A stretch of DNA of 33,773 bases from Clostridia bacterium (GTDB lineage Bacteria > Bacillota > Clostridia > Oscillospirales > Acutalibacteraceae), in the NCBI GenBank assembly GCA_017462405.1, contig JAFTRF010000082.1, positions 1 through 33,773 on the forward strand, in the 5' to 3' direction. Position numbers and translations under genes: made by a program. This document shows positions 1 through 33,773 of this stretch, in pieces (within the stretch, counting starts at the first letter, position 1; every line of letters starts with the position of its first letter). A model generated the notes under the pieces. The model saw only the letters and a list, made by a program, of their open reading frames with translations, was not told the origin of the DNA and did not search any database.

Positions 1-274
1 ACAGGATTTTCAATGAATAAGCGTTTTTGTTTTCCTATTTATGTGTTCGAGTGTTCAATCATATACAGCACAGACTTCTGTTTTACACTACCTTTTCTAT
101 AAAATGAATCCCATGCAGGCTTTGTGAAATACGCCTGCGGCGTGAAAAGTGCCGGAGGGCATGAGTGAGTGGACGCAACAGTGCTTTGCAATGTGAAATA
201 TGTTCCGATGATGTGGATATCCTTTCAAAACAACAAAAAGTAAAATATTTTTACAAAATGTCGCGCTAAATGCA
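1..274. other. Non-coding region upstream of the first promoter
   Basis: I see no gene with a ribosome binding site and sensible codon use here. The stretch is AT-rich. It holds a perfect 6-bp inverted repeat, GTAAAA at 240-245 and TTTTAC at 249-254, about 20 bp upstream of the -35 box of the next promoter. That position could suit an UP element or a regulator site. A weaker GCAGGC/GCCTGC stem lies at 115-138. The gene upstream of the window is not visible. Confidence 0.5.
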
Positions 275-303
275 TTGACAAGCAAATTACTTTGCGCTAT
301 AAT
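275..303 (+). promoter_or_regulatory. Consensus sigma-A promoter with an operator-like dyad in the spacer
   Basis: TTGACA at 275-280 and TATAAT at 298-303 are separated by exactly 17 bp, so both boxes match the vegetative consensus perfectly. Transcription should begin near 310. The spacer contains an inverted repeat, GCAAA (282-286), TTAC, TTTGC (291-295), centred between the two boxes. The hexamer GCGCTA also occurs twice, at 263-268 and 294-299, 31 bp apart. A promoter this strong would normally need a control, and the dyad is a candidate repressor site. The promoter is read directly from the sequence; the operator role is inference. Confidence 0.8.
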
Positions 304-323
304 ACACCATAGACAGATGACAG

Positions 324-353
324 AAAACGACAAGTTCCGGCTTGTCGTTTTTT
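324..353 (+). terminator. Rho-independent terminator/attenuator in the leader of the membrane protein-peptidase operon
   Basis: A 10-11 bp stem (324/325-334 with 341-350/351) closes a six-base loop (TTCCGG) and runs into six consecutive T residues at 348-353. It lies only about 15 nt downstream of the expected start at ~310 and ~95 nt before the first start codon. It can therefore end transcripts from the 275-303 promoter, giving an RNA of about 40-45 nt, or act as an attenuator. It does not lie behind any gene in the window, so a role as an ordinary gene-end terminator is unlikely unless readthrough comes from upstream. Confidence 0.7.
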
Positions 354-448
354 CGCCCTTTTTGCCCCCTGCTGCAAATTCCGCGGAGCAATCCGGCGGT
401 TTATATACAGAGAAGAACGATCCGTCTGTCACGAAAGGAGCATTTGTC

Positions 449-1126
449 ATGAAACTGAAAAAATGGAAGCCCGTCCTCGGTATACTGGTCATTCTCGTAT
501 GCTGGTGGACATCCTGTATGTTGACCGTGTATGCGCCGGAATGGGTTGGCACCCAGCCTATGATGGAGTTTGAGGCCCGGAACTGGCTGCGTTTTGCCGT
601 ATTTGTCGGAGGCGAAATACTGCTGGGCGTGATCAGCCTGTGCGTCTGTACGGTACTGCACAAAATGCATGACCGTGAAAAAACGACGCAGGATGAAAAC
701 CGCATGAACAAGACGCGTTTCACCTGGATCGTAACGACCATCATGGCTACGGAATGGATCGGTGCGCTGGGTGTGGTGTGTGCGGTATTCTGGAAACTGC
801 CTGCTGCGGTGATGGACGGCGTGTTGTGCGTGGCCGTGGTCCTGCTGGTGGTGCTTGTGCCGCAGAACTGGAGCCTGAAAGAGCATTGGAAGACAATCGG
901 CAAGCCGCATTGTGCTGCGGCGATGGTTTATGCGATTGTTCTGTGCCTCGGCAGCATGGCGATGATGTGGAGCGTGATCGGTTTGCTGGTTGATCTGAAC
1001 GCATGGTTCCTGCGCATGGTATGTATGCTGACCTATGTCGGAGGAGTATTCGTTGTGACGATGGCATGGATGAACATGGTGGAGGCATTGCAGCAGCCGG
1101 ATCTGGAGCCGGAAACGAAAGAATAA
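449..1126 (+). CDS. Multi-pass integral membrane protein of unknown function
   Basis: The product is 225 residues with about six hydrophobic segments: near residues 8-25, 45-65, 90-112, 118-132, 150-170 and 180-205 (approximate, by eye). The start at 449 is preceded by AAAGGAG at 434-440. The frame is open further upstream, but that part lies in the leader and lacks a ribosome binding site. The N-terminus is basic (MKLKKWK), followed directly by a membrane span, and a charged loop (HDREKTTQDENRMNKTR) joins the second and third spans. I do not recognise a family. It is the first gene of a two-gene unit with the M48-type peptidase 9 bp downstream, so it may be a partner, substrate or immunity-like companion of that peptidase (inference). 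Confidence 0.75.
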   Translation: MKLKKWKPVLGILVILVCWWTSCMLTVYAPEWVGTQPMMEFEARNWLRFAVFVGGEILLGVISLCVCTVLHKMHDREKTTQDENRMNKTRFTWIVTTIMATEWIGALGVVCAVFWKLPAAVMDGVLCVAVVLLVVLVPQNWSLKEHWKTIGKPHCAAAMVYAIVLCLGSMAMMWSVIGLLVDLNAWFLRMVCMLTYVGGVFVVTMAWMNMVEALQQPDLEPETKE

Positions 1127-1135
1127 GGAGGATTT

Positions 1136-3187
1136 ATGGATCAAGAGAAGAAAACGAAAATACAGGCAATCGTGTTTGGCGTGCTGTCCTTTGTGCTGGT
1201 ACTGGCGGCCTATGCGGCCGGTGTCTGGTGCGAGGTACACGGCAAGGTGACGCAGATGACCGGCATCGTTCTGCTGCTGGTGGGTCTGCTGGTGCCGGTG
1301 GCGTGTGCGTTGGTGGCCATCCCGTTGCGCAGGCAGTACAGAAAGAAATGGAAACAAGATGATGTGCGGGCCAACCGGGACATCCTGTGGTCCTATCGGG
1401 AAGCTGACGGCATTGCGGAGAAAATGCTGAAAAAAATCCGCCGCATCCGCTGCGCGACCGATCTGTATGCCGTGGTGCTGGCGCTGTGTGGTCTGATGTT
1501 TTCTTTTGGCCATGGATCGTCCTGCGATGCCAGCCTCGGTGTGATGCTTGCATACGGCTGGGCGGTGCTGCTGGCAGCCATGTCCCAGCTGCGTTTGCCA
1601 CACCGCGACAAGGACTACGAGCCGTCGGAGAAATGCTACCTGCCGCCGGAGCAGTATCCGGAACTGTATGCGATGGCGCGCAAGGCGGCGGCAACGCAGC
1701 AATATTGCGGCAAAATCAAGATTTTCATCGTAAACGGCTGCAATGCCGGTATTGCCAGCCCCCGGAAGACGGCGCTGATCCAGCTGGGTACGGTACTGCT
1801 GAACATTCTGTCGCAGGAGGAACTGTATCAGGTGTTCCTGCATGAATTCGGTCACTACGCCGGACAGAACCGGACCCGCAAGGAGCGGACATACATGGCA
1901 TGGCTGCTCAACGGCCGTACTCCGGTGCCCGTGGGATGGGCGATCGGATGGCTGTTTTCGTACCCGGCCGGGGTATACATTTCGGAATATCAGCTGTATG
2001 ACTATGCCGCGACCGTACAGGAAGAGCAGGAGGCCGATGAAGCAGTGCGCCGCTTTGGCCAACCGGAGGTGGCGGCTTCGGAGCTGATCAAGAACGGATG
2101 CTATACCCTGTTCGAGTGGACATCACCGTCCAAGGACTTTGAAAACGTATACAGTACAGAAAGCCCGGCCGATGTATCTTCCCGCGAACTGAAGGACTTC
2201 CGCGCTGCAATGCACACACACGAAGCGCTGTGGGTAGAACTGCTGCAAAAGGAAATTTTGTCGAGATCAGCTACGCATCCCACCACGCGGATGCGGATGG
2301 AAGCCATCGGGGCTGCCGAATGGAAGATGCTGCCGGTGAATGATTCCGAGGCATGGCAGAAGGAACGGGAGACCGCGACGCAGTGCATTGACGCACTGAT
2401 CCAGCAGGGATATGAGGAATCCTACGAAGAAGACCGGAAGGAAGCCTATCTGGAGCCGCTGAAAGCTGTGGAAGCATGGGAAGCAAAGGGCCGCCCCATC
2501 GTGGCGGAGGAATATGCTGACATCGTGGACGCATTGCGGACGCTTGGGCGGGTTTCCGAGTCCATGACCGTGTGCGACCGGGCAATGGCGGAACTGCCGG
2601 ATACGGCGGCATCGCTGGCATATTACATGAAGGGTTGCTGGCTGATGAACCACTTTGACCCGGCCGGTCAGGAACTGGTGTATCATGCCATGGAAAACAA
2701 CAACAACTTCGTGGAGGAGGGACTTGGCATCATCGGCAATTTCTGCTGCATCACCGGACGCGCAGACGATCTGGAACGCTATCGCGCCAAGGCAGTAGAA
2801 CTGCGCCAGCGGGCGGTGGACACCTACGATCAGACGGAGGAACTGAATCCCGGCGACAATCTGTCGGAGGAGCATCTGCCGGATGGTATGCTGGAGGGCA
2901 TTCTGGCACACCTGCAGGCCACGGACGGCGGTGCAGTGCGGCAGGTATATCTGGTGCGAAAAACGGCCTCGGAGGATTTCTTCGCATCGGCGGTGGTCCT
3001 GCGCTTTGATGATGATACGGATGCCGGGCAGAAGAGCGAAGTGTTCCACAAGATGTTCCGCTATCTGGATACCAGCACCGACTGGTACTTCACGCTGTTC
3101 GATTACGACGAGGTCAGCAAGGTGGATTTCAATGCCATTCCGGGCAGTTGTGTGTACGAGCGGGCGCAGGCAGAAACGGCCGGGTAA
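1136..3187 (+). CDS. Membrane-anchored M48-family zinc metallopeptidase with a long C-terminal extension
   Basis: The 683-residue product probably cleaves proteins at or in the membrane. Two hydrophobic segments (about residues 9-30 and 42-62) and another pair near 108-150 come before the catalytic part. The zinc motif HEFGH lies at residues 236-240. The downstream ExxAD motif that supplies the third ligand in M48 enzymes is at 297-301 (E297, D301). A hydrophobic stretch at about 262-280 separates the two, as in HtpX/Ste24 relatives. After residue 400 comes a charged, helical region with TPR-like character (about 430-560) and a C-terminal tail of unknown fold, which makes the protein much longer than HtpX (~290 residues). 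The start is preceded by AAGGAGG overlapping the stop of the upstream gene, so translation is coupled. The M48 assignment is firm; the substrate is unknown. Confidence 0.85.
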   Translation: MDQEKKTKIQAIVFGVLSFVLVLAAYAAGVWCEVHGKVTQMTGIVLLLVGLLVPVACALVAIPLRRQYRKKWKQDDVRANRDILWSYREADGIAEKMLKKIRRIRCATDLYAVVLALCGLMFSFGHGSSCDASLGVMLAYGWAVLLAAMSQLRLPHRDKDYEPSEKCYLPPEQYPELYAMARKAAATQQYCGKIKIFIVNGCNAGIASPRKTALIQLGTVLLNILSQEELYQVFLHEFGHYAGQNRTRKERTYMAWLLNGRTPVPVGWAIGWLFSYPAGVYISEYQLYDYAATVQEEQEADEAVRRFGQPEVAASELIKNGCYTLFEWTSPSKDFENVYSTESPADVSSRELKDFRAAMHTHEALWVELLQKEILSRSATHPTTRMRMEAIGAAEWKMLPVNDSEAWQKERETATQCIDALIQQGYEESYEEDRKEAYLEPLKAVEAWEAKGRPIVAEEYADIVDALRTLGRVSESMTVCDRAMAELPDTAASLAYYMKGCWLMNHFDPAGQELVYHAMENNNNFVEEGLGIIGNFCCITGRADDLERYRAKAVELRQRAVDTYDQTEELNPGDNLSEEHLPDGMLEGILAHLQATDGGAVRQVYLVRKTASEDFFASAVVLRFDDDTDAGQKSEVFHKMFRYLDTSTDWYFTLFDYDEVSKVDFNAIPGSCVYERAQAETAG

Positions 3188-3307
3188 AATCCGGATGGGA
3201 TAAAATTGCATGAATTATACATATAGTAAATGCAAATGTGCGGTGTGCAGCATCGCAGATTGCAGGACGATATGTGTGATCGACCCATGAAAATAATTGC
3301 AAAACAG

Positions 3308-3348
3308 TAAAAAAGATGAGCGGTACACGGTATCGCTCATCTTTTTTA
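3308..3348. terminator. Bidirectional intrinsic terminator between convergent genes
   Basis: A long stem pairs 3311-3325 with the segment ending near 3346 (core GATGAGCG/CGCTCATC, extended by GTAC/GTAT) around a tiny loop. It is flanked by an A-run on the left and a T-run on the right, so it can stop transcription from both sides. It lies between the plus-strand peptidase gene ending at 3187 and the minus-strand phosphoesterase gene ending at 3442. The rest of 3188-3441 is AT-rich and shows no gene. Confidence 0.85.
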
Positions 3349-3441
3349 TACTTAATTATATCCGTTTGGTATATTATTGGTTATATTATACGATTCGTAT
3401 CGGAAAAAGGCGCCCGACTTGCCTGGTTTTGCGTTTCCCGT

Positions 3442-4119
3442 TCAATCCAGCGGCTTTACCTGCTCAAACAAACAGCAGAAGCGGTCCTCCAGGACCCGGT
3501 CGATGTGGTAATGTCCGAAATACCATTTTCGGAAAGAGACCTTATTTTTGATGTCCTCCAAAAAGCGGGTAAGCACATCTTCGCCGTAATCCGCGGCAAT
3601 TTTTTGCTGTACGGAGGACGGCGCACAATGCGTGATGATATAATCCACCTGCCATACGGCCGAGGTCAGTGCTGCGACGGCATGGGCCATCTCGTCCGGG
3701 GAAGGTAATTCCTCTGCCCACCAGTTGATTCCGGCCGTCCGGCAGGCCTTGTCGTGCGAAGCGGCACCACCAAACGTAAACAATCGTTTTCCGTCGATTT
3801 CGTAAATCTGCCCCCGCATCAGATGATAAATGCGGTCGGATATTTTATGTGCCGTCCCGCCTCCGAACGGGACGGTTTCAAAAGTGCGGAGCAGGTCGAA
3901 GTTTTCGTGGTTGCCATCGACAAACAGGGTTGTGAAATTCTTTTTGTCCAGCCATTTCCGCCAGTAGTATTCTTCGCGGTCATTGTTCCATACACCGCCG
4001 AAATCCCCGCAGATGATGACATAATCCGTTTCGGCCAACTGCTTTTGCGCCGGAAATCGTCTGGTGTTTAATTTGGATACATCCGTCGGGATGTGTGTAT
4101 CACCGGTCACGTAGATCAT
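3442..4119 (-). CDS. Calcineurin-like metallophosphoesterase
   Basis: The 225-residue product has the full set of metal-binding motifs of the calcineurin-like phosphoesterase superfamily: GDTH (6-9), GDFGG (38-42), GNHE (69-72), THCAP with H164, and GHYH (202-205). These ligate a dinuclear metal centre that hydrolyses phosphate mono- or diesters. There is no signal peptide or membrane segment, so it is cytoplasmic. Relatives of this size are usually annotated only as metallophosphoesterases; the substrate (protein, nucleotide or RNA) cannot be read from sequence. It is a single-gene unit with its own promoter and the shared bidirectional terminator. The start codon is preceded by AAGGCGG on the minus strand and lies only ~14 nt after the expected transcription start. 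Confidence 0.88.
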   Translation of the reverse strand: MIYVTGDTHIPTDVSKLNTRRFPAQKQLAETDYVIICGDFGGVWNNDREEYYWRKWLDKKNFTTLFVDGNHENFDLLRTFETVPFGGGTAHKISDRIYHLMRGQIYEIDGKRLFTFGGAASHDKACRTAGINWWAEELPSPDEMAHAVAALTSAVWQVDYIITHCAPSSVQQKIAADYGEDVLTRFLEDIKNKVSFRKWYFGHYHIDRVLEDRFCCLFEQVKPLD

Positions 4120-4139
4120 GCTTTCACCGCCTTTGCTTC

Positions 4140-4168
4140 AGTATATCACATCGCTCCGGAAAAGTAAA
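4140..4168 (-). promoter_or_regulatory. Sigma-A promoter of the metallophosphoesterase gene
   Basis: Read on the minus strand, TTTACT (4163-4168) and TATACT (4140-4145) are separated by 17 bp. Transcription would begin near 4133 and leave a leader of only ~14 nt. The -35 box lies within 10 bp of the -35 box of the divergent spoVT promoter, so the two back-to-back promoters share upstream DNA. Confidence 0.6.
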
Positions 4169-4176
4169 TTCCGACG

Positions 4177-4205
4177 GTATAAATCTCCCGCGGTTACAGA
4201 TAATA
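4177..4205 (+). promoter_or_regulatory. Probable sigma-G (forespore) promoter of spoVT
   Basis: GTATA at 4177-4181 fits the sigma-G -35 pattern GHATR. GATAATA at 4199-4205 matches the -10 pattern CATNHTA except for its first base. The spacer is 17 bp. In Bacillus subtilis spoVT is transcribed by sigma-G in the forespore, so a sigma-G-like element is expected here. The assignment rests on pattern matching alone. Confidence 0.5.
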
Positions 4206-4240
4206 ACATCACAATTTGTAAATTAAGGAGATTTGTATAT

Positions 4241-4774
4241 ATGAAAGCAACCGGCATTGTCCGCCGCATCGACGATTTGGGGCGGATCGTCATCCCGAAG
4301 GAAATCCGCCGTACGCTGCGCATCCGGGAGGGAGATCCGCTTGAAATCTTCACCGACAACGACGGCGGGGTGATTCTGCGGAAATATTCCCCCATCGGGG
4401 AGATGCTTACCTTTGCTGCCCACTATGCGGAGGCGCTGAACCGGGCCTCCGGGATGGGTGTGCTCATCTGTGACCGGGATCATGTGGTCGCGGCGGCGGG
4501 CGTTTCCCGAAAGGAATATGTGGAACGTCGGGTCACACAGACGTTGGAGGAAATCATGGAGAGCCGTACCGCACGGATCCCCGGCAGTCAGGGGGCATTC
4601 CGGCCGGTGGAAGGCATTGACCGGGTGACGGAACTTGCGGTGCCGATCATTGCTGCGGGGGATGTTTCCGGTGCGGTGGTCATGCTGTCGGGCGAAACAG
4701 CCGGCGGGGATGCAGAGGTCAAACTGGCACAGACGGCGGCCGGATTTCTGGGCAGAGTCATGGAAAACGGATAA
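4241..4774 (+). CDS. spoVT: Stage V sporulation protein T, AbrB-type transcription factor
   Basis: The product has 177 residues, the usual length of SpoVT (178 in B. subtilis). Residues 1-52 form the AbrB/SpoVT swapped-hairpin DNA-binding domain, with the near-invariant stretch RRIDDLGRIVIPKEIRRTLR and then IREGDPLEIF. The rest is the GAF-like sensory domain typical of SpoVT. The family tunes sigma-G-dependent genes in the developing forespore, so the organism probably sporulates. The start at 4241 follows AAGGAG at 4225-4230; an upstream in-frame extension has no ribosome binding site. The gene stands alone between a sigma-G-like promoter and a strong terminator. Confidence 0.95.
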   Translation: MKATGIVRRIDDLGRIVIPKEIRRTLRIREGDPLEIFTDNDGGVILRKYSPIGEMLTFAAHYAEALNRASGMGVLICDRDHVVAAAGVSRKEYVERRVTQTLEEIMESRTARIPGSQGAFRPVEGIDRVTELAVPIIAAGDVSGAVVMLSGETAGGDAEVKLAQTAAGFLGRVMENG

Positions 4775-4791
4775 ACAATCACAAATCAGAC

Positions 4792-4838
4792 AAAAGCACC
4801 GACACTCCGGCAAAATGCCGGAAAGGCCGGTGCTTTTT
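4792..4838 (+). terminator. Intrinsic terminator after spoVT
   Basis: The arms AAAAGCACCG (4792-4801) and CGGTGCTTTTT (4828-4838) pair as an outer stem. An inner CCGGC/GCCGG hairpin sits at 4807-4821. A T-run follows. It separates spoVT from the polysaccharide operon. Confidence 0.85.
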
Positions 4839-4886
4839 GTTGTATGAAAAGTCAATTTTTGCATAAACGGCGCAAGAATGTTTTCC

Positions 4887-4915
4887 TTTACAGATCAGAG
4901 CAAATATGTTATAAT
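4887..4915 (+). promoter_or_regulatory. Sigma-A promoter of the exopolysaccharide operon
   Basis: TTTACA (4887-4892) and TATAAT (4910-4915) are 17 bp apart, giving a strong vegetative promoter with transcription starting near 4922. The ~68-nt leader holds a short AACTG-ATG-CAGTT hairpin (4951-4963) and no recognisable riboswitch. No further promoter or terminator is apparent until after 25229, so this may drive the whole 20-kb cluster. Confidence 0.75.
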
Positions 4916-4989
4916 AACAAGATAAAATGGCGGTATTGTGTCGGGATGGCAACTGATGCAGTTCTGCTACTGACCAAGAGGACAATGCA

Positions 4990-5073
4990 ATGAAAGAACT
5001 CATTTCACTATACGGGGGTACGGTACTGCTGATGAAGGAACTCATTTTGCTATATGTGGGTACGGTGCTGCTG
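4990..5073 (+). repeat. 42-bp tandem duplication at the 5' end of the polymerase gene
   Basis: Copy 1 is 4990-5031 and copy 2 is 5032-5073. They match at 36 of 42 positions and lie head to tail in frame. Each encodes a 14-residue unit beginning MKELI and ending GTVLL (12 of 14 residues identical). The copy starts coincide with ATG codons. Confidence 0.85.
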
Positions 5074-6183
5074 ATGTACTTGTCGCAGGTCTATGCACCG
5101 TCAACGGTACAGCGGAACGATGGACGCCTGTACCGGGATCCACCCGCACGGTGCCGGACAGATGTATTCATGCTGATCGTCATCGGCTGGATGGCGGGTT
5201 TTATGTTCCTGCGAACCTCATACAACGACACCCATAACTACATTCTGAATTTTCAACGGGCTAAAACCATTCCGGAATACCTGTCTTCACTGACGTGGGG
5301 AAGCTGGACCGATAACCCGCTGAGCAGCTTGTATACCAGCGTGATCCGGTCGTTTACGGACAATTATCACGTGTATTTTCTGTTTCCGGCATTGCTGAAC
5401 TGTTGTGCGGTCGTGCGGCTGTGCAAGCGGTATTCGGTGAATCCGGCATTTTCGATGGCGATTTTCTTTTCCATTGGTACCTACCTGCTGTGTACGGCGG
5501 CGCTGAAGCAATGCTGTGCCATCGGCGTACTGATGTTGGCACTGCCGTATGCCGTTGATAAAAAATACGGGCGATTTTATGCGCTGGTGGCAGTGGCGGT
5601 ATTGCTGCATACCTATGCGCTGATGTTTGCCATCGTGCCGTTTCTGAACGGGAAACCGTGGAGCAGGAAGACCTGGGTCGGACTTGCGGTGGTTTTGTTC
5701 TGCATGCTGACCTACAACTCAACGTTGGGTGTGATTATGGAACACCTCGGATCCATCGGCATTGATATCAGCGAAGGGGAACTGTTTGACGGCCACGGCA
5801 TCAACCCGCTGCGGGTAGTCGTGTACTGGACCCCGGCAGCGATTGCACTGATTTTCCGGGATCGTTTGTTCCGGGATTCCACTCCGGCAGAAGATCTGCT
5901 GGTCAATATCAGCATTGCCAGTGGGTTCATTCTGACCATCGGTCTGGCGCAGGCGGCCAATCTGTTTGCGCGTATGGCGGCTTATTTTGAGGTGGCGACG
6001 GTCATTGTGTTGCCGTGGATGGTCCGGAAGCTGTTTACCCGCAAATCGGCGCAGTTTGTCACGATTTGCGCGTCGGTGCTGTATTTCGGCTATTTCTTCT
6101 ACGAGAATGCCATCAATACGCAGTTTGAATATAACTACGGCGCAATTACGCTGTGGGAGTTTATCGGACAATTGTTCGTGTAA
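4990..6183 (+). CDS. EpsG/Wzy-type polysaccharide polymerase (multi-pass membrane protein)
   Basis: The 397-residue product is hydrophobic almost throughout, with about ten or more membrane spans. It has the EpsG-family layout: an early charged loop followed by YNDTHNYI..F at about residues 77-88, and a large loop near residues 245-270. EpsG-like proteins polymerise undecaprenyl-linked repeat units at the outer face of the membrane, and position as first gene of a polysaccharide operon agrees. The start at 4990 has AAGAGGA at 4976-4982. The next in-frame ATG at 5032 begins the second copy of a 42-bp duplication and has a poorer ribosome binding site. An O-antigen-ligase-like role is a less likely alternative. 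Confidence 0.75.
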   Translation: MKELISLYGGTVLLMKELILLYVGTVLLMYLSQVYAPSTVQRNDGRLYRDPPARCRTDVFMLIVIGWMAGFMFLRTSYNDTHNYILNFQRAKTIPEYLSSLTWGSWTDNPLSSLYTSVIRSFTDNYHVYFLFPALLNCCAVVRLCKRYSVNPAFSMAIFFSIGTYLLCTAALKQCCAIGVLMLALPYAVDKKYGRFYALVAVAVLLHTYALMFAIVPFLNGKPWSRKTWVGLAVVLFCMLTYNSTLGVIMEHLGSIGIDISEGELFDGHGINPLRVVVYWTPAAIALIFRDRLFRDSTPAEDLLVNISIASGFILTIGLAQAANLFARMAAYFEVATVIVLPWMVRKLFTRKSAQFVTICASVLYFGYFFYENAINTQFEYNYGAITLWEFIGQLFV

Positions 6184-6202
6184 AAGCAAAGAGGCAGAAA
6201 TT

Positions 6203-7315
6203 ATGAAAGTAATGGTATTATCCAGTTTTACCACTTCGCTGTTCTGGTTCCGGGTCGATATGATGAAATCTTTCCGGGCGGCCGGATATGAAGTAGTGGC
6301 CGTCGGCGACGGCACAGAAACAGAATGGGCCGAACGATTTTCGGCGCTGGGCATCCGCTACCGGCAGATCCCCGTACAGCGCAACGGCACCAATCCGCTG
6401 CAGGATCTGAAAACGCTCCGGGCGCTGTATCGGCTGATCAAGGAAGAAAAGCCAGACAAAATCTTTGCGTATCAGGCAAAAACGGTCATTTACGGCGGCA
6501 TTGCGGCACGGATGAACGGTGTCCGGGAGGTATATCCGCTGATTGCCGGTGTGGGATCAGTCTTTCTGGGAGACGGTTTCAAGCGCAAGTTCATCCGGAC
6601 CATTCTGGTGGCGGAATACAAAGCAGGCATGAAGCATGCCCCCAAGGTGTTTTTCCAGAACCGGGACGATCTGGCGGAATTCACCGCACGCGGCATTTTG
6701 CCGGAGGAAAAAGCCGTGATGCTCCACGGCAGCGGCGTCAACGTGGAGACATTCACCCCGGCGCCGCTGCCGGAGATGCCGGGCTTTCTGTGCATCTCCC
6801 GGTTGATCCGGGACAAAGGAGTGTGCGAATATCTGGAGGCGGCGCGGATCCTGCGCCGGAAGCATCCGGAGGTACGGTGTGTGCTGGTGGGACCGTTTGA
6901 CACCAACCCGTCCGCCATCCGGCCGGAGGAACTGCAGCCATACATCGACGACGGTTCTGTCGTGTATGCTGGGGAGCAAAAAGACGTGTATCCGTATCTG
7001 TGCGGCTGTACCGCATATGTATTGCAGTCGTACCATGAAGGTACCCCGAAAACGGTGCTGGAGGCCATGGCCAGCGGCCGGGCCATCATCACGACCGATG
7101 CCCCCGGATGCCGGGAGACGGTCACGGATGGCATCAACGGCTATCTGGTGCCGATCCGGGATGCAGAGGCCATTGTGAATGCGATGGAAAAAATCCTTGC
7201 CGATCCTGCAAAGACGGCGGAAATGGCGCGCACGGCCCGGCAGATTGCAGAAGATAAATACGATGTACATAAGGTCAATCGGGTCATCCGACAGACGATG
7301 AGAATTGAGGAGTAA
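6203..7315 (+). CDS. GT4-family glycosyltransferase, PglA-like
   Basis: The 370-residue product should transfer a sugar from a nucleotide donor to an undecaprenyl-linked acceptor on the cytoplasmic side. Residues 1-170 look like the N-terminal Rossmann domain. The C-terminal half carries the GT-B retaining signature HEGTPKTVLEAMASG with the E-x7-E pair at E279 and E287, followed by TTDAPGCRE, typical of PglA/CapM-like enzymes that use HexNAc-type donors. The start at 6203 has AGAGGC upstream; an upstream in-frame extension overlaps the polymerase gene and is rejected. PglA relatives normally act second, after a PglC-type initiating enzyme, which is not found in this window. Confidence 0.85.
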   Translation: MKVMVLSSFTTSLFWFRVDMMKSFRAAGYEVVAVGDGTETEWAERFSALGIRYRQIPVQRNGTNPLQDLKTLRALYRLIKEEKPDKIFAYQAKTVIYGGIAARMNGVREVYPLIAGVGSVFLGDGFKRKFIRTILVAEYKAGMKHAPKVFFQNRDDLAEFTARGILPEEKAVMLHGSGVNVETFTPAPLPEMPGFLCISRLIRDKGVCEYLEAARILRRKHPEVRCVLVGPFDTNPSAIRPEELQPYIDDGSVVYAGEQKDVYPYLCGCTAYVLQSYHEGTPKTVLEAMASGRAIITTDAPGCRETVTDGINGYLVPIRDAEAIVNAMEKILADPAKTAEMARTARQIAEDKYDVHKVNRVIRQTMRIEE

Positions 7316-7320
7316 GCAAT

Positions 7321-8634
7321 ATGAGCCTTTATGAAAAAATCGTCCGCAGAGAAGAAAAGATTTCGCTGATCGGTCTGGGCTATGTGGGCATGCCGATTGC
7401 AGTGGCTTTTGCCCAAAAAGCGGATGTCGTCGGCTTTGACAACAATGCGGCCAAAATCGAACTGTACAAGAGCGGTATCGATCCTACCAACGAGGTGGGC
7501 AATGCGGTCATCGCCGCTACAACGGTGCATTTTACTTGTGACGAGACGGAACTGCGTAAGGCGAAATTCCACATTGTTGCCGTACCGACGCCGGTCAACG
7601 ATGACCACACGCCCGATCTGGGGCCGGTAGAGAGTGCCAGCCAGATCGTCGGCCGAAACCTGACCCGCGGCAGCATTGTCGTATATGAATCCACCGTCTA
7701 TCCCGGTGTGACCGAGGAGGTCTGTGTACCCATTCTGGAGCGGGAATCCGGTATGAAGTGCGGTGTGGATTTCAAGGTGGGCTATTCGCCTGAACGCATC
7801 AACCCCGGCGACAAGGTGCATCGGCTGGAAACCATCACCAAGATCGTGTCCGGCATGGATGCGGAAACGCTGGACACCGTTGCAAAGGTGTATGAGCTGG
7901 TGGTGGATGCAGGTGTGCATCGTGCGGAATCCATCAAGGTTGCGGAGGCGGCCAAGGTCATCGAGAACAGCCAGCGCGACATCAACATTGCATTCATGAA
8001 TGAACTGTCCATCATTTTCAACAAGATGGGCATTGATACCAAGGCTGTGCTGACAGCCGCCGGAACCAAGTGGAATTTCCTGAAATTTGTGCCCGGTCTG
8101 GTGGGCGGTCATTGCATCGGTGTGGATCCCTATTATCTGACGTACCGTGCAGAACAGCTGGGCTATCACAGTCAGGTCATTCTGGCAGGCCGACGCATCA
8201 ACGACGACATGGGGCGCTATGTGGCAGAGAATGTGGTAAAGAAAATCATTGCCGCCGATACGCCGGTGAAGCATGCGCGGGTAGCCATTCTGGGCTTTAC
8301 CTTCAAGGAAAATTGCCCGGATACCCGCAACACGAAGGTCATCGACATCTACCGTGAACTGCAGGAATACGGTATTACCCCCGTGGTAGCCGACCCGGCC
8401 GCCGATGCCGCCAAAGCCAAGCGGTTGTACGGCATTGATTTCGTGGATACCGCCGAAGTAAAAGATATGGATGCGGTGGTGCTGGCCGTGGCACACGAGC
8501 AGTTCAAGGGGCTGACCGTAACCGATTTCAACCGTTTCTATCATCCCGCCCGCACCAAGGTGCTGGTGGATGTCAAGTCGATGCTGGACAAGACCGCATT
8601 TGAGCAGGCCGGTTATGTCTACTGGAGGCTGTGA
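7321..8634 (+). CDS. Nucleotide sugar dehydrogenase, UDP-GlcNAc/UDP-GalNAc 6-dehydrogenase type (TviB/WbpO-like)
   Basis: This enzyme oxidises the C6 hydroxyl of a UDP-HexNAc to a carboxylate with two NAD+, giving UDP-GlcNAcA or UDP-GalNAcA. The 437-residue product has the NAD-binding motif GLGYVG (about 19-24). Its catalytic cysteine is C265 in GGHCIGVDPYY, followed by YLTYRAEQLGY and the RRIND stretch of the TviB/WbpO branch rather than the UDP-glucose dehydrogenase branch. The GAGGAG ribosome binding site overlaps the stop of the upstream gene. The epimerase that would complete UDP-GalNAcA synthesis follows at 8662. Substrate choice between GlcNAc and GalNAc is inferred from family resemblance. 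Confidence 0.9.
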   Translation: MSLYEKIVRREEKISLIGLGYVGMPIAVAFAQKADVVGFDNNAAKIELYKSGIDPTNEVGNAVIAATTVHFTCDETELRKAKFHIVAVPTPVNDDHTPDLGPVESASQIVGRNLTRGSIVVYESTVYPGVTEEVCVPILERESGMKCGVDFKVGYSPERINPGDKVHRLETITKIVSGMDAETLDTVAKVYELVVDAGVHRAESIKVAEAAKVIENSQRDINIAFMNELSIIFNKMGIDTKAVLTAAGTKWNFLKFVPGLVGGHCIGVDPYYLTYRAEQLGYHSQVILAGRRINDDMGRYVAENVVKKIIAADTPVKHARVAILGFTFKENCPDTRNTKVIDIYRELQEYGITPVVADPAADAAKAKRLYGIDFVDTAEVKDMDAVVLAVAHEQFKGLTVTDFNRFYHPARTKVLVDVKSMLDKTAFEQAGYVYWRL

Positions 8635-8661
8635 CGGCGCGTCCGATAAGGAGTAATTTTT

Positions 8662-9636
8662 ATGCATTATACAGAATTGAATTTTCCTGCTGACTCGCTG
8701 TTCCTTGTGACCGGCGGTGCGGGTTTCATCGGCTCGAATCTGTGCGAGGCGATTCTGAATATGGGACATCGTGTCCGCTGTCTGGACGATTTATCCACCG
8801 GCAAGCCGGGAAATGTGGAAATGTTCCGCAATCACCCCAGATACGAATTTATCCGGGGCGATATCAAGGACCTGGATACCTGTCTGAAAGCGTGTGAAGG
8901 GGTGGACTATGTCCTGAACCAGGCCGCGTGGGGCAGTGTGCCGCGTAGCATTGAAATGCCGCTGTTTTACTGCGCCAATAATATCACCGGTACGCTGAAT
9001 ATGCTGGAGGCTGCCCGTCGCTGCGGGGTGAAGCGTTTTGTTTATGCGTCGTCGTCTTCCGTATACGGCGATGAGCCCCGTCTGCCCAAAACCGAGGGCG
9101 TGGAAGGCAACCTGCTGTCGCCTTATGCGCTGACCAAGCGGTGTGACGAGGAATGGGCCAAGCAGTACACCCGCCATTACGGGCTGGAAACCATCGGTCT
9201 GCGTTATTTTAACGTCTTTGGTCGCCGTCAGACGCCGGACGGCGCGTATGCGGCGGTCATTCCGAAATTCATCAAGCTGTTGCTGAAGGGCGAGCGCCCG
9301 ACCATCAACGGCGACGGCAAGCAGAGCCGGGATTTCACCTACATCGAAAATGTGATCGAAGCCAACCTGAAAGCGTGTCTGGCACCATCGGAAGCCGCAG
9401 GACAGGCATACAATATCGCTTACGGCGGCCGGGAGTATCTGATCGACATTTACTACGGGCTGACCAAGGCACTGAATGTGGACATTGAGCCGAATTTTGG
9501 CCCCGACCGCGCAGGTGACATCAAGCACTCCAACGCCGATATTTCCAAGGCGCGTCGCCTGCTGGGGTACGATCCCCAGTGGGATTTTCAGCGCGGCATC
9601 GCGGCAGCGATTGCGTGGTACAAGGAGAATTTGTGA
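8662..9636 (+). CDS. UDP-HexNAc(A) 4-epimerase, WbpP/TviC-like SDR
   Basis: This extended short-chain dehydrogenase/reductase interconverts gluco- and galacto-configured UDP-HexNAc or its uronate using bound NAD. The 324-residue product has TGGAGFIG (residues 17-24), an SSSSVYG segment near 130-136 and the catalytic YxxxK at Y155/K159. The stretches NQAAWGSVPRSI and FGRRQTPDGAYAAVIPKFI are hallmarks of the WbpP/TviC group. The start follows AAGGAG in a 27-bp gap. Beside the dehydrogenase, it points to UDP-GalNAcA as a precursor, as in the Vi-antigen pathway. Confidence 0.9.
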   Translation: MHYTELNFPADSLFLVTGGAGFIGSNLCEAILNMGHRVRCLDDLSTGKPGNVEMFRNHPRYEFIRGDIKDLDTCLKACEGVDYVLNQAAWGSVPRSIEMPLFYCANNITGTLNMLEAARRCGVKRFVYASSSSVYGDEPRLPKTEGVEGNLLSPYALTKRCDEEWAKQYTRHYGLETIGLRYFNVFGRRQTPDGAYAAVIPKFIKLLLKGERPTINGDGKQSRDFTYIENVIEANLKACLAPSEAAGQAYNIAYGGREYLIDIYYGLTKALNVDIEPNFGPDRAGDIKHSNADISKARRLLGYDPQWDFQRGIAAAIAWYKENL

Positions 9637-10517
9637 TGTTTGATTACAGAAACATCATCCGGAGCAGAGAACTCCGGCTGAAGTTGATCAATTTGCTCCG
9701 TTTTATTCCGGATGCACCTTACCTGAAAATGGTGTATCGCATCAAAACCGGAAAAAAGTTGAATCTGAAAAATCCGAGAACCTTTTGCGATAAGCTCAAC
9801 TGGCTGAAACTGCACGATATCCATCCGGAATACACCCGATTGGTGGATAAGATTGAGGTCCGGGACCATGTCCGGGAAGTTCTCGGCGAAGATATCTGCA
9901 TTCCGCTACTGGGTGCATGGACGCATTACGATGAGATTAACTTCGATGCGCTGCCAGACCAGTTTGTACTTAAGTGCAACCATGATTCCGGATCGGTAAA
10001 AATCATTACTGATAAATCGACCATGGATCATGAGGTGCTGCGGGCGTTTTACGAGGGTCGGCTGAAGCAGAATCCTTATGTGTTGGGGCGAGAGTATCCG
10101 TACCGGGATGTAGCTCCCCGGATTTATGCAGAGAAATATGTCGTTTCGCAGGGACAGCGCGACATCAATGACTATAAGTTCTTTTGCTTTGATGGCAAGC
10201 CGGAACTCCTCTTTGTGGCAACGGAGCGAAGTACTGATTGCCGTTTTGACTTTTTTGATATGGAATTCCGACATTTGGATATTGTAAATATTCATCCGCA
10301 ATCGGATCATCCGGTGCAGAAACCGGAGACGTTTGAGCAGATGAAGCAAATCGCAGCGAAGCTGTCTGCCGGTATGAAATTTGTCCGGATTGATTTGTAT
10401 GAGATCGACGGAAAAGTCTGTTTCAGCGAGTATACAATGTATCATGCCGGAGGATTTTGGCCGATGCACCCGGAGGAATGGGAATATAAGATGGGCGATT
10501 TGATCCGATTGGACTAA
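9636..10517 (+). CDS. TupA-like ATP-grasp protein
   Basis: The 293-residue product belongs to the TupA-like ATP-grasp family found in capsule and teichuronopeptide clusters. Features visible are PYLKMVYRIKTGKKLNLKNPRTF..KLNWLK near the N-terminus, the nucleotide-binding stretch FVLKCNHDSGSVKIITDK (about residues 108-125), YAEKYV, DYKFFCFDGKP, and a C-terminal VRIDLYEIDGK followed by FSEYT, which holds acidic metal-binding positions of ATP-grasp enzymes. TupA of alkaliphilic Bacillus is implicated in attaching polyglutamate to polyglucuronate, so the protein may ligate an amino acid or peptide to a uronic acid carboxylate. Many relatives are annotated as glycosyltransferases without proof. The start overlaps the epimerase stop by one base (TGATG), with AAGGAG upstream. 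Confidence 0.8.
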   Translation: MFDYRNIIRSRELRLKLINLLRFIPDAPYLKMVYRIKTGKKLNLKNPRTFCDKLNWLKLHDIHPEYTRLVDKIEVRDHVREVLGEDICIPLLGAWTHYDEINFDALPDQFVLKCNHDSGSVKIITDKSTMDHEVLRAFYEGRLKQNPYVLGREYPYRDVAPRIYAEKYVVSQGQRDINDYKFFCFDGKPELLFVATERSTDCRFDFFDMEFRHLDIVNIHPQSDHPVQKPETFEQMKQIAAKLSAGMKFVRIDLYEIDGKVCFSEYTMYHAGGFWPMHPEEWEYKMGDLIRLD

Positions 10518-10537
10518 GCAGAATGGAGGAGAATGAT

Positions 10538-11629
10538 ATGAGTCACGAACCTAAAAGAATTCTCCATGTTGTCACCTATATGGGGCGTGGTGGCATTGAA
10601 ACCATGCTGATGAACTATTACCGCCATATCGACCGGACGAAGCTGCAGTTCGATTTTTTGGTACACCGGGATTTCCGGGCGGATTTTGACGATGAAATCG
10701 AAGCCATGGGCGGTCGGATTTACCGGATGCCGCCGATGAATCCGCTGAAGCGGAGTTACTGGAAAGCGCTGGATGTTTTTTTTCGCAGTCATCCGTATGA
10801 AATTGTGCATTGCCATCTGAATTACAAAAGCGGAATCGTATTGGCGGCTGCAAGAAGAACGGGTGTACCCATTCGTATTGCACACGCACATACGGCGAGT
10901 ATGTCTGCGGGATGGTCAAAGCTGGCGCGGATTCTGATGAAACCAATGATTCCGTTTACTGCTACGCATTATATGGCCTGCTCCCGCAATGCAGGAAATG
11001 CGATTTTCGGCAAAAAGTCCACGATGCTTCTGCCAAACGCATTGGACGCGGCTACGCTGCGCTTTGATGTGCAGATACGTGGCCAAATGCGCCGGGCACT
11101 AGGGCTGGAACAGGCATACACATTGATGCACGTGGGGCGCTTTGGAAGTGAAAAAAACCATACCTTCCTGCTGGATGCATTCGCAGAAGTGCTGAAGCAG
11201 GAGCCGGACGCAAAGTTACTGCTGGCGGGGGACGGTGAACTGCGTGCCGCCATGGAAGAAAGGGCTGCCGGTTTGCCGGAGGGGGCCGTTCGTTTTCTGG
11301 GTGTCCGGTCTGATGTTCCGGAACTGATGCAGGCGGCGGATGTGTTCGTGTTTCCGTCGCTGTTTGAAGGTCTGCCAGTCACCATGATCGAGGCACAGGC
11401 GGCGGGCTTGCCGTGTATCAAGTCTGCCAGCGTTACCGATGAGTGCATCGTGACGGACTTGGTGGAGAGTCTGCCTGCCGATAATCCGAAAGCATGGGCA
11501 GATGCCATCCTTGACCGGAAGAATACCCCGCGTACCGACCGGGTGGATGAGATCCGTGCGCACGGCTACGATATTACGACAGCGGCTGAGAAGCTGAGCC
11601 GCTTCTACCTGAACGGAGAAGCATTATGA
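10538..11629 (+). CDS. GT4-family glycosyltransferase, EpsF-like
   Basis: The 363-residue product has the N-terminal GRGGIETMLMNYYR motif (about 16-29) and the FDFLV segment typical of EpsF-like GT4 enzymes. The C-terminal domain has the E-x7-E pair at E277 and E285 within FEGLPVTMIEAQAAGLP. It should add one sugar to the lipid-linked repeat unit in the cytoplasm. I chose the ATG at 10538 because GGAGGA (10525-10530) sits at the right distance; an in-frame ATG at 10523 lies within the Shine-Dalgarno region. Confidence 0.88.
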   Translation: MSHEPKRILHVVTYMGRGGIETMLMNYYRHIDRTKLQFDFLVHRDFRADFDDEIEAMGGRIYRMPPMNPLKRSYWKALDVFFRSHPYEIVHCHLNYKSGIVLAAARRTGVPIRIAHAHTASMSAGWSKLARILMKPMIPFTATHYMACSRNAGNAIFGKKSTMLLPNALDAATLRFDVQIRGQMRRALGLEQAYTLMHVGRFGSEKNHTFLLDAFAEVLKQEPDAKLLLAGDGELRAAMEERAAGLPEGAVRFLGVRSDVPELMQAADVFVFPSLFEGLPVTMIEAQAAGLPCIKSASVTDECIVTDLVESLPADNPKAWADAILDRKNTPRTDRVDEIRAHGYDITTAAEKLSRFYLNGEAL

Positions 11630-12507
11630 ATCAACCATTTCTGACGGTATTTACCCCGGCATACAACCGGGCGTACACACTGCCCCGGACCTACGAAAGC
11701 CTGAAAAGTCAGCAGAACACCGGCTTTGTCTGGCTGGTGGTAGACGATGGCTCCACCGATCATACAGCCGATCTGGTGCGGCAGTGGCAGAGCGAAGCAA
11801 ATGATTTTGAAATTCGATACATTTACAAAGAAAATGGCGGAATGCACACTGCGCACAATGCTGCCTATGCGAACATTGATACGGAGCTGAATGTGTGCAT
11901 TGATTCCGATGACGCATTAGCGCCGGATGCAGTACAGATTATCTTTGACGCGTGGCAGCAAGTCCGTGACAAGGGGTATGCTGGATTGCTGGGACTGGAT
12001 GCCGCATTTGACGGCACGGTCATCGGCAAGGGGTTCCCCGCAGGACTGACGGAAACGACGCTGGAGGGCTATTACCGCGGCGGCGGAGCGGGCGACAAAA
12101 AGCTGATTCTGCGCACGGATGTGGTGCGGCAGTATCCGCCGTACCCGGTGTTTGAGGGTGAACGATTCGTCCCGCTTGGAAGTCTGTACACCATGATCGA
12201 CCGGGATTACAAGCTGTCGGTGCTGGACCGGGTGGTTTGTCTGGTGGAATACATGGCAGACGGCTCGACGCGCAATATGCTGCGCCAGTATTACCGCAAT
12301 CCCAACGGATTCCGCTACGGCCGGCTGGTGACGCTCAAAAATAACCCATCTCTCAAGCGACGTGTGACCATTTACATTCATTACATTGCCGAATCGCTGC
12401 TGGCGAAACAGCCGGTGCTGAAGGAGTTGCCATCGAAGTTGCTGGGGGTGTTGTGTCTGCTTCCCGGCGCACTGCTGGCATGGTATATAAGATACAAGAA
12501 CAAATAA
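11626..12507 (+). CDS. GT2-family glycosyltransferase
   Basis: The 293-residue product is a GT-A fold family 2 enzyme. The nucleotide-binding DDGSTD is at residues 40-45 and the metal-binding DSDD at 93-96. A hydrophobic, basic C-terminus (LPGALLAWYIRYKNK) may hold it at the membrane. Its start overlaps the previous stop as ATGA, so translation is coupled. It resembles the GT2 protein at 19511 closely in the first 100 residues (TVFTP.YNRAY.LP..YESL.), so the two look like paralogues. The donor sugar is unknown. Confidence 0.87.
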   Translation: MNQPFLTVFTPAYNRAYTLPRTYESLKSQQNTGFVWLVVDDGSTDHTADLVRQWQSEANDFEIRYIYKENGGMHTAHNAAYANIDTELNVCIDSDDALAPDAVQIIFDAWQQVRDKGYAGLLGLDAAFDGTVIGKGFPAGLTETTLEGYYRGGGAGDKKLILRTDVVRQYPPYPVFEGERFVPLGSLYTMIDRDYKLSVLDRVVCLVEYMADGSTRNMLRQYYRNPNGFRYGRLVTLKNNPSLKRRVTIYIHYIAESLLAKQPVLKELPSKLLGVLCLLPGALLAWYIRYKNK

Positions 12508-12514
12508 TAAAGCC

Positions 12515-13597
12515 ATGAAAGAGATGAGCAACATGACAGAGCAAAAAGATACAATCTGGATTATAGTGCCTGTTTATAATGTGAAAAAAGTGCTGGGAAA
12601 ATGCATCCGCTCCATCTTCCACCAGACCTATACCGATTGGAAACTGATGCTGATAGACGATGGTTCTACGGACGGAAGCGGTGCGCTTTGCGACAAATAT
12701 GCAGCAAAAGATAGCCGTATTCAAGTGATTCATACTCCCAATGCCGGACCTCATGCGGCTCGACTTCAAGGCTTAAAGCAGGTGCCCCAAACAGATTATT
12801 GTTGTTTTTGCGACAGTGATGATGAATTGAAGCCAAATGCACTACAGGCCATGTATGACAGAGCCGCCCAAACTGAAGCGGATGTGGTGTGTGGAGATAT
12901 GGAGCGAGTATGGAATGGATGCGTAGTATCTAAAAGAAAGCAAATCCCATGCTTTGCAGAACCGCGCGTATACGAGAAAAAAGAACTGATAGGCGAGGTA
13001 TACTTGTGTTGCTTTGGTGGTGGCGGTAGTTTTCCGGTGAGCTTGTGTGCAAAATTGTATCGGGCGGCTGTGTTGAAAGAAGTGATGGAACATCTGGAAC
13101 AAGGTCCTAGATGTTTTGCAGAGGATCTGAATGTAACGATGCAACTGATGCCTAAGGTCAAGCGGATTGCTACAATCGGAGAAGTTGTTTACCGCTACCG
13201 TATCGGCGGTGGGACCTCCAGATTTATGCCGACATTTCTGGATGATAATTTGCTGATGTATCATCTGAAAATGAAATGGTCGGACTATTGTACCGCCGAG
13301 GACAATGTGAAATGGCTGATTGGTATTGAATTGAAAAATATCATCGTGACCTATTGGCTGATGTGTGCGAAAAACAACCGATATCCGTCCGGCAGTCTGG
13401 AAAAAGAAGTACAGATAGTGTGTGCTTTGCCCGAAGTGCAAGAGGCATTGACAATGCTGGAATGGGACCGTTCCGGTTTGCCGGGAATCAATCCATTGTT
13501 GATAGCCCGGAATTATGATGGTATTTGTACATTGATCCGCCAAAAAGTCAAGAAAGATCGCCCGAAAGACTTGCTGAAAAAGATTTTGATGGGGTGA
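12515..13597 (+). CDS. GT2-family glycosyltransferase
   Basis: The 360-residue product has IVPVYN near its start, DDGSTD at 48-53 and DSDD at 100-103, so it is a GT-A family 2 enzyme. The start is uncertain: ATGs at 12515, 12524 and 12533 are in frame and none has a strong Shine-Dalgarno sequence; 12533 would give a protein six residues shorter. The coding sequence is noticeably more AT-rich and richer in AAA/GAT codons than the genes on either side, suggesting a separate origin. Donor and acceptor are unknown. Confidence 0.85.
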   Translation: MKEMSNMTEQKDTIWIIVPVYNVKKVLGKCIRSIFHQTYTDWKLMLIDDGSTDGSGALCDKYAAKDSRIQVIHTPNAGPHAARLQGLKQVPQTDYCCFCDSDDELKPNALQAMYDRAAQTEADVVCGDMERVWNGCVVSKRKQIPCFAEPRVYEKKELIGEVYLCCFGGGGSFPVSLCAKLYRAAVLKEVMEHLEQGPRCFAEDLNVTMQLMPKVKRIATIGEVVYRYRIGGGTSRFMPTFLDDNLLMYHLKMKWSDYCTAEDNVKWLIGIELKNIIVTYWLMCAKNNRYPSGSLEKEVQIVCALPEVQEALTMLEWDRSGLPGINPLLIARNYDGICTLIRQKVKKDRPKDLLKKILMG

Positions 13598-13623
13598 TCT
13601 GAAAAAAGCAAGGAGCTGAAACC

Positions 13624-14322
13624 ATGATCCCCAAAAAAATCCACTACTGCTGGTTCGGGCGAAATCCCAAACCCAAATTAGCTGAAAAGTGCATCGCCAG
13701 CTGGCGGAAATATTGCCCGGATTACGAAATCATCGAGTGGAACGAAGACAATTTTGATGTGAATATGAACGGCTACACCCGGATGTGCATCGAGCAGAAA
13801 AAATACGCATTTCTCAGCGATTACGTGCGTCTGCTGGTGGTTGCCGAGCACGGTGGAGTGTATTTTGATACCGATGTGGAGCTGATTCGCCCGATTGATG
13901 CACTGCTGGAAAATGAGGCCTTTTACTGCTTTGAGACATTAGAATATGTTAACACGGGTTCTGGCTTCGGTTCGGCGGCGCAAAGCGCAACCATCCGTGC
14001 AATGTTGGCGGAATACGACTTCCTGTTGGACGGCACACAAGGCATCCGCGGATGTCCCATCCTGAATACATCCGCACTGGTCAAACTGGGGCTGAAGCAG
14101 GATGGCACAACACAGCAGGTTGCAGGTGCGCTGATTCTGTCACCGGATTACATGAATCCGTTTGACACAACCACCGGCCGTATGAACAAAACACACAATA
14201 CGGTGTCTGTCCATTGGTACTCTGCCGCATGGCTGAGTCCGTGGCGGCGGCTGCGCACGCGGATCATGCGCCCGCTCCATCGGATCTTCGGTGTGGATGC
14301 ATTCAAGAGGTTTCGGAAATGA
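13624..14322 (+). CDS. GT32-family glycosyltransferase (DXD sugar-binding type)
   Basis: The 232-residue product begins MIPKKIHYCWFG, the usual opening of bacterial GT32/OCH1-like enzymes. It has LSDYVRLLVVAEHGGVYFDTD with the metal-binding DTD at 82-84, and HWYSAAWLSPW near the end. GT32 enzymes of this size often transfer mannose, galactose or related sugars; the donor here is unknown. AAGGAG at 13610-13615 supports the start. The stop overlaps the next start (ATGA). Confidence 0.88.
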   Translation: MIPKKIHYCWFGRNPKPKLAEKCIASWRKYCPDYEIIEWNEDNFDVNMNGYTRMCIEQKKYAFLSDYVRLLVVAEHGGVYFDTDVELIRPIDALLENEAFYCFETLEYVNTGSGFGSAAQSATIRAMLAEYDFLLDGTQGIRGCPILNTSALVKLGLKQDGTTQQVAGALILSPDYMNPFDTTTGRMNKTHNTVSVHWYSAAWLSPWRRLRTRIMRPLHRIFGVDAFKRFRK

Positions 14323-15506
14323 AAAAATCGTTGCTGATTGTCGCTCATGCACTGGAATTGGGCGGCGCGGAACGCAGCCTGATCGGTCTGTTGGACGCGC
14401 TGGATCCGGCGGAGTGGAATGTTGAACTGTTTCTTCTGCGCCATGAGGGAGAACTGATGACGCATATTCCGTCTCATGTGCGGCTGCTGCCGGAGATACC
14501 GGCGTATACGGTACTGGCGCGCCCCATGAAGGAAACGCTGAAAGAGGGACACATCCTGCTGACGGCGGCGCGGATGTTGGGCAAGAAAGCGGCAAACACC
14601 TTCAGCAAGAAGCATGGATATACCGAAAGTGGGGTCGGGCTGGAATACAGCCATAAATTCACCTGTCCGCTGATGCCGCCCATCGCACCGGAGAAAACCT
14701 ACGATCTGGCCATCAGCTTTCTGACCCCGCACTATTTTGTGGCACAGAAAGTCCGCGCAAAACAAAAAATCGCATGGATTCACACCGATTACAGCCGGGT
14801 GCAGGTGGATGTGGCATCCGAAACAAAGATGTGGGGCGCATACGACCGCATCGCATCCATTTCCGATGCGGTGACGGCAAGCTTTCTGCAAACATTCCCC
14901 ACCCTTGCAGAGAAAATTGTATTGATTGAGAATATTTTGCCGGAGATGCTCATCCGCAAGCAGGCGGAGGAGTTTTCCGTGGAAAAGGAAATGCCGGCAA
15001 AAGGCATCCGTCTGCTGTCCATCGGACGATATTGTACGGCGAAGAATTTCGACAATGTGCCGGAAATCTGCGCAAAGCTGTGCGGTGCCGGATTGGATGT
15101 ATCCTGGTACATCATCGGCTTCGGCGGCGATGAGGCGTTGATTCAGCGCAAAATTGCTGAGGCCGGGATGCAGGAGCGGGTGATTCTGCTAGGCAAAAGG
15201 GACAACCCGTATCCGTACATCCGGGCATGCGATCTCTATGTCCAGCCCAGCCGCTACGAAGGCAAATCGGTGACGGTCCGGGAGGCTCAGCTGCTGGGCA
15301 AACCGGTAGTCATTACCCGTTACACGACCTCGGCCAGTCAGCTGGAGGATGGTGTGGACGGTGTGATCGTGCCGATGGACAATGCCGGTTGCGCGACGGG
15401 CATTGAAAAGCTGCTGCGGGATCCGGAGAAGATGCAGAATTTGCAAGCGGCCTGCGCAGACAGAGATTACTCCAACCGCGCAGAGGCGGAGAAACTGACC
15501 AATTAA
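14319..15506 (+). CDS. GT4-family glycosyltransferase
   Basis: The 395-residue product has the N-terminal GGAERSLIGLLD motif (about 13-24). In the C-terminal domain it has PSRYEGKSVTVREAQLLGKPVV with the E-x7-E pair at E314 and E322, so it is a retaining GT-B enzyme of family 4. The central YDLAISFLTPHYFVAQKV..KKIAWIHTDY segment is common in enzymes that build capsule side chains. An in-frame extension upstream of 14319 lies inside the GT32 gene and lacks a ribosome binding site. AAGAGG (14305-14310) supports the chosen ATG. Donor unknown. Confidence 0.87.
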   Translation: MKKSLLIVAHALELGGAERSLIGLLDALDPAEWNVELFLLRHEGELMTHIPSHVRLLPEIPAYTVLARPMKETLKEGHILLTAARMLGKKAANTFSKKHGYTESGVGLEYSHKFTCPLMPPIAPEKTYDLAISFLTPHYFVAQKVRAKQKIAWIHTDYSRVQVDVASETKMWGAYDRIASISDAVTASFLQTFPTLAEKIVLIENILPEMLIRKQAEEFSVEKEMPAKGIRLLSIGRYCTAKNFDNVPEICAKLCGAGLDVSWYIIGFGGDEALIQRKIAEAGMQERVILLGKRDNPYPYIRACDLYVQPSRYEGKSVTVREAQLLGKPVVITRYTTSASQLEDGVDGVIVPMDNAGCATGIEKLLRDPEKMQNLQAACADRDYSNRAEAEKLTN

Positions 15507-15520
15507 GGTTGTGTGGTTGT

Positions 15521-16534
15521 ATGAAAAGAGATTCAACGATTGATATTGCCAAAGGAGTAGCAATTTGCCTGATGGTCATCGGGCATTGCTATTCAAGTGA
15601 AAATCCGGTCTTAAGAAGTATATATGCGTTCCATATGCCGTTCTTTTTCATTGTATCCGGTATGCTGTATGCTGATAAGTGGAAGAAAAATGTATCAATC
15701 AAGGTGTTAAACTTATTATGGAAACTAATTGTTCCGTATTTCTTTTTTGAAACGCTGTTTACAGTGTTTCTGCTGATTTTACAGCGCTCACCTAATATCC
15801 TCGGTGATTTGTGGAATACATTCAGCCGGACAATTTTGCCAATGGTCGGTCTTACCGTAACATGGTTTTTGCCATGCCAGCTGCTGGTTGTGCTTGGTGC
15901 GGGATTACTCCGGAAGATCGCTTCCAAACACAAGCGTGTTTCGGAAATTACGGCTTTTTCGGTGTTATTCCTTGTTGCACTAATTGTATCTCCAGCCAAC
16001 AGATATGTGGTGGTACTATGGAGAACTTTTATCGGCATGGGATTTTTTGCAGTGGGCTATTATGGGAAAAAAGTAATAACTCAACAATGCAAATTGTGTA
16101 TTTTGTGCGCGTGTGTTCTTGCCTACCTTATGTCTTCCGCAATAAACGGACAAGTAAGCATGGTAAGTCTTGATTTCTCCAATCCAATTTTGTATGTGGT
16201 GAATGGTGTTTTGGGAACTTATATTTTGTATCAGGTTTGCTTGAAGGTGCAGAATTGGAAAATCGTACCCGCAGTCGTATACTTTGGAAAGAATACTGCA
16301 ATTGTATTGTGTACGCATATGTTTGTAGTAGAGGTCATCCGATTGCTGGATTATAAGCTTTTTAATAATGTGCTGTATCGTCTTGGAATTTTTGAAGGCT
16401 TTGTGTTCGGTGCAATGGTCTTGGCGGTAATGGGAATCGTTATTTACGTGGTTAATCGTTATGCATGGTATTTATTTGGCAACAAACGCAGAACTCATGA
16501 AGTACAAAGGAGCGAGGCATCATGCCAAAGTTAA
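15521..16534 (+). CDS. Membrane-bound O-acyltransferase (acyltransferase-3 family)
   Basis: The 337-residue product has the family signature DIAKGVAICLMVIGHC (residues 8-23, catalytic H22 by analogy) and FHMPFFFIVSGMLY, followed by about ten membrane spans. Such proteins transfer acetyl or other acyl groups onto sugar hydroxyls of surface polysaccharides. I chose the ATG at 15521; a TTG at 15509 is possible but lies too close to the AAGG at 15505-15508. The gene is distinctly AT-rich, with many ATT, TTT and AAT codons, compared with the flanking GC-richer genes, which suggests independent acquisition. Its last 13 bases overlap the next gene. Confidence 0.85.
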   Translation: MKRDSTIDIAKGVAICLMVIGHCYSSENPVLRSIYAFHMPFFFIVSGMLYADKWKKNVSIKVLNLLWKLIVPYFFFETLFTVFLLILQRSPNILGDLWNTFSRTILPMVGLTVTWFLPCQLLVVLGAGLLRKIASKHKRVSEITAFSVLFLVALIVSPANRYVVVLWRTFIGMGFFAVGYYGKKVITQQCKLCILCACVLAYLMSSAINGQVSMVSLDFSNPILYVVNGVLGTYILYQVCLKVQNWKIVPAVVYFGKNTAIVLCTHMFVVEVIRLLDYKLFNNVLYRLGIFEGFVFGAMVLAVMGIVIYVVNRYAWYLFGNKRRTHEVQRSEASCQS

Positions 16535-17532
16535 GCATCATCGTCCCGGTATACAAAACTGAAAAATATCTGGAGCGCTGTGTGACCAGTTTGCGGAATC
16601 AGACGCTTCGCGACATTGAAATTATTCTGGTTGACGACGGATCTCCCGACGATTGCCCTCAGCTGTGCGATGCATTCGCGGCAACAGACGAACGCATACG
16701 GGTCATCCACAAACCTAATGGTGGTGTCTCCACGGCACGAAACACCGGACTGGATGCCGCACAGGGCACATACATTACCTTTGTTGACAGCGATGATTTC
16801 ATAGAACTGGATATGTATGAGAAGATGCTGGCTGTCGCAGAAGAATATGACTGCGATGTGGTCATGTGTGATTGCGTGAAAGATTTCGTGGACCATAGCG
16901 AGGTTTATTCGCACAGCATCCGCAGTGGCTTCTATGATGAAGCGCAGCTGCGGGAAGAATATTATCCCCATCTGCTTATGATGGAAAATGTGGAATATCC
17001 GGCCACGATTTCTAATGTGACGATCCTGTGGCGAAGCACGCTGAATACGCCCAAACAGCGGTACCCGGTCGGGGTACGTTATTCGGAGGATTTGCTGTTC
17101 GGCGCGATGCTGTTGCGTCGGGCGAAGTCGTTCTATTACATGAAGGGCGAAGCCCTGTATCATTACATCATGAATCCGACCTCAGCCAGCCATACTTTTG
17201 TGGCAGATAAATGGCAGGATTATAAAGTGCTGTACGGAAAGCTGTGCGAAGCATTTGGCAACAATGACGCGTACGATTTTTCGGTTCAGTTGGACAAGTG
17301 TCTGCTGTTCTTTCTGTATAATACAATTGGTGAAATTTATGGCGCAGCATGGGACGAAAAAGAGAAGCGGCAGCGGATCCGGGCGATTTTGTCCTCGCCA
17401 GAGGTGCGGGAGATGTTCCGCCGGGTAAAAGTCGGGCGGCTGCCGGTTCCGGTGAAGCAAAGAATGATCACATTGCTCTACAAATATCGTGTCGGAACTG
17501 GATTGCTGATTAAGTATTATGAAAAAAAATAG
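16522..17532 (+). CDS. GT2-family glycosyltransferase
   Basis: The 336-residue product has IIVPVYKTEKYLERCV, DDGSPD at 38-43 and DSDD at 89-92, placing it in the EpsJ/WaaB-like group of family 2 enzymes that often build side chains. AAAGGAG (16507-16513) precedes the ATG, which lies within the end of the acyltransferase gene. It begins a run of five consecutive GT2 genes (16522-21356) that share the same opening motif, probably after repeated duplication or acquisition. Donor unknown. Confidence 0.88.
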   Translation: MPKLSIIVPVYKTEKYLERCVTSLRNQTLRDIEIILVDDGSPDDCPQLCDAFAATDERIRVIHKPNGGVSTARNTGLDAAQGTYITFVDSDDFIELDMYEKMLAVAEEYDCDVVMCDCVKDFVDHSEVYSHSIRSGFYDEAQLREEYYPHLLMMENVEYPATISNVTILWRSTLNTPKQRYPVGVRYSEDLLFGAMLLRRAKSFYYMKGEALYHYIMNPTSASHTFVADKWQDYKVLYGKLCEAFGNNDAYDFSVQLDKCLLFFLYNTIGEIYGAAWDEKEKRQRIRAILSSPEVREMFRRVKVGRLPVPVKQRMITLLYKYRVGTGLLIKYYEKK

Positions 17533-18502
17533 TATTTTGCAAAAGTTGGAAGACCAGCCGCTGATTTCTGTCATTGTTCCGGTCTACAATGTGGAGCAAT
17601 ATCTGCATCGCTGTGTAGACAGTATTCGAATACAGACCTATACCAATCTGGAAATCATTCTGGTGGATGATGGTAGCCCCGACCGATGCGGTGAAATTTG
17701 CGATGAATATGCGGCACAAGATAGCCGGGTGAAAGTAATTCATCAGGAAAATGGCGGACTCAGTGCGGCACGGAATGCGGGACTGGATGCCTGTACCGGG
17801 GAATACGTTGCGTTTGTTGACAGCGATGATTATATCATGCCGGAAATGTATGCAACGATGATAGATGAACTTCTGAAACAGAATGTAGACATCTGTATTT
17901 GTCAATGGCAATATGAATTTGCGGATGGGCGACAGGTTGTGGATGCACCTTATGTGAATAAGGAACTCGTAGAAAAAATGACATCCAGCGAATTTGCAAG
18001 ATTTATGTTTAAGGGGGCTTATGAAAACGGGGTAGTTATTGCCGCATGGAATAAATTGTATAAACGCCATATCTTTGATGAAATTCGCTTTACTGGACGG
18101 TATATGGAGGATGATGCAATTCATTCCCGAATTTTTAGCGAAAATTTTGATGTATATGTGGTCAGGCAGCAATTTTATATATATACGGAAAATGTTGCGG
18201 GGCTTACGCATCAGGCGTTTCGTCCGGAATCACTTCGCATGCTGGATATTATGTCGGCGCGCGTAGAACTTTTTCATACTGACAAATTTATGGTACGAGA
18301 GGCAAAGCGGACATATTGCAATCTTTATATAGAATATTATTACAAAGCAAAAAGTGCAGATATTTCCATGCCATCGCGTAATATGCTCAGAAAATATACA
18401 CGCGACTTGGTATGTACAAAATCCTGTAATGTGAAATTTTTTGTTCGTATGATATTATTTATGATGAGCCCTATGCTCTATCAGAAACTAACAAGTAGGT
18501 AA
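17519..18502 (+). CDS. GT2-family glycosyltransferase
   Basis: The 327-residue product has ISVIVPVYNVEQYLHRCV, DDGSPD at 50-55 and DSDD at 101-104. It has about a 12-residue N-terminal extension compared with its neighbours. The second half of the gene (after ~18000) is clearly AT-rich, unlike the preceding gene. It overlaps the upstream gene by 14 bases and has no clear Shine-Dalgarno sequence, so it probably relies on coupled translation. Donor unknown. Confidence 0.86.
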   Translation: MKKNSILQKLEDQPLISVIVPVYNVEQYLHRCVDSIRIQTYTNLEIILVDDGSPDRCGEICDEYAAQDSRVKVIHQENGGLSAARNAGLDACTGEYVAFVDSDDYIMPEMYATMIDELLKQNVDICICQWQYEFADGRQVVDAPYVNKELVEKMTSSEFARFMFKGAYENGVVIAAWNKLYKRHIFDEIRFTGRYMEDDAIHSRIFSENFDVYVVRQQFYIYTENVAGLTHQAFRPESLRMLDIMSARVELFHTDKFMVREAKRTYCNLYIEYYYKAKSADISMPSRNMLRKYTRDLVCTKSCNVKFFVRMILFMMSPMLYQKLTSR

Positions 18503-18509
18503 TGAAATT

Positions 18510-19514
18510 ATGAAACTCTCCATCATCATCCCCGTCTATAACAAAATACGTTATCTAGCCACTCTGCTGCGTCAGGTACAGACCCAAACCTTTACCGACT
18601 ACGAATGCCTGCTGATTGACGACGGCTCTATTGACGGTTCCGGCGCAGTCTGCGACGAATTCGCCGCACAGGATGCACGTTTCCGGGTATTTCACATCCC
18701 TAACGGTGGTGTGTCCCATGCACGCAACGTCGGATTGGACGCGGCGCAAGGAAATTACGTCACCTTTATTGATGCGGATGATGGCGTGAAGCCAGATTAT
18801 CTCGAACGGTTGCTCCGCTGTATAGAAGAAAGCGGTGCTGATCTGGTCATCAGCGGCTATGAGAAAGTTGCAGATGATGGACATACGCTGCAAATTGTAA
18901 TGCCAGACCGGTCCGGTATCGTGTATTTTTCGGAGTTGCTGCCGGATTTTGCCCGAACGCAGTTGAAAACAGGGGAATATGGATATTGCTGGGCAAAAAT
19001 GTTCCCCCGTCAATTGGTGAAAAATATCCGCTTCGATGAAGGGCTGAAGCTGGCCGAGGACTTTGATTTTTATCTGCATTTGTATGCGATTGTGGATACG
19101 GTCTGTCTCGATGGAACAGCCGGATACCGGTATCTGCAGGATGCGGAAAATTCTACCGGAAATACCGCCAGCGAAAAAATTGATTATCTGGCGCAGCTGC
19201 GGATTTATCTGCATTATCGTGAAATGCTGCAAAAGCGGGAGGCATATATGGGTGAAAACAGAACGATTGTCGAAGGCCGGTTATCGGACTACGCATATTT
19301 CGTGCTGTTTCATACGCCGCTGCCACAGTACAAAGAGCGATTTGAGCAGTTGAAACACCTCTGCCACGAACATGAGATTCCGTTGACCGGCACGAAACTC
19401 CTGCGCAAATGGCTGTTTTGTTGTTTGCGAAATCATCAGCATCAGGCCGCTGAGATGACGATGCGCCTGTATCGTGCGGCCCGGCGGCAGCGGAATGGAG
19501 GAAAAGAAACATGA
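18510..19514 (+). CDS. GT2-family glycosyltransferase
   Basis: The 334-residue product has LSIIIPVYNKIRYLATLL, DDGSID at 37-42 (the usual Thr is Ile) and DADD at 88-91. It is a GT-A family 2 enzyme of the same group as the preceding two. The start lies 7 bp after the upstream stop with only a weak ribosome binding site. The stop overlaps the next start as ATGA. Donor unknown. Confidence 0.86.
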   Translation: MKLSIIIPVYNKIRYLATLLRQVQTQTFTDYECLLIDDGSIDGSGAVCDEFAAQDARFRVFHIPNGGVSHARNVGLDAAQGNYVTFIDADDGVKPDYLERLLRCIEESGADLVISGYEKVADDGHTLQIVMPDRSGIVYFSELLPDFARTQLKTGEYGYCWAKMFPRQLVKNIRFDEGLKLAEDFDFYLHLYAIVDTVCLDGTAGYRYLQDAENSTGNTASEKIDYLAQLRIYLHYREMLQKREAYMGENRTIVEGRLSDYAYFVLFHTPLPQYKERFEQLKHLCHEHEIPLTGTKLLRKWLFCCLRNHQHQAAEMTMRLYRAARRQRNGGKET

Positions 19515-20413
19515 CTCCGACGTTTACTGTTTTTACACCAACCTATAATCGTGCCTATATATTGCCGAAACTCTATGAGTCCCTTTGCGCCCAGACGCAT
19601 AAAGATTTTGAATGGCTGATCGTGGATGACGGTTCAACGGATGAAACTGAAGCGCTGATTCTGTTGTGGCAGAAAAACGTAAATGGCTTCGAAATCTGTT
19701 ATACCAAAAAAGAAAACGGCGGGAAACCGCGGGCTATCAACACAGGAGTTGTGTTGGCGCGAGGCGAATATTTCTTTATGGTGGATTCTGACGATTACCT
19801 GAAGCCGGATGCAGTAGAGAAGATGGCAAAATGGGTGGAGGAAATCAAAGAATGTGAAAATTTCATTGGCGTAGGTGCGGCAAAAGGATATCCTGACGGA
19901 ACCTATTTAAAAGGTATGCCGCCGATGGTTAACGAAGACGGGTTTGTGGATGCCACGAATCTGGAACGAAATTTGTACAATCTCGATGCAGATATGTGCG
20001 AAGCCTATCGTACAGAAATTTTCAGAAAATTCCCGATGGCGGAGTGGCCCGGAGAAAAATTTGCACCGGAGCAGATTGCGTTGAATGAAATTGCACTGGC
20101 CGGATATAAGCTCCGCTGGCATCCAGATATCGTCTATATCTGCGACTATCTTGAGGATGGCTTGACCAAAGGCAGTCGCCAATTGGAAAAAAATAATCCA
20201 ATGGGTTATGCTATGATGTACAATCACATGCTCCGATATGGATATGGCCCGAAAAGAAAATTTCGCTGTGCGTGTCAGGCAATCGCACTTGCAGTATACG
20301 GAAAGCATCCGGAATATCTGCTGCAAATGAACAGCAAATGGTATGTGCTGCTGGCACTGCCGTTTGGGTTGGTATTGGCGGTGCGACGGGCGCTTCAATT
20401 CAGAAAGGTGTAA
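19511..20413 (+). CDS. GT2-family glycosyltransferase
   Basis: The 300-residue product has TVFTPTYNRAYILPKLYESL, DDGSTD at 39-44 and DSDD at 92-95. It looks like a paralogue of the protein at 11626, with a similar length and the same opening motif. It ends in a hydrophobic, basic segment (LPFGLVLAVRRALQFRKV) that may associate with the membrane. GGAGG (19497-19501) supports the start. Donor unknown. Confidence 0.87.
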   Translation: MTPTFTVFTPTYNRAYILPKLYESLCAQTHKDFEWLIVDDGSTDETEALILLWQKNVNGFEICYTKKENGGKPRAINTGVVLARGEYFFMVDSDDYLKPDAVEKMAKWVEEIKECENFIGVGAAKGYPDGTYLKGMPPMVNEDGFVDATNLERNLYNLDADMCEAYRTEIFRKFPMAEWPGEKFAPEQIALNEIALAGYKLRWHPDIVYICDYLEDGLTKGSRQLEKNNPMGYAMMYNHMLRYGYGPKRKFRCACQAIALAVYGKHPEYLLQMNSKWYVLLALPFGLVLAVRRALQFRKV

Positions 20414-20414
20414 C

Positions 20415-21356
20415 ATGATTTCTGTTATCATCCCTGTTTACAACGCAGAACAATATCTTGCGCATACCATTGCATGTCTGCAAGCGCAGACCTATACGGA
20501 CTTTGAAGTTCTGCTGGTCAATGACGGCAGCACAGACCATTCCTTACAAATCTGTGCCGAAGCGTCCGGAACAGACGTACGATTCCAGGTGCTTTCGCAG
20601 GAAAATCAAGGCGTCTCGGCCGCAAGAAACAACGGCCTTGCACACAGCAAAGGGACATACGTGACCTTTCTGGATGCGGATGACAGCATCCCGGACAATT
20701 ACCTCGAAATGTTATACCGGACATTGACGGACAGCGGCTGTGCGATGGCGGTGTGCGACGTCGTGGTAATCGACAACGGCACAGAAACCACCCGGTTTAC
20801 CTTGCCGACTCAGCGGCTGACACAGCAGCAGGCGATGAATGCACTGCTGACACGGCAGGGAATCAATTCCGGACCATATGCCAAGCTGTTCCGGAAAGAA
20901 TTGCTGGACGGCATTGCGTTTCCGGCACTGAAAGCATACGAAGATATCTTGTTTGTGGCGGAGGCTATGTGCCGGTGCGCAGAGGTTGCTGTAACCGACC
21001 GGACGGAGTACCGCTACATCCAGAATACGGGCAGTGCAATGAATTCATTTGCGAAAATGCCTTCCGGGGATATTGTCACGGCATCGGACAAGCTGATGGA
21101 TTTTATTGAGGCAAGAACTGATCTGAATCCGCGCTGTTTGTATATTACTGCATCACATCTGATGCAGTATGCACTTCCGCTTGCACAGCGTGAAGGGTCA
21201 GAAGCGAAGGCGTTTGTTACGGCGGCCCGGACGGTATATGCGCGTCACAGCCGGAGTATCCGGCACTGTGCGGCATTCCCGTGGAAAGAAAAAATCGTGT
21301 ACTTACTATTTGCACATGGTTGGTTATATCATGATAGAAAAATCAGAAGGGTATGA
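20415..21356 (+). CDS. GT2-family glycosyltransferase
   Basis: The 313-residue product has MISVIIPVYNAEQYLAHTI, NDGSTD at 36-41 (first Asp replaced by Asn, common in the family) and DADD at 87-90. The ATG at 20415 follows AAAGGTG and lies one base after the upstream stop; the frame is open further upstream but without a ribosome binding site. It is the last of five consecutive GT2 genes. Donor unknown. Confidence 0.86.
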   Translation: MISVIIPVYNAEQYLAHTIACLQAQTYTDFEVLLVNDGSTDHSLQICAEASGTDVRFQVLSQENQGVSAARNNGLAHSKGTYVTFLDADDSIPDNYLEMLYRTLTDSGCAMAVCDVVVIDNGTETTRFTLPTQRLTQQQAMNALLTRQGINSGPYAKLFRKELLDGIAFPALKAYEDILFVAEAMCRCAEVAVTDRTEYRYIQNTGSAMNSFAKMPSGDIVTASDKLMDFIEARTDLNPRCLYITASHLMQYALPLAQREGSEAKAFVTAARTVYARHSRSIRHCAAFPWKEKIVYLLFAHGWLYHDRKIRRV

Positions 21357-21362
21357 TTGCGA

Positions 21363-22520
21363 ATGAGCCGGATATTTTTATACGCCCACGGCGGCAGCGG
21401 CAACCATGGCTGCGAAGCCATTGTGCGCGCAACAGGCCAGCTGTTGAGCGGGCATGAACTGAAGCTGATTTCGGCCAATCCAGAAGAAGACCGGAAGTAC
21501 GGTCTGGCGGATGTAGCGGAGCTGATTCAGGATAAAAACGAGCCAGCCCGCTTGTCGCTGGATTTCGTGAAGGCCTATGCCGCGCTGAAGCTGCGGAAAG
21601 ACTTCATCCCGATGGAGAAACTGCAATACAAGACTGCCTTTGACCGGATGGGCAAAAACGACATTGCCTTGTCCATCGGCGGTGACAACTACTGCTATGC
21701 GGATGTTTACAAATACACCATGTTCCATGAAATTGCCAAAGCCCGTGGCGCAAAAACGGTGCTGTGGGGATGCTCTGTGGAACCGGATGTGGCGGCTCAG
21801 CCGGAGATTGCAGCAGATCTGGCAAAATACGACCGGATTACGGCGCGGGAAAGCATCAGCTATGAAGCATTGAAGGCGGTCAACCCCAACACGGTGCTGG
21901 TAGCAGACCCAGCATTTGTGCTGGAAGCCAGCGCATGTGCATTGCCGGAGGGCTTTGTACCCGGACAGACCGTGGGCATCAATCTCAGCCCGATGGCTAT
22001 GGAACGGGAGTCCGTGCCGGGGATGGCATTCACAAACTACAAAAATCTGATTGAATGGATCATTCAGAATACGCACTTGCAGGTGGCACTGATTCCGCAC
22101 GTGGTGTGGGCAAGCGGTGATGACCGGGTGCCGCTGCAGCGGCTGCATGAATGCTTCGCAGATACCGGACGGGTGTGCATGGTGACGGACCGGAATTGCA
22201 TGGAGTTGAAGTATATCATTTCGAAGTGCCGGTTCTTTATCGGTGCCCGTACCCATTCCACCATTGCGGCCTATTCTTCGTGCGTACCGACGCTGGTACT
22301 GGGGTATTCGGTGAAATCCAGAGGGATTGCGCGGGATATCTTCGGCACGGAGGAAGGGTATGTGATCCCGGTACAGAAGCTGAAAGGCAAGCATGCGCTG
22401 GCGGCGGCCTTTGCAGGGATGATTTGCCGGGAGGACGACATCCGGAAACATCTGACGGATGTGATGCCGGAGTACCTGCAGCGGGCGCAGACGGCGGCGG
22501 TTATTGCGGGGTTGGAGTAA
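21363..22520 (+). CDS. Polysaccharide pyruvyltransferase family protein
   Basis: The 385-residue product carries the polysaccharide pyruvyltransferase fold, with HGGSGNHGCEAIV at the N-terminus (about 9-21), SIGGDNY near 104-110 and the C-terminal GARTHSTIAAYSSCVPTLVLGYS region. Family members use phosphoenolpyruvate to put a pyruvyl ketal on a sugar, giving negative charge and often a site for S-layer-type protein binding. The ATG at 21363 was chosen over a TTG at 21357. The gene lies 6 bp after the last GT2 gene. Some relatives in gut bacteria are of uncertain activity. Confidence 0.85.
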   Translation: MSRIFLYAHGGSGNHGCEAIVRATGQLLSGHELKLISANPEEDRKYGLADVAELIQDKNEPARLSLDFVKAYAALKLRKDFIPMEKLQYKTAFDRMGKNDIALSIGGDNYCYADVYKYTMFHEIAKARGAKTVLWGCSVEPDVAAQPEIAADLAKYDRITARESISYEALKAVNPNTVLVADPAFVLEASACALPEGFVPGQTVGINLSPMAMERESVPGMAFTNYKNLIEWIIQNTHLQVALIPHVVWASGDDRVPLQRLHECFADTGRVCMVTDRNCMELKYIISKCRFFIGARTHSTIAAYSSCVPTLVLGYSVKSRGIARDIFGTEEGYVIPVQKLKGKHALAAAFAGMICREDDIRKHLTDVMPEYLQRAQTAAVIAGLE

Positions 22521-22523
22521 ATC

Positions 22524-24050
22524 ATGAAACAAAATCAGCTTAAAGCAGGCGCAATTATTTCATACATCAATTTGCTGATCGGAAGTATTCTCCCTTTTAT
22601 TTATACACCGATTATGCTCCGTATGTTGGGACAGGCCGAATATGGATTGTACGGCATTGCAGGATCTGTTATGGGCTATATTGGCCTACTGAACTTTGGT
22701 ATTGGAGGTACAATTGTCCGCTATCTGTCGAAATATCGCGCAGAAGGAAACCGCGAACAAGAGGCACGGGTTGCAGGATTGTTTATTAAAATATATACCG
22801 TAACATGCATCTTGATTTTGATTGCCGGGTGTATTTGTACAGCGAATGTACAGATTTTTGACCGGTCATTAACGGTACAAGAATTGGAGACATTACGGGT
22901 TCTTGTCCTTTTGATGACATTAAACACAGCTCTTTTTTTACCCTTCAGTGTCTTTAATTCTATTGTGATTGCATACGAGCGATACATTTTTAATAAATTG
23001 GTGAGTGCTATATCCACAATCGTGGCACCAATGTTAAATCTGGCATTGCTGTTCTGTGGTTTTGGTTCGGTAGGATTGGTTATCAGTTCGACAATCATGC
23101 ATGTGATCACCTACGGAATTTATACCTACTATGCATTATGTGTATTAAAAGTGCGTCCAAGTTTTCAAAAAGCGGAACAGGGACTTTTAGGAGAAATTCT
23201 GCGTTTTTCGGCATTTGTTTTTCTTGCAAGTATTGTCGATGTACTGTATTGGACAACGGATAAATTAATTATTGGTTGGGCAAAAGGTACAGAAGCAACG
23301 GCGGTCTATAATATTGGTGCATCATTCAATGGATATATTACAGCAATTTCTTCTGCAATCAGTGGATTATTGGTGCCCAAATTAACCAAGATGGTTGTGG
23401 AGCATGCCCCTAAAACAGAATTTACAAGAATATTTGTAAAGATAGGGCGACTGCAATTTATTCTTATTTCCTTTATTGTATCAGCTTTTGTTGCATTTGG
23501 ACGCCAGTTTATTTCACTTTGGGCGGGTCCGGAATATAGCGAGGCATATTATGTTGCTTTGTTTGTGATGATTCCCGTAACCGTCCCACTGATTCAAAAT
23601 ACCGGACTCAATATCTTGTACGCATTGAATAAGCATAAATTCCGATCCGTTGTATATTCGCTGGTAGCGATACTGAATGTTTTGCTGACCTTTTGGTGGG
23701 TGGAATCCAATGGTATTATTGGGGCCGCAATGGCAACATGTCTGGCATATGTACTCGGCAATATATTGATTATCAACTGGTATTATCATCGGAAAATAGG
23801 CATTGACATTCCATTGTTCTGGAAGAATATTTTGAAAATGAGTCCGGTAATGGTAATTATGGGAACGGCAGCTTTCTTTGTATTGGATGCATTTTCTGTT
23901 GACAGCTGGGCGATTTTTTTCACAGCAGCAGGCATATATACGATAGTGTATGCGATATTGTCGTATTGCTTCATGATGAATGACTATGAAAGGGATATCA
24001 TTAAGACCCCGGTATTGAAGATACTCAGAAAATTCAGGCTTATTCATTGA
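22524..24050 (+). CDS. Wzx-type flippase of the MOP superfamily
   Basis: The 508-residue product has about 12-14 membrane spans and the N-terminal pattern of Wzx/RfbX flippases (AGAIISYINLLIGSILPFIYTPIMLRMLGQAEYGLYGIA). Such proteins move undecaprenyl-linked repeat units across the membrane for polymerisation. GGAG at 22514-22517, just before the previous stop, is its ribosome binding site. Like the acyltransferase, the gene is markedly AT-rich against its neighbours, a common pattern for serotype-specific Wzx and Wzy genes. Confidence 0.9.
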   Translation: MKQNQLKAGAIISYINLLIGSILPFIYTPIMLRMLGQAEYGLYGIAGSVMGYIGLLNFGIGGTIVRYLSKYRAEGNREQEARVAGLFIKIYTVTCILILIAGCICTANVQIFDRSLTVQELETLRVLVLLMTLNTALFLPFSVFNSIVIAYERYIFNKLVSAISTIVAPMLNLALLFCGFGSVGLVISSTIMHVITYGIYTYYALCVLKVRPSFQKAEQGLLGEILRFSAFVFLASIVDVLYWTTDKLIIGWAKGTEATAVYNIGASFNGYITAISSAISGLLVPKLTKMVVEHAPKTEFTRIFVKIGRLQFILISFIVSAFVAFGRQFISLWAGPEYSEAYYVALFVMIPVTVPLIQNTGLNILYALNKHKFRSVVYSLVAILNVLLTFWWVESNGIIGAAMATCLAYVLGNILIINWYYHRKIGIDIPLFWKNILKMSPVMVIMGTAAFFVLDAFSVDSWAIFFTAAGIYTIVYAILSYCFMMNDYERDIIKTPVLKILRKFRLIH

Positions 24051-24062
24051 TGGAGTGAAAAT

Positions 24063-25229
24063 ATGAAAATATTATGTGCCATGGATATCTGCACTGGCTG
24101 TGGTGCGTGTGCGCAGATCTGCCCGAAAAAATGCATTGATATGATACCGGATGCCGAAGGTTTTTTGCGTCCGGTCATCCGGGAGGCGGAGTGTATTCAT
24201 TGCGGGCGATGCCGGAAAGTCTGTCCGCTCTGTACACCGCAGAGCAAACCGGATACGCAACCCGTTGCCTATGCTGCCATCAATACCGACGAAACTACAC
24301 GAATGAACAGCACCTCCGGTGGGGTATTTACCCTGCTGTGCCAATGGGTGCTGGAGCGGGGGGGTGTGGTGTTCGGCGCCGCGTACGATGTGGATTTCCG
24401 GGTGATGCATTGCCGTGTGGATAACTTGTCGGATCTGCATCGTCTTCGTGGTGCCAAATATGCGCAAAGCCGTATCGGAGAGACGTTCGCCGAAGCAAAA
24501 CAACTCCTGCGGTCGGGCCGGTATGTGCTGTTTTCCGGTACACCGTGCCAGATCGGCGGATTGCGCAGTTATCTGGGACGCGAAGAAGAACGGTTGATTC
24601 TGGTGGATCTGATTTGTCACGGTGCGCCATCACCGAAGGTCTGGCAGCATTACATTGACCATCGGTGTGATCGGGATGCGTCCGGTCAGCGGCCGGAACA
24701 AATCAACCTCCGGAGTAAAGTGACCGGATGGCCACGCTATTCCATCCGGTTTGAATATCCGGATGGAACAGTGTACTCTGCGCCCAACGGACAGGATCCG
24801 TATTTGAAGGGATTTATTGCAGATCTGTATCTGCGCCCCTCGTGCTATGCGTGTGCGTTCAAAGGAATGGCACGTGCAAGCGACTTTACCTTGGGTGATT
24901 ACTGGGGTGTCTGGGGACAGATGCCGGAATATCATGACGGCAAGGGAACGTCGCTGGTGCTTCTGCACACCGGAAAAGCAAAAACTCTTTGGGCGGAATT
25001 GTCGTCCCGGATGAAATATGGCGAAGCGCCGGTTTCGGCTGCCATCGGGGGAAATCCGTCTGCGGTGACTTCTGCACCGTACAATGAGCGGCGTGCGCAA
25101 TTCTTCTGCAGATATGAAGCGGAGGATTTTGAAGCGCTGGTAGAGGAACTTTGCCCACCACCGGTGGAGCAAAAGCCATCATTGGTACGGCGGATTGTCC
25201 GAAAGGTGCGTAGGATGCTGAAACGGTAA
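24063..25229 (+). CDS. FrhB-like protein: two 4Fe-4S clusters plus coenzyme F420 hydrogenase/dehydrogenase beta-subunit domain
   Basis: The 388-residue product begins with two ferredoxin-type motifs, C10-x2-C13-x2-C16-x3-C20-P and C44-x2-C47-x2-C50-x3-C54-P, enough for two 4Fe-4S clusters. It continues with the FrhB N- and C-terminal domains: TSGGVFTLLCQWVLERGGVVFGAAYD near 82-107, FSGTPCQIGGLRSYL, LVDLICHGAPSPKVW, and YACAFKGMARASDFTLGDYWG. Members of this group recur in polysaccharide operons of anaerobic gut bacteria together with pyruvyltransferases, but their reaction is unknown; there is no other sign of F420 here. GGAG at 24053-24056 supports the start. It is the last gene before the operon terminator. 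Confidence 0.85.
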   Translation: MKILCAMDICTGCGACAQICPKKCIDMIPDAEGFLRPVIREAECIHCGRCRKVCPLCTPQSKPDTQPVAYAAINTDETTRMNSTSGGVFTLLCQWVLERGGVVFGAAYDVDFRVMHCRVDNLSDLHRLRGAKYAQSRIGETFAEAKQLLRSGRYVLFSGTPCQIGGLRSYLGREEERLILVDLICHGAPSPKVWQHYIDHRCDRDASGQRPEQINLRSKVTGWPRYSIRFEYPDGTVYSAPNGQDPYLKGFIADLYLRPSCYACAFKGMARASDFTLGDYWGVWGQMPEYHDGKGTSLVLLHTGKAKTLWAELSSRMKYGEAPVSAAIGGNPSAVTSAPYNERRAQFFCRYEAEDFEALVEELCPPPVEQKPSLVRRIVRKVRRMLKR

Positions 25230-25236
25230 ATATCAG

Positions 25237-25308
25237 GTGTGCCGCTTCCGGTACACAAGGGAAATTTAAAGATTTTTTCGCCGCCCGCTGATCCGGGCGG
25301 CATTTTTT
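25237..25308 (+). terminator. Double-hairpin terminator of the exopolysaccharide operon
   Basis: A first 8-bp stem with a CTTC loop (25237-25244 with 25249-25256) follows the last stop codon. The second stem (GCCGCCCG at 25280-25287, CGGGCGGC at 25294-25301) closes a six-base loop and leads into six Ts at 25303-25308, a typical intrinsic terminator. It separates the biosynthesis genes from the Ig-like/BY-kinase unit. Confidence 0.85.
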
Positions 25309-25326
25309 GATCCGTTTCATCCATGG

Positions 25327-25355
25327 TTGACATCCCGGCGGAATTGTGCTATGCT
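25327..25355 (+). promoter_or_regulatory. Sigma-A promoter of the Ig-like/BY-kinase unit
   Basis: TTGACA (25327-25332) and TATGCT (25350-25355) are 17 bp apart. An inverted repeat ATTGT (25343-25347) and ACAAT (25359-25363) spans the -10 box and could be an operator. The ~70-nt leader holds an imperfect hairpin from 25381 to about 25413 (arms beginning GGCT and ending AAGCC). The promoter lets the kinase genes be expressed apart from the 20-kb operon. Confidence 0.65.
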
Positions 25356-25431
25356 AATACAATCATTATCATGCGAAAATAGGCTCATCTGCCGGATACG
25401 GCAGAGATAAGCCGGAACGGAGAAGAAGCGT

Positions 25432-26331
25432 ATGAAAGAATTCTGGAAACAATGCAAGGCATGGCTGAAGCCCGGCAATCTGATTTTGCTGGGTCTGATC
25501 GTTGTGTGCTTGCTGGTATACAAAGGGTATCAACGACTCGACCAGTTGTGGACCGACCGGACACCGCCGGTGATTACCGTTACCATGCCGGTGGCGGAAG
25601 TCTCGGTAAAGGATGCGGACGGCGCACTGCTGCAGGGGATCACCGCCGCCGATGAAACGGACGGCGACGTGACGTCCTCAATGATCGTGGAGTCGGTGAT
25701 GCTGCTGGATACGACCGGTCGGGCAGAGGTACGCTATGCGGCCTTTGATCGATCCGGCAATGTGGCGAAAGCGACGCGGGAGGTACGGTTCACCGACTAT
25801 ACCCGGCCGGAATTTACACTGAACGCACCGTTGCTGTATGTCCACGGCGTTGCCTTTGATGTACTGCGTGATCTGGGTGTACAGGATGTGGTAGACGGCG
25901 ATTTGCAGCACCGCATCAAGGCGACCTCTGTGGACGGGGAGTCCATCACCACCCAAGGTACCCACATGGTGCAGTTTCAGGTCACGAATTCGCTGGGGGA
26001 TACCGTGAAGCTCAGTCTGCCGGTAGAGGTATATGCTGCCGGTGCCTACAATGCCAGGCTGACGCTGACGGACTATCTGGTGTATCTGCCGAAGGGCGGT
26101 ACATTCGATGCCGGAAGCTACCTCAAGGAGTTTATTGTGGGCGAGGAAATCACGGATTTGCAGGGCGGCAGCCGGAGCGGCTTTACGGCAAAGATCTCCG
26201 GACAGCCGGATATGCAGAACCCCGGTGTCTATGCGGTGGATTACCGCATTACCTGGCAGAAAAATACAACGTCATCCATCCGTCAGGAATACACCGCGTA
26301 TTCCCGGCTGATTGTGATTGTGGAAGGATAA
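25432..26331 (+). CDS. Membrane-anchored protein with Ig-like (DUF5011/HYR-like) repeats
   Basis: The 299-residue product has a short basic cytoplasmic start, one membrane span at about residues 16-31, and then an extracytoplasmic part. Residues 44-125 show the pattern of bacterial Ig-like repeats of the DUF5011 kind: TPPVITV, then GITAADETDGDVT, then AAFDRSGNVA. A second, weaker repeat (TRPEFTL, then VVDGDLQ, then TNSLGDTV) spans about 126-205, and a third region follows. Such domains bind sugars or proteins outside the cell. Heading the unit that encodes two BY-kinases, it may be a structural or adaptor protein of the assembly machinery (inference). I do not recognise a named family. Confidence 0.7.
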   Translation: MKEFWKQCKAWLKPGNLILLGLIVVCLLVYKGYQRLDQLWTDRTPPVITVTMPVAEVSVKDADGALLQGITAADETDGDVTSSMIVESVMLLDTTGRAEVRYAAFDRSGNVAKATREVRFTDYTRPEFTLNAPLLYVHGVAFDVLRDLGVQDVVDGDLQHRIKATSVDGESITTQGTHMVQFQVTNSLGDTVKLSLPVEVYAAGAYNARLTLTDYLVYLPKGGTFDAGSYLKEFIVGEEITDLQGGSRSGFTAKISGQPDMQNPGVYAVDYRITWQKNTTSSIRQEYTAYSRLIVIVEG

Positions 26332-26335
26332 TACC

Positions 26336-27781
26336 ATGGAACAGAAAAGACATTCGCAGGAAGGCGGAGGGCTTCTGCCGTTTGACCCCATCGTGCTGAT
26401 TCTGGATGTGGCAAAAAAATGGCTGGTGATCATGCTTGCGGCGCTGGTCATCGGTGTGGGCGCATATATCGCGACCGATGCCGGCTACCAGCCGATGTAC
26501 CGTACCGGTGCGACCTTTGTGGTGACGTCACGGGGCAGCTCTTCGACCATCTACAACAACCTGTCGTCGGCCAGTTCCGTAGCATCGGTCTTTACCGAAC
26601 TGCTGAACAGTTCGCTGATGAAAAAATACATCATGGAGGAGATGGGTGTGAGCAGCCTGACCAGCACCATCTCGACACAGGTCATCCCGGATACCAACCT
26701 GATCGTTATGGATGTGACGGCACAGGATCCGCGGGAGGCCTTTCTGGTGGCGCGCACGCTGATTGAACACCACGAAAAGCTGACCTATCAGTTTGCGGAG
26801 GGTATCGTGATGGATGTGCTGCAGGCACCGACCGTGCCCCGCGCCCCGTTTAATTACACCGATGCCGCCGGACAGATGAAGAAAATGGCGATGCTGGGTG
26901 CATTGGCGGCCATCGTTGTGCTGACGCTCCTGTCGTGCATGAAGGATACCGTACGAAGCCGTCAGGAGGCGGAGGACAAGCTGGATTGTGCGTATCTGAG
27001 TGAACTGCCGCATGAAAACAAATACAAGACCGTACAGGCATTTCTGCGCCGCCGGAAAACCAGCATTCTGATGACCAACCCGGCGACCAATTTCCGTTTT
27101 GTGGAATCGGTGCGGAAATTGCGGCACCGTGTAGAGCAGCAGATGAAGCACGACAAGGTGCTGATGGTGACCAGCTTGCTGGAAAACGAGGGCAAATCTA
27201 CGGTGGCGGTCAATCTGGCACTGGCGATGGCACAGAAAAAAGAGCGGGTTCTGCTGATTGACTGTGACCTGCGGAAACCGGCGCTGCAGGCCGTACTGGA
27301 GCACCGGAACTTTGAGCGCGGTGTGGCAGACCTGCTGCAGGGACAGGGTACCCCCGAAGATGCGGTCATCCGTTACCGGGATACCAATATGGATCTTCTG
27401 CTGACCCGGCGCGCAGAGCGCGATGCCGGTGATCTGATTACCTCCCGCCGGATGCAGGCGCTGCTGTATTGGGCACGGGCGAATTACGATTTTGTGGTGC
27501 TGGATCTGCCGCCGATGACGGCTGCACTGGATGCGGAAGGCATGTCCATGTGGGCCGATGCCGGACTGCTGGTCGTCAGTCAGAATATGGCCAGAGCATC
27601 TGCACTGAACAAGGCCATCGCTGCGCTGGAGCGGGGCAAGAGCCGTTTGCTTGGCTGTGTGCTGAACAATGTACGCAGCACGACACTGTTTTCCGGCGAC
27701 AGCACCGGCTACGGTGGCTATGGCTACTATGGCCATTACGGTGCCTACGATGCGGAACGCGCCGACGAACCGATGGAATAA
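26336..27781 (+). CDS. Wzz-domain/BY-kinase fusion (capsular tyrosine kinase), Walker A variant
   Basis: The 481-residue product joins a Wzz chain-length domain (spans near 28-48 and 183-203, with an extracytoplasmic loop between) to a cytoplasmic bacterial tyrosine kinase domain. Walker A is ENEGKST at 283-289, in place of the usual PGEGKST but keeping K287 and S288. Walker A' has D309 and D311 in LLIDCDLRKP, and Walker B has D390. The tail is rich in tyrosine (six Tyr in the stretch starting at STGYGGYGYYGHYGAYDAE), the expected autophosphorylation cluster. The ATG at 26336 follows AAGGA at 26324-26328. Fusion of both domains resembles proteobacterial Wzc, whereas most Firmicutes split them into CpsC and CpsD. 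Confidence 0.88.
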   Translation: MEQKRHSQEGGGLLPFDPIVLILDVAKKWLVIMLAALVIGVGAYIATDAGYQPMYRTGATFVVTSRGSSSTIYNNLSSASSVASVFTELLNSSLMKKYIMEEMGVSSLTSTISTQVIPDTNLIVMDVTAQDPREAFLVARTLIEHHEKLTYQFAEGIVMDVLQAPTVPRAPFNYTDAAGQMKKMAMLGALAAIVVLTLLSCMKDTVRSRQEAEDKLDCAYLSELPHENKYKTVQAFLRRRKTSILMTNPATNFRFVESVRKLRHRVEQQMKHDKVLMVTSLLENEGKSTVAVNLALAMAQKKERVLLIDCDLRKPALQAVLEHRNFERGVADLLQGQGTPEDAVIRYRDTNMDLLLTRRAERDAGDLITSRRMQALLYWARANYDFVVLDLPPMTAALDAEGMSMWADAGLLVVSQNMARASALNKAIAALERGKSRLLGCVLNNVRSTTLFSGDSTGYGGYGYYGHYGAYDAERADEPME

Positions 27782-27794
27782 GGAGGCGGGCGAC

Positions 27795-29219
27795 ATGGAA
27801 TACGAAGACAGAGGACATGATAAAATTGACCTGCAACCGTTGCTGCGGGGCGTTCTGAACATGATGCGCCGCCTGTGGCTACTGGGATTGATCCTGGTTG
27901 TGGTGTGCAGTCTGACGCTGGGCATGATGCAGAAGCGGCAATACAGCCCGGTGTATCAGGCATACGCATCGTTTACAGTGCGGGTGAAAAATCCGCTGTA
28001 CTCCGGCGTTTCGGTATACAATGAAAAAACGGCTGCTGTAATGGCGAAGACTTTCCCGTCGATTCTGACCAGCGGCATTTTGCAGAAGCGGGTCATGGAG
28101 GAACTGAACACGACAGAAACGCCGGTCATTGCGGTTTCGGCGACCTCGTCCGCCAGCATTCTGACCCTGCGGGTCACAAACCGGGATCCGCAGCAGGCAT
28201 ACCGGATTCTGCAGGCGGTGATTGCATGCTACCCGGACATTGCGGAACTGGTGGTCGGCCCGACGGAGCTGGTGATGCTGGATGAAAGCGGCATCCCTTC
28301 GGCACCTGTCCAGTCGTTCAGCTATCGTCCGCATCTGATCAAGGGCGCGGCGATCGGCGCAGCGCTGTGGATGGTGCTGGTCGTACTGCTGATGCTGATC
28401 AAAAATACGGTACGGGACGAAGATGACCTGAAAAAGGTGCTGAATGTGCCGTGCTTCAGCGCTGTCCCGGCGGTGCGGCTGCCCCGTCGGATCGCCTGCC
28501 CGCTGCTGAACGGACGCAGCTCGACCCGGACCGGCGGCTTTGCGGAATCGGTGCGGCTGATGCGCCTGCGCGTGGAAAAAACGCTGGAGGATGCGGGCAA
28601 AAAGGTCATGCTGGTATCCAGCGCCATTCCCGGTGAGGGCAAAACCACGACCGCAGTCAATCTGGCCATTGCGCTGGCCCAGAAGGGCAAGCGGGTGGTG
28701 CTGGTGGACCTGGATCTGCGGCATCCCTCGGTGGTGCGTGCGCTGAACAGCCGCACGGCCCCGCTGACCAACACCAACAGCGTGGTTACGTATCTGGGCG
28801 AACAATGCACCGCGGATGCACTGCTGCAGGAAGTGGGTACGCCGAATCTGTGTGTGATTTCCGGCGGTACCGGTGCCAAGGTGGAGTATACGGCGAAGCA
28901 TTACCGTCGGCTGGAGACGCTGGTCGGCGAACTGCGGACGCGTTTTGACTACGTGCTGCTGGATACGCCGCCGTGTGCATTGCTGGCAGATGCCGCCGAG
29001 GTGGCCGGGCTGGCTGAATGTGGCCTGCTGGTAGTTCGTCAGGATTTCGCCGGACGCGAGCGGATTCTGGATGGTGTACAGCGGCTCAGCGATGCCGGAC
29101 TGCCGTTGCTTGGATGCGTGATGAACTATGTTCAGCGCAATGCAGCCGGTGGCTACGGGTATGGCTACGGTTATGGTTACGGATATGGCTACGGCACCTA
29201 CGGACAGAAAAAAGACTGA
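27795..29219 (+). CDS. Wzz-domain/BY-kinase fusion (capsular tyrosine kinase), canonical Walker A
   Basis: The 474-residue product has the same layout as its upstream neighbour: membrane spans near 32-52 and 185-207 around an extracytoplasmic Wzz-type loop, then a kinase domain. Walker A PGEGKTT lies at 279-285, Walker A' D305 and D307 in LVDLDLRHP, and Walker B D390 in LLDTPP. The C-terminus is a run of GY dipeptides (encoded by 29151-29204) ending GTYGQKKD, the likely phosphorylation cluster. AAGGAGG near 27780 with ATG at 27795 supports the start; an upstream in-frame extension lies in the previous gene. Sequence identity to the first kinase looks moderate, so it is an old duplication or a heteromer partner. 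Confidence 0.9.
   Translation: MEYEDRGHDKIDLQPLLRGVLNMMRRLWLLGLILVVVCSLTLGMMQKRQYSPVYQAYASFTVRVKNPLYSGVSVYNEKTAAVMAKTFPSILTSGILQKRVMEELNTTETPVIAVSATSSASILTLRVTNRDPQQAYRILQAVIACYPDIAELVVGPTELVMLDESGIPSAPVQSFSYRPHLIKGAAIGAALWMVLVVLLMLIKNTVRDEDDLKKVLNVPCFSAVPAVRLPRRIACPLLNGRSSTRTGGFAESVRLMRLRVEKTLEDAGKKVMLVSSAIPGEGKTTTAVNLAIALAQKGKRVVLVDLDLRHPSVVRALNSRTAPLTNTNSVVTYLGEQCTADALLQEVGTPNLCVISGGTGAKVEYTAKHYRRLETLVGELRTRFDYVLLDTPPCALLADAAEVAGLAECGLLVVRQDFAGRERILDGVQRLSDAGLPLLGCVMNYVQRNAAGGYGYGYGYGYGYGYGTYGQKKD
29151..29204 (+). repeat. GY-dipeptide coding repeat at the kinase C-terminus
   Basis: A near-perfect six-base tandem repeat (GGCTAC/GGTTAT variants) encodes Gly-Tyr repeated about eight times. 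Synonymous changes between units show it is kept at the protein level. Tyrosine clusters at this position are the autophosphorylation sites of BY-kinases. Confidence 0.85.
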
Positions 29220-29289
29220 GTCGTGTTTGTGCCAAAAAGAGTCCGGTGGTCCGGGTGCGAATTTCGTGCAAGAATTTTTCCGGTTCCGG

Positions 29290-29318
29290 TTGCATTTCCG
29301 GGCGGAATGTGTTATACT
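29290..29318 (+). promoter_or_regulatory. Promoter of the rimP-nusA-infB operon
   Basis: TTGCAT (29290-29295) and TATACT (29313-29318) are 17 bp apart. Transcription should start near 29325, giving a leader of about 145 nt before rimP. No clear intrinsic terminator separates the preceding kinase gene from this promoter, so some readthrough is possible. Confidence 0.7.
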
Positions 29319-29345
29319 AAGCAATGTGAGAGATACCGTGAAGCG

Positions 29346-29439
29346 AAAGAGTGGGGCAACCCGCTCTTTTGTGTTTATCATGGGGAACTTTCTCCGGGGC
29401 AATACGGATTGCTCCGGGGTATACGCCGGGAATACCGGC
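29346..29439 (+). promoter_or_regulatory. Structured leader RNA of the rimP operon with terminator-like hairpin
   Basis: The leader has three hairpins in a row. The first (29346-29355 with 29360-29369) is a 10-bp stem capped by a GCAA tetraloop and followed by TTTTGTGTTT, a weak U-tract typical of factor-assisted terminators. The second (29396-29403 with 29408-29415) is an 8-bp stem with an ACGG loop. The third (29425-29429 with 29435-29439) is a 5-bp stem. B. subtilis NusA is reported to autoregulate its operon by NusA-dependent termination in the leader; the first hairpin may serve the same role here. Confidence 0.55.
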
Positions 29440-29467
29440 ATATTTCGAAAGGGAGGGTGACCCAATT

Positions 29468-29998
29468 ATGCTGAAAGAACGCAAGAGCCCGACGGAAGAA
29501 ACCGTATGGGCGCTGGCACAGCCCATTGCGGAATCGCTGGGGCTGATGCTGTGGGACGTACAGTTTGTGAAGGAGGGCGCGTCGTGGATCCTGCGCATCT
29601 TCATTGACAAGGAAGACGGCGTGAATATCAACGACTGCGTTGACATGACGCACGCGGTGGACGGTCCGCTGGATGAGGCAGACCCCATCCATCAGGCCTA
29701 TTGTCTGGAGGTATCGTCTCCGGGCATCGAACGGGAGCTGAACCGGCCGGAGCATTTTGCACAGATGACCGGGGAAGCAGTGGTGCTGCACCTGATCCGC
29801 CCCAATGCCAACGGGGAACGGGAGGTGGCCGGCATCCTGGACGGATTGGATGATGCGGGCGTACACATCACCGACGAGGACGGCACCGCATACACCTATA
29901 CCCGCAAGGAACTGTCGAAGGTTACGCTGATCGACCTGATTGACGACGAAGATTTTGACGACGAAGCTGATGAAGCTGAGGATACATGGGAGGAATAA
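29468..29998 (+). CDS. rimP: Ribosome maturation factor RimP
   Basis: The 176-residue product assists late maturation of the 30S subunit. It shows the RimP signatures LGLMLWDVQFVKEGASWILRIFIDK (about residues 23-47), VDMTHAVDGPLDEADPI, and YCLEVSSPGIERELNRPEHF (about 76-95), followed by the SH3-like C-terminal domain. The acidic tail (IDDEDFDDEADEAEDTWEE) is longer than in many relatives. The start at 29468 follows GGGAGGGT; an in-frame upstream extension lies in the structured leader and is rejected. It begins the rimP-nusA-ylxR-ylxQ-infB operon. Confidence 0.95.
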   Translation: MLKERKSPTEETVWALAQPIAESLGLMLWDVQFVKEGASWILRIFIDKEDGVNINDCVDMTHAVDGPLDEADPIHQAYCLEVSSPGIERELNRPEHFAQMTGEAVVLHLIRPNANGEREVAGILDGLDDAGVHITDEDGTAYTYTRKELSKVTLIDLIDDEDFDDEADEAEDTWEE

Positions 29999-30004
29999 GG
30001 AAAA

Positions 30005-31099
30005 ATGAACCGCGAATTTTTTGACGCATTGGACCTGCTGGAAAAGGAAAAAGGCATCCCCGCGGAGTACATGATTGAAAAGATCAAGAACGCCATCGGC
30101 ATTGCCGTGAAGCGTAGCTACAACGGCAACGACGACGTACTGGTCATCATGGACCCGGAAAAGTGCGTGTTTGAAGTATATCTGCGCAAGGAAGTGGTAG
30201 AGGATGAACTGCCGGGCGGAATCCGGCTGGAGGCTGACCACCAGATCTTCCTCAGCGAGGCCCGCAAGATCAATCCCGCTGCCAATGTGGGTGACAAGGT
30301 GGAGATCCGGCTGGAAACGAAGGAATTCGGCCGCATCGGCGCACAGGCTGCCAAGCATGTCATCCGGCAGGGCATCCGTGAGGTGGAGCGCGGTCAGGTA
30401 ATGCAGGAATTCCAGAGCCGCAATCAGGAACTGATCACGGCCACGGTGGAGCGCATTGATCCCCGTACCGGCGCAGCCAGCCTGATGATCGGCAAGGCCG
30501 AGGCCATCCTGCCCAAGTCGGAGCAGATCGGTGCAGACAACCTGAAGGAAGGCGACCGCATCAAGGTGTATGTGGTGGATGTCAAGGAAACCGAAAAGGG
30601 CCCCCGTGCGATGATTTCCCGTACGCACCCCGGTATGGTGCGCCGCCTGTTTGAGATGGAAGTACCGGAAATTTACGACGGTACCGTGGAGATCAAGGCT
30701 GTGTCCCGTGAAGCCGGTTCCCGCACCAAGCTGGCTGTAGCCAGCAACGATGCCAATGTGGATGCCGTAGGCGCCTGCATCGGTCCCCGCGGTGCCCGTG
30801 TCGGCAAGATCGTGGAGGAACTGGGCGGCGAAAAGATCGACATCGTGGAATACAGCGATGATCCCATCAAGTTCATTTCCGCGGCGCTGTCCCCCGCAAC
30901 GGTGCTGGAAGTCATCACCGAGCCCGACGGTACCCGTGCCTGCCACGTATCCGTGCCGGACAATCAGCTGTCGCTGGCCATCGGCAACCGCGGTCAGAAT
31001 GCACGTCTGGCTGCCCGTCTGACCGGCTGGAAGATCGACATCCGTCCGGAAAGCACCTTCGGTGAGCTGACGCGGAAGCGCAGCGAAGCGGCTGAATAA
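30005..31099 (+). CDS. nusA: Transcription termination/antitermination factor NusA
   Basis: NusA binds RNA polymerase and controls pausing, termination and antitermination. The 364-residue product has the N-terminal polymerase-binding domain (MNREFFDALDLLEKEKGIP, about 1-130), an S1 domain (about 140-200), and two KH domains (RTKLAVASND..DAVGACIGPRG and LSLAIGNRGQNARLAARLTGWKIDI). It stops after the KH domains without the acidic repeats of Escherichia coli NusA, as usual in Firmicutes. It follows rimP by 6 bp, with AAGGA just upstream. Confidence 0.97.
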   Translation: MNREFFDALDLLEKEKGIPAEYMIEKIKNAIGIAVKRSYNGNDDVLVIMDPEKCVFEVYLRKEVVEDELPGGIRLEADHQIFLSEARKINPAANVGDKVEIRLETKEFGRIGAQAAKHVIRQGIREVERGQVMQEFQSRNQELITATVERIDPRTGAASLMIGKAEAILPKSEQIGADNLKEGDRIKVYVVDVKETEKGPRAMISRTHPGMVRRLFEMEVPEIYDGTVEIKAVSREAGSRTKLAVASNDANVDAVGACIGPRGARVGKIVEELGGEKIDIVEYSDDPIKFISAALSPATVLEVITEPDGTRACHVSVPDNQLSLAIGNRGQNARLAARLTGWKIDIRPESTFGELTRKRSEAAE

Positions 31100-31131
31100 G
31101 CTGTCGGCAGAAGGAAAGGCAGGTGCCTGCG

Positions 31132-31404
31132 ATGCAGCAGAAAAAGATCCCGATGCGTATGTGCGTGGGCTGCGGTGAGATGAAGCCCAAGCGTGAAATG
31201 GTCCGTGTGGTACGTCCGCCAGAACAGGCGGCCGATCCCGGCATTTCGCTGGACCTGACGGGCAAAAAGCCCGGCCGCGGCGCATATATTTGTAAAAGTG
31301 CCCAGTGCCTGCGTCAGGCCCGGAAGGCGAAGCGTCTGGAGCGCGCCTTCAGCTGCCCCATCCCGGATGAGGTGTATGACCGGATGGAGGCGGAACTGGT
31401 ATGA
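31132..31404 (+). CDS. ylxR: YlxR/RnpM family RNA-binding protein
   Basis: The small basic product (90 residues from ATG 31132) has the YlxR signature KIPMRMCVGCGEMKPKREMVRVVR and GRGAYIC, with cysteine and basic residues on a nucleic-acid-binding surface. In B. subtilis the homologue has been renamed RnpM for its effect on RNase P. A GTG at 31123 would add three residues (MPA); I prefer the ATG. Always found between nusA and the L7Ae-like gene in this operon. The stop overlaps the next start as ATGA. Confidence 0.9.
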   Translation: MQQKKIPMRMCVGCGEMKPKREMVRVVRPPEQAADPGISLDLTGKKPGRGAYICKSAQCLRQARKAKRLERAFSCPIPDEVYDRMEAELV

Positions 31405-31748
31405 TTCAACCGGAAATGCAGCGTTTGCTGCAGCTGTTCGGCATGGCGCGCCGGGCAGGAAAAGTGGCCCAAGGGTTTGATGCGGCCGCCGGTGCGCTGA
31501 TCAAGGGGGAGGCCGCGGAAGTATTCCGTGCGGCGGATTGCGCCCCCCGTACACAGCGGAACATCGCCCGTATTGCGGAAGAGGCCGGTGCCCCGGTGCT
31601 GGACATTCCCTGTACCAGAGCAGAGCTGGGAAAGGCGATCGGATGCCCTCCGACCGGCATTCTGGCGCTGACGGACCGCAATTTTGCCAAGAAAGCCCGC
31701 ACACTTGTTCCGGCAATGCCGGATTCCAGCAAGGAGGAGAATGGATAA
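31401..31748 (+). CDS. YlxQ-like L7Ae/L30e-family RNA-binding protein
   Basis: The 115-residue product matches the L7Ae/L30e/S12e fold in layout: [27 protein letters not shown] at the N-terminus resembles the family pattern of a lysine-rich kink-turn-binding loop, followed by [24 protein letters not shown] and [23 protein letters not shown]. It is probably an RNA-binding protein linked to the ribosome, as YlxQ is. It overlaps ylxR by four bases and precedes infB by one base. Confidence 0.9.
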
Positions 31749-31749
31749 T

Positions 31750-33773
31750 ATGATGGTTAAATATCGACTCGGCGAGGTCGCCAAGGACCTGGGCCGACCC
31801 AATAAAGAAGTAGCAGAAATGCTGCAGAAGCATACCGGACAGAAGAAGCCGTCGGCCGCTGTTCTGGATGAAAATGAACTGAACATTCTGTTCGAGGCCT
31901 TTACCAAGCAGCATGAGGCCAAGAATCTGGATGCTTATACCCGCCGTCCGGCTGCTCCGGCCGCTGCACCGGCTCCCGCTGCGGAAAAGACCGAAGCCGA
32001 AGTGCGCCCCGCACAGCAGCAGAAGCCGCGGAACAACGACCGCAATGCACAGCCGCGCACGCAGGGTACCAATGCACCCAAGCAGGAGCGCGAGAACCGT
32101 GAAAACCGCGACAACCGCAGCAACCGGAACAACGAGCGCACGACTGCTGAAGGAAAGCGCGAGGGCCGCGACAATAACCGCGACAACACCCGTACCCAGA
32201 AGCCGCAGAACAACGCTGCTCCGGCCAATGCACCCAAGCAGCCGGCCAAGCCCGCCGCTCCGGTGAACAATGCGCCGAAGGCCGCACCCCAGCCGAAGCC
32301 TGCAGCACCGGCACCGGCCCCCGCTCCGGCACCGGCTCCCGCTGCTCCGCAGAATACGGAGGAGAGCGGATACCGCAAGCAGGTGCGTATCGTGGATACC
32401 CGCACCAGCAATGTGGACATCGACAAGTACAATGAAAAATACGACCGGATGGCCTACGACAAGGTGAAGACCGAGACGACGGCCTCCAAGCAGAAGCTGA
32501 CCCAGCGTTCCAAGCAGGAGCGCGGCAAGCCGAAGAATGCCCGCCGTGAAACCGAGCAGGAGCGTCTGCAGCGTATTGCGCTGGAGCGTCAGAAGAAGCA
32601 GATGACCATCGTTGTGCCCGACGAGATCACCGTGGGCGAACTGGCGACCCGCCTGAAGGCGACTGCCGCCGAGGTCATCAAGAAGCTGATGATGATGGGC
32701 ACCTTTGCAACCGTGAACGACATCATCGACTACGACACCGCCGAACTGGTCGCCATGGAATTCCATGCCAAGGTGGAAAAAGAAGTGGTAGTCACCATCG
32801 AGGAGCGCATCATCGACGACAGCGAGGATACCGATGAGAATCTGATCCCCCGTGCCCCCGTTGTGGTGGTTATGGGCCACGTTGACCACGGTAAGACCTC
32901 TCTGCTGGACGCCATCCGCAACGCGCACGTGACCGCAACCGAGGCTGGCGGTATTACCCAGCACATCGGTGCATATCGCGTGAATATCAACGATCAGGAG
33001 ATCACCTTCCTGGATACCCCCGGTCACGCCGCATTTACCACCATGCGTGCCCGCGGTGCCCAGTCTACCGACATTGCCATTCTCGTGGTGGCCGCCGATG
33101 ACGGCATCATGCCCCAGACGGTGGAGGCCATCAACCATGCCAAGGCCGCAGGCATTGATATCATCGTGGCCATCAATAAAATGGATAAGCCCACTGCCAA
33201 CCCGGATGCGGTGAAGCAGGCGCTGACCAATTACAGCCTGGTGCCCGAGGAGTGGGGCGGCGACGTGATCTGCGTGCCCGTTTCCGCACTGACCGGCATG
33301 GGTATTGACGACCTGCTGGAGAACGTGATCCTGGTGGCGGATATGAAGGAGCTGAAGGCCAACCCCAACCGCCGCGCCAAGGGTCTGATCATCGAGTCCA
33401 GACTGGACAAGGGCTGTGGCCCCGTGGCCACCGTGCTCGTGCAGAACGGTACCCTGCACAACGGCGATATCGTGATCGCAGGTACCTCCGTCGGTCGCGT
33501 GCGCAGCATGAAGGACCACACCGGCCGCATCGTGAAGGAGGCAGGCCCCTCCGTGCCCGTTGAGATCATCGGTCTTGCCGAGGTGCCCGAGGCAGGCGAC
33601 GACTTTGCCGCCGTAGAGGACGAGCGCATGGCAAGGACCCTGGCCGATCAGCGCCGCGCCAAGGCCAAGGAGGAGGGCTTCAAGGCCAACGCCAGAGCCA
33701 ACCTCAACGATCTGTTTGCACAGATCTCCGAGGGCGTGAAGGAGCTGAACGTGATCGTGAAGGCTGACGTGGC
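31750..33773 (+). CDS. infB: Translation initiation factor IF-2, truncated by the window end
   Basis: IF-2 is the GTPase that brings initiator tRNA to the 30S subunit. About 674 residues are present and the C-terminal part (end of domain II onward) runs off the window. Residues 1-55 form an N-terminal IF2_N-like domain ([21 protein letters not shown]). Residues 60-210 are a low-complexity linker rich in Asn, Arg, Pro and Ala. A second IF2_N domain lies at about 285-340. The G domain has GHVDHGKT (376-383), DTPGH (422-426) and NKMD (476-479). The ATG at 31750 is followed by a second ATG at 31753 and preceded by AAGGAGG at 31732-31738; either may be used. Confidence 0.96.

Follow-up and report, generated by a model that had tools for sequence, protein, structure and literature searches.

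We found that the FrhB-family gene closing an exopolysaccharide operon in a 33,773-nucleotide stretch of clostridial DNA (the window) very likely encodes the functional partner of the polysaccharide pyruvyltransferase (PSPT) of the same operon, and that its product is probably independent of F420. Acting together, PSPT and FrhB may form a lactyl ether on the polysaccharide; we put the chance of this reading at about even, and both the product and the enolpyruvyl intermediate are what we infer.

Operon structure

FrhB closes an exopolysaccharide operon of the Gram-positive type whose genes all lie on one strand; the operon contains an EpsG polymerase, a UDP-glucose dehydrogenase, an epimerase, about ten glycosyltransferases, PSPT, Wzx and FrhB, together with a TupA-like ATP-grasp gene and an acyltransferase. 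The features that concern us are as follows.

4990..6183 (+), EpsG-family polymerase (Pfam PF14897, 6.4e-32)
7321..9636 (+), UDP-glucose/GDP-mannose dehydrogenase and NAD epimerase, nucleotide-sugar genes (Pfam)
21363..22520 (+), PSPT of the R-T-H active-site type, the proposed partner (PF04230, GT-B fold, motif)
22524..24050 (+), Wzx flippase, between PSPT and FrhB (Pfam PF01943, 5.3e-22)
24063..25229 (+), FrhB-family protein with iron-sulfur clusters and a presumed flavin, proposed to reduce an enolpyruvyl ether to a lactyl ether (Pfam, AlphaFold2 model, PDB matches)
25280..25301 (+), intrinsic terminator closing the operon 3' of FrhB (8 GC pairs, then ATTTTTT)

The gene order PSPT-Wzx-FrhB was common in the Bacillota neighbourhoods. 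An earlier note on this DNA had called the FrhB-like protein unusual in an exopolysaccharide operon; this did not hold, because 43 of 148 related genomes have a FrhB match.

The FrhB-family protein

The open reading frame at 24063-25229 (+) is intact, starts with ATG and encodes 388 amino acids; it is the single FrhB gene in its own genome. Both FrhB domains (PF04422/PF04432) scored above the curated Pfam cut-offs, FrhB_FdhB_C with 65.5 bits (E=6.5e-18, cut-off 23.3) and FrhB_FdhB_N with 27.5 bits (E=3.5e-6, cut-off 22), which places the protein in the FrhB_FdhB family. An N-terminal 2x[4Fe-4S] ferredoxin domain was recognised as Fer4_7, also above its curated cut-off (E=2.2e-9). The following sites were located in the gene.

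24090..24122 (+), first ferredoxin-type motif, C10-x2-C13-x2-C16-x3-C20 (translation; 99-100% conserved)
24192..24224 (+), second ferredoxin-type motif, C44-x2-C47-x2-C50-x3-C54 (translation; 99-100% conserved)
24309..24323 (+), STSGG motif, residues 83-87, a probable flavin contact suggested by conservation
24546..24854 (+), C162, C185, C261 and C264, ligands of a probable third 4Fe-4S cluster (100% conserved)

Conservation was read from an alignment of 72 sequences, 71 relatives and the window protein. The eight ferredoxin cysteines were kept at 99-100% wherever the domain is present, and the four core cysteines were kept in all sequences, the window protein included; S85 and G86 were invariant, with S83 at 97% and G87 at 96%. 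Loss of cysteines in close homologues, which the earlier note had named as the finding that would speak against it, did not occur. The core cysteines probably hold a third cluster, as in FrhB.

The AlphaFold2 model had a mean pLDDT of 91.7. Its best PDB match was 8riu_B (Z 25.2 over 304 residues), followed by Fsr (Z 22), HCAR (Z 18.4, at 15% sequence identity) and FrhB (Z 17-18). All top matches were FrhB-family proteins, namely F420-reducing CODH and Fwd subunits, Fsr, HCAR and FrhB, after which the scores dropped clearly; FrhB, Fsr and the F420-reducing subunits were matched with Z 17-25 over 230-304 residues. Two complete 4Fe-4S motifs and an FrhB C-terminal fold had been read from the sequence before, and both stand: the motifs are full, the Pfam scores pass the cut-offs and the model matches FrhB-family structures. 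Within the known FrhB family, the window protein is most aptly seen as a variant with a new function.

Probable independence of F420

The annotation suggests an F420-dependent oxidoreductase, and the best structural matches are indeed F420-reducing subunits. The archaeal F420-binding subunits FrhB, FpoF and Fsr have the fold, the core cysteines and the N-terminal ferredoxin domain in common with the window protein, but the latter comes from a host group with no F420 pathway, stands in no hydrogenase or sulfite reductase context and lies far below the FpoF equivalog cut-off (33 bits against 475). CofD was above its cut-off in none of the 148 relatives, and both CofD and CofG were absent from the own genome as assembled (72% complete), so that the absence of F420 pathway genes already noticed for the window extends well beyond it. 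With this pathway absent, the "F420" label is misleading, and we consider F420 dependence scarcely credible.

Other members of the family work without F420. HCAR and BciB (F-DVR), with the same fold as the window protein, are both FrhB-family flavo-iron-sulfur enzymes fed by ferredoxin. BciB, long annotated as frhB, is a FAD/Fe-S enzyme of the same fold that uses ferredoxin to reduce the C=C of a vinyl group, as an 8-vinyl-to-ethyl reductase (PMC4836224). Both differ from the window protein in having a chlorophyll(ide) substrate and no pyruvyltransferase partner.

Linkage of FrhB and PSPT genes

In the sample of 148 related genomes, FrhB was matched 52 times, a count that includes the own genome, and PSPT 128 times. 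A PSPT gene was found within 5 kb of 41 of the 52 FrhB genes, on the same strand in all 41 cases, while uniform placement would give about 0.1. PSPT was present in 38 of 40 genomes with FrhB against 41 of 109 without it (p=4e-11). As a control we took flippase genes; of the 150 listed, about 9 (about 6%, counted by eye) had a PSPT no more than 5 kb away. Co-residence in polysaccharide loci therefore does not explain the linkage. The genome-wide co-occurrence analysis with pyruvyltransferases that the earlier note had proposed thus came out positive, and a lack of statistical co-occurrence, which would have spoken against the note, was not seen. Its remark that a pyruvyltransferase sits in the operon and that the pairing recurs is borne out by these counts and by the fusions and re-pairings described below.

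The same was seen in 79 loci from named genomes, which span many phyla and, being the closest relatives of the query, are a non-random sample: in 66 of them FrhB had a same-strand PSPT at most 5 kb away, including 10 fusions, and the loci often had the window's order PSPT-Wzx-FrhB. Carriers of the trio include Intestinibacter bartlettii, Thermoclostridium caenicola, Bacteroides finegoldii and Pseudobutyrivibrio. The nucleotide-sugar genes around the pair differed from locus to locus. PSPTs without FrhB were common and stood in varied contexts, which indicates that PSPT can act alone and is useful without FrhB.

Two other candidates for the linked gene were rejected. A nitroreductase was present in 115 of the 148 relatives, with none listed within 5 kb of PSPT (by eye). 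Wzx lies between the two genes in the window, but it is PSPT to which FrhB is fused, and the flippase control was low.

Some single loci depart from the common arrangement. The own genome has a second PSPT, of the S-F-H type, near a contig end (contig C229, 351-1211), with no FrhB seen there. In Ruminococcus albus 7 (pRUMAL02), the ferredoxin domain is naturally split off: it is missing from FrhB, and the gene directly after FrhB encodes a 4Fe-4S dicluster. A plasmid of Pseudomonas sp. MPC6 carries a relative of the E. coli O58 FrhB subfamily (see below) with no PSPT or polysaccharide genes nearby, which suggests a different role for that subfamily. FrhB relatives are also encoded in phage records (MT835622, MT836044, MT837642 and others, "Bacteriophage sp." gut contigs), which are probably bacterial polysaccharide loci misfiled as phage.

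Fusion and exchange of partners

Fusions of FrhB and PSPT were found in both domain orders. Changes between the fused and separate states were counted by parsimony on maximum-likelihood trees made by a quick method, irrespective of branch support, and came to at least 8 on the FrhB tree and at least 6 on the PSPT tree. By these counts the number of independent fusions is at least 6-8. The class of the PSPT partner (R-x-H or S-F-H) required at least 12 changes on the FrhB tree but a single one on the PSPT tree. Fusion and re-pairing on so many occasions point to direct functional coupling of FrhB and PSPT.

Strict co-evolution of the two proteins was not supported. In a mirror-tree comparison the FrhB and PSPT distances correlated weakly (r=0.11, with 69 of 2000 permutations as high), which counts against the model, although partner swapping would produce the same result. 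Four loci in Oscillospiraceae-type genomes (L085, L092, L094 and L099) contained PSPT-FrhB fusions of about 770 amino acids with no recognised polysaccharide genes around them.

The proposed partner pyruvyltransferase

PSPT starts with ATG at 21363 and matched PF04230 with 87.9 bits (E=1.4e-24, cut-off 25.3); its model matched GT-B enzymes in Foldseek. Ketal pyruvyltransferases normally make ketals, and to our knowledge release of an enolpyruvyl product by the PF04230 family has not been described. The window PSPT shares PF04230, the GT-B fold and the R-x-H motif with the ketal enzymes CsaB, WcaK and Pvg1p; unlike them it is paired with FrhB, and it fell below the CsaB and WcaK equivalog cut-offs (70.6 against 213 bits and 35 against 399 bits). 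Its R296-T297-H298 motif was invariant in 11 window-type PSPT sequences, and this Arg-x-His aligns with modelled PEP contacts of Pvg1p (PMC6801904). We considered loss of the PEP-binding Arg (S-F-H) as a mark of FrhB-linked PSPTs and rejected it; FrhB is paired with PSPTs of the S-F-H as well as the R-x-H type, and the motif in the window is R-T-H.

Probable co-occurrence with lactyl ethers

The lactyl-ether hypothesis was set down before the enterobacterial sequences and the O58 match were examined, and the comparisons that follow agree with it. FrhB or PSPT genes taken from gut anaerobes served as DNA queries against 5,426 E. coli genomes. One query matched, through 56 bases in PSPT, and led to the O58 locus; the other queries gave nothing. 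In this O-antigen cluster, labelled O58 at NCBI, PSPT is directly followed by FrhB, and rmlBDAC and manC/cpsG (rhamnose and mannose genes) and an O-acetyltransferase are also present. We take the O58 antigen, like that of S. dysenteriae 5, to contain 3-O-[(R)-1-carboxyethyl]-L-rhamnose. A second E. coli O type (seven genomes, strain PS10-3, NZ_CP096837, being an example of the type) carries the same PSPT/FrhB pair, and its sugar genes fit the backbone of the Salinivibrio and S. dysenteriae 10 polysaccharides. In one or two enterobacterial cases, then, lactyl ethers seem to accompany the FrhB-PSPT pair. On the matching backbone, Salinivibrio has Man4Lac and S. dysenteriae 10 has Man4,6Pyr (PMC8466920), a lactyl and a pyruvyl group replacing each other on one mannose.

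The O58 pair and the window pair belong to the same two families and lie in Wzx/Wzy polysaccharide clusters, with the two genes adjacent in O58, but the O58 FrhB forms a separate, distant subfamily whose members are 22-27% identical to those of the window's group. One of its ferredoxin motifs is degenerate, so that the domain is reduced and the N-terminal cluster ligands are partly kept, and the PSPT motif is RMH against RTH in the window. Because of this distance, a lactyl product for the window is argued by analogy. A Pseudobutyrivibrio plasmid was found to carry two PSPT/FrhB pairs; this genus is close to Butyrivibrio strains that have lactyl ethers in their exopolysaccharide.

Klebsiella provides a further comparison. 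Capsule types K8, K22, K37 and K66 have PSPT genes yet no pyruvate in the capsule (PMC4616057). The K22 capsule contains 4-O-[(S)-1-carboxyethyl]-GlcA, and K37 has the same sugars (PMC7246685). Among 79 types, the survey recorded 35 pyruvyltransferases, one "coenzyme F420 hydrogenase" and two nitroreductases (PMC4616057). The ratio of 35 pyruvyltransferases to one such "hydrogenase" indicates that ketals do not need FrhB. The K66 capsule also has lactyl-GlcA.

Proposed reaction and alternatives

For a PEP-using transferase and a reductase acting on one group, the simplest chemistry is enolpyruvyl transfer followed by reduction of the C=C bond. The vinyl reduction by BciB offers a precedent for the second step within the FrhB family. 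We propose that FrhB would be a ferredoxin-fed, F420-independent flavo-iron-sulfur reductase acting directly on the product or intermediate of PSPT. PSPT would add the enolpyruvyl unit of phosphoenolpyruvate to one sugar hydroxyl in the lipid-linked repeat unit, or alternatively would stop at the oxocarbenium/enol-ether stage without closing the ketal. Electrons would pass from reduced ferredoxin to the two N-terminal clusters, then to the core cluster and to FAD in FrhB, both the flavin content and the electron donor being inferred; FrhB would then reduce C=CH2 to CH-CH3, giving a 1-carboxyethyl (lactyl) ether, and Wzx would flip the lactyl-decorated repeat unit. The earlier note had left open a reductive or oxidative step or an electron-transfer role; a reduction tied to the pyruvyl group is the part that fits, and it may be narrowed to the formation of a lactyl ether.

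The proposed logic is that of MurA/MurB, where enolpyruvyl transfer from PEP is followed by flavin-dependent reduction to a lactyl ether. Neither window protein has a MurA or MurB Pfam match (they belong to PF04230 and PF04432), and the expected acceptor and site is the polysaccharide repeat unit, unlike the UDP-MurNAc synthesis of MurA/MurB.

Three other explanations have to be weighed against lactyl-ether formation. PSPT could make an ordinary pyruvate ketal while FrhB separately reduces the same residue, for example a keto sugar or an unsaturated one, and so provides the diol to be pyruvylated. The Arg-x-His of window-type PSPTs, with its alignment to modelled PEP contacts of Pvg1p (PMC6801904), together with the GT-B-like fold, would allow ketal formation with an independent role for FrhB, and tight linkage and fusion are also expected if both enzymes act on one residue. 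However, the nucleotide-sugar genes near the pair vary by locus and the pair recurs with two PSPT classes, which suggests that the shared element is the PEP-derived group and not one sugar; Klebsiella ketal types are moreover almost entirely without FrhB (PMC4616057). We therefore regard this explanation as unlikely.

Reduction of another PSPT-derived acid, giving a related ether, we hold to be distinctly improbable. Such ethers, of 2,4-dihydroxypentanoic acid, exist in O antigens, but PMC10609480 reports them from Providencia only; and while the PEP-binding Arg varies among PSPT subfamilies (S-F-H or R-x-H), the window PSPT is of the conventional Arg-x-His type. Somewhat lower still we rate the idea that FrhB makes no product itself and serves the operon only as an accessory electron carrier or a redox sensor. 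It would agree with the ferredoxin-like domains and with the separate, adjacent 4Fe-4S gene of R. albus 7, but the residues of the FrhB core are invariant, as are the four additional cysteines, and repeated fusion to one transferase family is unexpected for a general carrier or sensor.

Lactyl-ether formation by the pair may represent a general two-enzyme route, composed of a PF04230 enolpyruvyl transferase and an F420-independent FrhB-family flavo-Fe/S reductase, to which we give slightly less than an even chance. With the same reservation, it would be a previously unrecognised route found in Bacillota, Bacteroidota, Spirochaetota, Pseudomonadota and E. coli O-antigen loci. In the openly accessible literature we found no functional assignment for FrhB/F420 with pyruvyltransferase, O antigen or lactyl, and no genes named for making polysaccharide lactyl ethers; subscription papers may contain such a proposal. 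Lactyl ethers are a common decoration, present as antigenic components in many O antigens and capsules and in many exopolysaccharides of the gut or rumen. If the proposal is true, a fixed gene pair would let them be predicted from genomes, the widespread and misleading annotation "coenzyme F420 hydrogenase" would be corrected, and evolution would have solved the MurA/MurB reaction a second time, with unrelated families.

Other features of the window

A SpoVT-type regulator (4118-4774, +) lies directly upstream of the operon and suggests sporulation- or stress-linked control. The TupA-like ATP-grasp gene (9579-10517, +) is of the teichuronopeptide type and may join a uronic acid with an amino acid; a P. 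distasonis locus with the same PSPT/FrhB pair also has an "ATP-grasp fold amidoligase". Just past the operon terminator we found duplicated fused co-polymerase kinases, two tandem overlapping genes (26318-27781 and 27669-29219, +) each composed of a Wzz/CpsC-like N-terminal region and a BY-kinase (CpsD/Wzc-like) C-terminal ATPase.
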